A stretch of 64,000 nt of DNA. Origin: Cavenderia fasciculata (taxonomy: Eukaryota > Evosea > Eumycetozoa > Acytosteliales > Cavenderiaceae). The position numbers were made by a program, and so were the translations under genes. The notes below the pieces were generated by a model. It saw only the letters and a program-made list of their open reading frames with translations, did no database searches and was not told where the DNA came from. Shown here in pieces: positions 1-64,000 of this stretch. The stretch covers positions 1,426,001 to 1,490,000 of the forward strand of contig NW_004457736.1 in NCBI RefSeq assembly GCF_000203815.1, given 5' to 3'. Numbering within the stretch: the first letter of the stretch is position 1; each line of letters opens with the position of its first letter.

Positions 1-1
1 A

Positions 2-739
2 CAACCACCCATTTCCCTCACCTCTCATGTAAATAATCAACACCACCAACTACAAATCACAACACCAAACAACAGCAATGTATCGAATAGTTTGAACAAC
101 TCTACTTCTTCTATCAATACTTCTTCTACTTCCATTATTATAGATGATCCATCATTATTAAAGGGTATTCCAAATGGAGGAATATTAAAACAAGGATGGA
201 TGAAGAAACGTGGCAACAAAGTTAAACGATGGAAAAAGAGATACTTTATATTGGACGTTAAACGAAACTTGTTATACTATCAATACAAAAAAGATAAAGA
301 TAGTAGTAGAGACAGTAAAGAAATTGATGATCTAGTTATATCAAGTCCAAATACTGGTATCATAAATCTACATAATAATAATACAGATGATGAAAATAAT
401 CATAATAATCATAATAATAATCATAATAATCAAAATAGTCATACCAACAAGATTGAAGATGATTTATACAATAATAATAATATACAGTCATTACAAAATC
501 TAAGATTTAAAGGATCGATTGAATTACATACAGCCATTGCAGTGGCCATTAAACCAAATACATGTAATATTAATGTCAATCTCGATGATGCAAACCTAGA
601 GAAATTGGCAACTGCAAAGGATGATTCAAGTAGTTACTTTGGTATAGACATTATTACACCAAAGAGAAATTGGCATCTATGTTGTCAAAATTCAAAAGTT
701 ACCGATGATTGGTTATTAGCATTAAAAGGTCATAGATAG
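2..739 (+). CDS. PH-domain protein, 3' part (5' end outside window)
   Basis: The reading frame is open from the first bases of the window, so the start lies upstream; there is no ATG at the apparent beginning. The visible 245 residues start with a low-complexity Asn/Ser/Thr stretch. A pleckstrin-homology domain follows: the first strands read GWMKKRGNKVKRWKKRYFIL, and the closing helix contains WHLCCQNSKVTDDWLLALKG with the invariant Trp. An Asp/Asn/His-rich insert of about 60 residues (roughly 100-160) interrupts the middle of the domain, as is common in dictyostelid proteins. PH domains bind phosphoinositides or protein partners at membranes. The basic KKRGNKVKRWKKR loop is compatible with phosphoinositide binding (inference). 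The protein ends directly after the PH domain. The full architecture and identity are unknown without the upstream exons. Confidence 0.85.
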   Translation, partial: QPPISLTSHVNNQHHQLQITTPNNSNVSNSLNNSTSSINTSSTSIIIDDPSLLKGIPNGGILKQGWMKKRGNKVKRWKKRYFILDVKRNLLYYQYKKDKDSSRDSKEIDDLVISSPNTGIINLHNNNTDDENNHNNHNNNHNNQNSHTNKIEDDLYNNNNIQSLQNLRFKGSIELHTAIAVAIKPNTCNINVNLDDANLEKLATAKDDSSSYFGIDIITPKRNWHLCCQNSKVTDDWLLALKGHR

Positions 740-1115
740 ATAGATAGATAAAGATAAAGATAAAGAATAACTAATAACTAATAACTAATAACTAATAATA
801 ATTTAATAGATAAATAATAATAATAATCATAATAATTACTTAACTAACCAAAAATCGACCATAATAACAAATAATATAACAGAGAGAGAGAGAGAAAATA
901 ATAAAACCATCTTTAATGATTCCAAAAGTTTCCAGAATTCCAACCATCTACCATGTCACATTCATTCAATCATTGTTATCCAAGTTTGTTTGGTGCATTT
1001 ATAATCAATAATAATTATCGTAACAAAGACAATATTCCAATACTTTCTTTCTGTTTTGTTTTGGGTTTAAGCGTTAATTTATATATATTGTAAAAAAGGT
1101 ATTCGATTCTATGTT
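740..1115. other. intergenic, convergent 3' ends
   Basis: About 375 bases lie between the stop of the PH gene and the stop of mL41 on the other strand. They contain short TAGA and ACTAATA tandem runs, a GA dinucleotide run near 880 and AT-rich sequence. No open frame or RNA gene is visible. It most likely holds the two 3' untranslated regions. Confidence 0.6.
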
Positions 1116-1702
1116 TTAAAGTTGTTCTAATTTCTTTTGTCTTTGTTGTCTCTTGGTATCTTGTATTTCTTTGACTTCTTCTGGTGAATTAAAATAATAA
1201 TGTCTTGATACATATGGTTTAAGCTATATTACATCGATGGTTGATGTGATTGATTTGATAGTTAGTATTATTATTATTATTAGTATTATTATTAGATTCG
1301 TGATTTATATCTATCTTTCAATCTGTCTGCCAATCACTATATAGTGATTGATCAATCGATAGTATTATGATTGAGAGGTTGACCGAGAAGTATTAATGAA
1401 TACCTACATCGCAATCTGTAAGATCTGGAGCATTGATTATTTGTACTTTGCTTTGTTCTACTTTGAAACGAGCTATAAAGTATATCGAAATAGTAGAATA
1501 GTAATAATAATGATCATTAGTTATATATTTATCTATTGATTGATACATATGTGATCTGATGTATAACATCGATCATCCATCAATAAACAAACAACATACC
1601 AGTAGACGAAATGGTACCAACGTTTCTTACACCTCTACCCTTGTAGTAATTCTTGTTACCCATCTTTGGAGTAAGGTTACCTATTAAATTTCTGAATACC
1701 AT
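1116..1702 (-). CDS. mrpl41: mitochondrial large-subunit ribosomal protein mL41 (MRPL41/yeast MRPL27)
   Basis: Three exons on the minus strand, 1702-1600, 1472-1408 and 1223-1116, give 91 residues. They join in frame across introns starting GTATGT and GTAGGT and ending TATAG. Exon 1 encodes MVFRNLIGNLTPKMGNKNYY followed by KGRGVRNVG, the basic GNK-YYKG-G signature of mL41. Exon 2 ends NAPDLTDCD and exon 3 begins LKPYVS, matching the conserved PDM/L...LKPYV segment of the yeast protein. The C-terminus is a charged helix (EVKEIQDTKRQQRQKK). The protein is a component of the mitochondrial 54S/39S subunit near the polypeptide exit side (family knowledge). Each exon is too short to stand out as an open frame. 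The gene may share a promoter with the secreted-protein gene 515 bases away on the other strand. Identity is fairly certain from two separate conserved blocks in the right order. Confidence 0.85.
1331..1350. repeat. 20-bp perfect palindrome inside an mL41 intron
   Basis: The sequence CAATCACTATATAGTGATTG equals its own reverse complement over 20 bases. It lies in the second intron of mL41 (1224-1407). Confidence 0.8.
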
Positions 1703-2217
1703 CTTGATCGATATCTATATATATATAAAATCAAACTGTAACTTGACTACTACTCTTCTACTACTCTATGCAATGATCATACTTAATTGCAGTGAGTTTT
1801 GAAAACGAAAAAAAAAAAAAAAATCATCCCAATCACAAGTATTATTTATATTGTAAGACAATATTTCTTCCATATGATGTGAACGCGTCAACGTTGAAAG
1901 TGTGACATTGGGTAGTCTAGAAGATAGATGACGAAATAGATTAACAAAAAAAAAGTAGAAAGAAAGTGAGACGTATTCATTTCAAAAAAGAGAATAAGAA
2001 TATTTCATCAATATAGGAATATGATTGGGAAATCTTAATTAAAAGTAATATTGTATACAGTTAACTTTAATTACCCATCTATCTTCCTCCTCTTCCTCCT
2101 CCTCCTCCTCCTCCTCCTCCTCCTCTTCCTCCCTCCTTCTATTTGTTTATAAATGAATGAATACCTTGACTTCAAATTAATTAATTAATTAAGTTAACCT
2201 TCATCATAGTTTAAAAA
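1703..2217. promoter_or_regulatory. divergent intergenic region (mL41 / secreted protein)
   Basis: This 515-base stretch separates two divergently transcribed genes, so it should hold both promoters. It contains an A-run near 1810, a GC-richer patch around 1880-1925 (ACGCGTCAACGTTG) and a TCC microsatellite at 2084-2140. TTAATTAATTAATTAAG lies just upstream of the plus-strand start. No defined factor-binding site was recognised. Confidence 0.5.
2084..2140. repeat. TCC/TTCC microsatellite (pyrimidine tract)
   Basis: A near-pure (TCC)n run with a few TTCC interruptions gives about 55 bases of uninterrupted pyrimidine on the plus strand. It sits about 80 bases upstream of the start of the small secreted-protein gene. 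Confidence 0.9.
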
Positions 2218-2604
2218 ATGAAGTTACAATCCAGAACTGTTACTCTATCACTATTGGTGATTGGTTTCTTCTTCTTCTTTTGTTCTCCTATATCTAGAGG
2301 AGGAGTTGATGCATCCACTTTGAATCATATTACTCTTGGTCTCGAAGATAACCTTAAACACATTCAAGTGAATAGAGGTGACATCATCCAAGTACGACTC
2401 GATCAAATCAATGGACGAGTTAAATACTCTGCACCAGAGTCTGATGGATTAACCGTATTGTCTAGTCAATCACAAAGCGATTTCGTTGAAACCGTATTCA
2501 GAGCCGATCATGGTCCAAGATCCTATTACATTGATTCTATTGGAACTTGTGCTCCTCCCAGACTATGTATTTTCGAGTACTCTGTTACCGTCAATGTTAA
2601 TTAA
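2218..2604 (+). CDS. small secreted protein, unknown family
   Basis: A single exon encodes 128 residues. Residues 1-32 form a clear signal peptide with a Phe-rich core (VIGFFFFFCSPISRGGVDA). The mature part of about 96 residues is hydrophilic, with alternating pattern suggesting a small beta-sandwich (DIIQVRLDQINGRVKYSAP, ending FEYSVTVNVN). It has two cysteines close together near the C-terminus (CAPPRLC), which could form a disulphide. There is no C-terminal hydrophobic stretch, so secretion rather than GPI anchoring is expected. I do not recognise the family. The size and beta pattern recall small secreted protease-inhibitor folds, but no diagnostic motif is present. The upstream region is divergent with mL41. 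Confidence 0.75.
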   Translation: MKLQSRTVTLSLLVIGFFFFFCSPISRGGVDASTLNHITLGLEDNLKHIQVNRGDIIQVRLDQINGRVKYSAPESDGLTVLSSQSQSDFVETVFRADHGPRSYYIDSIGTCAPPRLCIFEYSVTVNVN

Positions 2605-2833
2605 CAACTGAATCATTCCATTCCATCCCTTTCTTGATTAATCCTTTCATTTAATAAATTATATTAAATCAAATTATTCACAATAACAATGAAGTGAGCT
2701 CACACCAACTCTTCAGCTCTGAGACAAAACGACAAAAAAAATATTATTGATGTTCTTTGTTCAAAAGTAATCAAACAATACATAATTATCTTCTTATTGA
2801 ATGATTATAGAATAGGATAAGATAGGATTAAAA

Positions 2834-5543
2834 ATGAAGAGAATTAATCCTTTAGATAATAATAATAATAATAATAATGAAGGACAACAACAACAACCTA
2901 AAATACAATTCAACTTTCAACAAACAACAATAGTTCAACAACCATCACAGATAAAGAAACAAAAGGTTGATGGTGAGGATATGACTGCTACTGTTATTAG
3001 TAGTAGTAATATAGTACAACCTATAACAAGTATAAAACCAATGTCATTTAATTTAGCACCTGCCAAGCCATCAGCAGTAGCTGCTGGTAGTAGTGTAAAG
3101 ACTTTATTTGGATTTGGAAAGAAACCAGCTGCAACAGTTGCATCTATGTTTAATACAAATGATGATGATGGTATCATTCATAAGCCACCTCCAAAACCAA
3201 TGTCATTTAATCCTTCTTTGTCCCAGTCGATGATGAACCAATCGAATCCTCCACCACCACCTCCTCCTTCTTCTTTTGTCAACAACAACAACAAACCATC
3301 CAATTCAAGTGCTGAAGAAGATGATGATGATGTTGATCCATTAGATGCATTTATGATGGGTGTACAGAAACAAGTAGAAAAGGAAAATACAGAACCTCCT
3401 TCCCAAAAAGTAATATCTCTTATTTATCTCTATTCGTAAAGAGGAAGAGGAACCAAATCGTTTAAGGAACATTAAACCAATTCTTTTCTTTCTTTTTATA
3501 TCATATATATTACTTGAATATTCTCTTCTTCTTCTTCTTTCTAGAATGCAGCTAAAAGAGATGATATCGATGAAGAAGATGATGAAGAGAAATATTATAA
3601 AGCTAGAAAAGAACATCAACAACAACAACAAAATAATCAAACAACCAATAATAATAATAGTAAAGACAACAGTGATGATCTTTTAAAAGATGATGATGAT
3701 GAAGATTTTGATATCAATTTATTACAAGATAATGATGACGATTCAGATGACGACGATAAGAAATCATCATCAATTAAAAAGAAACGTATTATAGAACCAT
3801 TGGCAGCATTGGATCATAGCAAGATTGAATACGAAGAATTTGATAAATGTTTCTATGAGGAGCATGCAGAGATTAGCGCATTGACACCAGAAAGAGTATT
3901 TCAGTTACGTCGTGACTTGGATATTCGTGCAACTGGCAATGATCTCATTAATCCCATTACTGGATTTGGACATATTGGATTCGATGACATTATGATCCAA
4001 TCCATCCAAAAACAAGGTTATGAAACTCCAACCTCTATTCAAAAGCAGGCTGTACCTATTGCATTGTCTGGTCGTGATTTAATAGCTATTGCTAAAACGG
4101 GATCTGGTAAAACAGCATCCTTTATTTGGCCTGCCATCGTTCATATAATGAATCAACCATATCTTGAAAAAGGTGATGGTCCAATCGCCGTATTTGTCTC
4201 TCCAACTCGTGAATTGGCTCATCAAATCTATATGGAAACTCAAAAATTTGCTAAACCTTACAAAATCAAGTAAGTAAAGTACTATATATATAAATATATT
4301 AATATATTTATAAAAATATTTTCAATTTATTTAATATTTTCTTTTACTTTTTAGAACTACAGTAGTTTATGGTGGAGTAACAAAATTATTACAATGTAGA
4401 GAATTAAAAGCTGGATGTGAAATATTGGTTGGAACACCTGGCAGAATCATTGATATGATTAAATTAAAGGCAACTAAAATGAATCGATGTACCTTTTTAG
4501 TATTGGATGAAGCAGATAGAATGTTTGACATGGGTTTTGAACCACAGGTACAATCAATCATTGGACAAATCAGACCGGATCGTCAAACTTTATTATTCTC
4601 TGCAACCTTTCCAAATGCCATTGAACAATTGGCAAGAAACATTTTAACTGATCCAATTAGAATTTCAATTGGTAATTCTGGTTCTGTAAGTAATATAGTG
4701 AAGAAGAGTATTGTTAAAATATTTAAACTAATCTGTTCTTTCTTATCTTTTTAGGCAAATCAAGATATTAAACAATTTGTTAAAGTATTACCAAGTGATG
4801 GAGAGAAATGGGGATGGTTAACTGAAACGTTACCATTAATGTTGACTGAAGGAAATGTGGTGATATTTGTTAGTACAAAGGTGGCAGTAGAACAACTTTC
4901 AACCAATCTTTTAAAGTTTGGATTTTTAGCAGATGGTATTCATGGTGACAAGGATCAACAAGAGAGAACGCAGATTATCAGTCGATTCAAATCGGGAACA
5001 GTTCCCATTCTTGTTGCTACCGATGTTGCAGCTCGTGGTTTGGATATTTCACTTATTAAAAATGTTGTCAATTTCGATGTTTCTAGAGATATTGATTCAC
5101 ATACTCATCGTGTTGGTAGAACTGGAAGAGCTGGCACTCAAGGTACAGCTCACACTTTAATCACTCCAAAAGATACCCACTTTTCAGCAGATTTGGTTAG
5201 ACATTTAGAAGAAGCAAATCAAAACGTACCACCAGAATTAATTACCGTTGCAATGAATAATCCTCATTTTAAAAGAGAAAGAGGTGGAAATAATAGTAGT
5301 GATAGAGGTGGTGGAAGAGGAAGAGGTGGAGGAAGAGGTGGTGGAAGAGGTGGAGGAAGAGGCAGAGGTAGAGGAAGAGGTACTGGTATTGGTTTTGGTA
5401 GAAATACAGATAATAATCAACAACAACAAAATAATACGAATAATAATAATAATTTTAGATCAAATAATAACGCACCAAAAGGATTTGTTAGAGCTAGTAC
5501 TACTTTTGATAGGAATGAAGAAGATACCAAATATTTTGATTAA
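2834..5543 (+). CDS. ddx42: DEAD-box ATP-dependent RNA helicase DDX42
   Basis: Four exons (2834-3409, 3545-4269, 4355-4685, 4755-5543) encode 806 residues. The N-terminal 270 residues are low-complexity, with two KPMSFN repeats, a polyproline stretch and acidic runs. The DDX42-specific block DHSKIEYEEFDKCFYEEHAE follows near 281. Then come the Q motif (GYETPTSIQ, ~350), motif I AKTGSGKT (~374), PTRELAH (~415), VGTPGR (~460), DEAD (~485), SATFPN (~514) and motif VI HRVGRTGRAGT (~662). The tail is an RGG box (~725-760) followed by an Asn/Gln run. DDX42/SF3b125 acts in nuclear pre-mRNA splicing with U2 snRNP, and RGG tails bind RNA (family knowledge). All catalytic motifs are present. Intron starts are GTAATA, GTAAGT and GTAAGT. 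The helicase is complete and surely functional. Confidence 0.95.
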
Positions 5544-5618
5544 AAATAAATCGGACTATCTTTACTTCAACAACAACAACAAATGTTTGTTGGTGTTTTT
5601 GATATTTTATAAATTAAG

Positions 5619-7275
5619 TTAATTAATTCCATTCTTTAATTCCTGTCCTTCAGACAATAGATTTGTTTGATCAAAGGATGAAGAAGCTGATGGATTATTA
5701 CTATTGTTATTATTATTATAAGAATTTGAAAGTAGGGATGTTGTTTCTGTTTCTAATGAGTTTAAATTGGAGGGAGTCTTTGAAAATAAATTAAACTTTG
5801 CAAAATTTCTTATTGAACCTCCAGTACTACTCGATAGACTGTGGAATGAATCGTTGTGGACCATTGGTGGTCTTGAGGTATTTTCTTTTTTCTGTTGTGA
5901 TTTTACAAAGTATTGTTGTTTGATTGAAGTGAATAATGCACGTATAATATCCAAATTAGAGTATGCATAACATAAAAAGTTGAGGAATCCTTGCAAAGGT
6001 GAAAGTGATATAGCAAAAAACCCAAGATAATAGTTTTGGCATTTGTTGATCAACATTGCTCCAAAATTGATAATACTCATACTCCAACAAATAATAAATA
6101 CAATGGTAAATAAATTTAATCTATTTATAATCTTTGTCTTTAAATTTGTAATTGTAACCTCTAAAAATAAATAAATAATAAATAATATTAATTATTTGCT
6201 ATCATCTATCTATCTTTATATTTCCTTACTTGATAAAGATAAACTTAATGTTTTGAACCTAGATTTAATTTTAAATGTGAAAATAATTGATAATATAACT
6301 GAACCAACCATTGGAATATAGAATAAAAACAACATTGATAATCGATTGATTGTACACCACGATAATTCATCCTCTGTTGTTATATCTGATGTTGCCATCA
6401 TTCCAATTCCAAATAAGAATGGTATTATCCAACAAACTACATAATAAATATAAAATGATCTCTTTTTACTAAAATAGAAAATATAAATTAATTAATATAT
6501 TAAATATATATATTATACAACTTGTATGTTATTTATTACTTTTTACTTACAAATTTGAAAATAAACGATAAATATTAATTGAAATTGATAATGTCCATAA
6601 AAGAGAAGACAAGAATGCGAATCCAACCAATCCAGAACTTAGAGTACAAAATGAAAGACCAGGGTTTCTAACTACTCGATCAGGTGATTTAATAAAGTCA
6701 TTGTCAAATTTAGCCAACATGATACGTGACACTAGTACAAAGAGTGCTGCCAAAAAGTCACTAATTGCAAGATGCAATACAAATTTACTTAGACGATCTT
6801 TGGTTGAATTGTTTCCACTTGTTGTTGATTTTCTTGTTATATTTGTATTTTTTAATAATGTTGAAGTTGGAGTTGTTGACGTTGAAGACGTTGAAGAAGG
6901 TTTGATTATATCTTTAAATTGTTTATAATCACTCCAACTATTATTTGGTGATTGTGATGGTGATAATGGAGGTGAATTTAATGGACTAGTTGATAGGTTG
7001 GTTGATGGGTCTGTGATTGATGTTGATGTCGATGTTGGTATATCAGTGTGCGGTGAAGTGATTGAATTGTATCTAAACTCTGACATATTCTTACTATTAC
7101 TAGTATGTTTGTTTGCAGCTGCTACCGATGCAGCTACCGCCATTTTATGTTTGTGATTGTTATAAAGAATGAAAATGATCGTGCCTATAGACCCCAATAT
7201 AGATAGAGATGAAGATATGATCCCTCCATAGGATTGATTTATCCTTTCCTCTATTGTTAATTTACAGTCTAACAT
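5619..7275 (-). CDS. cAMP-receptor-like (Crl-type) G-protein-coupled receptor
   Basis: Three exons (7275-6551, 6468-6230, 6160-5619) join in frame to give 501 residues. Exon 1 has TM1 (GGIISSSLSILGSIGTIIFI), then an unusually long Ser/Thr/Asn-rich first loop of about 100 residues. It continues with TM2 (FVLHLAISDFLAALFVLVS) and TM3 ending in a WTLSISINIYRL motif. Exon 2 holds TM4 (YVVCWIIPFLFGIG), an extracellular loop with WCTINR, and TM5. Exon 3 carries TM6 (FTIVFIICWSMSIINFGA) and TM7 (GFLNFLCYAYSN). The cytoplasmic tail is Ser/Asn-rich. The WCT loop and layout fit the dictyostelid cAR/Crl family, chemoattractant-receptor relatives that signal through heterotrimeric G proteins. The large loop-1 insert makes direct cAMP sensing uncertain. 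Which Crl paralogue this is cannot be told from the sequence alone. Confidence 0.85.
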
Positions 7276-7839
7276 TGTTCTTCTATACTATACTGTACTA
7301 ACTATACTAATACTATATTATATTGTACTTGTAATTTAATAAATAATTATACATCAAACTAAACTTATAATAATAATAATAAACAAATAAACAACAACAA
7401 AGCTTGATTATGTGATGTTTGTGATGATGATGATGATGCCTGTGAAAAAGACAAGATAAGAATGATGGTGGTAACGGGGAGAATGTAATAATGATTGTGA
7501 TTAGTTACGAGTTCACTGACCCCAATAACCACTCTAAATTACCAGCTTCGATAGGTTGACTTTCGAAGCACTGGCGGAATTCGCGCTTTTGGCAAAGTAC
7601 AACGAAAACTCAATAAAGGGTAGAAGTTCGGTTTTTTGAATATATTGATCGCTCTATTTATATATTTGTAACGGTCGGTCGATTCATTGTTTATTTATTC
7701 TATTTTTAATTATTTGATGTATGTGTATATCTTATCTAGATGAATTTACTTTACTTTGATATTATTATTATTATTATTAATATTACTAATATGATTTATA
7801 TTTAGTTGTTTGTGTTTGGTTGATTTTACTTATGTTTAC
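7276..7839. other. intergenic with a GC-richer patch
   Basis: About 560 bases separate two minus-strand genes. The part next to the GPCR start is AT-rich with TAA repeats and should include its promoter. At about 7500-7640 the composition becomes less AT-rich (CTTCGATAGGTTGACTTTCG, CTGGCGGAATTCGCGC) without any open frame, which is unlike ordinary dictyostelid spacer. No tRNA box pair or known RNA motif was found in it. Confidence 0.5.
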
Positions 7840-9534
7840 TTATTCTTGTTGTTGATTAACATGAATGTGTTCAACACCCATTGCAGCATCGGTAGCATCT
7901 GCCAAGACACCATCGACAATTTGGTTAAACATATCGTCCATATCGAAAAAGTCGGTCATTGATTGAGGAATGACAGCTTGGAGAGTAGAGAGAATTGGCT
8001 TGACAAGGGGATTGACAATCTTCATTAAAGTTGGTTTGATGACCGAACGTACGACGTAGTGGATTTGACGACGTTGTTGGATATTGGCATCGTGGAATAG
8101 TTTTTCTTGTGTACGTGTCTTGCTAGCGGCAAGATCGAGTGAGGCGCCATTCTCTTTGACATCCTTTTCAAAAGTGTAGCATGCATTGTCCGAGATGGTG
8201 ACGATCTTTCCACGAATGTGATAGGTAATGGTGGATGCCCAAAAATCGGGGAACACATTGTAGAGAGTAGTGAGGAAATCGTACATACCCCAGATATGCT
8301 TTTGGGCAGGTTCCATGGGCCAGTAGTAGTGTGGATAACGACGCAACTCGGCGAAGCTCTTGTCGTTACCTTCGCCCTTGTACTCGGATACCTTGTCGTC
8401 CCAGATGGTGAGTGCCTTGCCAAACCCACCTTCGATGGGGTCTTGCACCTCCTTGCCGACAATCTTGGCAAGATGTGGGGTGACGTGTTCGCGAAGAGCT
8501 GGTTCGAGGACACCCATCACCGAATCCTTCATCTTGACAAGCATCTCGTGTTGCAACTTGGCAATGGGCTCGATTTGGTCTTTGATCTTGGGTTCAGCCT
8601 GTGGACGTACCTCTCCAACTGTCTTGTCCATTGCGATCCAGGCTGGACTGACAGCTGACGATATAATACCGTCAATCAACGTCATCAACTTGTTACGCAT
8701 AAAGTTACGGATAAAGTATGGTACGTTGGGTAGACCACACAATGCTCGTCCAAGAATATCATACTCTACCTCGTCGGCGATAATGTCGCAGAGCACCTGT
8801 GTCTCGGATCCACCCCAGCCCCACCAGCCCCAACGACCCAACGACCAACGTGTATTACGCACAGCCACGCCAAAGGCAGCCACATGCACCTTGTCTCTAT
8901 TCTTAAAGCCCCAAGCGTTACGACAACACCCTTGGAAAATCTCGACCCAGTCGTCAAACTCTTTTTGCGAGTCGGCCGTCAAATAGTAGATACGACGATA
9001 CGAATGGTAGAGTTCAATCGTCAGAGGTGGATACTCTTTTGGCTTGGGGATGGCACTCAAATCAATCTTCATCTTTTCAGCCAATACCTTTAATCTTTGC
9101 ATTATTCCTCTATTTGGATCAGTTTCTACTCTATATCCTGCTAAATTCATTACTCCTTTTGGTTTAATTAATTTCTAAAAAAAGTAAAAGTGTGTTAAAA
9201 CATAGTTTGAAATTAATTATGCTATTAATTATACATTTTTACTACATACAGCTTCATTTTCATAATATTCAACAGAGTAATCATGTTTGACGATGAAATA
9301 TCTCTTTTTCCAACTCTTTCTGACTACACCTTCTTTGGTAAGGTGACCTGTGAAACGATCAGAAGTGTCCTTGTCCTTTCGTTTCTCTAATTGCCATGGT
9401 TTCGGTTCTTTTTGGGAATCCTTGGATGCCTTTTTGACCAATTCTATCGTGTAGGCCTTGGTGTATTCCTTTGTAAAAGTGGCCAACACCGCTTTGGTTA
9501 AATCAACCAATTCTTGTTTTAATTGACCGTCCAT
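7840..9534 (-). CDS. PH-domain protein with a conserved long C-terminal region
   Basis: Two exons (9534-9250 and 9174-7840) give 539 residues. The exon junction falls inside the PH domain. Exon 1 contains the first strands (FTGHLTKEGVVRKSWKKRYF at about 62-81). Exon 2 contributes the rest, including IYYLTADSQKEFDDWVEIFQ with the closing helix Trp. After the PH domain comes a Trp/Gly-rich hinge (WSLGRWGWWGWGG) and a roughly 330-residue mostly helical region with no low-complexity sequence and no recognisable catalytic motif. Base composition in exon 2 is clearly GC-richer than the surroundings, as is usual for highly expressed dictyostelid genes. PH domains target proteins to membranes. The C-terminal part is of unknown function. 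Lack of repeats across 440 residues suggests strong constraint. Confidence 0.88.
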
Positions 9535-10367
9535 GATTAATTAACAGTTAACTGCAGATAACTCTCTAAATCACTAAAATTATATAAATAGATAATATAA
9601 AAAAGTTACAAAAGTGTCAGAAATGATTGATATATATATATTGTAAACTAAATTAAAGTGTGATTCGATCTGATTTCTCATATGAGAAACAGTGTGCAGA
9701 GCTGTCGGAAAACTATAAATAAGGGCTTATCTTACCTACCTAATTCTAGTTATATAAATAAATGTGCACTAGTGAAACAAACAATAATAAGAAATAATCG
9801 AGAAGTTTTACTAGTATGTATGACAGTGCGAAGAAGAGGGCCAACAACGATGATGATTCTCTCACCCTTAAACAGTTTGCGATGGTTGTGTGAACGGAAA
9901 TAGAGAGAGATTTATGTTTATTGTTGATTCTTTGTCATTATCGAGAGACTGAAAGATGCGATCAAGAAAATATCCAACTCTACCCAAAAGTTTAAAAAAA
10001 ACTCGAAAATATCTAGAAATGGTGGTTCGTTCACATAAAGTTCGATGCGAATAAGTATCCATGCACCGACTATTCGCCGAGCCCAACGATCATGCCTTTT
10101 GTTTTTCGACCGTCAGTACAAAGAATGACGATCATGATGGACGTGTCGGTTAAACACCATAAATATCTTATCTTATCTTATCTGATTAACTATAACTATA
10201 CTAGTAGTAATTACTAAATTATTTGTATGTCATCTTAAGATATATCTCTCTCACAGACACAATAAAAATATGAAAAAAAAATTAAAGAGGCACTTCTTTT
10301 TATTTCGAATTCCTCTTGAGTTTTTATTATTATTATTATTATTAATATTCAAATATAGATATATAAA
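9535..10367. promoter_or_regulatory. divergent intergenic region (PH protein / GPALPP1)
   Basis: An 830-base spacer between divergent starts. It includes a perfect 16-base palindrome TTTCTCATATGAGAAA at 9674-9689 and a (TCTTA)n run near 10167-10181. Around 10020-10150 there is a slightly GC-richer stretch. Open frames here (e.g. near 9682-9903 and 9868-10086) look like chance frames: composition is erratic and no splice or start context supports them. Confidence 0.45.
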
Positions 10368-11572
10368 ATGAGTATGTATGTTCTATCACATGACTACTGT
10401 TAATAACGAAGAAATCTAACAGACGAACTAAATATATAGGTGAGTTTATTGGACCTTCAAGACCTCCTCCTCCTTCTTCTTCTACAACTAACAAGAAAGA
10501 GAACGATGATGATGATGTTAAACCAACTGCTGTATCAACAACAACAACAACAACAACAACAGTGACATCCCAAGAACCAAAGAAGAGAACTTATGGACCA
10601 TCATTAAATAGTGGGGATGATGAAAACGACAACAACAGTATACCAACTGTTGAAAGACCAACAAAAAGAGTAATGGGTCCTAGTTTATCATTGGATGATG
10701 ATGATGATGATGATACTCTTAAGAACAAAGACATAGTTAAAGAAAATAGTAGCAGACACGTAGGTCCCTCTGTTGGACCATCTCGGTCGGTTGGACCATC
10801 AGTCGGACCATCTCGATCTGTTGGTCCATCACGACCAATGGGACCTTCTATAGGTCCATCTAGACCACAATCAAATAATGACGACGATGATGACGATGAC
10901 GATGAAGACAATGATGAAGATGACGATGAAATTAAAGAACAATGGTCTAGGTTAAGATCACAAGACAATTCAAACACTGGTGATGACAAACAACAATTAA
11001 AAGTAGATAAAAATGGTGATATTATAAGAGAAGATTGGATGAAATCAATCCCTACTGATAGAAAAGTTGGATGTATGTAGTATAGAATGATATTAAAGTA
11101 TTAAAAAAGATACTAATATTTATTTATTTCATTTTTAATTTTAGCACAATTACAAAATAGAAAGTTTAGTAGTAATTCAAATGTTAGTTTAAATAAAACT
11201 GATACAAGTTCATGGACAGAGACAAGAGAAGAACAAGAAAAAAGAAAAGCAAATGAAATGACATCATCGTCAAGAGGTAAATACTCTAAAGAAGAGTCAC
11301 AAGAGATATTTAGAAAAAACAAAGAAAAGGAAATTGAAGAACAAATGAAATCATACAATGACAGGAATAGATCAAAATCACTAATGGAAATGCATAAAGA
11401 CAAAAAGAATGATAAAAAGTCATCATCTTCATCGACACCATCAAGAGAATGGAATAGAGATAAACAAATGGAAGTTGGTGGAATTGATAAAAATCATTTA
11501 AATAATATTGTTGTTAATGCAAAATATTTAAATTCTAAATTTGAATCAAATTCTTCAAATAAATACTTGTAA
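10368..11572 (+). CDS. gpalpp1: GPALPP1 (DUF3752) homologue
   Basis: Three exons: 10368-10371, 10440-11072 and 11145-11572, 354 residues. The first coding exon is only four bases (ATGA). Spliced to exon 2 it yields MSEFIGPSRPPPPSSS, and this is the only start that puts an ATG in frame. The N-terminal half repeats the GP[AS]xPP-like motif many times (IGPSRP, YGPSLN, MGPSLS, VGPSVGPSRSVGPS), interspersed with acidic runs. The C-terminal DUF3752 region is recognisable from REDWMKSIPTDRKVG, NRKFSS, TDTSSWTETREEQ and RSKSLMEMHKDKK. GPALPP proteins are nuclear, poorly understood and often linked to splicing or RNA metabolism (family knowledge, role uncertain). Introns are short (68 and 72 bases). 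Confidence 0.88.
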
Positions 11573-11898
11573 TGGAAAAATTAAAATACATTTGGAAATT
11601 TAAAAAAGGCAATGAATAACCTTTTGTGTAGGAAATTGGGTTTATTAAAATAAATAAGGTTTGGGTTTGGTTGGTTTAAGGGAAATTTACAAAATAAATT
11701 AATTAATGGGAGGGGAGGGAGTTGGATTGGGAAGGATATTAAAATGAATTATATATATGATTCTAAAATCTTCTGTACAATATTAAAAAAATTGATATGA
11801 ATTTGTTGTTTGATATAGTTCGAATATATTCTTATTGATTGACTATCTGTCTCTCTATCTATCTATCTATTATTATTATTATTAAATATTAATTATTA
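11573..11898. other. intergenic, convergent 3' ends
   Basis: About 325 bases of AT-rich sequence with a G-rich patch (GGGAGGGGAGGGAGTTGG near 11707) and TATC/ATT microsatellites near 11850-11885. No gene seen. Confidence 0.5.
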
Positions 11899-12144
11899 TT
11901 ATCTGTTTGAATTGGGAGATGAATTATAATTGATTTGGTCAGTGACAATAACATTGTAATTATTTAGTATTTTGGGGACCGAAGATTCCATGTCGGGATA
12001 ATCTAAAGTGACAAACATATTGGATGTGTAGAATGGAAGAACCGGCAAAGTATCACCAATACTTGATCTACAGGTAGGGTCATTAAAATACCTGGATGCC
12101 CGACTACTACTAAAATTATATAAATGCGAACTAGTAAATGACAT
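11899..12144 (-). CDS. hypothetical 81-residue protein
   Basis: A single uninterrupted frame begins at a good ATG (context AACAATG) and encodes a hydrophilic 81-residue protein starting MSFTSSHLYNFSSSRASRYF. Composition is not low-complexity (Asp/Pro/Val mixed with Ser and Asn), unlike most chance frames in this AT-rich DNA. There is no signal peptide or membrane segment, and only a single Cys (position 25). An A-rich tract sits directly upstream of the start on the coding strand, typical of dictyostelid leaders. I do not recognise the family. The gene could extend through a 5' exon I cannot define. Confidence 0.5.
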   Translation of the reverse strand: MSFTSSHLYNFSSSRASRYFNDPTCRSSIGDTLPVLPFYTSNMFVTLDYPDMESSVPKILNNYNVIVTDQINYNSSPNSNR

Positions 12145-14206
12145 TGTTAACCTTTAAAAAAAAAAAAGAAAAAGACAAATTAGTTAGTTTTGGATTGGAT
12201 AGGGATATTTATGTTGATGTAGATATAGTTACCTAATGGAGTTTTTTGATTTTCAAAAAATGTGTTTGATATGATGACGATGATGATGATGATATTAGTT
12301 GTTTCTTATCTAAAAGTTGAAGAACTTTGATTGATGGTGGTTTTGGTCAAAACTGTTGGAATTGGAATGGAATTAATAATTTGGAAATATTATAATAGTT
12401 TTATTTAGACTAGGTGTAGGAGTAGGAGTATGATAATGGAGAAGTTATATATATATATTTATAAATTTAAAAATATGCACTACTAAATGGCGAGCTCTAC
12501 ACTACTGCTACAACTACGACAACAATTAGTGTTTCAAATATTTAATATTATTATTGTTTGCTTTTGCAGCAGCAGCAAGCTGGGTATTGCTAACAACAAC
12601 AACAGTAGCAGCTAGCAGCAAGCATCAGCATCGATAGTGATAGAGAGTGAGATGGCAAAGGAAGATCCAACTAGATCAACACAACAATATTATCCAAAGA
12701 GTATTTTTTTCAAGGTGTGTTGTGTGTTGTTGAATTGTTTTTGTGTGAATCGAGCTAGCTAGGGGTGTTGTTGCAACAATTTAAATATAACCACCACGCA
12801 CTCACACTATTGTATTATTATGATTATTATATCAACAATATTGAAAAAGGTAAGGAGGAGGTAGATAGACAAGATAAAGAGAGAGATAGAGAGAACATAC
12901 ATTAAATTATTTACACAACCCTGAGGAGGAATAGAAAAGGAGAGAATTAAAGATGGATCTGATATCACTTATTAAAAATGGTCAAGTAAAAGAAAGAATG
13001 AATAAATACGTTTATTGTTGATACCGACAACAATACAATATAATACAATAATATACCTCTCTCTATATATCGCACATACACTCACTCACCACCCCCAAGC
13101 TCAAGCGGTCAAGATTGAAGGGATGTTCGTCGCCACTCGCATCATCAACCATGCAACAGTGTGTTCAACCCCCATCCTCCCCTTCTACCTACCCACTCCC
13201 AACTGCACCACATCAAAAGAAGGGGAATGTCATCGAGTCGATCTATCACACTAAATCCTATATAAGTGTCGAGTTGTATCGATTGCGCAAGATAGATTGA
13301 CTCCATTGTCATTCCATTCTTTTTTGAATCTAATGAAATCTCTCAATCTCGTCTCCCAAACCCCAACCAGCCACCACATATTTTTTAATATAATATTTAT
13401 GAATGTAATATGCCACATTTAAATAAATATCACCACCCCCTCCTCGCTAGCTCGTTCGTATCCAAACCTCTTGCCCTCCTACCACGTTTTCGAATTGGGG
13501 GACCAAAAAAGGAAAACATCGTTTTGGAAAAAGCCCCAAATCCGGTGCACGAATAAGATAGAGAGCTCAAACCATTGGTGGAGATTGAACGTAATTCCAT
13601 CTTTGGACCCACAGGCCTTATTAAAAATGAATAAAATAGGCTAATGTTTAATTTGGTTATTTATTTAGGTGGTAGGGAAGGATAGGATTACAAATTTATA
13701 TAACAATATTGTTGTTGATGTTATTTTTAATTTTCACAGGTCACAGATCTAATTCTTATCGATGGGATGAGGATGGAGGTTGTACAAATATTAACCAATT
13801 AAATTACAATCTGGTGACTGTTTATTTTTTATTGCCTTTTTTTACCGAAAGGATCTGATATTAGTAGTTTGGGCAAACTTAACTCAATAGAAATAATCAT
13901 TTGTGAGAGACCAGTGATTGATCAATTGCAACACTCATTTCAAAAATGAATGAATGAATATTATATTATATAATATTTAAAAGTTTACTATCTATCTATC
14001 TATCAAATTTTTCCTTTGTTGGAATCTAATATAATTGAAAGGGAAAATTGAAATTGGGGAGTAATAATTAAAAAATTTCCATTTTTGGAATTGTTGTTCA
14101 TGAGAAAAAAATAGTTGGATATTTTCTATCTTGTTGAAAGAAAAAGAATGAGAGTTTTTTTTAATATTTTTTAAAAAGTTATAGAATAATAAAACAGATA
14201 TTAAAA
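12145..14206. other. 2-kb gene-poor region with two tiny ORFs
   Basis: No frame of convincing coding quality is present. Two small ATG frames in good context exist. One at 12652-12762 encodes 36 residues and begins MAKEDPTRSTQQYYPKSIFF; it is followed after Lys21 by a possible GTGTGT splice donor, so it could be a first exon. One at 12953-13021 (MDLISLIKNGQVKERMNKYV...) has 22 residues. Between 13090 and 13620 the sequence is less AT-rich, with C-rich patches (CACCACCCCCTCCTCGCTAG near 13430), but frames there read erratically. A GATA/TATC run lies near 13989. A noncoding transcript is possible but unproven. Confidence 0.4.
12652..12762 (+). CDS. possible small protein or first exon
   Basis: ATG preceded by GTGAG opens 36 codons; residues 1-21 look like normal protein sequence (MAKEDPTRSTQQYYPKSIFF). 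The rest is a Cys/Val-rich run read through TGTGTTG repeats that looks intronic. A splice donor GTGTGT directly follows codon 21. No acceptor with a convincing second exon was found, so this is a candidate only. Confidence 0.2.
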   Translation: MAKEDPTRSTQQYYPKSIFFKVCCVLLNCFCVNRAS

Positions 14207-14611
14207 ATGGAAAAGAATAATAATAATAATGTTTTCGAAGTAGATTTTAAAAAGAATGACAATGCTAAACCACCAAAAAGCGTTGAACATCTTTTTGACC
14301 CAGTTCAATGTGATGAATGGACAGAATTAAAGCGAGAGGAACAAGGAAGTAGAGTTCATGACCTAAAGATGAATTTGGTCTCTGAAAAAGCTGGAGAGGA
14401 TTATCAACACTCCAAAGATGTCACCCATTCAACTGCAGCCAAGGACAAAGAAGAAACAAAGGAAAAGAAAAAGGAATTTTTAGAAAACTTGGATCAAGCT
14501 GAAAATAATAGAGAAGAATATCTAAACGAAAGAAAAGAAAAGGCTGCCGCTTTTAATAATCGTGCAAAGGAAATTCATGATAAATTAAAAGCTCAACAAC
14601 CAACAAATTAA
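14207..14611 (+). CDS. hypothetical charged helical protein, 134 aa
   Basis: A single exon of 134 residues starts at an ATG in ideal context (ATTAAAAATGG). After a short Asn run, the segment VEHLFDPVQCDEWTELKREE is followed by a long, highly charged helical region rich in Glu and Lys (residues ~60-130, KDKEETKEKKKEFLENLDQA) that should form a coiled coil. There is one Cys and one Trp, no signal peptide and no membrane segment. Low-complexity charge makes family assignment unreliable and I do not recognise it. It is convergent with the large membrane-protein gene 160 bases downstream. T-rich and AATAAA-containing sequence between them suits polyadenylation. Confidence 0.75.
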   Translation: MEKNNNNNVFEVDFKKNDNAKPPKSVEHLFDPVQCDEWTELKREEQGSRVHDLKMNLVSEKAGEDYQHSKDVTHSTAAKDKEETKEKKKEFLENLDQAENNREEYLNERKEKAAAFNNRAKEIHDKLKAQQPTN

Positions 14612-14773
14612 TTAATTAAATAAAAATAATCTAATAAACAACAAATTATATATATTAAAAAATTAATTATTATATTATAAATGTTTTATTTCTTTTTTTT
14701 TTTTTTCTATATATGTATATATTTGTTTTCTTTCTTGAATAAAAAATAAAAGTTAAATAGACTGACTCTATAA

Positions 14774-17700
14774 TTATTTACGTTTTTTTGCAGGTTTGTT
14801 TTTGTTGATTTTAATAAATGAATCAGAACCTACTCCACCTTGGGAATCACCAGCATTACCACCACTACTACCACTAGAGTTTATAATTCCAGCTGCAGTT
14901 CCAAATATTCCACCACTACTTCTTGATTGATTGTTGGTATTTACATTAAAGTTTAGTGATCCAAATGTTGGTGTATTACTATTACTATTGCTAGTACTTG
15001 TACTAGTTGTACTAGTGGTACTGGTGGTAGTTGTAACAATTGGTTCATCTATTGATTCTTCATTGATATCATCATTATTATTGTTGCTTCCACCAAAGTT
15101 TATTCCACCACTAACTTGTAATAGACTCTTTTCTCCTCCGTCACCGTGGTGAGAGAATGGATTACCAATATTTAATTTTCCTGACCACCCACCACTAGTC
15201 TTTAACGAGGAATCATGATGATCCTTGGATGATTCTTGAGAATGAGCGGCATTATCTTGTTGTAGTTGCTTATTCTTTTGTTCAAATGGATTTGATGTGG
15301 ATATATTACCGACATTAACCTTGGCACCACCAACTCCAGAAACATTACCACTTAGACCAAAGAGACTTCCACCACTAACCTTGTTGGCTGCAGCTTGGTT
15401 GAATGGATTAAGATTACCACTCACATTTAACAATTTACCACCAGCAAATGGATTTCCAATCGATACATTTCCTCCAACTCCACCAATATTACCTCCAAGA
15501 TTAAATAAATCTTCTCCACCACTACCACTCTTTTTATGTCCTTGTTGTTGACTTGTAGTAGTTGTAGTTGTAGAGGTTGAGGTATTTGTTGAATTATTAT
15601 TATTATTATTATCAACAATTGGAATATATTGTTGATTATTATTAAAATCAATTGATTGTTGTTGTTGTGGAGTGCTAAAATTATTTGAAATTGAACTTGT
15701 CAAGTTTGAAATCAAACCACCAAATAGACCACCGGAACTCTTGCTTCCTGCTCCAGTTGTAATCCCACCTGTAGTATTATTTGAAAGTACATTTCCAAAT
15801 GAACTAAAACTATCTTTGACAGCACTTGATGCATGTCCAATTTGATCTTTTGAGGCATTTGAAATATCTTTGGCAGTCTCTTTAGCTTGTTCAAATGTGT
15901 TGGTAGTGACATTTGAAATATCCTTTCTAGTCTCTTGAGCAATCTCCTTGGCATTATTGACAGTCTCTTTAGCTTGATTAAATGTTACATTTGAAATATC
16001 CGTTACATTCTCTTGAACAATATCCTTGGCATTATTGACTGTCTCCTTGGCTTGTTCAAGTGTATTGGCAGTGACATTTGAAATATCTGTTACATTCTCT
16101 TGAACAATATCTTTGGCATTGTTGACAGTCTCTTTAGCTTGTTCGAAAGTATTGGAAGTGACGTTTGAAAGGTCATTAGCAGCCTCTTGAGTATCTTGAA
16201 CTATTTCATTGGTAATTTCCTTGGCTTGTTCAAGTGTATTGGTAGCGACATTTGAAAGGTCATTTGCAGCTTCTTGAGTATCTTGAGCTAACTCTTTGGC
16301 AGTCTCTTCAGCTTGGTCAAACAAACTATCCAATTCCTTCTTTGCATTTGAATTTGAAAATTGACCTTGAATGGATTTGGCTGCATTTGTTACTCTTTCA
16401 TAAAATGATTGTGGTTGTTGTTGTTGTTGCTGTTGTCCTGATACTTGATCTGAGTTATCAATCTTGTCTTTGGCAAACTTTGATAGATCATCTAGTGCCT
16501 CTTGGGGAGCAATATTCTTTGGCTTGGAAATACCTTCAAAGATATCCTTGGGTGATAACTTTGCATCAAAACTGTCACGTGTAAAGTCTGATATATTATC
16601 ACCCATACCTTTTGTATTAGAGTAGGACTGATACGATGACATCATGTTGTTTGATGTAGGAAGAATACCACTAGTAGCACTACTATTTGTAACAATTGTA
16701 CTAAAATTTACAGGTACAACAATACCAGAAGAGTTGGTTCCATCTGGAATAAAAGCAGGTGGAATAATGGTAATTTGATAACTTTGATTGCCATTTCCGT
16801 CATTACCACCACTACCGCTATTATTATTATTATTGTTTTCTCTAATGGCAGATGGAGCCATTTCAATTGATTTGGAAATTGAATCTATTCCTTTGAGTAA
16901 TTTATCAGCTGCAGTGGCACCACGTAGAAGGATAGGGAATCCATCACCGAGTGATTTAAGTGATACAAATGCTCTGATAAGATACAAAAAGAATTTAAGT
17001 AATGTACCAAGTGTAATTACTTTATTCCAAACTTGATATGCTCCAATATATGCAATCTAAAATAAATAAGTAAATAAAAGTTAGATACTTTTTTAAAAAT
17101 AATAATATTATACACTACTTACTGATACCATTAATAATTGACAAACAAATTGAGATGATTCACCAAATAGATTTTCAATCAATGTAGCTACTTTTTTCAT
17201 AAATGTAGTTGGATTTAATTGAATTGGTTGTTGTTGTTGTTGTTGAGAGTTACTACCGCTACCAGCACCAGCACCATCAGCAGGAATAATTTGTATATCA
17301 GGTAATGGTTGTTCTTGTTGTTCTTGTTGTTGTTGTTGTTGGAATGGTTGTTTATAAAGATCACCCAATTTTGATTTTGAGGAAGAGAAAATATTCTGAT
17401 TCATGTTTGATGTATTGGATGGTTGAATAACAGGCAAGTCATGACGATCTTCATTTGTAGTGGTACTTGTTGAAATGGTTGGATTATCAGCAGTTGGCCA
17501 AGCAGTTGGATACATTGGAGATGTACCTGACCCTACTCCAATAGTACGATTTTGTGCGCCACTTGAATTATCAGAAGTTGGCCATGCAGTTGGATACATT
17601 GGAGATTCACCTGTTGTACCGTCGTCCTTGACATTGGTGGTTGAACTTGAATTATCAGAAGTTGGCCATGCAGTTGGACGTAGTGGAGATGGTTCATTTG

Positions 17701-19699
17701 AGTTTGGTAGCTTGTTTGGATAAGATTGAGAGAATGAAGAAAACTCTGATTGGTGTTGATCCATACTAGCCTTCCATTGACCAGGAAGTAAAATAATCAC
17801 TTTGGCTTTAATGGAATTGATTGCTGCTCTTGAAATCAGTCTATTCATTGAACTATAAATCAACACACCCAAAATAATAGCTGGAATACTAATTGACATG
17901 AATAAAGTTAAATGCCAGCTAAGAATAGAAAAATATAATATTAATATTTAGTTTAAATACAATATGAGGTGGATTATTACATACTTTATAAAAAACAATT
18001 CAACAATGGAACCAATGATTTGAATTGTATTGGTAATAGTGACAGATACTTGTTTAATGGCTGCTTCCAACATTTGCATTTGATACTCTTTTTCTTTTTT
18101 TTGTTTTGTAACCTTTTCATTTAGAATGGTTGGCAATCTATCATCATTTGATCGATTACGTCCATTATTATTATTATTATTATTATCAATATTATTATTA
18201 TTATTATTTTGATTATTATTATTAATATTTTCAATATTATAATAACTACCAACTTTATAGATTCTATCACGGGCACATTCTAGAGCAGCGAATACATTGT
18301 CAATACGAGATACTATTCTTTTACTGAGTAGGAGTGAGATCCAGGTACGAAGGATACGAGCAACCCACTCGACGACCAGACATATGGCAAGTGACTTGGT
18401 GACACCGTCGAGACGATGAACGTTTCGGTCCGAGGCAATGGCATCGATGAGATGGCTGATCAAGTAGGGTGTGATGAGCGACGCGATGGCACAGACGGTG
18501 AGAGCGACGACCAAGACGAGGATGATGGGCCACTCGGGGATGATAAAATCGACGATGCGGTGACCGGCGATAGGTGACGACGGACGTTGGGAGAGACGCT
18601 TGTCCTTGCGGTACTGCTTGAACGAGACGTACAGAGGGTACACATTGAGTGCCAAAAAGAGGGAGGTCATGGCCAACGAGTTGGTGATGCAAACAAGTGT
18701 CATCTCACGCTTTACGGGGTCGAGTACCGGATGACCGTCGGGAATGTAGACTGACGGCTCAAACTTTTGAAGTGCGGGGATTGCAAAGACAGCCTTGAGC
18801 ACGAGATAGGCCAACGCCACCACACTGTTAAAGTAGGCGATAAAGTAGTAGAGGAAACGGTCGGTAGTAATCATGATATACCAAAAGAAGCAGGTTGCAT
18901 AGCATACTAGCAGGACATCAAAACTCGAGTATGCCAAGAGATAGTCAGTGTTGAGTTCACTAATATGCGATGGGAAAAAGTAGAGACGGCCACCGTAAAA
19001 GTACATGTACGACGTGACAAGGAAATAAGCAATCATCAATACAATACACACCATCTTGATGATAAAGTTGATGGTAGTTGTATGAATACTCTTTGTAATG
19101 ATTGTTTTGTTGTTTCTTTGTTGTTGGTGTTGGTAATCGTATCCGTCTCCGTCACCACCGTCATTTCCTCCTTCACCGGCAGTACTGTAATACAAACGAT
19201 CATCCCAATCACCTTCCATATAATGATCGTATTCTTCATCACCACTATTATGTTCGTCTACATCATCATCGTCATCATCACTTTGACTCCACTTGTAAAC
19301 ATTTCTACCACCACCACCATTTACACTATTATTATTACTATTATTACTACTATTACTTGTAATATTAATGTATTCATGTTGATGTTGAAGAGGATCGTTG
19401 ACAGCATTCTTAAACTCGTCAACTTGTTTTGGGATGATGATTTTCTCTTTGAATTGGTGTAGTTGTTGTTGTCGTTGTTTGGTGTCGTTGATGTTGACAT
19501 TGCTGGCAGCCGAGTACATTTCATCGACATAGTTTGGTTGTTGTTGTTGTTGTTGATGTTCACCATCATACTTTTCCCATCCACCTCCAGCCTTTTCAGT
19601 GTCAGAGTCACTGTTGTTGATACTGTCTGGTAGGTCACTAAATACAGTCCTCTTTGTTCCAACTGAGGATGTCTTTTGTTTAATCCAATTTAGAAACAT
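14774..19699 (-). CDS. ABC-exporter-like transmembrane protein lacking a nucleotide-binding domain
   Basis: Three exons (19699-17985, 17918-17123, 17056-14774) encode 1,597 residues. Residues 1-205 are acidic/Gln-rich. Four hydrophobic helices at about 211-357 resemble a TAP-like TMD0. An ABC type-1 exporter core then begins at ~388: PEWPIILVLVVALTVCAIAS, TPYLISHLIDAIA, and VVEWVARILRTWISLLLSKR. Asn-rich inserts and a second long insert interrupt it. The core continues at ~573-600 (SISIPAIILGVLIYSSMNRL) and ends at ~838-897 with YIGAYQVW...ITLGTLLKFFLYLIRA and LLRGATAADKLLKGIDSI, the usual last helix before an NBD. No Walker A, LSGGQ or Walker B follows. Instead there are seven or so QAKET/DISNVT repeats (amphipathic, LEA-like) and a Gly/Ser/Asn-rich tail with a basic C-terminus (KINKNKPAKKRK). 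ATP-driven transport is therefore unlikely. The real function is unknown. Confidence 0.8.
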
Positions 19700-20609
19700 C
19701 CTTCTCTTTTTTTTTTGTATTCTTTTTCAAGAAGAAAAAAAATACTAAAAGAATAAGATAGAAAGAGAAAGAGAGAGAGAGAGAGAGAAAGAGATGTATT
19801 TGATTTAGATTGATTATATAATGATTAAGGTGGAGGAGAAAGAGAGTGAGGGCATAGAAAGTAGTAGCTACTACTCTACTCACAATCTCATCACATAGAA
19901 AATGATTGAATCACTCAGAGTGTCTCTTCCCCATCCATTCATTTATCTGTATCCAAGTGAGTGAAAGTAGGGTCGATCATATGATTACCCCCACAATGAA
20001 GTGAAATGTTGCATGGTGGGAATTATATGCATATGCATGAGCGCTCTACAACCATATATATCTAAGAGAGTGTGTCAATGATGGAGTTGTATGTGTGTGT
20101 TTTTAAAAGTGTGTTCTTCAAAAAACAAAAACACTCCATATTATTCAAAAATAAATGGTTTTTATATTATTTTTTAAAAAACATTCTTAGTGTCTGTCTA
20201 GACTCTCAAAATTAACAACTTTGGACTTCTTTATCTTTATAATTAATCATCTGATAATAAAATATATCTTTATTTTAATTTTAATTATAAATTTCAACTA
20301 ATCAAATTTAATTTACATTATTTTTTATTTTTCCTATGCCACGTTCACAGCAGACACCCACACCACAAACATTTCTCATTCTAGTTGTTGGGAATTATTA
20401 ATAAATTTTTTTCAAATTTGGTAACTTTACAACTCGTAGATTTATTTATACTAACATTAACCGATTTCTTGCTTGCAATGATGATCCCCTTAAAAAATTT
20501 TATTTTATTATTTTTAATATTATTATTTTAGCTAGCTTTCAAAAATAGAATAGAATTAAAAGAAGAAGAAGAAAAATTATGTTTATTATCCTTCTCTAAA
20601 AACCAAAAA
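19700..20609. promoter_or_regulatory. divergent intergenic region (ABC-like protein / cupredoxin)
   Basis: 910 bases between divergent starts. Next to the minus-strand start is a GA-rich stretch (19760-19795). The middle has ATATGCATATGCATGAGCGC near 20026-20045 and short AT-rich runs. A CCCCCACAATGAAG stretch near 19988 faintly recalls the upstream element of dictyostelid small-RNA genes, but no RNA follows that I can identify. Confidence 0.45.
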
Positions 20610-21179
20610 ATGTTAAAGAATATTAGAATATTTATATTATCAATCATTGTATTATTATCTTTAAAATTAAATGGCTATGGAGATTACAGTTATGGAGGAG
20701 CGGTCATGGCATCCAAGTTGATCCGAATGACTGAATGGAATTTTATAAATGGACAACAACCAACACTAAATATCGATCAAGATGACATTGTCATTTGGTT
20801 TACAACCGATAATTTGAATCATACAGTAACACACGATGCACCAGTTTATGCCAGAGAATTTGATTCAGAGGATCTAAATTCCGATCCACTCTATCAAAAA
20901 CCAGATAATTTTACACATCATTTCAATACCAATGGAACCTATAGATACTATTGTAAACATTATCCATCTCAAATGTTTGGTATGATCTATGTATCATATA
21001 GAGAATTGGGTGTACCTGACCCAAACCTTCATGCCAACGAAACAGAGGCTCCATCAAATCAAAGTAGTGATGGAGGTGTGGGTGGTGCCAACACATCAGA
21101 CCATTCTTCATCATCAAGTACCATATCAATATCAATAGCACTATCACTATTCTTTTTAATCATATCAACTATTTCTTAA
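20610..21179 (+). CDS. secreted, probably GPI-anchored cupredoxin (plastocyanin-like)
   Basis: A single exon of 189 residues. Residues 1-22 are a signal peptide. The cupredoxin domain spans about 35-130, with QDDIVIWFTTDNLNHTVTHD (candidate Cu ligand His71) and the C-terminal ligand loop NGTYRYYCKHYPSQMFGMIY (Cys115, His117, Met122). The spacing Cys-x-His-x4-Met is unusual, because bacterial/archaeal plastocyanin-like proteins commonly have Cys-x2-His. The fold is clear, but the exact copper geometry may differ. A Ser/Asn-rich stalk leads to a hydrophobic C-terminus (ISIALSLFFLIISTIS), typical of a GPI signal. The role is likely extracellular copper binding or electron transfer; the partner is unknown. 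Confidence 0.85.
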   Translation: MLKNIRIFILSIIVLLSLKLNGYGDYSYGGAVMASKLIRMTEWNFINGQQPTLNIDQDDIVIWFTTDNLNHTVTHDAPVYAREFDSEDLNSDPLYQKPDNFTHHFNTNGTYRYYCKHYPSQMFGMIYVSYRELGVPDPNLHANETEAPSNQSSDGGVGGANTSDHSSSSSTISISIALSLFFLIISTIS

Positions 21180-21250
21180 TAATAATAATAAATATTAAAG
21201 ATTAAAAATTAAACAATTTAAATAAAGTGATGTGATTATTTATAAATGAT

Positions 21251-22406
21251 TTATTTATAATATAATTTTGAAATGATTTCTTTGTAATTATCATTGGTAA
21301 GAGTAATAACATTATTTTCATCTTGACCATCTTTGTAACCGATGGATACCATGATCTTACTGTACTCAAAGCCCAAGAAATAACCTGGTAAAGATTGTGA
21401 TGGATAGAAAAGATTGACTTGAACATTATCAAAGGCTTGGAAAACAGTCTCGATATCCTTCATAGCAATGTTGTGTTGGACAATCGATGCCGATCTCATT
21501 AAAATGGGGAGACTGGTATAATTTGAACAATCCTCTTGTAATGTAGGATTACCAATTACAATTACATCAATTATAATCTTTTCAGCTCCAGTCTCTTGAC
21601 ATAATCTTGCTGTATCTGAAATTGGTGCTAAAATAAAAAAAAAAACAAAAATTAATAAATGTAAAATTATTATTTATACAATAGTTTAACTTACTCATAT
21701 AAGTAACACCACCATCAACAAAGGTTTGACCCCAAAATTGAGCGGGTGGGAATACAGCTGGAATGGAAGCAGATGCAACTACACAATCAACAATATTGGT
21801 TTCATTCTTTTCAAAACGTTGGAAGAGGCCAGTTGTAATATCAGTTGCGCCAATCAATAATCCACGAGTAGATGATTGCAATGCAGTTACATTTAAAACA
21901 TTACCCATGAAATTATATAATGCTGTGTTGTCAAAAATACCCTTTTGGAAAAGTAATCCATCTACAACTCCTCCAATTTTCCAATCAGTATAAATATCTA
22001 AAATAAATTAAAAAAAAGAAATCAAATTAATAAATATATAAAAAATAAATAAATAATATTTTGATTATTAAATGTTACCTCTCTTATTAATTCCTAACCA
22101 TTGATTAACAAGGAAATCCTTTCCACCAACTTCATTTCCAATATTATACATTGCCATACCGGCAGCATTGATTGAGCCGGCTGAAATACCAGTAGCAAAC
22201 TGCCACATTAAATCGGCTGGGTCTCTGGAATCGACAAGTCCAGCAACAACACCAGCCTCATAGGCACCTCTATCACCAGCACCTGAAAATGATACAGCTC
22301 TGCATACTGATGAATCGCCTGATGACGATGATGATACAGCTGCAGATACAGTAGCCAATACGACTACTGAAAATATTAATATTAAAATTGAATAATCAAA
22401 CTTCAT
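21251..22406 (-). CDS. secreted patatin-like phospholipase
   Basis: Three exons (22406-22079, 21997-21695, 21627-21251) encode 335 residues. A signal peptide ends near residue 22. The oxyanion motif SFSGAGDRGAYEAGVV is at about 39-54, the nucleophile elbow GISAG has Ser75, and the catalytic Asp is in VDGG at about 204-207. These are all the hallmarks of patatin-type Ser-Asp hydrolases that deacylate phospholipids or neutral lipids. The export signal suggests action in the secretory/endolysosomal system or outside the cell, for instance in bacterial lipid digestion (inference). Introns are 75-80 bases with GTAACA and GTAAGT donors. The gene is complete, and is convergent with the cupredoxin gene, with stops about 70 bases apart. 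Confidence 0.9.
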
Positions 22407-23090
22407 CTTTTAAAAATATGAATATTTAGATTATATAAAAGTGAAAAAAAAGAGATAATATTACAAAAAATATATACAAAAATGTAAATGTGTAGAACGA
22501 CTTTAAATAAAAGAGAGAGATGAACGGTCAGAAGAAGATCTTAACCATTGCATTAAAAAAAAAAAAAAAAAAAACTCTTTAAAGAAAGAGCACAAAGAAG
22601 TGAGAACATTTCCTCGGAATAAAAATTGTAATAAATATCTGTAATCGTGCAATGCCAAAGGAGGGGGAGCGCTTTTTTCCAATGGTGCATTTTTCAAAGG
22701 AAGAAGTTGATTTCCCGCATTATGTGTTGTGTTGCAACAGTTAAGTTATCTATCTCTCTTTCCTCTCCTCATCTCGAGATGCCGACATGTTGGTGTTTAT
22801 GAAAGAGGGAAACGTTGTTATGCCTGCCCCCTGCAAAGATACAATGGGATCCGAAGCATTTCAAAGTTGTTCAACCTGTGAAAAGGTTAATGAAATTTTG
22901 CAAAGTGATCTCGCCATCCTGCGCAATAGATACCGATATTTTGATCAATTAAATGAAATGAATAATAAATACTCTTTTTTTTTTTAATTATTAAATAACC
23001 AATTTTTATAAAAAGTTATTTATTTGATTTCAAATTATACAACAATATTGTCATAATTAGATCCGAGGTGGTTACTTGAGATCCAATTAT
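22407..23090. other. intergenic; no clear gene
   Basis: 680 bases between the patatin start and the histidine-rich stop, both minus-strand genes. A poly-A run lies at 22554-22574. A 66-codon ATG frame at 22787-22987 contains two Cys pairs but ends in a poly-Phe T-run and has no other coding signs. It is probably accidental. The spacer includes the patatin promoter. Confidence 0.45.
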
Positions 23091-23512
23091 TTAGTGACCG
23101 TGGTGGTGATGCTTGAAGTGGTGATGGACTTGGTTCTCAAAGTCAGACTTGAAGTGGTGGTGATGGGAGTGGGTGTGGACGTGAGCAATATGTCCGTGGT
23201 GGTCAACGAGGGCAACACCGTGGTTGTGGTCGTGGTGCTTTTGGTCGTGGAAGACCTTTTCAGCGTGATGGTGGTCGTGATGCTTTTCGTGATGCAAAGA
23301 ACCGTGGGCGTACCAGTAGACAACGTGGAAGTGAGTCTAAAGTTTAGAAAATAATAGTATGATTAGTATTTATGTTATAAGCGTTTAAAGGGGAAGAAGA
23401 AGTAATATGTTTTTTAAACTTTTAGTAAAAGCAAAAATCGTTACATCGCGATAGATAGATAGATTATATTATAGAGAGATATTATATGATATAGAGATAT
23501 TATGCTTACCAT
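23091..23512 (-). CDS. histidine-rich protein with an ATG-only first exon
   Basis: Exon 1 is the initiator ATG alone (23512-23510), followed directly by a GTAAGC donor. Exon 2 is 23336-23091. Together they encode 82 residues beginning MTHFHVVYWYAHGSLHHEKH. About 40% of residues are His, arranged in KHHDH, HHGH and HTHSHHHH clusters, with no signal peptide, no membrane segment and no Cys. Exon 2 has no in-frame ATG near its beginning, which supports the micro-exon. Such proteins are expected to bind divalent metals or to sense pH. Dictyostelids also have histidine-rich hisactophilin, but the beta-trefoil pattern of that protein is not seen here. Exon 2 is distinctly GC-rich with C-ending codons, which suggests strong expression. 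Confidence 0.8.
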
Positions 23513-24307
23513 TTTATATATTATTTATTTGTGAATGGAATTAATGAAAAGAAGACGGAATAAGTGCTCTTTTATGTTTGATGGACTCTTAAGATATTTT
23601 GAAAGAAATGAAAAAAAAAAAGTTTGATAAACGTCATCATTCCAAAGAATCAGGTGGTCTTATGACAGATTCTTAGCGTTGACCGAAAAAACAAACCAAC
23701 GATCCCAAAGTTTGACGAAAAAAATCAAAGGAGAACACGTGTAACCGATGGGCAAGTTGTTAATTTTCAAACTATTATTTTGAATGGGCTCGAAATTTCG
23801 ACCACACATACGTCATCCAGTCCATACTCAGAAGATATCTGATCACCTAATTCCCAAACAAGCCCGCACATTTAATACTGCGATCGATGATGATTTGTCG
23901 ACGGGCTTGTAACCTCTTTAGACTTTATCGCTCACAACCGAAATATCACAAAAGACTTTTGTTTGCAGGTCTCAAAGGCAAATTTACCCCTCCAGAGATA
24001 GATCTATACCTACCTTTTAAAGTATTGCTCGGTAACCCTATCCCCCAAACAAACATAGAATAGTAATAATAACCAGGGTTGAATTTGAAAGTATGTTTTT
24101 GATAGTGGCTGTGATTTAGACACACATGTCACATCAGACATTATTCATTATGATAATATAAATACAAATATATAGATAGATAGAATATGTTTGTTTGTTT
24201 GTTTGTTTGTTCGATACTCAACTTATCATTTGACATTGACACAAATTGGTTGTTGATTTGATTCATATCTTTTTATTCTTCTTTGTGCCAAGCAAAGATA
24301 CAATAAT
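23513..24307. promoter_or_regulatory. divergent intergenic region with a mixed-composition block
   Basis: About 800 bases between divergent starts. From 23640 to 24060 the sequence is markedly less AT-rich than normal spacer (ACACGTGTAACCGATGGGCA, CGATCGATGATGATTTGTCG, GACGGGCTTG) but has no long frame. It includes the palindrome CGATCG and an ACACGTGT core. A TTTG tetranucleotide run lies at 24189-24212. It could be a promoter/enhancer block or a noncoding gene; I could not assign it. Confidence 0.4.
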
Positions 24308-25074
24308 ATGTTTATTCAACCAACCATACATATCAATACGACTACTACTCAACAACAAGAACAATGCTATCATTTCGCAGTCGATGATGATCTTCGAGTA
24401 GGCTATTTACAACCTCACATGACATCTCGTGAGTTTATCACTGAAGAGTATTTGGATGACTCTTCTTGGACACTAACAAACATGAATATATGGTTAAAGA
24501 GACAATCCCTATCTGTTGACAACAAGTCAATCTTGATTCAAGCAAAGAGAATGATAGGTCTCAATCCTCAATTAATTGGTTATGTCAAAGTAATTGGAGA
24601 ACCGTTGAATCAATTGTTAATTGGAATAGATCGTACTATAGAAGATTTGAATAATAGTATTGCTACTATACATGTTACAAGATATCATTTTAAAATTGAT
24701 GCAATAGAGGGGTCGGTCTATGTTGATGTTGTTTACAATGATACCATTGAAAAGTTTATGGTAACTAAATGATACATAAATAAGTATTAGTTGTTCATCA
24801 TTTAAATTGATTCATTTCATTTCATTATTAGGTATTTGGAGGAGCTATAACCAAGAATGCAAATGTACAACTTCCTCAACAACTCCAGAGTAAATTAAAT
24901 CAGACAAACAGTAAAATTCTGTGTTTTATGGAGACTTACCATCAAACCAAATACAAAGAACTACTAGACAAGGGATGGTTTCGAACATGTAAACATACAC
25001 TTTATGATCACGACCCTTTTTATAGTTACTTTTTAGAAAACAACCTACCCAATATTAACCCTGGCGGTCATTGA
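24308..25074 (+). CDS. hypothetical protein, 231 aa, two exons
   Basis: Exon 1 is 24308-24760 and exon 2 is 24832-25074, joined in frame across a 71-base intron with donor GTAACT. Reading on through the donor meets a stop at once, whereas the splice continues into good coding sequence (VFGGAITKNANVQLPQQLQS). The N-terminus has a Thr/Gln run, then a mixed alpha/beta sequence with FAVDDDLRVGYLQPHMTSRE and LNQLLIGIDRTIEDLNNSIA. The C-terminus is LLDKGWFRTCKHTLYDHDPF. There is no signal peptide or membrane segment, and no recognised family. It lies tail-to-tail with the first MYST acetyltransferase gene. Confidence 0.7.
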
Positions 25075-25216
25075 TATCGAATGAGATTCTAATTATTGAG
25101 TATTTGTGAATCAAAATAAATGTATATAATATAGTAATGTTATGGTGTAAATATAATATTCAAAGTTTCTTTATTATTATTATATTAATATTAGTTATTA
25201 TTATTTATTTTTAAGG

Positions 25217-26700
<1,484 letters not shown>

Positions 26701-27470
26701 CTTGTTGAAATGAATATTGTTAAGTTGGCTTGGTTGAAAAAAATAAAAAAAAAGATGAACTTTGTCGGATGAGAGATGATGTAGTGATTGAATGAATGAA
26801 TGAATGTACAGAATAAATAGACTATATACAAATGGTTGATAAAAAGAATGAATGACTACTGATGCGTGTGTGTAGTATATTAAAGAGAGAGAGGATATGT
26901 TAATAGTAGAGTGATTGATGGAAAAAACGCGTTTATAGAAAAAAAAGATGAGATGAATTTATAAACAAGAAAGGTTGTCTATTTTAAAGGGTAAAGATAC
27001 AATATTGAAGATAAACTTGTGCTAAAGACTAGAATAAAGTTATCTTTTTATAAAGATAGTGAGTTGAGAGTATGTATGACTACTTTTATCCAATCAATCT
27101 ATGTGTAGAGAGATGAGGCGTATGATCATACAAAGTAGAGGGAGAAAAAAAAAAAAAAGAATTTTTTTTTATTTTTAACAAATGAACTTCAGGAAGAAAC
27201 AAACACTTAAAGTGTTACCATCAAAGAAAAGTGTATCATTCATCATACATATTTATTTATTAAAAGTGTATGTATTCAAACAGTAAGCGTATGTTTTTAC
27301 TGTTTGAATCGGTAGAGAGAAAGAGCATACATTATTTTTTTCATTTATTCTGCGAGGACAATGTCAAGAGCATAAGAATCACCACTGCCATGGCACTGCA
27401 ATAGGTTATGACAACAACAAAGTATTTGTTTGTATTAAAATCAAAAAGCCCTAAATGATTAGATAGAATA
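26701..27470. promoter_or_regulatory. upstream region of MYST copy A
   Basis: 770 bases of AT-rich sequence upstream of copy A, with GAATGAATGAATGAATG just above the start and poly-A/poly-T runs at 27147-27177. ATGAATGAATGA-type repeats occur at the same relative place upstream of copy B (about 31302-31316), a trace of duplicated promoter DNA. At 27260-27310 an inverted repeat TATTCAAACAGTAAGCG / TTTACTGTTTGAATC is seen. Confidence 0.45.
27265..27310. repeat. short inverted repeat (about 13 bp arms)
   Basis: TTCAAACAGTAA near 27273 is answered by TTACTGTTTGAA near 27297, with about 12 bases between the arms. It is a compact hairpin upstream of MYST copy A. Confidence 0.6.
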
Positions 27471-27710
27471 TTACTCATATATAACTCGTTCCTCTACCTT
27501 TTGTGAGGTGATGCTTTGTGCGCTGTCTTCCCATTCAATTGGTGCATCGTTTAGGTATGGATCAGCTTCTCTCCCTTTGTATGGGCTGTCATGATGCGAT
27601 GTTCTTATTCGATCTAATCCTGATATGGAAGTAGAAAATATTGATCGATTTACATACAGATAGTTTGGTAGGTATGGATAAATACAATAAATGTATAAAT
27701 CATTTCCCAT
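27471..27710 (-). CDS. possible small protein, 79 aa
   Basis: An ATG frame of 79 codons on the minus strand. The C-terminal half (DSPYKGREADPYLNDAPIEW) reads like real, balanced protein sequence, whereas the N-terminal third runs through one arm of an inverted repeat and is Tyr/Ile-rich. The start may therefore be wrong: an acceptor-like TATCAG lies just before codon ~32. Immediately downstream on the same strand another frame holds a hydrophobic stretch (NKYFVVVITYCSAMAVVILM) that could be a further exon. No family recognised, and the model is weak. Confidence 0.25.
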   Translation of the reverse strand: MGNDLYIYCIYPYLPNYLYVNRSIFSTSISGLDRIRTSHHDSPYKGREADPYLNDAPIEWEDSAQSITSQKVEERVIYE

Positions 27711-27743
27711 CGGTATCTACCAAACGATCTGTATGTAATGATC
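27643..27743. repeat. 27-bp-arm inverted repeat (hairpin)
   Basis: Left arm 27643-27671 (TTTACATACAGATAGTTTGG inside) and right arm 27717-27743 (CCAAACGATCTGTATGTAAT inside) are complementary over about 27 positions with two or three mismatches and one single-base bulge, separated by 45 bases. It sits between the two MYST genes, about 190 bases upstream of the radical-SAM start. Confidence 0.75.
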
Positions 27744-27933
27744 GGGATTTGACTGAAAAATCACTTGGAATTTGAAGAAAGGTACCAAAGAAAAGATATT
27801 ATTATAAAAAGGATTTTTCTTTTTCTTTTTTTGTATTTATTTTTTCCATTGCTCTCGACCAACCCAAATATTCAATACTTTGGTTCATTCTTCTATCAAA
27901 TTAATTTAATTATCTATATATATATCAAGATAA

Positions 27934-29520
27934 ATGATAAATAGTTTAAAAAAAGGAAATACAATAACAACAAGACTAGCAAAGAACTTTAACTACTTTA
28001 AAAGGTTCTATTCTTTTTCTGCTCCTGCTGCTCCTCCTCCTTCTCCCTTGTTTGGAGGAGGAGGAGGAGGAGGAGGGCAAAGGCAATTAATACTCGTATC
28101 ACAAGATTGGACGAGACCAAAAGATCCCCCATTATCACTTGGGCATGCATCGCTATTAACCAATCTCCGTCTCCATCAAGTCGATGTGATTGAGAGATCG
28201 TGGTCCGTCAACGCACCAGATTTCTCATCCGACTCTGTCACTGACTTTATCATGAATAATGTCAGGGAGGACGGCAGAACCGACGTGGCTTTGGGCGCAT
28301 TCGTTTGGAACGAACACAGCACCAAAGCAATACTCCGTAACCTCAAAAAGCATCGTTTCCCCGGCCGAATTATTTTGGGTGGCCCTCAAGCCAGTTATCT
28401 CAAAAGTAATATTGAATCCTACTATCCAGAAGTAGATTATTTCATCCGTGGATATGCTGAATCTGCCATTGTAGATTTAATGAAATCAAACGTCGACGAC
28501 GACCTTTTGATTTCAACTCCAACCATGATCGCTACTAGTACTGGTACTAGTAAACCGACGTCGGTTGGTGGTACTACACCATGTAGCAGTGGTAATAATA
28601 ATAAAACCAAAGGAATACATCGAGCTGGAGCACTTCCCGATTTAGGGTTGTCAGCTACCGCCGATCTAGAGACTCTACCCTCCCCATTTCTCAGTGGCAC
28701 TATCAAACCCCAGAGATTTATGCGGTGGGAGACTCAACGTGGTTGTCCCTTTCGTTGTGCGTTTTGTCAACACCGTGAATCAGACTCTGACTCTGACTCG
28801 CACGTGCGTAGACACATGTCGCTCACTCGGACACTACAAGAATCTGAATGGATCACCAACAACCCAGTCATTCAAGACTTGGCTGTACTAGACCCCATCT
28901 TTAACTCTGGCCCCAACTATCTCGAGATACTTGACCAACTCTTACGCGGACGCTACTCTGGAAAGCTGTCGCTTCAATGTCGTTTGGAAATGGTAAAGGA
29001 ACCATTTCTCGACAGAGTGTCAAGACTCAAAGATCAAGGTTGCCAGGTTGTTTTAGAGTTTGGGCTTCAGACCATTCATGCGGCCGAACAAAAATTAATT
29101 GATCGACCAAACAACATCAAACGTGTTGTTCAAATACTCAAAGAGGTTGGACAGCGTGCCATACAGACTGAAATCAGTCTCATCTATGGTCTGCCACTAC
29201 AAACGGTAGAGACATTCAAAGAGACTATTGATTTCTGTCGTACGCACGCTCCCAACAACGCTGTGATTCATGCGTTCCCATTAATGCTTCTTCGAGGAAC
29301 ACCTTTGTTTCATCGCAAGCACGAACTTGGAATCATCGAATCCAACGAAATAGTCTCGGATAATAATATTATCCCTCGACTACAATCAACCCCAGACTCG
29401 CTCGTCGACATACCTCATGTCGTTGCCAGTCCTTCATTTACCTACCAAGATTGGAAAGAAATGACTAAATTATCTGAACAATTAGAAATTGATAATCAAA
29501 GAATTCAATTAAATAATTAA
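27934..29520 (+). CDS. B12-binding-domain radical SAM protein, probably mitochondrial
   Basis: An intronless gene of 528 residues. Residues 1-45 are basic/hydroxylated with no acids (KKGNTITTRLAKNFNYFKRF), resembling a mitochondrial presequence, followed by a Gly-rich linker. Residues ~50-180 are a Rossmann-like cobalamin-binding-type domain (LILVSQDWTRPKDPPLSLGH, FPGRIILGGPQASYL). A dictyostelid-style Ser/Thr insert (~190-235) follows. The radical SAM core begins WETQRGCPFRCAFCQHRESD, with the 4Fe-4S cysteines at 271, 275 and 278. It continues with LDPIFNSGP, LQCRLEMV, LEFGLQTIH and the EISLIYGLPLQT segment. The class uses SAM cleavage for radical reactions; the substrate is unknown. The bacterial-type architecture, lack of introns and GC-rich codons unlike its neighbours point to lateral acquisition (inference). 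Confidence 0.88.
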   Translation: MINSLKKGNTITTRLAKNFNYFKRFYSFSAPAAPPPSPLFGGGGGGGGQRQLILVSQDWTRPKDPPLSLGHASLLTNLRLHQVDVIERSWSVNAPDFSSDSVTDFIMNNVREDGRTDVALGAFVWNEHSTKAILRNLKKHRFPGRIILGGPQASYLKSNIESYYPEVDYFIRGYAESAIVDLMKSNVDDDLLISTPTMIATSTGTSKPTSVGGTTPCSSGNNNKTKGIHRAGALPDLGLSATADLETLPSPFLSGTIKPQRFMRWETQRGCPFRCAFCQHRESDSDSDSHVRRHMSLTRTLQESEWITNNPVIQDLAVLDPIFNSGPNYLEILDQLLRGRYSGKLSLQCRLEMVKEPFLDRVSRLKDQGCQVVLEFGLQTIHAAEQKLIDRPNNIKRVVQILKEVGQRAIQTEISLIYGLPLQTVETFKETIDFCRTHAPNNAVIHAFPLMLLRGTPLFHRKHELGIIESNEIVSDNNIIPRLQSTPDSLVDIPHVVASPSFTYQDWKEMTKLSEQLEIDNQRIQLNN

Positions 29521-29700
29521 AGATCAACCAACAACCAAAAACAACAACAACAACAACAACAACAATATTCTAAAAGAATATTATTAGAAAAAGAAATATT
29601 AAATTAAATAATGATAATGATAATTAGATTAAATAAAATTTTAGAAAACAATTTATTACAAGTTAATATTATATTTTTACATCTACTCTTATTATTATTA

Positions 29701-31187
<1,487 letters not shown>

Positions 31188-31786
31188 TCTTGAAATTGAA
31201 GTATTATTATTATGTTGGTTGAAAAAAATAAAAAAAAGTGAAAAAAGGGTTGATGTTGTTTGTGAGAGAGCGAGAAACAAAGAGGAGTGTTGCGGTGAGG
31301 AATGAATGAATGAATGTACTTTTGTTTTAAAAGAGAGTTTTATATATACAAAGGATGAATAAGTTGACTAGAGTATAGTATAATATGTAAAATATATAGA
31401 GGTTGTTGTTTCTCTATAGAGTAGCAAGCTCTAAAAAAAAGTCGATTTTTGTTGTTGAGTATTAAAGATGAAAATGTAAAACTATTGAAGAAAAAAAGAG
31501 TATTGAGGAGAACAAAGAGAATAAAGTAAAGTAGAGTAATATCTTTTAATAATTGTACTTTTACTTTTACTTGCTTCTTCTTTTATGTTTTATTATTACA
31601 AAAATAATGAAGTTACCGTTGAAAATTTTCTTTTTTTTTTAATTTTTTTTTTTACAAATTTTTGAACTTCGGCCCATCCAGGAGTACCTTAAAATTTAGT
31701 GGTACGCCAATTGGTATACCATTCGAATATTCCACTCTTTATTTTTTATTATCTAATATATTTATTTTTAAAATATTTTGTCAACA
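31188..31786. other. intergenic with an imperfect palindrome
   Basis: 600 bases upstream of MYST copy B and downstream of the first LRR-family gene. It is AT-rich, with GAATGAATGAATG near 31303. Between 31660 and 31735 a non-AT patch (GAACTTCGGCCCATCCAGGA) leads into the near-palindrome GGTACGCCAATTGGTATACC. No gene seen. Confidence 0.5.
31701..31720. repeat. 20-bp imperfect palindrome
   Basis: GGTACGCCAATTGGTATACC differs from its reverse complement at only one symmetric pair of positions. It is located about 70 bases beyond the stop of the first gene of the LRR array. Confidence 0.7.
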
Positions 31787-33469
31787 TTAAATAAAACATT
31801 TAATCAATGATTTTGATTGATTAAAATATTGGTGTTGATGATATTCATTTGCCATTTTATAATCGATTAGTAAATATTGAACAGTGTCACTCTCTAATAA
31901 TGAATCAAATATATCTTGCTTAAATTGATTATAACCTATGTTTAATACTTTAATCGATTTGTTTTGTTTAAATGCATTGTTCAACTCTGTACTTGGTGAC
32001 AAATGGTTGCCACTTATATCTAATGCCTTGATAGTTTGGTTGGTCAATAATAATTCACAGAATGATGGAATATATTCTTTAACCAATGTACCACATGTCA
32101 ACATTAAAGTTGTTATACTTTGGTTGAGAGACAGAGTCGAGAAAAACATTGGTGAAATGATATTTGGAAGTGATGATAATCCAAGTAGTTCAATGGTATT
32201 GTTTGATTGCCAAATGGGGTCAAACGAAGATACCAATCTTTCATTTGAAATTGATGGTTGTTTAGAATGGCCTTGGGAGATCCTTGTATGATAATCTTCC
32301 AAAAAAAGATGTTTAAAAGTTGTATTGTTGGTTAGATTAGTGCATAGTTGATCCCAATCTCCTAGTGTATCTTCACATTCGAGTTGAAAAATACAACAAG
32401 GTTCACTATTAAAATATGGTCCATATCTATCACCATCGCCACCATCATCTTGGTTCATTTCCATTTCCAATTTACATAGAGATATACCAGTTTTAAGAGA
32501 TTGAATATTGAATGTTGAATCAGATACAATGTGTTTTAAATAAACCAACTCTATAAAATCATTATCAATGTTGATATGTTGAGTTGTTTTTGATAAATGA
32601 TCTAATATAGATTGGTAATCTAAATGATAAATTGTACCATTATCAATTGCCATATTAATGTGTTTTGGTTTCAGGTCATCTAACATTTGAAGATAATCAT
32701 CGGTTCCTGATTCTGAGTAATGATTGTATTGATCAGATCCATTTTTAGTTGTAATGACAGTGATGGGATCATACCCCTGAAAGAAGACATTATCTGGCCA
32801 TTCCAGTATCCTACCAACTGTGATATTCAAGTTAACTTGAATCTGTGGGAATGAGTTAATGACTAGTACAATATCTATTATAGTATTCTTGTCCAATTTA
32901 TCTCCAATAATATCGATTGATTGTAGTTGTGGAAATAGAGGGGGTAATACAGAATAATCATATTCTTCATAGTTGCCATAAAATGATGGTTGATATATTC
33001 CTTGGTCTTCTTCTCCTCCTTCTTCTTCTTTACCAGTTACCTTCCATTTGAGAGATTTAGCAGTCTTTGAAAAGTATGATTCTTGTAACTGACCATTTAT
33101 CTTGAAGTCTGTTGCAGTTTGTAGTGTCACTTTCATCCACCATTTAGATACCATTGCAATATTACCAATCTGATACAATGTAACAAACTTGGGTTGTTTC
33201 TTTTCGAGTTGTTTGTTGATCATTAGATATAATGCTTTTTGTGGTTTTATGATCTGAAAACCATGATCGTCATCAATACTACAATGATCTTTAACACCTC
33301 GACAATGAATCACCTTTTCAATGATCAGTGATTGAATGTATTTCGAAAGTATACAACCAACATCATCATCATGATGATGATCTATTTGATTATCTATTGT
33401 TTTTGACATACTATTATCTATATTATGTATACATTGACAATGAGTCTCTTTGATCATTCGTCTTTGCAT
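31787..33469 (-). CDS. LRR-family protein, array member 1 (560 aa)
   Basis: A single exon of 560 residues. The N-terminal ~110 residues carry the family's helical signature: CILSKYIQSLIIEKVIHC, then IGNIAMVSKWWMKVTLQT. This is F-box-like in pattern (LxxYI...ALVSKWW) but not a certain F-box. Middle: PQLQSIDIIGDKLD and WPDNVFFQG segments. C-terminal ribonuclease-inhibitor-type leucine-rich repeats follow (NLTNNTTFKHLFLEDYH, NQTIKALDISGNHLSPS, NKSIKVLNIGYNQF). It ends in the family tail YFNQSKSLIKCFI. There is no signal peptide or TM. An internal Met at about 20 could be the true start. A role as a substrate adaptor or ligand-binding scaffold is only an inference. It is the first of five intact tandem paralogues. 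Confidence 0.85.
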   Translation of the reverse strand: MQRRMIKETHCQCIHNIDNSMSKTIDNQIDHHHDDDVGCILSKYIQSLIIEKVIHCRGVKDHCSIDDDHGFQIIKPQKALYLMINKQLEKKQPKFVTLYQIGNIAMVSKWWMKVTLQTATDFKINGQLQESYFSKTAKSLKWKVTGKEEEGGEEDQGIYQPSFYGNYEEYDYSVLPPLFPQLQSIDIIGDKLDKNTIIDIVLVINSFPQIQVNLNITVGRILEWPDNVFFQGYDPITVITTKNGSDQYNHYSESGTDDYLQMLDDLKPKHINMAIDNGTIYHLDYQSILDHLSKTTQHINIDNDFIELVYLKHIVSDSTFNIQSLKTGISLCKLEMEMNQDDGGDGDRYGPYFNSEPCCIFQLECEDTLGDWDQLCTNLTNNTTFKHLFLEDYHTRISQGHSKQPSISNERLVSSFDPIWQSNNTIELLGLSSLPNIISPMFFSTLSLNQSITTLMLTCGTLVKEYIPSFCELLLTNQTIKALDISGNHLSPSTELNNAFKQNKSIKVLNIGYNQFKQDIFDSLLESDTVQYLLIDYKMANEYHQHQYFNQSKSLIKCFI

Positions 33470-33609
33470 AAATCTAGATTTATTTTTTCAGGTTGGAATT
33501 AAAATAGAAACTGATGACAAAACATTATTTTATTGTATCAATGATTGATTGATTTATTGACTAATCCAAAAGAATGGAAGAGTTGAAGTAAAAGTCTCCA
33601 TACTCTGAT

Positions 33610-33860
33610 GAAAAACATTTGATCAATGATTTTGATTCTATAAAATATGGATGCATTTGTTGAGGACATGCCAATTCTTGATCGATTATTAAATATTCAA
33701 TACTATCACCCACCAATAATGAATCCAATGCCTCTATGAAATTGATTACCTGAAATATTCAATATTTTAATCGATTTGTTTTGTTGGTCATTAATAATTT
33801 AGATAGTGATGGAATGTTATCTAGATCCAATGTATTTATCATTCTTAATAAACTGAGTAG
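33610..33860 (-). pseudogene. LRR-family remnant a (C-terminal fragment)
   Basis: Only the 3' end of a family member is left: the tail corresponding to KCF, the YLIID-like strand, the 'LLVGDSIEYLIID' segment and the NKSIKILNIS strand. Then an internal deletion joins the NKSI strand directly to the upstream LIMTNQ region, removing the LDISGN repeat, and similarity fades near 33860. There is no N-terminal part and no start. It sits between array members 1 and 2. Confidence 0.75.
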
Positions 33861-34166
33861 TTAGTAACCAGGGGAACTAACTACCACAACAAGAAGTCAT
33901 CATTCGACTAGAGTTGTGTATAAATATACTCATATTCGATAATCTACTATCTACATACCCCCGTCATATTTACTCTGTCTAATTTTTGTCTTGTCATTAC
34001 GTTACACTTCCATCTCTCTACCACTTGCCCCATCTACACTCTCTCTCTTTTTTTGAACTTGAGTATAAAGTCATATTCTTTTTATTGATTAAATACAAAT
34101 AAATCAAATAAATAATAAAAATAATATTTATAAATTCGTCAAGTTCAACTAAAGATGGAGAAAAGG
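33861..34166. other. intergenic within the LRR array
   Basis: About 300 bases with a T-rich and C-rich section (CTACATACCCCCGTCATATT near 33955, CATCTACACTCTCTCTC near 34030). No gene seen. Confidence 0.4.
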
Positions 34167-35891
34167 TTAATCAAAAAATGGAGAATAATATGGAGTGAAG
34201 ACTGTGTCTACACTCTTAGCATTGAAACAGTTAATCAATGACTTTGATTCAATAAAATATCGGTGTTGCTTATAATCTGACAAATAATAATCGATCATTA
34301 AGTATTGAACTGAATCACTCTCCAATAATGAATCAAATATATCCTTTTTGAATTGATTATTTGCGATATTCAATATTTGAATCGATTTGTTTTGTTGGAA
34401 TGCTTGATTCAAGTCGGTACTTGGTGCCAAACGATTTCCACTAATATCCAATGCTTTAATTGTTTGGTTGGTCATGATTAATTGACAAAATGATGGAATA
34501 TATTCTTTTTCCAAAGTACCATTGGTCAATTTTAATATTGTGATACTGTGGTTGAGCGACAAACTATCAAAAAATAGAGGTGAAATGATTCTAGCTAGAT
34601 TTGATAATCCAAGTAGTTCAATGGTATTGTTTGTTTGCCAAATGGGTGAAAATGATGATACTAATCTTTCGACCGAGACGGAAGGGGTTTGAATGGTTTC
34701 TTCTTCTTCTAATTCCATTTCAATTTCTTCATAATCAAGAATCTTTTTTAGATACCATCGGTCATCAAATCTGTTTTTTGATGAGGGTCTTCTTGGTCCA
34801 TGTCGATCCCCCAAACAGAGTTGTTTCAACGATGTATTGTTGGTGAGATTAGTGCATAGTTGGTCCCAATCTTTTAGAGTATCTTGGACAAAGAATAATC
34901 CATAAGTACATTTTGAACAAGTTCCTATTTTGACGACTCCATTCAATTCCTCTTCCAAAGGACACATAACCACTATACCAGTATTGAGTGATTGAGTATG
35001 ATTGAATGAATCAGTATTTACAATATCTTTTAGATATCTCAGTTCAATAAAGTCATATTCAATATTGATATGTTGTGTACATGTTTTGAGAAATGGGAAT
35101 AATCTTTGGTAGTTGTAATGATCAATCTCACCAATTCTAGATCCAATTTCAGACCCAATGTGAATAGTAGTTGGTTGTAGACGGTAAATCATTCGATGAA
35201 AGGTTTCAATGACTGGTGGATCATCAAAGTAACCATAGTGATCGACCGATTTAATAGAGACCACTGGTTTGATTCCTGTAAACTTGACTCCTGATGGCCA
35301 TTCCCCTCTTCTATTATGATCTTCAGATAAATCAAAGGTGGCTTGAATGTGAGGAAATAGATTGATGACTTGAACGATGGCTCTAACTGCTTTCTTGTCT
35401 AAATTGACTCCAACGATATCCAGTGTCTTTAGGTGTGGTAGTAGTCTAGGTAATCTTGTATAATCAAAATTGTCATAGTTGATACGACGGTCAACTTCCT
35501 TTCCTTTACCACTGTACACATTCCATTTGAACGACTCTATTCTCTTTGAAAAGTATGATCCTCTCAAAGGACCATCAATCTCGATACTTTTTGATGTAAT
35601 TTGACTTGCCACCTCCATCCACCATTTAGATACCATTGCAATGTCTGCTAGTTCATAGAATGAAACAAATTTGGTCTCTTTCTTTTTAGGTGTTTTGTTT
35701 AGCATTAAATATGATGCATTCTCTGGTGAAATGACATGAAATCCATGATGGCTATAGTGATCTTTATCATTACTATCATTAATCAACATGTCAATAATCA
35801 TTGCTTGAATGTATTTAGAAACACAAACAATTGCATCTTCTACTTGATAACTTTCTTTTGTTGTTGTTGTTGTTCTTTTTGTTGTTCTCAT
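34167..35891 (-). CDS. LRR-family protein, array member 2 (574 aa)
   Basis: A single exon of 574 residues with the family layout. It has the N-terminal VSKYIQAMIIDMLI helix and LADIAMVSKWWMEVASQ, the middle LPHLKTLDIVGVNLDKKAV and EWPSGVKFTGIKP blocks, and a Cys-containing loop (CPLEEELNGVVKIGTCSKC). C-terminal RI-type LRRs follow (NNTSLKQLCLGDRH, NQTIKALDISGNRLAPS, NKSIQILNIANNQFKKDIF), then the tail YFIESKSLINCF plus a unique 20-residue extension. The N-terminus begins with a Thr run (MRTTKRTTTTTKE). No membrane segment or signal peptide. Function unknown. Same strand as its neighbours, about 700 bases from member 1's remnant. Confidence 0.85.
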   Translation of the reverse strand: MRTTKRTTTTTKESYQVEDAIVCVSKYIQAMIIDMLINDSNDKDHYSHHGFHVISPENASYLMLNKTPKKKETKFVSFYELADIAMVSKWWMEVASQITSKSIEIDGPLRGSYFSKRIESFKWNVYSGKGKEVDRRINYDNFDYTRLPRLLPHLKTLDIVGVNLDKKAVRAIVQVINLFPHIQATFDLSEDHNRRGEWPSGVKFTGIKPVVSIKSVDHYGYFDDPPVIETFHRMIYRLQPTTIHIGSEIGSRIGEIDHYNYQRLFPFLKTCTQHINIEYDFIELRYLKDIVNTDSFNHTQSLNTGIVVMCPLEEELNGVVKIGTCSKCTYGLFFVQDTLKDWDQLCTNLTNNTSLKQLCLGDRHGPRRPSSKNRFDDRWYLKKILDYEEIEMELEEEETIQTPSVSVERLVSSFSPIWQTNNTIELLGLSNLARIISPLFFDSLSLNHSITILKLTNGTLEKEYIPSFCQLIMTNQTIKALDISGNRLAPSTDLNQAFQQNKSIQILNIANNQFKKDIFDSLLESDSVQYLMIDYYLSDYKQHRYFIESKSLINCFNAKSVDTVFTPYYSPFFD

Positions 35892-36391
35892 CCTAACATA
35901 TTAACTGAGTTATTTCCTTTTAATTTTGAAGAAAGAGTACACAATTACAATAACACTCATCAAAAAGACAACTAGAATGTGTAGTTTCCCCTTACAAACA
36001 AAAAAATTGAAAAAAACAGGTCCAATTTATTGTATTTTTTGCCCAAAATTTTGGGATGCAAGATAGATTTTCACCATCCTCCAAACTCATATTAAGATAT
36101 TTTGGGTGCTATCACATCCAAAATTTACACTTGTTTCAAACTGTTTGAATAAATCGTTGAAGTGTAAAGAAAATTATTTATTTTTTTTTGATTTTTTGAA
36201 AGTTGGTAAAATATTTTATACAAGACTTTGATTGACTAAAGTTAATTTTGGTTGGTCAATTATTAATTAGAGAGTGATAAATGTAATTCATCATTTGATT
36301 CACTATTGACCATAATAATTTAATTATACAAAAATAATTAACTAAATTTGAAGTTCACTATCGATTTAAAGATTTTTTTCTTTTGAAATTT
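35892..36391. other. intergenic within the LRR array
   Basis: 500 bases of AT-rich sequence upstream of member 2, with T-runs near 36180. A short trace of family-like tail sequence (TTAATCAAAGTCTTGTATAA-like on the minus strand near 36220) may be noise. No gene seen. Confidence 0.4.
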
Positions 36392-38023
36392 TTAATCAAT
36401 TGTAACAAAACATTTAATCAATGATTCTGATTGACTAAAATATTTATGTTGATCAAAATGCAATGCCAATTTTTTATCAATGACTAGATATCGTAGAACA
36501 GTATCTCTTAACCACACCGAATCAAATAAATATCTGTTCAAATCTTTGAATGTACCAGCGATATTTAATACTTGGATTGATTCGTTCTCTTGGAATGCCA
36601 TCATAAACTGTTCACTTTTTTTAAATCGGTTACCACTGATGTCTAGTGCTAAGATTGTTTTGTTGGTCTTTAATAGTTGACAAAATGATGGCATGTATTC
36701 TTCATCCAATGTACCATTGGCTAAAATTAGTGTTGTAATACTTTGATTATGACATAGGGCAGAGAAAAACAAAGGGGATATGATATTTGCCATATTTGAT
36801 AAGCCTAAAACTTGAATAGTACTATTGGCACTCCAAATTGGGGAAAATGTAGATGCCAATCTTTCCAATGAAACCGATCGTTGTTTAATGGTTGATCGCA
36901 TCCCCCATACTCTTTCAGACATTGGTCCATGTGGATTGTCCAACCAAAGATTTTTCAAAGTTGTATTGGTGGTTAGATTGGTACAAAAGTCATCCCAATC
37001 TTGTAAAATATCACCATACTCTGATTCACCTTGATTGATGCATGGTTGACATCCCAAATATTTAAAATCATCTTGTTTTTGTTTTTGTTGTTTTTGTTGT
37101 TGTGCAAATGCCTCTTCCATTGGACAAGTGATAATACCAACTTTGAGAGACTCAAATTTGAATGGATTGGTGACATAGGTTTTTAAATATTCCAGTTCGA
37201 CATAGTCATATTGAATGTTGAGATGAAGAGTTGACAAGAGATGAGGGAATAAAATGGGATGGTCTGAATGATAAACTCCATCTTGATCACCATGATCCAT
37301 ATCAAGATTGACAACGCTTGGTTTTAGGTCTTCCAACATTTGATGAAACGTGTCTGGAACCGATCGACCATCTGCACAAAGACTAAAATCAAAGTATTTT
37401 TCATTGTTTGAGTGTGTTACCATCACGTTTGGTTCAATTCCATAAAAGTGTATATTATCAGGCCATTCTAATTCGAATTTATCGTCTGGATTATCAATAG
37501 ATAGATCTAGGTCAGTTTGAATATGTGGAAACAAGTTGATGACTTGGACAATTTCTTGAATAGATTTTCTATTCAAGTTGTCTCCAATAATATAGATTGA
37601 TTGTAGGTGTGGTAGTAAAAGAGGTAATCTTGAATAATCATAATGGTAGTCATCATTATAAATAGCCCATTTGAGACGCTCTACATTATTATCTGAAAAG
37701 AATGATGATTCTAGTATTTCACCTTGTACAGTTATACATGTTGCTCTTTGACGAGTTACTTTCATCCACCATTTCGATACTAATGCAATGTCTGCTAGTT
37801 GATAGTGCTCCATAAACTTGATATCTTCCTCAATCGGTGTTTTGGTGATCATTAGATGTGCTAGATCGTCAATTGATATATACTCGAACCCTTCTTTTAA
37901 AGAAGAAGAAGAAGATGTGAGTGTATTATCGTCACAGTGAATCAACTTTTCAATGATCATTGATTGAATGTATTCGGATAGTTGTACTACTGCACAACCA
38001 TCTTCATTTAGTTTTGCATTCAT
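36392..38023 (-). CDS. LRR-family protein, array member 3 (543 aa)
   Basis: A single exon of 543 residues. The N-terminal signature is VVQLSEYIQSMIIEKLIHCD, with LADIALVSKWWMKVTRQ at about 85-101. The middle has LPHLQSIYIIGDNLNRKSI and LEWPDNIHFYG, plus a Gln/Lys insert before a CX2C-containing loop (LGCQPC). C-terminal LRRs are NTTLKNLWLDNPHG, NKTILALDISGNRFKKS and NESIQVLNIAGTFK, and the tail is YFSQSESLIKCF. It is intact, with no signal peptide or TM. This copy is the most divergent in the last repeat (LNRYLFDSVWLRDTVLRYLV). Function unknown. Confidence 0.85.
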   Translation of the reverse strand: MNAKLNEDGCAVVQLSEYIQSMIIEKLIHCDDNTLTSSSSSLKEGFEYISIDDLAHLMITKTPIEEDIKFMEHYQLADIALVSKWWMKVTRQRATCITVQGEILESSFFSDNNVERLKWAIYNDDYHYDYSRLPLLLPHLQSIYIIGDNLNRKSIQEIVQVINLFPHIQTDLDLSIDNPDDKFELEWPDNIHFYGIEPNVMVTHSNNEKYFDFSLCADGRSVPDTFHQMLEDLKPSVVNLDMDHGDQDGVYHSDHPILFPHLLSTLHLNIQYDYVELEYLKTYVTNPFKFESLKVGIITCPMEEAFAQQQKQQKQKQDDFKYLGCQPCINQGESEYGDILQDWDDFCTNLTTNTTLKNLWLDNPHGPMSERVWGMRSTIKQRSVSLERLASTFSPIWSANSTIQVLGLSNMANIISPLFFSALCHNQSITTLILANGTLDEEYMPSFCQLLKTNKTILALDISGNRFKKSEQFMMAFQENESIQVLNIAGTFKDLNRYLFDSVWLRDTVLRYLVIDKKLALHFDQHKYFSQSESLIKCFVTID

Positions 38024-38215
38024 ATGTTATTCTTTTATAATTGATGTTATAGATATAAATATACCTAAATATATAAATAATTAAATATAATGATTGTAAT
38101 AAACAAAAATAAATAAATAATGATTCTCCTCAATCTCGCAAACTCTTTGAAACCACCAACCAAGAAAAATGAAAAAAATAAATACTTTATTTAATTATTT
38201 TTGCGATCACTATTT

Positions 38216-38216
38216 A

Positions 38217-38276
<60 letters not shown>
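38216..38276. repeat. (TATC)n microsatellite
   Basis: About 15 tandem copies of TATC/CTAT in nearly perfect register, just downstream of the next remnant's 3' end. Confidence 0.95.
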
Positions 38277-38302
38277 AATTTATATCCACCTTTATCAATA
38301 TA

Positions 38303-39061
38303 TTATATAAAACATTTAATCAATGATTTTGATTGACTAAAATATTGGTGTTGGTGTTGGTGTTGAGCTGCAAATGTTTTATCGATTACCAAATATTGAA
38401 TAGAATCACTTTCTAATAATGAATCAAGGACATCTTGATTAAATTTGTTGCCAGAAATATTCAATACTTGAATTGATTTGTTTTGTTTGAATGCTTGATT
38501 CAACTCTGTACTTGGTGCCAAAAGATTTCCACTTATATCCAATGCTTTGATTGTTTGGTTGGTCAATAATAATTGGCACAGTGGTGGAATGAATTCTTGA
38601 AATAATGTTGTATTTGTTAACATTAAAGTTGTAATAGTGTGATTGAGTGATAGAGCCGAGAAGAATTGTGGTGACAAGATACTATTACCAATCCAAATTG
38701 GTGCAAATGTAGATGCATTCTTTTCAATGAAAGTGATGGATGTAGAATAGTTCCATCTCTCTTTTTAATATTAACTAGTACTCTATTCCACATTCCACCA
38801 TGTGCACTATCCAAATATAATTGTTTCAGTGTTGTATTGTTTGTTAAATTAGTGCATAATTGATCCCAATCTTCCATGGTATCAGAACTCTCTCCAAAAA
38901 TACCAAATCTACCTGGTTTACATCCCATATATCCTATGTTTCCTTCTTTGGCCTCTGACTTTTCCAATGAACATGTAAGTATTCTAACATTGAGTGATTG
39001 GATTTTAAATGGTTTGACAATAAAGTGGTTTAGATCCAACAATTCAATAAAGTCATTTTGA
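38303..39061 (-). pseudogene. LRR-family remnant b (C-terminal half, two frames)
   Basis: Contains the C-terminal half of a family member. The last three LRRs and tail (LDISGNLLAPSTELNQAF, NKSIQVLNISGNKFNQD, YFSQSKSLIKCFI) lie at 38303-38677. The preceding stretch is at 38690-39042 (TCSLEKSEAKEG, DQLCTNLTNNTTLKQLYLDS). The two are in different frames around 38680-38720, so a small indel has disrupted it. Similarity stops abruptly at about 39061 in AT-rich DNA: the F-box-like N-terminus and first half are absent. It is a 5'-truncated, frameshifted pseudogene. Confidence 0.8.
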
Positions 39062-39299
39062 ATGTTATTGTTGTAATAACTATATAGATACTTGGTAAAT
39101 ATATAATTAGTTTGAGAGGTATATAATAATATATAGATATATGAATATATAGATAGTAATAATGACTTTAGATTAGATTGTAAATGATTATTAATTTTAG
39201 TACTAAAAGATGAATATAGAATAAATAATATAGAATATAGAATGTCTCTTTATTGGATTATTCTAATCCTTTTTATAATTGTTGATCCAGACGATTTAG

Positions 39300-41147
39300 T
39301 TAATCCAAAAGAATGGAAGAATTGAAAATGAAATTAAGTGCAACACGTAGTATAAAACATTTAATCAATGATTTTGATTGATTAAAATATGGGTGATGCT
39401 GATAAAATCTTTGGTTTGATAATTGTTCATCAATCACTAAATATTGGATAGTGTCACTCTCCAATAATGAATCAAATATATCTTGATTAAATTTGTTATC
39501 AGCTATATTCAATACTTTAATCGATTTGTTTTGTTTCAATGCCTTGTTCAACTTGGTACTTGGTGCCAAATGATTACCACTTATATCCAATGATTTGATT
39601 GTCTGATTGGTCAATAATAATTGACAAAATGATGGAATGTATTCTTGATCCAATGTACCATTGATCAACATTAGCGTTGTAATACTTTGATTATGGCATA
39701 GAGTTGAGAAGAATAGAGGCGATATGATATGTGGAAGTTTTGATAATGAAACAAGTCCAATACTATTATTTTTTTTCCAAATCGATTCAAATGATGATGC
39801 TAATCTTTCAAATTGTTTTTTTTTTTGTTGTTGTTGTTGTTCATTATTGGTTTGATTCACCACTCTGGATCCATGAAAATCTTCCAACCAAAGTCTTTTC
39901 AAAGTTCTAGTGTTGGTGAGATTGATACATAGTTGATCCCAATCTTCTATAGTATCTCTGACGATGGATGGAGGAGACCCAGTGTCACAAGTACAAGTTT
40001 GTGTATTTTTTCTTTGAAACCCAGGCACCAGTTCCCTCTCCAATAGACATGTAACAATACCAGTTTTAATTGATTCAATTTGAAATGGATCTTTGAAAAA
40101 GTATTTTAGATGTGCCAATTCAATAAAATCTAAAATAATGTTAATGTGACGAGTTGTTATGAGGCGTCGGAATAAAGGTGGGAGAGTGGGTAATGCTGGC
40201 CTTCTAACATGTATTGGTGATATATTAAACGGTTGTTTACAAGTAGTGCAGTAAAATTGTGTCTGGTCGGCTTGATTCCATGAAACTAGACGATCACAAC
40301 TTGGACAGATTGGTTCTGTATACTGTGGTATTTGTTGTATAATGGTGTGGTGAATAGTGTGACTATCGAGTCTCAAATTGAGGTAGGTTGGTTCAAGATG
40401 GATCAATCGTTTAAAATGACCATTCTCAGGACCAATGTATCTGTTTGTAAATGATATAATCGGTTTGAGTGGTAATCCATCAAAGTTTATGTTTTCGGGC
40501 CAAGTAACATTTGATTGAGAGTAAATGGTCATGTGTAGTATGACTTGAATGTGTGGGAATAGGTTGATAACTTTTACAATGTCTTGAATTGCTTCCTTGC
40601 TCGCATCAACTCCTTTAATATAGATTGTTTTGAGGTTTGGTAGAAAAAGAGGTAATATTGAATAGTCAAACATTCCATATCTTTCTTGTTGGTTGTTATT
40701 AACAAAGTAATTCACTTGTTGGTAAGCAACCTTCCATTTCAGAGAATCTACATTATTATTATCTGATGATGAAAAGCGAGATTCTTTCATCGGACCAGTA
40801 ATCTTTAAACTTTTAGATGTTGTTTGACAAACTACCTCCATCCACCATTTCGATACCAATGCAATATTACATACCTGTTTGAATGTAACATAGGTGTTTT
40901 CTTTCTTTCTAGGTCTCTTGTTAATCATTAAATGTGATGCTTGTTGTGTTGTTAATATCTTGAACCCATTACAATGATCATTATCTTTGAAATCATGATC
41001 ATATATGACAGCTCCAATGATCATTGCTTGTGTGTATCTTGATAATACACAAACGTTAACTGTGTCATCATCATCGACTATAGTATGATACATGATGTTT
41101 TTCTTTTCGCTTGTTGGTTCTCTTTGATTGTACTCTATATTTGACAT
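39300..41147 (-). CDS. LRR-family protein with inserted zinc ribbon, array member 4 (615 aa)
   Basis: A single exon of 615 residues, the longest member. N-terminal: VCVLSRYTQAMIIGAVIYDH and VCNIALVSKWWMEVVCQT. The middle has LPNLKTIYIKGVDASKEAI and WPENINFDGLPL. At about residues 281-303 it contains a segment not seen in the paralogues, EPICPSCDRLVSWNQADQTQ continuing FYCTTCKQPF. This is a C-x2-C-x15-C-x2-C zinc ribbon within the loop that precedes the conserved LRR half. C-terminal repeats are TRTLKRLWLEDFHG, NQTIKSLDISGNHLAPS and NKSIKVLNIADNKF, and the tail YFNQSKSLIKCF has an 18-residue extension. No signal peptide or TM. Function unknown; the ribbon suggests an acquired binding module. 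Confidence 0.85.
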   Translation of the reverse strand: MSNIEYNQREPTSEKKNIMYHTIVDDDDTVNVCVLSRYTQAMIIGAVIYDHDFKDNDHCNGFKILTTQQASHLMINKRPRKKENTYVTFKQVCNIALVSKWWMEVVCQTTSKSLKITGPMKESRFSSSDNNNVDSLKWKVAYQQVNYFVNNNQQERYGMFDYSILPLFLPNLKTIYIKGVDASKEAIQDIVKVINLFPHIQVILHMTIYSQSNVTWPENINFDGLPLKPIISFTNRYIGPENGHFKRLIHLEPTYLNLRLDSHTIHHTIIQQIPQYTEPICPSCDRLVSWNQADQTQFYCTTCKQPFNISPIHVRRPALPTLPPLFRRLITTRHINIILDFIELAHLKYFFKDPFQIESIKTGIVTCLLERELVPGFQRKNTQTCTCDTGSPPSIVRDTIEDWDQLCINLTNTRTLKRLWLEDFHGSRVVNQTNNEQQQQQKKKQFERLASSFESIWKKNNSIGLVSLSKLPHIISPLFFSTLCHNQSITTLMLINGTLDQEYIPSFCQLLLTNQTIKSLDISGNHLAPSTKLNKALKQNKSIKVLNIADNKFNQDIFDSLLESDTIQYLVIDEQLSNQRFYQHHPYFNQSKSLIKCFILRVALNFIFNSSILLD

Positions 41148-41309
41148 GCTGCGGATTTTTGCTATTTCTGTGCAACTAAGGGTTTTGGTGTCGGAAAAGA
41201 TTTCTAGTAAATTTAGGGGTCAATGACCAGGTCAGCATATCCATGCTCTTTATGAGTAGAATTAATTAAAAACTTCTCAGCAGCAGTCGTCGGCCCCTTT
41301 TGAAGTGGA

Positions 41310-41375
41310 GAGATTTGATTGTTTGGTTGGTCAATATTAATTTAGATAGTAATCGAATGAATTCTTGTTTGATTG
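41310..41375 (-). pseudogene. LRR-family remnant c (tiny fragment)
   Basis: About 60 bases match the family around the LILTNQTIK strand (GATTTGATTGTTTGGTTGGT and TTTAGATAGT downstream). Nothing else of the gene is left. It lies between members 4 and 5. Confidence 0.55.
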
Positions 41376-41585
41376 AATGTTGTAGTTGTTGATGTTGTAG
41401 TATCGTCAATTAAATTGACTCATATATAGATAGTTGTGGTTGGTGCTTAGATATATGATGAATAAAATAGATCGCAATGAGGTTCATTAAAAAGAGCGAT
41501 CTATCCTTGAGTGGTAAAAAAAAAAAAAGGATAAAAAGAAAAGAAGACATATTTCTATCCTTTATTGTTTTGTTTTGTATTATTA

Positions 41586-43244
41586 TTATTTATTTGTGGG
41601 AATTGTAAAACATTGAATCAATGATTTTGATTGTTTAAAGTATCGGTGTTTATGATTATGTTGTGCCATTGTTTGGTCAATTAATAAATATTGAATACTG
41701 TCACTCTCTAATAATGCATCAAGCAAATCTAAATGAAATAGATTCTTTGCAATATTTAATACTCGAATTGATTTGTTTTGTTTGAATGCCTGTTCCAACT
41801 CGTCAATCAATTTTAAATAGTTCCAACTGATATCTAGTTCTTTGATTGTTTGGTTGGTCATTATCAATTTAGATAGTGGAGTAATGTATTCTTGAAGTAA
41901 TGTACCTTCAGTCAACATCAAAGTTGTGATACTTTGATTATGTTGACTCAAAGTGTCAAAGAATTGTGGTGATATAATATTTGGAAGAAATGATAGTCCT
42001 AGAACGTTCATGGTGTTGTTTGTTTTCCAAATTGGTGTAAAGGAGGATGATAATCTTTCCACGCATGCAATAGATTCTTCTTGACTATTATCAAAACTTT
42101 CAGTACTTCTAGGGTGTTCGTGAAATGGTTCTTCCAAACAAAGTGTCGTCAAAGTTGTATTGTTTGTTAGATTGATACAAAATTCATCCCAATCTTCCAA
42201 AGTATCTCCCATGAATATGTCTCTACAATGACACGTGTCGTCATTTCCATTATTTTGATAAATTTCAGTCTCTAATGGACATGTGATGATACAAGTCTTG
42301 AGCGATTGAAAATTAAATGATGCATCTCGAGATACTAATAATTTTAAATGTTCCAATTCAATATAATCATTTTTAATGTTGATGTGTCTAGTTGCTGTCG
42401 TATTTAAATGTTCAAATAAATCTTCATAATCAAAATGACCATCTCCACCAAAATATTGGTCACTTGCAAGAGACATATTGATTGTATTTGGTCGAAGAAA
42501 TTCAATCATTTGATACATATAATTGTGTTCCATAGATAAATCATTCTCATAACCATTAATGATTGTAAAGTCTACTATTGGTTTAAGTGGTCCATCAAAA
42601 GAGATATTTCGAGGCCATTCAACCTGTATTGCTTGACTATTATAATTAGATGTGATCTTTAAGTTGGTTTGAATGTGTGGGAATGTATTGATGAGTCGTA
42701 CAATATCTAGTATTGCTTTATTTTCCAAATCTTTACCGATGATATCGATTGTCTTTAGTTGTGGGAGTAAAAGAGGTAGTTTTGCAAAATCAATCTTTGA
42801 TCTCTTGTACTTTGGTTCATATATATCGGGTTCACACACTAAATTCCATTTTAGATGTTCTATCGCTGTAGTATCAAGTCCACTAAATTTTGATTCTTTC
42901 AACTTGGTAATCACCAAGTTTGATGATGTTATTTGTTGTACTACTTTCAACCACCATTTCGATACTAAAGCATAGCTGATCATCTGTTTGAATGTAGCAT
43001 CGTTGTTTTGTTTCTTTTTAGGTTGTTTGTTGATCATTAGATATGATTCTTTGTTTGATGATATGTACTTGAATCCATTACAATATTTAGAATCATAATC
43101 GCGAATCACCATATCAATGATAATAGATTGAATATATTTTGATAGTTGTACGACATAACATCTATCATCTATTTGATTATCTTTAGTTGTAGTAGTAGTA
43201 GTAGTAGTAGTCTTTGTTGTAGTAGTTGTAGTACTAGTAGTCAT
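41586..43244 (-). CDS. LRR-family protein, array member 5 (552 aa)
   Basis: A single exon of 552 residues beginning with a Thr/Lys run, MTTSTTTTTTKTTTTTTTTT, encoded by a GTA/GTT microsatellite. Then the family signature YVVQLSKYIQSIIIDMVIRD and ISYALVSKWWLKVVQQIT. The middle has LPQLKTIDIIGKDLENKAI and EWPRNISFDGPLKP, with a Cys/His loop DDTCHCRDIF. The LRR half has NNTTLTTLCLEEPFHEHP, NQTIKELDISWNYLKLI and NKSIRVLNIAKNLF, and the tail is YFKQSKSLIQCFTIPTNK. No signal peptide or TM. It is intact. Function unknown. Confidence 0.85.
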   Translation of the reverse strand: MTTSTTTTTTKTTTTTTTTTKDNQIDDRCYVVQLSKYIQSIIIDMVIRDYDSKYCNGFKYISSNKESYLMINKQPKKKQNNDATFKQMISYALVSKWWLKVVQQITSSNLVITKLKESKFSGLDTTAIEHLKWNLVCEPDIYEPKYKRSKIDFAKLPLLLPQLKTIDIIGKDLENKAILDIVRLINTFPHIQTNLKITSNYNSQAIQVEWPRNISFDGPLKPIVDFTIINGYENDLSMEHNYMYQMIEFLRPNTINMSLASDQYFGGDGHFDYEDLFEHLNTTATRHINIKNDYIELEHLKLLVSRDASFNFQSLKTCIITCPLETEIYQNNGNDDTCHCRDIFMGDTLEDWDEFCINLTNNTTLTTLCLEEPFHEHPRSTESFDNSQEESIACVERLSSSFTPIWKTNNTMNVLGLSFLPNIISPQFFDTLSQHNQSITTLMLTEGTLLQEYITPLSKLIMTNQTIKELDISWNYLKLIDELEQAFKQNKSIRVLNIAKNLFHLDLLDALLESDSIQYLLIDQTMAQHNHKHRYFKQSKSLIQCFTIPTNK

Positions 43245-43422
43245 TTGTATTTGTATTTATAATAATATGATTCATTCAAAAAAGCATGCTTTGAGAAAAA
43301 AAAAAAAAAGGAAAAATTATAATTTGATTATTATTTTAAGGTGTGGTTGATTAATCCAAAATAATGGAATGATTAAAATACAAATTCATCAATTTATCTT
43401 CTGTACTATCAAATATAAAACA

Positions 43423-44415
43423 ATTGATCAATGATTTTGATTGACAAAAATATTGGGGTCAATATTTTTGTTATTATTTTATTGGGGTTATTTGATATTT
43501 CTTTTCCAATCCAAATTGATCAATCAACATGTATTGGATAGTGACACTCTCCAAAAATGAATCAAATATATCCGATTCGAATCGAGTATATGATATATCC
43601 AAAATTCGAATGGATTTGTTTTGCGCGAATGCTTGATTCAACTCGGTACTAGAGTCAAAATCGTTATCACTTGTATCCAATGATTTAATTGTTTGGTTGG
43701 TTATTAATAATTGACAAAATGATGGAACGTAGTCTCGGAACAAGGTATGATTGTTCAGAATCAAAGTTGTAATGCTTTGATTGGAGGATAGAGCCGAGAA
43801 GAATTGTGGCGAAATGATAGTCGGATGATATGATAGGCCAAGAACTTGAATGGTTTTGTTTGATTTTCAAATCGATGTAAACGAGGATGCCATTCTTTGA
43901 AATTGATTCTCTTCCTGATAGAGAAGGAAATCCATGTGGATCATTCAACCATAATCTTTTCAAAGTTGTATTGTTTGTTAACAAACACATTGATGCATAG
44001 TTGATCCCAATCTTCCAATGTCTTGTCGTTCGGCACCACCTAAATTCATCAAATCAGAACAACTTCCACAACCCACAACCTCATACTCCTCATCCTTGTA
44101 CAATGTGCATGTGACGAAACCAACTTTGAGAGATTCAATATGATTGAATGCGCTGCAATTGGTGAAGAGTTGTTTTAGCTTTTGCAATTCGATAAAGTCA
44201 TATCCAATGTTGAGGTGACTATTATTGGAGAGATATTTGAATATGGTATGATATTCGAAATGGGTTTTTCGCTCCACCACTTGCATATTGTGATTGTCAT
44301 CGCTCAAACATAGATTAATATATTTTAAATTTTTAAAGTGCCCAAGGTCATTAAACAATGGATTCAAACGGATGAGAAATTCTGACTTATCATAGGCATC
44401 AACAAGAACGTCCAA
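43423..44415 (-). pseudogene. LRR-family remnant d (C-terminal two-thirds, several frames)
   Basis: Three overlapping frames cover the C-terminal two-thirds of a family member. One covers 44415-43978 (LNPLFNDLGHFKNLKYINLC to the Cys-rich CGSCSDLM loop), the next continues with NNTTLKRLWLNDPHG, and the last covers 43764-43474 (NQTIKSLDTSDNDFDSS, NKSIRILDISYTRFESD). At least two small indels separate them. The final tail is also degraded, since the SKSLIKCF segment lies out of frame at about 43425. No N-terminal third is present. It is a host-gene pseudogene of the array. Confidence 0.8.
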
Positions 44416-44791
44416 ACTTGAATAGATTTAATGTACCTACCATCTGTCAATATCAAAGTTGTAATACTTTGATTGAAAGACATAGAGTTGAACACTATTA
44501 TTTTCTTGCCAAATTGGTGCAAATGATGAAACTATTCTCCCGCCGATATATATACATCATCCATTTCGATACCAATGCAATGTTGCTGAGTTGTTTAAAT
44601 TGAACAAAGTTGTCATGTTTCTCTTTAGGTGCACATGTTTGATGTACTTCTTCTGATGAAAGCGACCCATCACCCGTCGTCTGTACCCATTTTTCAACCT
44701 CAAAACACGCACTTTGTTCTTTTTTTTTTTTGCTCACTTGTTCCTTATTTTTTTGTGCGCTTGTATATCTCTGTGATGGTTCAGTGATCAT
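44416..44791 (-). pseudogene. LRR-family remnant e (N-terminus fused to an LRR fragment)
   Basis: The minus-strand frame 44791-44498 opens with an ATG, a Lys/Gln-rich head and FKQLSNIALVSKWM, the family's N-terminal signature. Immediately after this the sequence jumps to the strand that normally lies some 300 residues further on (APIWQENN / SMSFNQSITTLILTDG, read in another frame down to 44430). It is an internal deletion derivative in which the whole middle is missing. It forms the far end of the array. Confidence 0.75.
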
Positions 44792-46301
44792 TATTCTCTT
44801 TATTAATAGAGTATAATAATTATATATAGTTATACAATACTACTACTACTACTATAGTTATTTATCATCCTTAGAAGCAATTAAAAGACAGATGATGCAA
44901 TGAGAAGGAGTAGTGATCCCAAAACCAGATCTTATCACGATCTTTATGTTTAATTAATTAATATCTAAAAAGGTAGGTATGATCATCTCATCCCCATCCC
45001 CCCATTAACCTAATTACAAGCAACACGCGACACGACACACAACTCCCCAACAACATCAAATTACTACTTTGCAAAGGTGTCTGCTCTGTAGTAGTAGTAG
45101 TTTTGAAATGAATCGTCGATCGGTTATTATTTAATATTAGTCGATTTGCGCAATTCTTCTTCTACTTCTACTTTTAGACATCCTATACGTTTTGTGTTTG
45201 TAAATATCTTTGTTGTTGTTGTTGTTACTCTCCTCTTGATATGAAAAGAATCTAATCTAATATTCTCATCCTCATGTCCTCCTTCTCTCATACTATACCA
45301 TTACAAAAATTAATAATAGATTTGCAGTGCTGTATGTCGCAATTGGTTTGATATTGTGTGCTTTAAACTAGAGGGGAAAATGGAGCAAGAAAATAAGAGT
45401 TTCCCATGTAACTGCAATTCTCGAATGTTTGCAGACTATTAATCGACACGCACAAAGGCAAAGATAAGATGGATACCAAGCTCATGTCGTGAAGAACCCA
45501 ATGTTACGGTTTGGCAAATCATTGCGCTTAGGGTTAGGTTTGGTAGTAGTATTATTTTCCCCAGCTCAACCGACTAGAGTTGTCACTTTTAGCTCAGCGG
45601 TCGATCAAAACGCGTTTGAGCAAAGAGATCCCAGTCCCTGTCGACAGTATCTAGATCGTTGTGTCGGGGTGTCTTTAGCACAAAAAATCAAAAAAAATCG
45701 AGGGACTCTGCTGACAGCATATCTAGATTTTTAGGCCAGATCTACGATTGCGTACGGCAACAACAGCAGTGTCCTTCGACTGTCCCTTTTATGATGTCTC
45801 CAACCATAGCTACAGTCTCTCTTCAATCGGCAAAGGGTTAAGAAAGAAAATAGACAAAACAAATTAATCAACTCTCACCGCTCCATCGCCCATGGGGCTA
45901 CCCGACGCAGTAGGGCCACATCCCCTCCTCCTCTATTTTATTAATATCGCTACACTGTCTTTGCGCAATTGTTGATTCGCAAGATTTGATGGTTTTGTGA
46001 AGAGGAGAGAGAGGAGAGAGGAATCGAATAGAGATCGTCTATTTAAACAACTGGTTCAACAATCAAGCTAGATTTTCAATTGCTATTCTTTTCATCACAC
46101 ACATAACAATTTTTGTATTACTATTATCTCTATTTGTATCACTATATTTTTTTTTTTCAATATTCTTTCATTACACACAGACCAACAGTATATCTAAATC
46201 TAGATATTTAATTATATAATCTATTTTTTTCTTTATATAATTTTTTTCTTTATATATCTTTTTGTTTGTGTTATTATTGAATATTGCAAATCAACAAATT
46301 G
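44792..46301. other. 1.5-kb intergenic region upstream of the giant adhesion gene
   Basis: The proximal part (46040-46300) is AT-rich with long T-runs, as expected of a dictyostelid promoter. From about 45400 to 45900 the sequence is unusually GC-rich for a spacer and contains an approximate direct repeat. The first unit, at about 45636-45658 (GTCGACAGTATCTAGAT), reappears at about 45705-45728 (GCTGACAGCATATCTAGAT). Short frames there lack an ATG in context and are not convincing. CTACTACTACTACTA and GTAGTAGTAGTAG runs occur at 44843 and 45088. No RNA gene recognised. Confidence 0.45.
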
Positions 46302-49300
46302 ATGATCATCATGTCATCTTTTAAAACTGTGCTTTTACTCTTGTCGACAATAGTACTGGGTTCAGTATTATTGTCGTCATCATTGGTATCTGCTCAATGT
46401 GCAAGCCCATACACATGGGACTCTGGCGAAGCCGCCAACAACCACACCTATTGTGCAATTGGTGTCGGAAGTATATATTCTTGGTATGAAGCCTTAAACT
46501 ATCTTGCTGCACTTCCAAAGTATTTTGGAAAACAACCGTATGTATACATTTAAAAATTTATCTATATATATTTTAATTAAAAACATTACATTTTATTAAT
46601 TTGATTTGATTACTATTTATGTATTTATTTATTTTTAGATATTTGGCAACTGTTACATCTGAAGAAGAATTGAAATTTTTAACATCTAAATTCCCTAGTT
46701 TGGTAAACTGCTATGTCGGTGTTGACAGAGATATATTTAATCAACTCCGTTACAGTTCTGGTCCAGAAAGAGGTGAAGTCATGTATGACTATCCAACGTA
46801 AGTACAACAATTCCTATACAAGAATATTATATAAATATTTCTTTTTCTTTACACAAATATTTCTTTTTCTTTATTTTCTTTTTAGAGGAGTAAATCAAAT
46901 GTATAATAATTTCCAAGCTCATATTCCAGGAGGAGATCCAAATCAAAAGGTAGCATTCTTTTTCACAAGTAATAACTTTTTCATGGGTCTTCCACCCTAC
47001 TCGTCCACTTCCAATTGTTATTTGCTCGAGTATAGTGAAGCTACCGATCCGTACGTTGCACCAATGCCCTCTGAAGGTGGTGATGTGACCATCAAGTTTT
47101 TGGACAACTTTGTCGTCGAAGATGTCAATATCATTGTCAATCCATTTGGAGGTGCCCCAGTATCTTGTGAAATCGTTTCTCGTGACCCACAATACAAGAC
47201 ACTTGTCTTTAAGATGCCAGCCATGACTGGCATTGGAGTAAACTTTATCTTGGTTGACGATGGTTTCACCACATTCAACATCACCTATTGGAAATACAAA
47301 GCTCCAGCCATTCAATCGGTCTACCCCACTCGTAAAGGCAACGGTGAATTGATTACCATCGTCGGTAACAACTTTGGTGCCGACAAGACTGCCATCTCGG
47401 TCACCACTGGCTACCTCTATCATCCATGTCTCTACATTGATATTGTCGAACCCCATTACGCCATCTCTTGTCAAACCAATCATCCAGTCACCTCTTCAAC
47501 CAATCTTTTCCCTCTAACCATTAGAGTTGGTCAATCTTCTAATATTACTAGTTATAGAGCTGCTTTTTGTAAGTAATCAAAATATATATATAATTATTTA
47601 ATTAATTATTAATTTATTTCTTTTTTTATGTTCCTTTTTAGATGATGATGAAAATGTAAAGATGATTAGATTAAATTATTATGCAATGAGTGCTGTTATT
47701 ATTAATAATTCAGTGACTGCACAAAAAGAGGTATTGTTTGAAGGACATACACCATACATGGGATTGTATGAAACAAAGTTACAATATGATTTGATTCGAT
47801 CTACTTGGGCATGGCAAAGTTTCCCATCGGCTACTTTTATGGCTGGTGGTATTGGTAACCAGACAAGCTTTATTATTCGTAATGGTGGTGGTCCAAGAGA
47901 CGGAGAACGTGTGACCAACGGAACCACTTGTTTGACTGGTATCTATTGTCCGATGGGTACGTTTGACGGTACGCTTATTGCCAACTACAACACGATGCTT
48001 GGTAGATTGTCGTATCAAGCATTTAGTTCAGCCGGTGAGTTGGTCTATTACGGTGACACACCATACATTGAACCACAAGAACTGACCATTGACGCTGCCG
48101 GAGGATTGATCATTGTTCCACTCGCTCGCGGTACCGTCGGTTTCAAGTATACCAAACGTTCCTATGCTATCGATGGTATGACCACCTCATACCCCATCAA
48201 GGTGTTGAATAACCGTACTTTGGGTTTGACCATTCCAGCAGGCATCTCTTTGAGTTTTAATCTCAGTATTACTATTGAAAAGTACGTATTCTCTGGTTTG
48301 CGTGTCAATTACACTACTCCATCGGTACTATCGATCCCACCGGTTAGTACAATGGGTGGTTTCGTGACAGTCTATGGTTATGCTTTTGGTAATGATGAAA
48401 AGAAGATTTCAATCACTATCGATGCTGTCCCATGTCCCAATGTCGTCCTATTGGCCAATGAAACGATTCTGTCGTGTCTTGCACCACCAGGTGTCGGCGC
48501 CAACAAGACCATGCTCATCACTATTGACAATGTCGTCCAAAACGTCTCCTTTTCCTACAAGTCTCCTGCAGCCACCGAGGTCGTCCAAAATGGTACCTCT
48601 ATCGCCATCTATGGTAGTAACTTTGGTAATGCTCTGACTACACCACAGGTATTTGTTCCATACCCCGTCGCAGTCAACTTTACCTACGACACACTCGTCC
48701 AATCACTCAATGCAACCGTGCCAGTCTATGCCCAAAACGGAAAGATCTTTATTCAGGCGGGTAACCAGATGGGATCGATCAACTATGTCTACCGTCCACA
48801 ATTTGCGACGATCACTCCCATCACATCGACTGAGGGTAACACTGTAACGATTAGTGGTATGTTTTTGACTCAGTACCGTACCGACGGTATGCAAACCAAC
48901 TTTAGAGTGGTCATTGGTGGTCGTACTTGTGCTCAACCAGAATTTTCGTACAATGTCAATGGCACCTATGTTACTTGTACAGCTCCAGCTGGTTCAGGTC
49001 TCGCCAACGATGCCTACATTACAGTCGACGGCCAAACATCCAACTACCAATCGATCAACTATCCAGCACCATCCATCTCCTCGTTTACACAAAACGGTCA
49101 AATCCTCACTATTTACGGTGCCAACTTTGGACCAGATCTAGATCGTATCAAGTTGAATCTAAATGGCAATCCATTGGCTTGTCAATCCGTCGCCACTAAA
49201 CCATCGAGATTAATCTGTTCGATTCCATCAATCACCAAGAATGGAAATATATCGGTGACTGTGCAAGGACAAACATCCAATGTTGTCGAATTGACCTTGT

Positions 49301-52300
49301 TGCCATCGATCATTCGTGTCACCTCGCAAACCATCTATGGTGGTCTGATCACATTCACAGGTACCTTTTTCAATATTTTAAATTGGCAAGGAAACCAAAC
49401 CAACTTGGATATTACGATTGGCGGCGCACCATGTACATCGCCACAGGTAACCTACTCGAATACCTATATCACGTGTAATGTCGCTGCCGGCACCGGTATC
49501 AAGCCACTCAACTTTACACTCGGTCCCAATACCATCATGACCACATTCCAATACATTGCACCCAGACTCCAAGTATACGAATGGAAGAACAACCAAATCA
49601 CATTGAATGGTACCAACATTGGTACTGATATGGACAAGATTAGTATCTATATCTATCAAGATATACCAGGTAATGTAGCCACACTCATCCCATTCAATGC
49701 TACCGGGGACATGTACTATCAGTCGATCATCGCCGACACACCAGTCGATATGCTCAACGGTGTCATTTACATCTCTGTCGATAACCTCGCTTCCAACCAA
49801 CTCTATGTTCGTCTCATTCCACAAATTGATTCTGTCGTAGGCGTGTTCCCAACCGCCGGTGCTACCACCATCACAATCTACGGTGACCACTTTAACAACA
49901 AGAATGGTGCTGGTGCATTTGTCCAAAACTACATCCTCATCGGTGAAACGTTCTGTAACAATGTTGTCTTTTACAACCGTACCTGCATGACCTGTGTAGC
50001 CGGTATTGGATCAGGTCTCAATAAACGTGGGTTCGCCATGATTGATTCGACCGTCTCCAACAACTTTTACGTAAACTATACAGCTGCCAACGTCACCAAG
50101 ATTGTCCAAACCAACATGCTACTCGAATTGACCGGTACCAATTTTGGTAACAAACCATATCTCAATGTTTTAGCCTTTGGTCCACTCGTAAACTCTACCG
50201 CATCCTACACTACACAAGTATTGTCACGTGTGACAGTCTCTCCATTTAGCCAAAATGGTAACATCTCGTTTATTGTCGATGGTCAATCATCTAACCTATT
50301 CCCATGGAAGTTTACTCCCATCATCACGTCTGTTTCATCGGTCGATTATGCCGGTGGTAATATCACTGTCATGGGTTACTTTTTCAACGGTACTACCGTC
50401 GATGGTAACTCGACCAGCCCCAAGATCTACATCGGTACAAAGGGTCAATGCGCCAATCTCACCTACCTCGCCAACGACGTCGTCAACAATGCCGCTGTCA
50501 TTGTGTGTTCAGCTCCTCCAGGTTCGGCCGCCGATATCGATATTCCATTCAACGTCGAGATTGACGGTGTCAACGGTACCACCAAGTTCACCTATGGTGC
50601 TCCACAACTCAACAGCTACACCATCACACAAAACAACCAAATCACACTCAAGGGATACCAGTTTGGTGTCGACCCAGCCAAGGTTCAAGTCTACTTTGGC
50701 ACTGTGTTGATGGCCATCCAGTCCATCACCGATTCCGAGATTACCTTTACTGCAACGGCCGCTCTCTACAATGAGAATGTGTATGTTAGATCGGTGACCA
50801 ACGCCAAGACGACCAACCCACTCTTTGTGACGTTGTACCCCGTTATTCGAACTTCCACCGCCGCACCAACCACTGGAGGTAGATCAACGATCACTGGTAG
50901 TTGGTTGAACCAACGTTCTGGAAACTACTCGACCTCTATTCGTGTTTGGGTCAATGGTTCGAGTGGAAGTGTAAACTCGATCGTCCAAACCAACAACCTT
51001 CAATTCCTCATCAATGCACCTGCAGGTACCGGTCTCAACAAGAATCTTACCGTCTCTTTTGATGGTATGTCTTCAAGTTTGTTGACATTCTCGTATCTCC
51101 CACCAACCATCTTCAACACCATCCAGTCTGGTACGACACTTACATTCAATGGTACAAACTATGGTCGTGATCTTGCCAATGTCTACACTACCCCATTCAC
51201 TGCATTGTCTGGTGTATCTGACCTCCTCCTCTCGGTGACTCTTGCCAAAGACACCAAGAGTGGTATGTACAACGTCCAAGTCGACGGTCAAACATCGGCC
51301 AACTACATGGTCTACTTGACTCCAATCATCTCACAGGTTATCCCAGCTCCAACAACCGGTCCATCTGATATTACCATCAAGGGTACCTTCCTCAACCAGT
51401 TCCGTGTCGACGGTAGTCTTACCAACGCCTCTGTCTGGTTGAACAATGTGTCTTGTCCCATCACCTCGTTTGTTTCAAACACTTTGATTACCGCTACTGT
51501 CCCACTCGGTCTCTACCGTAAGGGTAACCTCACAGTTGCTATCGACGGCAAGGTCGCCATCACCAAATACGACTCTCTCGGCCCTGAAGTCTACACTGTC
51601 ACCAACCCACCCATCTACCAAGTCGCACAAGTCGTGACAATTACCGGCAAGAACTTCTTTGACCCGCTCGTCGTCTATATTGGAGACAGCGAGTGTACCG
51701 TCGCCATAGCCATCACTGAAAACTCACTCTACTGCTCGTTTGACAGTACCGTCCAACCTACCCTCGCACTCATCCCAGTCTCTGTCATCTCGACCGGTCT
51801 CATTGGCACTGCCAATATCTTTAGCTACGCCGATCTCACTTGTCAAAACAACTGTAATGGTCACGGTACCTGTCTCAATGGTATCTGTAGCTGTGACGTT
51901 GGATTTGGTGGTGCACTCTGTCACACTGCCGTCAACCTTACCGTCCCAGTCCCCAGCACCTCAGAGTTTGGTGGGTCTGTCACAACCGATCAAACCACCT
52001 ACAATGTCGGCGTCCAATTCATCCGTGAGATTGATGCCTTTGGTGTCACTGTCAAGGTGTATGAAGCATCCAAGATGTACTGGATCCTCGCTGGCAAGGC
52101 TGAATACGACACTTATACAGTCAACACTTACACTGCATCGTTTGCAAGTAGTGGAGAGCAAGCCAAGATCACCATCAAAACCTACGAGTTTGAGTATGGT
52201 GCACTCTTTGAGTTTGGCGGTGAAAAGTTGCCCGAATCATCTCACTCGTTCAAACATCAAGTTGCCATTGACCACTATGGCTTTGTAACCACCGGAAACT

Positions 52301-53988
52301 CGCTTCAAGTCATCTATAGCGCATCGACCCCCACAACCTATGCCGATGGATGTGCATCTGCCCAAACTGCCTACACTCTCTTTTACAGTAGTCAAACTGG
52401 ATCTGTGTTGGCCTATGACTTTGAAACCAAGTACTCTGTATTTACCGCTCGTTTCAGTACTAGAATCTTGGTTGATTACTCGGTTCAAACCATCGAGATT
52501 AATCCACTTGCCAAATCCGATCCACTATGGTCCACTCAAAACGGTCTCCTTGAATCAAAGATTGTCATCAATGTTCCATCATTCTCTTACAATGTAGAGT
52601 TTGATCCAAACTTTAGTGCCTATGTCAAGGGTATTAATCCAACTTGTGTTAATCCAACTACTACTAGTGTAACAACTGTCACTCCAACTACTGTCACCCC
52701 AACAACTGTTACTCCAACAACTAGTACCCCAACAACAGTCGATCCAACCACATCTCAGACAACTCAAACTGCTACACCAACCACCTCGACTCCAACAACC
52801 TCTACTCCAACCTCTGCCACTACTGCATCATCTGATCCAACTACTAGTAATCCAACTACTGCTACACCCACTACTAGCAACCCAACCACTAGTAACCCAA
52901 CTACCGGTCAAACTAGTATTGCGACAACTGTAGCACCTTCAAGCTCTACCAATCCATCGTCGACTGGTCCCATTGTCACTTGTCCAGGTACTCCAGTTTG
53001 TTCTGGACGTGGTACTTGTGTCGGTCAACTCGGTGTCTACCATTGTGTCTGTCAAGGTAACTGGCAAGGATCAGACTGCTCAGCCGAGCCAGGCAAGATT
53101 CCTCCACCAACCGACCCAAGCACTGACAATCCAAACACCAACCAAACCGACACAGAGTCTGGTGTCAAACTCGATATCAATGTCATCTCGATTCGTGAAG
53201 TCGACTTTATGGATCAAATCATTGGAGAATACAAGTTTGGTAAGAATTGGACATTCAACGAGACCAAGACCGACCAACAACTCATCTACCTCTATCAAAC
53301 CGATGTTGTTCGTGAAGGCAAGATCACCACTCATATCAATGTAACCGTTCAATACTTTTACTATGAGACCAACATTACCTTTGCCGGTCAAACCAGTACA
53401 ATGTCACCTGGTTCGATAAAGTACTCTGTTTCACTGTCCAAATTTGATTTTGAAAGTGGAAACAATGGTCTTCAAGTATTGTTCTCTTCTGTTGCCTCTG
53501 CATCCACATCTTCAGACGACGCATGTTCACTCAAACAATTCGAGTATGGTGATAACTCTAAAGATCTAACTGCCATCTCACTCCAAATCAACGGTAGAAC
53601 ACTCTATGGTAAATTCACAAAGTTTGCCTTGGCCGATGGAAAGATTGTACGTTCCACCAATGAAGTCATCTCAAAGGATCAACCAACCGACTCTAACTCT
53701 ATCGTTCAAGCTGTTGTCGCTATTGGCGTCGGTAACTATGGTACCTCTGCAGTCATTGACCCAGACTTCCATCTCTTGATCAGCTCTGACGCCTCTGAAA
53801 AGGAGGGATCAAATTGCTCTGGCTCATCCTCTAAACTCTCAAATGGTGCCCTTGCAGGTATCGTTGTTGGTTCAGTTGCTGGTGCTGCTGTTCTCGTAGC
53901 TGCTGGAATCTCTGCCAAGAAATGGAGACAACTTAAAAAGGATCAAAGTATTACCGATTCAAAATTAAAGAGAATGAATGCTTATTAA
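46302..53988 (+). CDS. giant cell-surface adhesion protein: CTLD, IPT/TIG repeats, EGF, ComC domains, TM
   Basis: Four exons (46302-46537, 46639-46797, 46886-47568, 47642-53988) encode 2,474 residues. The start is the first in-frame ATG; one three codons later is equally possible. A signal peptide ends ...SLVSA. A C-type-lectin-like domain follows (SIYSWYEALNYLAALPKYFG, YLATVTSEEELKFLTSKFP, TSNCYLLEY). Then about sixteen IPT/TIG-type Ig-like units (~300-1750) alternate between a longer type with a GG-x-ITI-GxFF core and a shorter type with GxNFG. EGF 1 is at ~1756 (CQNNCNGHGTCLNGICSCDV). It is followed by a ComC-type supersandwich domain (~1784-2020), a Thr/Pro-rich mucin-like linker (~2026-2136), EGF 2 (~2140) and a second ComC domain (~2200-2410). 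A TM helix (GALAGIVVGSVAGAAVLVAA) and a 25-residue basic tail end the protein. Family relatives mediate cell-cell adhesion and recognition. Confidence 0.9.
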
Positions 53989-54090
53989 AAAATAATATTA
54001 AAAAAAAAACAAAACCAATAAACCAAATATCTTTTAATCAAAAATATAGAGTTCCTGGTGTTCATTGAAAATAATAAACTGGCACCTATC

Positions 54091-54935
54091 TTATATAACC
54101 AAGCGACTTGTCTCTTTGGGGTCTGTTAGAATGGACCACAAGTGTGTAATACTTGGAAAATTGAGAAGGACCTCTTTGTTACTGTTGTGTAAAGGTTTGA
54201 TGTATATATGATAGAATTGAATCAAATCTGCAAAACATGATGCAACATTGTCTGTCGAGTCTGTTGGTACTATGAGCCATTGCTTAGAGTCAATCACCAT
54301 TGCAAGATCTATTGGTTTCTTGATTATTAGTTGACAGGAGGTATTCCAAGATTAATCTACTATGCATTGGAGTATGTAAAGGATCATCATAAAATTGATC
54401 AACATCGATGATTTACCAGAGATATAGACTGGGTTTCCACAAGCTATGAGCTGTTTGAAAACCTTGTCCCACTTTTGATAGACTATCAAAGCAGTGGTAT
54501 TGGATTGTTGGCGTAATCGAAGTGGTAGACAACCTCTAACTCGTCGAAATGAAAGAAGAATCTATTGCATTCTGCAGATTGACAAACCTGTTTGAAAGGA
54601 GTGGACTTGGTGATTGTTGTGTTTGGTGAGAATAATAAGATTGCCTCAACAATAGACATTTGAAAAGAGATTACCCATGACTCTGCCGAGTAGTTATCTT
54701 TGGTCATTTCAAAGTTCCTGCCATCGATTAGAATATATTCCAAATTTTTTAATGTGTTTAAGACAGTGCGATTCATTTGTTTCATGGATGAGAGAAAGTT
54801 TCCTCCTAGATAAGTCTTTCCGCTTCCCCACATTTGACATGTCATCATTGCTGGGAGTACGTGATTACTTTGGACCAATTTGGTCTCAACATAGTATTTT
54901 CTCAATCCCAACACTCTTTCACTAATTTCTATCAT
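54091..54935 (-). pseudogene. decayed P-loop NTPase fragment (effector-like)
   Basis: Minus-strand remains of an ATPase: a Walker A motif in CQMWGSGKTYLGGNFL, a strand ILIDGRNFEM and an acidic Walker B-like FFFHFDELEV. The motif context resembles the NTPase region of Crinkler/CR-type effector proteins that dictyostelids carry in many copies. The fragment is incomplete and interrupted (at least one break is apparent) and is treated as a fossil. It lies next to a second, similar but not identical remnant. Confidence 0.55.
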
Positions 54936-55123
54936 CTTGGAAGGTCTTCCTCTTCCATTTGTTTGGATGGTGAATAAATTATGAGTTTATCTATAAATAT
55001 ACAAAAAGAAAAGAAAACAAAACAAAACAGAGAACATTATCAAGAGTTGAACAACAAACAAAATAAATAGTTGAAGATTAAATGGATATACATCAATAAA
55101 AAGATAAATCCATTCAGTTTTAT

Positions 55124-57431
55124 TTAGATTTCATACTCTGACAAAAGACTAAAATTCGAGAGAAATGTGGGGTTGGTGATGTGAGTGATTAACTGTTTGT
55201 CAAAGTTGACAGCGTTTGGGGAGAATTCTCTTGTTGTGATCCAAAGAAATTGTTCATGGGCAATAGTCAAGCTTTTGTAAAGATTACTACGGACTTTGGA
55301 TGCCTTCCAGTCGTTTGTGTGACTATTTGCGACTGTTGCCTGGCAACATGTAAGAGTTTGGCTCTTGGTATCCCAAAAGAACCAATCGACTGCTTTAAAG
55401 TTTGGCATGATTGGCACCAACAATGAGCTTGTGGACCAATCCGCTCCTTCGAATTGATTGTTGGTGATGTATTGGGTTTTCATGTATCTAAAAATCATTG
55501 TTTTCCTATTGATGTATTCTGTTTCGATATCGTTGAAATCGCCTGGAAGTAGATTCTTTTTACATTTCATCCATCTCCCATTTGATGTCCTTGTTGACCA
55601 AAGTCTCCAAAATTTCAATGATGTATTTTTCTAATGCAAGTCCTCTAACGACGTTTGAGAATTTGACTGTCTTGTTAAAGATTTCACGATATATTTTGGT
55701 GGAGACGATCCTGTACAATTCGTTGCCAGGTATCGATTTCTGAATACAGTCTGAACCAATGGAATGATAGGAACAATTTGAGAATCTGATTTCCTTATGT
55801 ACATTAACTGTTGATTGATGGTGATTGAGTGCTGTGCAGTAGCAGGAGCGCCAATGTCCATCAAGAAGATCGCACGCTTGTAATCAGTCTCTTGCACCGT
55901 GAACTTGACAAACTCCTTGAGGAAGTAGTCGTCTTGATCTGTAATCATTCTAGCTCGTTGATTTTTATACATTGACAACACTTGAGAAACATCAAGAGGT
56001 TTGTGCTCATTGGCAATCTTCCAAATTTCATTTACTTCTATTCTGCATTATGTATTAATTAATATTAGGGTTAGATAAACTATGGTCGAGTTTTACGTAC
56101 TTGATACAAACAGTATATTATTTGTCAGGTATTTGATTTCTTCGAGATGGTCTTCTGTCAACTTGTCAGAGAATTGTTTCTTGGATTCGATTTCCCTCCA
56201 AGTTTTGAACTCAGTGTCGTTGAAGCCAACGACAAACTGAAAGATTGGCCACTGTCCGTCCTTGGCCACCTTAAGATAGTACTCGTTGTTCGATGATCCA
56301 GAGACAACGGTGAGATGTTGGTGCCAGTGCTCGCTGACCACCAGATATCGCTCGGGCATGGAGTAAGGGAAAGTAGTTCTGTCCTGATCGGACAGTCCGT
56401 TGTGTTGGTCAAAGAATGTGTATATGTGAAGATTTTTGTTGTTGCAGTGCATGGCCACATTTTTCAAGAATTCAGTGAATGACTCCTCAGTATTTAATAT
56501 CTTGAATCTCTTGAGGTATTGGTCGATGAAATCGTCGTTTGAGATGGAGAATGCAAAGATGATTGCTTCGAGAAAGAACTCGTATCCATTACCAGATCCT
56601 GCCCATCCTCCGCAGTCGGGAATGTAAACGACGCGATTGTCTTTCTCCAGACGAAGTTTCATCACGATATGAAACAAGGAGTGCGGCTTTCCAACTCCTT
56701 GAGGACCTTGAACATAGACACCTCGAACTTTTCCAACTTTATCCACAATGAATTCCTCCAACTCTTTTGTCGTCGTGCGATTGACCAACTGAACCAAATC
56801 GTCATTATATTCAAATCGTGATCTATCAGACGATCTTGCAAATGGATCATATGGAAGTTTAATGACACTTGACCCAAAATTAGCTTTTTTCAGCCCAAGT
56901 TGAACATCATTTGATTCTCTCCCTCTCTTGAGATTGATATTAATATGCTCTAAAAGAAAAGAAAAGAAAAGAAAAGAAAGAAAAGAAAAGAAAAGAAAAG
57001 AAAAGAAAAGAAAAAAAAAGAAAAGAAAAGAAAAGAAAAGAAAAGAAAAGAAAAGAAAAGAAAAGAAAAGAAAAAAAAAAAAAAAAAAAAAATTGATTAG
57101 TACATGAATGATTTGTCAAATAATTCTGTATAAATATCATAATTTATAAACCATAGTAGAATGTATACATACTGAGCTTTAACAGTAATCTAATAGAGCC
57201 TTGATACGTTTTTACTAAAGTATTTAGTTTGGTTGTGGAGTCAAGTGCAATACCTTCTACTCTGTTGTTGTCTCCTTGTAAAGAAAGCTGAAATAAATTG
57301 AAAGAATCTAATCCCTCATCTCTTAGTTTCTTAAAGTCATCTCTGGCTTTTCTCTTTATATCAGCAATGTATAAACCTTCCAACCTGATAGGGTCTGAAG
57401 CATCTTCAAATTCTACCCAAACCTCTTCCAT
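55124..57431 (-). pseudogene. decayed Crinkler/CR-type effector-like gene (header, NTPase, nuclease-like parts)
   Basis: Parts in order on the minus strand: a ubiquitin-like header segment (57431-57177) with a splice donor as the family uses; after a purine-rich intron, a P-loop NTPase segment (about 56950-56093) with GVYVQGPQGVGK and VVYIPDCGGW; then remains of a C-terminal region to about 55124. That region includes VDWFFWDTKSQTLTCCQATV, the core expected of a PD-(D/E)XK nuclease-like domain. The order header-NTPase-nuclease matches the eukaryotic CR (Crinkler) effector architecture described by comparative genomics. The copy is broken in its 3' part, with a few (roughly two to four) interruptions. 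The header and NTPase segments still look well kept, so loss was probably recent. It is treated as a fossil. Confidence 0.6.
56951..57092. repeat. (GAAAA)n purine microsatellite with poly-A end
   Basis: About 115 bases of nearly perfect AAAAG pentamers followed by a 25-base A-run, all purine on the plus strand. It lies in the intron between header and NTPase parts of the effector-like fossil. Confidence 0.95.
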
Positions 57432-57799
57432 TCTTTTCTTTCAGGTTGTTATAATAAAAAAGAACAATAAAAGAATAAAAGAAAGAATGTAAGTTCTTTT
57501 TTAATTAACACCCACATGTAAAATTAAAGAAGAGAAAAAAATAATTAAAATTAAATTAATTTCCACCAAACCGATCAAGAAGAATTAGAGATACCACATT
57601 TAATATGTATGATTACAATAATTATTGAATCAAATATTCACGTTTTAATCATTCTAAATTAAATTTTTACATCGATCAAGTGACGGTTTAGCCTATTTTT
57701 TTGAGAAAATGAAATGGTTGATCTTCAAGTGCTTTGTATAAAGAGATGATAATCAACTTTAATTTACATTATTAATTTAATCATCATTCAACAACAACA
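57432..57799. promoter_or_regulatory. divergent intergenic region
   Basis: 370 bases between the effector-like fossil and the UIM/RING gene. AT-rich, with TTAATTTACATTATTAATTT near 57760 and CAACAACAACA leader just before the plus-strand start. No specific element recognised. Confidence 0.4.
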
Positions 57800-57975
57800 A
57801 TGAATAATATAGAAATAGATAACCAACAACTAATTAATAATATACTACTTATGAACGAGGGTCCTCGTCCAGGACCAGAGGAGACACGATTGGTAGAGAT
57901 GGCTCAAACTGCAACTTTGTTTGGTAAAGCATTAGAAGAAGAAGAAGAAGAAAAGAGAAAAAATAGTATTGCTCC

Positions 57976-58043
<68 letters not shown>

Positions 58044-58811
58044 GATATTTTCAATATTATTATGACCATATCTATAATGGCTTAACTAATGATGATGATC
58101 CTGAATTGCAAGAGGCCATTCGTTTATCATTATCATTGCAAATGGAAAAAGAGAAAGAAATAGATGTCCTTCCTCCTCCTCCTCCTCTTCCTCGCCCATC
58201 TCTTCCAATTAGAATGAGAATGGACAATCACACAACCCATGACGATCTAATTTGTCAAAAGTGCAAGAACCTTCCAACCAATGTTGTTGTCTGCCAATCC
58301 ATGCACATTCAATGCCTGGAATGTGTTACATCTGAAAATAGAAAGTGTTCTATCAAAGGATGTGAATTCACAACTGTTGGAACCGAACTACAAGCTAATT
58401 TTGTTAAAAAAATGATTCAAGGTTTAATTGTAAGTATTAAATTTTTAAAAGAGAAGATAGGATGTTTACTATTTCTTTTTTTTTAATATTTATATTAGCT
58501 CTTTCTTTTTTTTTTTTTTTTTTGTTTAGATCTATTGTTCAAGTAACTTTAAATTTAACAATAACAATCATCAATGGGAAATTGATCTAAATGGATGTAA
58601 AAGATCATTCCCAACCATTGATATTATCGACCATGAAATTAGCTGCCAACATATTCCGATTGCTGTCCCACCAAAGTCTTGTGACACTTGCCAAAAATAT
58701 TTGGTACAAGGCCAATCTAATCAATGTGATGATTGTTTTATAAAGAAAACAATTGGTGAATTAATGAATACCATTCCAAAAGATGAAGATGATATGGTAG
58801 TTGGAGAATAA
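57800..58811 (+). CDS. UIM- and RING-like zinc-finger protein (ubiquitin-linked)
   Basis: Two exons (57800-58429, 58530-58811) encode 303 residues. After an acidic region there is a 22-residue Asn run encoded by an AAT microsatellite. A ubiquitin-interacting motif follows at about 95-112 (DDDPELQEAIRLSLSLQMEK). Then come a polyproline patch and a RING/TRAF-type cysteine module at about 150-190 (CQKCKNLPTNVVVCQSMHIQ, CLECVTSENRKCSIKGCEF). Exon 2 encodes a second Cys/His region (GCKRSFPTIDIIDHEISCQH) that looks like a TRAF-type zinc finger, and CDTCQKYLVQGQSNQCDDCF. Together this suggests a ubiquitin-binding E3-like adaptor. The spacing of the first module is not a perfect RING, so ligase activity is not certain. 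A long T-run precedes the acceptor. Confidence 0.8.
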
Positions 58812-59561
58812 TCTAATCCAAAAGGATAGATGACCTGTATATAATAAATAAACTTTAACTAATAATAGTAATAATGTAAATATAGTTTAAACTATAGGTG
58901 TTGTTTGACTTTAACTTACTTTTATGTCAAAGGTATTGCTTGGAGTCTTGATTTGATCAGATTGTTCCTCCAAAACGATGCCATCTCTCTTGCTCATCCA
59001 AATAGATCGATGAATCTATTCAAAAGTAAGTGATTTTATAGATGATGATTTATTCACCTCCTTTCTGAATAGATTCATCGACCTAAAATTGAGAAGGTAC
59101 TTGTTCTATAAACTATAACACTCGTTTTGCCTTTGGATATAATAGTGTAAAATTAGTAGTAATATAATACATTACCGTATAATATATATATATATATATA
59201 ATAAGATTATGGTAAAAAATAAAGGAAGAGGAATCTTTTTAGTGAAGCGGGTTAGACCTTGAGCCTACTCTTTGCAAAGGGCATCAGCCTTGTCGTTTCC
59301 GAATCTATTTGCTTTGATCTGATCAGAGCCATCTTTTTGTTCTTTGTGTGTGATTTGATCTATTGGTGAATGTTGTTGTTGTTATATTGTTTGGTTTCCT
59401 TTTTCTTATTGTTTGAAGGAGATTTGTTGCAATTGGAAGGTATGAACAAAAGAAGGATAGAAAAAAAAAATTAAAAAAAAATGAAAAGGGTCCTTGGTCT
59501 GATATTTCAGAAAGCAGTACTATGTGATTGAGTTATACATTCGAAAGACGGACGGAGGACG
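58812..59561. other. intergenic with a hairpin
   Basis: 750 bases. It contains the inverted repeat at 59007-59082, a (TA)n run at 59182-59201 and a mixed-composition patch around 59240-59350 (GCGGGTTAGACCTTGAGCCT, CAGCCTTGTCGTTTCCG) with no frame and no tRNA boxes. Confidence 0.5.
59007..59082. repeat. inverted repeat, about 19-bp arms
   Basis: TCGATGAATCTATTCAAAAG at 59007-59026 is matched by TTCTGAATAGATTCATCGA at 59063-59081 on the other strand, with one mismatch and about 36 bases of loop. Confidence 0.8.
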
Positions 59562-60087
59562 ATGGCAACGGGGAGAAGAGAAGCGATTAGACTATACAGA
59601 GATGTAATGAGAACATTGAGAGTATTCACTCATCCAAATGAACAGGGTATACCTTGGTATGATGTCTTTCTCAAATCACACCCATCATCATCATCATCAT
59701 CATATGATCATTTAATCGCTAACAATAAACCTATATATTGTATTGTACACACATTCATCATCATTATTGATTACATAGGAATGTAGTATTAAAAGACAGC
59801 GTTAGAAAAGACTATGATTCACATAAATATGAAACTAATCCAGAGACATTGGTACAACTACTGATGGTTGGAAGAGATTGTTTAATGAAAATACAAGAAG
59901 GTGTATGTTGTTTATTATTATTATTATCATTGTCTATTGTTGATTGAGTAATGATGAATGAGATCTAATCATATTTCAATTCAATAATACATTCAATTCA
60001 TTATAGGTTGTAACAGGAAAGGTATCAAAAGACCCAGATACTCCAAGTAGTAGTAGTAGTAATAATAACCCTTTTACTAAATTATAA
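59562..60087 (+). CDS. LYR-motif mitochondrial assembly-factor-like protein
   Basis: Three exons (59562-59656, 59779-59902, 60007-60087) encode 99 residues. The N-terminus MATGRREAIRLYRDVMRTLR contains the Leu-Tyr-Arg signature (residues 10-12). After splicing it continues FTHPNEQGIPWNVVLKDSVR, then NPETLVQLLMVGRDCLMKIQ, the two further helices of the Complex1_LYR fold, and a short Ser/Asn tail. LYR proteins bind mitochondrial acyl-carrier protein and help assemble respiratory complexes or Fe-S proteins. Which client this one serves is not clear. The donors are GTATGA and GTATGT. Reading through the first intron would instead append a Ser/His-rich run, so the splice is strongly preferred. The length is typical of the family. 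Confidence 0.8.
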
Positions 60088-60265
60088 ATAATAATAATAA
60101 TAATAATATAGAATATAGATAATAAATCACTAGACATATGTACAGTTTCTCTTTGTGTTTAGAGTTAGAAAAAAAGAATAATAGATAGATCGATCAATTG
60201 ATCTATCTATTTGATTTGATTTACTTTGTTTAAGAAAAATATAAATTGTTATTATAGTAGTAAGT

Positions 60266-60961
60266 TTATTGCTTCAAGTCTTCCATATCCATTGGGGAGT
60301 CTACCTTTGGGGTGTTCTTATCAAAGGCAATGTTGACAACCAATTGACGACCTTCCATTTCGTGTTGGACGGCAATAGCTTGTTGAGCAGATTCGTTGGT
60401 TGAGTAGGTGACGAAACCGTAACCCTTTGAACGACGAGTAATACGATCCTATAGTTGGGTAATAAATTAAATTAGTATTTGTAAAGTCGTCTCTATATAT
60501 GTAGAGTCTATAGTCAGAAGAGTAGTCGTAGGTTGGCAATGGTAATAGATATCGTATGCATGTGTGTTTTGAGACATATCGATCGGTTTTTAAAATTGAA
60601 ATATCTATCATATCCACGCACACATTACATGTAATCTATACAAATATTACATTCTATGTTATATCTATTCTTGCCTGTCATATGATACTTTTACTGCTAC
60701 CTATCGTTGCTACTATTCATTTTTAAGAAAAGGAAGAAGAAACATACTAATACGACGTAACCATCAGTAATGGAACCAAACTTGGAGAAGTGGTTTCTGA
60801 GGGCGACTATATAGTTAATTAATGAGGAGAATGAATGAATAATTTAGATTAATAAAAAGTTTGATCATTAAATATAATCAATATGTAGTGACTATATGTT
60901 TAAACATACTCTTGCAGACAGACCATGGGAGACGAGCAACGAAGATTCTGTTGTTGGACAT
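60266..60961 (-). CDS. single-RRM RNA-binding protein
   Basis: Three exons (60961-60910, 60806-60748, 60448-60266) encode 97 residues. The first strand (RNP2) is RIFVARLPWS, and RNP1 is KGYGFVTYST, with ALRNHFSKFGSITDGYVVLD between. The C-terminus is an acidic tail DSPMDMEDLKQ. Essentially the whole protein is one RRM, as in small CIRBP/RBM3- or SLIRP-like proteins. Strong C-ending codon bias indicates high expression. The introns are about 100 and 300 bases, the latter longer than most here. The exact RNA target is unknown. Confidence 0.87.
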
Positions 60962-61238
60962 TTTATATATTCTAGAGTGGGTAGAGGAGTGATACAAATA
61001 CTAACTTTTAAATAATGCCAAACGAAACACCTTTGAGCCCTCCTAGCTCACTGTCGTTTTTTTTTTTTCAAACGAACTCTAGAGAAAAAAAATTAAAAAA
61101 AATGAAATTAATTTCACAAGCAAACGTCATTTGGCAGTTTACTGTAGGATCTGATATAATATATTTTAAATTTGTTTGAACCAATTAATTGATTGACTTT
61201 CAAGATTTATTATTACTATCATTCTGATATATTCTTTT
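60962..61238. other. short intergenic region
   Basis: About 280 bases between two minus-strand genes, with a T-run near 61060 and AT-rich sequence: promoter of the RRM gene and 3' end of VPS50. Confidence 0.4.
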
Positions 61239-64000
61239 TTAATTTGATTGACCATGTAATTTTTGAGCATCCAATTCCTTTTTTCTTTGTTTTTCTAGGT
61301 CTTCCAAATCGGAGAGTAGTTTTTGTTTTTGTGGTTTCTTGAGATGGTTGACAACATTGACTATACTAATCACCTGTTTGATAGTGTATTCTTCGTCACG
61401 TGCCAAATTATAGATATCAGTCTCTGGAAGGAAATAGGCTTTAATGTATTTGTCGACGGCTTGGTAGTGTGGAATAGGACGGATCGTGGTCAATTGTTCA
61501 AGTGTCGATTGCAGATTCTTTACATCCATTGTCATTTGAGTACGTCCATTATTATTACATTTTTTAATTCGAGAGAATGCTTCAATCAATGCTTCCATTG
61601 CAAAAGTGATGGTATTCTCCCACAATATATTTCGAACCTTTGGTGTAATCACTCCACTTCTCGTTGCAATCTCATCCAAATGACCTGCAAATCGATGGAA
61701 TTCAATAAATATTTGTTTAACATATGGACTTGATTCTGTTTGAACATCTTTTGGTTCCCATTTAACACTTGATATCATTGAATAAATTTGTTCAAACTAG
61801 TAGAAAATTTAAAAATAATTATAAATTAGAATCAAATCAAAATCATCGTCGTCATCATTCATTTTCTTTTCTTTTCTTACATTTAAAATTTGTGATGCAA
61901 TATTTTTATAACAAACACTTCTTAATGCACTAACAACACTAACAGTTTCTGAATAAAATAATGATATTGCTTCCATTTTTTCATTTGGTATTAAATTCTA
62001 AAAATAAATAGAGTAATTTAAAAAGTTAGAGAGTTGGTTGGTTCATTTTAATTTAATTTCTTTCTTTCTTTCTTTCTTTCTTACAAAAACTAAAGGTTGA
62101 GCTTCCATTATAGCATCAACAATAAACATCATTGATTCCAAACCAATAATTTTATATTCCAAACCGTATAATGTTTTCATGTTGGCCAAATCGACATCTG
62201 ATAGTTTAGGGAGTATCCAATTGATAGAGATGGCTCCATCGTCTGAATTTTGATGTTGAAGTGAAAGATGGGAAAGATTGGGTGATTTACTAGAGTCGAC
62301 AGATTGTCGAAGTGAAATGGGTGAAGCTGTCAATTTGGATTGGAAATAATGTGTCGATGATAATAATGATGTTGTAGGTGTACTTGGTGTTGGCGTAGCT
62401 GCATTAAATTTAATTTTTAATCTTTGCATTGTTTTCTTTAATATTGGACTTACTATAAAAAATAAAATAAAATAAAATAAAATAAAAGAAATTAATATTC
62501 TATTCTTTGTTTTTTAATAATAATAATATTTTGTTTGTTTTGTTTAGTCTTACTATTTGAAATTGAATCATCAGTAAATAATAGGGAATTTGAAGATTCA
62601 CCAAAAAATGTGTAAACTGTATAAACGTAATATTCCAATAATTGAGCAATTGCAGTAAAGATTGGGTATGCTAATTGTTTTAAAATCTTCATCATTTGTA
62701 GATACTTTCCAATAAGACGAATGACATTAATGGTAGTTGAAGCAATCAATGGAGAACTAGTATTTGATGTTGTTGTTGTTGTTGTTGTTGTTGATTGTCC
62801 ATTTGTACCACTCGTTCCATTTTGTTGTTGTTGTTGCTGTTGTTGTTGTTCTTGATGACCCAACTTGTCACCAGATGCTTCATTCAAAGTCTTTCTATTT
62901 GATAATTCTTTATAGGCAAATGGATTACCATTTATCTTAAAGTTGTTAAAGAATGCAACGTCGTGTACTTGTAGGTCGAGACTTGGCTTGTTCTGATCGA
63001 GGTTGAGTGATAGGAATGCAGATGCCGCCAATGCAGTTTGTGAAGATGATTTGGGCAACGATGATGACGACGAAGAAGATGAGAGTGATGATGTTTTTGA
63101 AGAGTTCTTCATGACTCCACCAAACTCTTGAATATCCAAAACTGTAAAATCAGTTGCCAATGGTACCTTGTGCCACATTTCATTCTCGAGCATGGTTCTA
63201 AGATCCTCTATTCTCTTTTTGTGGAAGTGTTCGAAATAGGCCAATGACTGGTCACGCATAGCAGCCTTGAGAAGCGATAGATACTGTCCGTGTGTACCTT
63301 CCCTCTCTTCATTGGCAAACTCTTGTCCAATATCAATAAATTGGTTGACTGATTCCAGTACCTTGAGAAACTCTTCAATCTTGAATGATGGACTACATGC
63401 TCCAAGAATATGTTTGATTTGGTTTTGTATAGTATTCCACATTAACTTTTTAGTTCCAATCATCACTCTAAATGTATCAATATAAAAATCTCTCTCTGAT
63501 GAAGCAGCTGCAGCAGCAGAAGATGAAGAAGAAGATGACGAAGAGGATGATGATGAAGAAGATAATTTCTTTCCATTGGTTAATGATGATGGTTGTGGAG
63601 ATGTTCCATCACTACTAGTACCATTACTTTGGTGATGGTCACTACTCGTTGTATTTGTAGCCAACCATTCAAGTATCCATTTTCTCATTTGATAATGCGA
63701 CCACATCAAATCTGTCAAATGTTCCAATAATCCCAATAATGATGATACATATTGATCTTCTTTTAATATTTTACACATATCTACAAATTTCATCCTAATT
63801 TTAAAATAATAATTAATAATCAAATAATAATATATATTTTAAATATTTGACATACGGTTTTAATTCTTCAGGATTATCATAACCATGAGACATATGAGTA
63901 ATTAAAATTCTTTTTGAATGATCTTCAATATTGGTAATAAAATATTGATGAATCTTTTCTCTTAGTCTTTGTTTTTGGTCCAACATTAAATACCCGGTTA
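61239..64000 (-). CDS. vps50: VPS50/syndetin (EARP/GARPII complex subunit), C-terminal part
   Basis: At least five exons, running off the window at 64000 on the 5' side: 64000-63856, 63794-62554, 62452-62085, 61997-61881 and 61796-61239. The C-terminus is diagnostic: AMEALIEAFSRIKKCNNNGR, TIRPIPHYQAVDKYIKAYFL and YTIKQVISIVNVVNHL, matching human VPS50 VKKCSNEGR...IRPIP...YIKAYYL...NLVNV. SLFYSETVSVVSALRSVCY precedes it. The central region has Ser, Gln and Thr runs inserted, as in many dictyostelid genes. VPS50 replaces VPS54 in the EARP tethering complex acting in endosomal recycling. The visible part is intact. The N-terminal half is outside the window. Confidence 0.92.

Follow-up and report, generated by a model that had tools for sequence, protein, structure and literature searches.

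A PDC-M51A-type radical SAM gene of Cavenderia fasciculata: a candidate mitochondrial, cobalamin-dependent enzyme of bacterial-type ancestry

The window analyzed here, a stretch of 64,000 nucleotides of the Cavenderia fasciculata genome, contains a single-exon gene whose product is well supported, by profile comparison, as a member of the PDC-M51A family of radical SAM proteins. Taken as a whole, our interpretation is that the gene encodes a laterally acquired, mitochondrial, cobalamin-dependent PDC-M51A radical SAM enzyme that modifies a nucleotide; we put forward this complete statement tentatively, with slightly less than even confidence. Beyond the preliminary description of this DNA, the analysis connected the gene to a candidate phage-defence family whose sister genes lie beside nucleotide kinase and viperin genes, which gives a testable substrate class. 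The features referred to below are as follows (coordinates are those of the window).

25208..26700, minus strand: MYST (MOZ/SAS) acetyltransferase gene, copy 1 (MOZ_SAS 195 bits on ORF 25630-26001; context only)
27934..29520, plus strand: PDC-M51A-type B12-binding/radical SAM gene, 528 aa, single exon (from the ORF, Pfam and PADLOC)
27934..28104, plus strand: presequence-like N-terminal extension, residues 1-57, with RFYS at residues 24-27 (28003-28014), then a Pro/Gly-rich linker
28081..28503, plus strand: B12-binding-type domain, about residues 50-190 (PF02310, TokK/CysS alignments)
28504..28605, plus strand: Ser/Thr/Asn-rich insert, about residues 191-224, in the window row only among the 22 rows of alignment A1
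28729..29238, plus strand: radical SAM core, residues 266-435 (PF04055, 54.4 bits), with CxxxCxxC (C271, C275, C278) at 28744-28767
29689..31190, minus strand: MYST (MOZ/SAS) acetyltransferase gene, copy 2 (MOZ_SAS 196 bits on ORF 30136-30498; context only)

Gene, domains and family assignment

The ORF begins with the ATG at 27934 and continues in one uninterrupted frame to a stop codon ending at 29520. Because its relatives can be aligned across almost all of it, an intron need not be assumed, and the gene is intronless as had been described. The earlier statement that the neighbourhood is intron-rich was compared, by reading, with the two flanking MYST genes. A search of the whole genome (31.0 Mb, 21 contigs) returned one match only for the radical SAM protein. 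The MYST copies on either side of the gene are in tandem, with 93% mean column identity; as the genome has just the one copy of the radical SAM gene, either the MYST duplication excluded the radical SAM gene or the additional copy was lost. Further along the minus strand are two paralogous ORFs, 31787-33469 (560 aa) and 34167-35891 (574 aa), which contain repeats of 72-84% identity and are without a Pfam match.

The codons of the gene had been said to be far richer in G/C than those of its surroundings. Among 32 stop-to-stop ORFs of the window of at least 150 codons, a set that is not one of curated genes, its overall GC (0.438) ranked third, but its GC3 (0.383; mean 0.276, sd 0.098) ranked eighth, a mild enrichment at most. 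Seven ORFs exceeded it in GC3 (e.g., 7843-9174 at 0.507 and 47602-53985 at 0.460). Because of this rank, codon and GC composition was set aside as weak evidence for transfer.

The protein falls within the radical SAM superfamily by its match to PF04055 (54.4 bits versus a cut-off of 29.5). For the domain order that had been proposed, B12-binding-like and then radical SAM, the CxxxCxxC core was recovered, whereas the PF02310 B12-binding match (residues 101-182, 25.3 bits) was below the Pfam cut-off of 32.1. The profile of the window protein's family, however, aligned through the B12 domains of both CysS and TokK. Pattern searches identified CxxxCxxCxH in 147 of 147 homologues, the window protein included, and likewise the VW motif that contains W125; a DxHxxG motif within the first 250 residues was found in one of the 147. 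W125 (28306-28308) aligned on TokK W76, the position of a non-ligating residue under the cobalt, and was invariant in A1 (22 rows, with the window protein among them) and in alignment A2 (12 rows, five of them sister-subfamily proteins). Excerpts of two papers describe TokK W76 as occupying the space under cobalt, with CysS and ThnK thought to be alike (PMC13331322, PMC9692996). Together, these comparisons support a radical SAM core behind a B12-type domain, with cobalamin use predicted. Two further B12-binding matches in the genome are, by reading, methylmalonyl-CoA mutase and methionine synthase.

The PADLOC model for PDC-M51A matched the window protein at 401 bits and eight relatives at 444-459 bits, and all 22 members of A1 matched it at E<=1e-5. 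Nine other radical SAM proteins used as controls scored 17-92 bits; eight of these were from one Auribacterota genome and one was from a viral contig, with TokK and CysS outside the set and the B12 domains of the controls unchecked. PDC stands for phage defence candidate in the part of PMC11514479 available, and the name is also used in PMC12753311. It marks a predicted defence family, for which antiviral activity is a candidate role. A literature search, in which subscription journals were thinly covered, found no paper on the window gene or on PDC-M51.

No M51B kinase gene is beside the window gene, whose adjoining genes are the MYST copies, and an M51B-type partner was not found in the amoeba genome, the sole match (43 bits) being a housekeeping thymidylate kinase by reading. 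Based on an M51A match with the M51B neighbour missing, we treat the protein as a lone eukaryotic M51A-type enzyme and do not file it as a PDC-M51 system. It is not classed as a viperin, as the pVip models of PADLOC gave no match to it at E<=0.01. NCBIfam gave distant matches only, and the best of them (KedN5, NF033712, 74.8 bits versus a cut-off of 700) leaves the protein outside that family. Residues 344-518 also matched MnmL/YtqA (tRNA modification) at 52.8 bits, with a cut-off of 180.

The N-terminal extension

Residues 1-57 of the window protein contain seven K/R and no D/E, the latter having a chance of about 7e-4 at the frequency of the protein body, and FKRFYS is common to the window protein and its T. 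lacteum orthologue. These features uphold the earlier description of a presequence-like N-terminus. In a survey of 141 proteins, six without the anchor motif were dropped, and 73 of the remaining 135 had an extension of at least 15 residues. These long extensions had 3.1% acidic residues versus 11.9% in the body. The motif R-[FYLC]-[FYCN]-[STN] occurred in 17 of the 73 (shuffle mean 1.7, maximum 6 in 1000) and a looser motif in 23 of the 73 (shuffle mean 10.1, maximum 20), the motif classes having been picked post hoc, after the N-termini had been viewed. We take RxY-S to be a mitochondrial cleavage motif. The window protein begins with a basic segment that is poor in acidic residues and contains a cleavage-type motif, as expected for proteins of the mitochondrial matrix. 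Its sequence supports an organelle-type presequence, and import into mitochondria is predicted. The hydrophobic moment of its presequence was matched by 10% of shuffles and is not significant; the corresponding values were 38% for T. lacteum, 57% for Paraglomus and 2.5% for P0004.

A signal-peptide-like start was observed in nine proteins (P0004, P0006, P0009, P0018, P0039, P0107, P0108, P0116 and P0147), and in several of them a basic, acid-poor stretch comes next. These segments could be bipartite signals of the plastid type, could result from wrongly called start codons, or could belong to bacterial proteins that are secreted.

Relatives, ancestry and bacterial sister loci

The homologue search scored 7997 candidates and identified 1530 proteins at E<=1e-3, and the best 120 of the 1530 were examined. 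The closest among the matches listed was T. lacteum DLAC_04861 (65% identity). The same 120 included Paraglomus occultum, Gigaspora margarita and Cetraspora pellucida, which we take to be arbuscular mycorrhizal fungi, as well as a Rickettsiaceae MAG, a gammaproteobacterial MAG and P. violaceum CYY_001322. A transcript of the diatom Attheya came from a second search, and a third gave no additional named organism among the 120 matches listed. A restriction to dictyostelids is thus not supported. The domain order had been called rare in eukaryotes; this family is present in several of them (dictyostelids, fungi and a diatom transcript), and bacterial MAGs also carry it. No further dictyostelid name was among the best 120 of the 1530 matches, which suggests that the gene is absent from other dictyostelids.

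In the trees, the window and T. lacteum proteins were sisters (support 100/91 in a 56-row tree and 100/93 when rooted on the sister subfamily), and P0004 was placed next to them (91/84, 94/89 and 99/88), all inside a large family that is mostly metagenomic. The P. violaceum protein (P0117), which is without a long extension, was in another clade together with P0084 (76% identical), and a single clade of P. violaceum, window and T. lacteum proteins was rejected (p-AU 3.8e-5). The P. violaceum copy may represent a separate transfer, a symbiont, or a contaminant or bacterial contig; the main text of the P. violaceum genome paper mentions none of contamination, bacteria, endosymbionts or horizontal transfer. 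Vertical inheritance in eukaryotes had been named in the preliminary description as the outcome that would tell against transfer. Constraining the named dictyostelids and fungi to one clade gave a p-AU of 0.018, and adding the diatom gave 1e-10, which speaks against it in part, as the rows between the named dictyostelids, fungi and diatom may be eukaryotic or bacterial. The nearest rows in the tree may likewise be eukaryotic. Bacterial MAG proteins were placed inside the window protein's family. The homologue search and trees sustain the bacterial-type ancestry suggested earlier, and lateral transfer is the favoured route of acquisition. C. fasciculata belongs to the Acytosteliales, and an excerpt of PMC7259674 gives C. 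fasciculata and T. lacteum as representatives of groups 1 and 3. The simplest reading is one gain before the split of these two species and later losses; passage of the gene between dictyostelids is a possible alternative.

Other sources for the gene were considered. A virus origin was rejected, with six distant matches on viral contigs (24-35% on the best segment) and none for the sister protein, as was a plasmid or phage origin, for which there were distant matches only (19-27% identity among the matches listed). A window-clade bacterial neighbourhood at 1e-40 was found in none of 39 relatives of an Auribacterota genome, none of 384 genomes (these 39 included) and none of 16 genomes of one small phylum. 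A scan of genome contigs gave one distant locus.

Genomic context came from a bacterial sister subfamily that is 33-35% identical to the window protein (five of six proteins aligned) and is not the window protein's own clade; the kinase and viperin neighbours described here are those of that subfamily. Its six proteins matched PDC-M51A at 544-628 bits. In a phylum survey one of 398 genomes matched at 1e-40, and in the order of the matching genome six of 187 did, that genome included. These genomes are probably proteobacterial (Pseudomonadota), judging from a Cox11 match of 183 bits in the centre genome, with Caulobacter the sole match of 14 controls. The sister gene pair had no DNA match in E. 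coli genomes.

Across the six sister loci (18 kb each), a thymidylate-kinase-like gene was the next gene in five; none was among the listed ORFs of L029. The four kinases that were scanned matched PDC-M51B at 242-279 bits and VakA at 84-101 bits, that of L032 was assigned by reading, and among solved structures the L031 kinase is closest to thymidylate kinases. In L028 and L031 the stop codon and start codon of the M51A and kinase genes overlap as TAATG, and L033 has an overlap of 13 bases between the two genes. In two of the six loci a prokaryotic viperin gene is just before the sister gene (345 bits in L031 and 344 bits in L032, with the kinase-associated pVip model), and viperin structures match the L031 protein. 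CHAT-domain and ParE-like genes are upstream of the M51A gene in L030, and L033 is similar by reading.

Several other features of these loci were observed. The viperin-like protein of L031 (7277-8446) has a C-terminal ParE-like domain at residues 319-378, and L030 has a ParE-like ORF of 104 aa (8324-8638) before its M51A gene. Downstream of M51A/M51B in L031 are two ORFs of 304 aa (10546-11460 and 15133-16047) that are alike over their first 60 residues, and the former matches NYN, OST-HTH and cold-shock domains.

Proposed activity, alternatives and known systems

A nucleotide is the most likely substrate class, by analogy with the sister loci. SAM and the [4Fe-4S] cluster would generate a 5'-deoxyadenosyl radical, and base-off cobalamin would assist, either by donating a methyl group or as a partner in the radical chemistry. 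The predicted product is a modified nucleotide akin to the ddhNTPs of viperin or the oxetane nucleotides of OxsB/AlsB. In bacteria the role would be anti-phage; in the amoeba the site of action would be the mitochondrion, where the enzyme would work by itself or together with a host kinase. A modified nucleotide is proposed because the sister genes directly adjoin or overlap a gene for a thymidylate-kinase/VakA-like kinase and viperin precedes them in two loci. Where a cobalamin-type radical SAM gene and a nucleotide-kinase gene overlap, the simplest mechanism would be that a nucleotide is modified by radical chemistry and is also phosphorylated. As the M51B partner is missing in the amoeba, a host kinase or another substrate would be required.

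The main competitor to a nucleotide-modifying enzyme is a C-methyltransferase of the TokK, CysS and KedN5 kind, mitochondrial and cobalamin-dependent, with a lipid, cofactor, peptide or natural product as substrate. TokK and CysS are the best solved relatives, KedN5 is the best NCBIfam match (74.8 bits), and a Trp under the cobalt is of the methylase type in the portions consulted of PMC13331322 and PMC9692996. The KedN5 score is, however, far under its cut-off of 700 and the sister subfamily is linked to a nucleotide kinase, and we regard this alternative as possible but unlikely. Far less probable is a radical SAM enzyme that makes no use of cobalamin, for example an RNA-modifying one. The sub-threshold B12-binding match and the weak match of residues 344-518 to MnmL/YtqA (52.8 bits versus 180) would fit it, but the alignment of the family profile with TokK and CysS extends through their B12 domain, and all 147 homologues searched have the VW motif.

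As to origin, lateral acquisition competes with an old eukaryotic mitochondrial family that was lost in most lineages, with bacteria and P. violaceum having separate copies. Extensions that resemble presequences occur often in this family (the motif being in 17 of 73), and dictyostelids, fungi and a diatom transcript all carry it. We consider this improbable given the p-AU of 0.018 for a clade of dictyostelids and fungi, and 1e-10 with the diatom, although the rows between may be eukaryotic, and given the bacterial MAG proteins inside the family. Contamination or a dead gene, which the single exon and raised overall GC could suggest, is given almost no weight, and here the preliminary description is supported. 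The contig is 1.77 Mb with a MYST gene on either side, the frame is intact, the invariant columns of A1 are kept, and there is a T. lacteum orthologue. In addition, the protein contains in-frame low-complexity inserts. The Ser/Thr insert noted earlier is indeed there and is seen in none of the remaining 21 rows of A1; a Ser/Asp run has three more residues than its T. lacteum counterpart (A1).

If the favoured reading of a nucleotide-modifying mitochondrial enzyme is correct, it would have wider meaning. An excerpt of PMC7689651 counts just two B12-assisted enzymes in eukaryotes such as mammals; a mitochondrial B12 radical SAM enzyme would be a third type, in a genome that has both known types by reading. 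Antiviral radical SAM chemistry is common to bacteria and eukaryotes via viperin (PMC10732462, in part). If several eukaryotes carry a second enzyme, drawn from a candidate defence operon of bacteria, bacterial immunity and that of eukaryotes would be connected in a new way. We speculate, and think it rather a long shot, that dictyostelids, mycorrhizal fungi and other eukaryotes captured a bacterial antiviral radical enzyme and aimed it at mitochondria, where a B12-made modified nucleotide would provide viperin-like organelle immunity (e.g., against RNA viruses of mitochondria or against bacteria inside the cell). The hypothesis can be tested in T. lacteum, which carries the orthologue and in which knock-ins have been made, according to the part of PMC13046832 seen.

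Of the known systems, PDC-M51 (an M51A radical SAM protein plus an M51B thymidylate-kinase-like protein) is matched over the whole window protein, at the 401 bits of the M51A model; the window protein differs in being eukaryotic, in its presequence and inserts, and in that an M51B partner was not found. The cobalamin-dependent radical SAM methylases TokK and CysS share its two-domain layout, the CxxxCxxC motif and, by alignment, the Trp under cobalt, but the profile match with them covers part of the window protein, at about 98 bits, and the score against the KedN5 family is under its cut-off. With pVip and VakA the likeness is in a radical SAM gene tied to a nucleotide kinase, as M51B matches VakA and viperin adjoins the sister gene in two loci. 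Viperins, which produce ddhNTPs, have a single radical SAM domain in the excerpt of PMC10732462, unlike the window protein, which has no pVip match at E<=0.01. OxsB and AlsB, which rearrange dATP or dAMP toward nucleoside analogues in the passages available of PMC13331322, resemble it in proposed function only, that is, in cobalamin-dependent radical SAM chemistry on nucleotides; they are ring-contracting enzymes, and no OxsB match was among the solved structures at E<=0.01.
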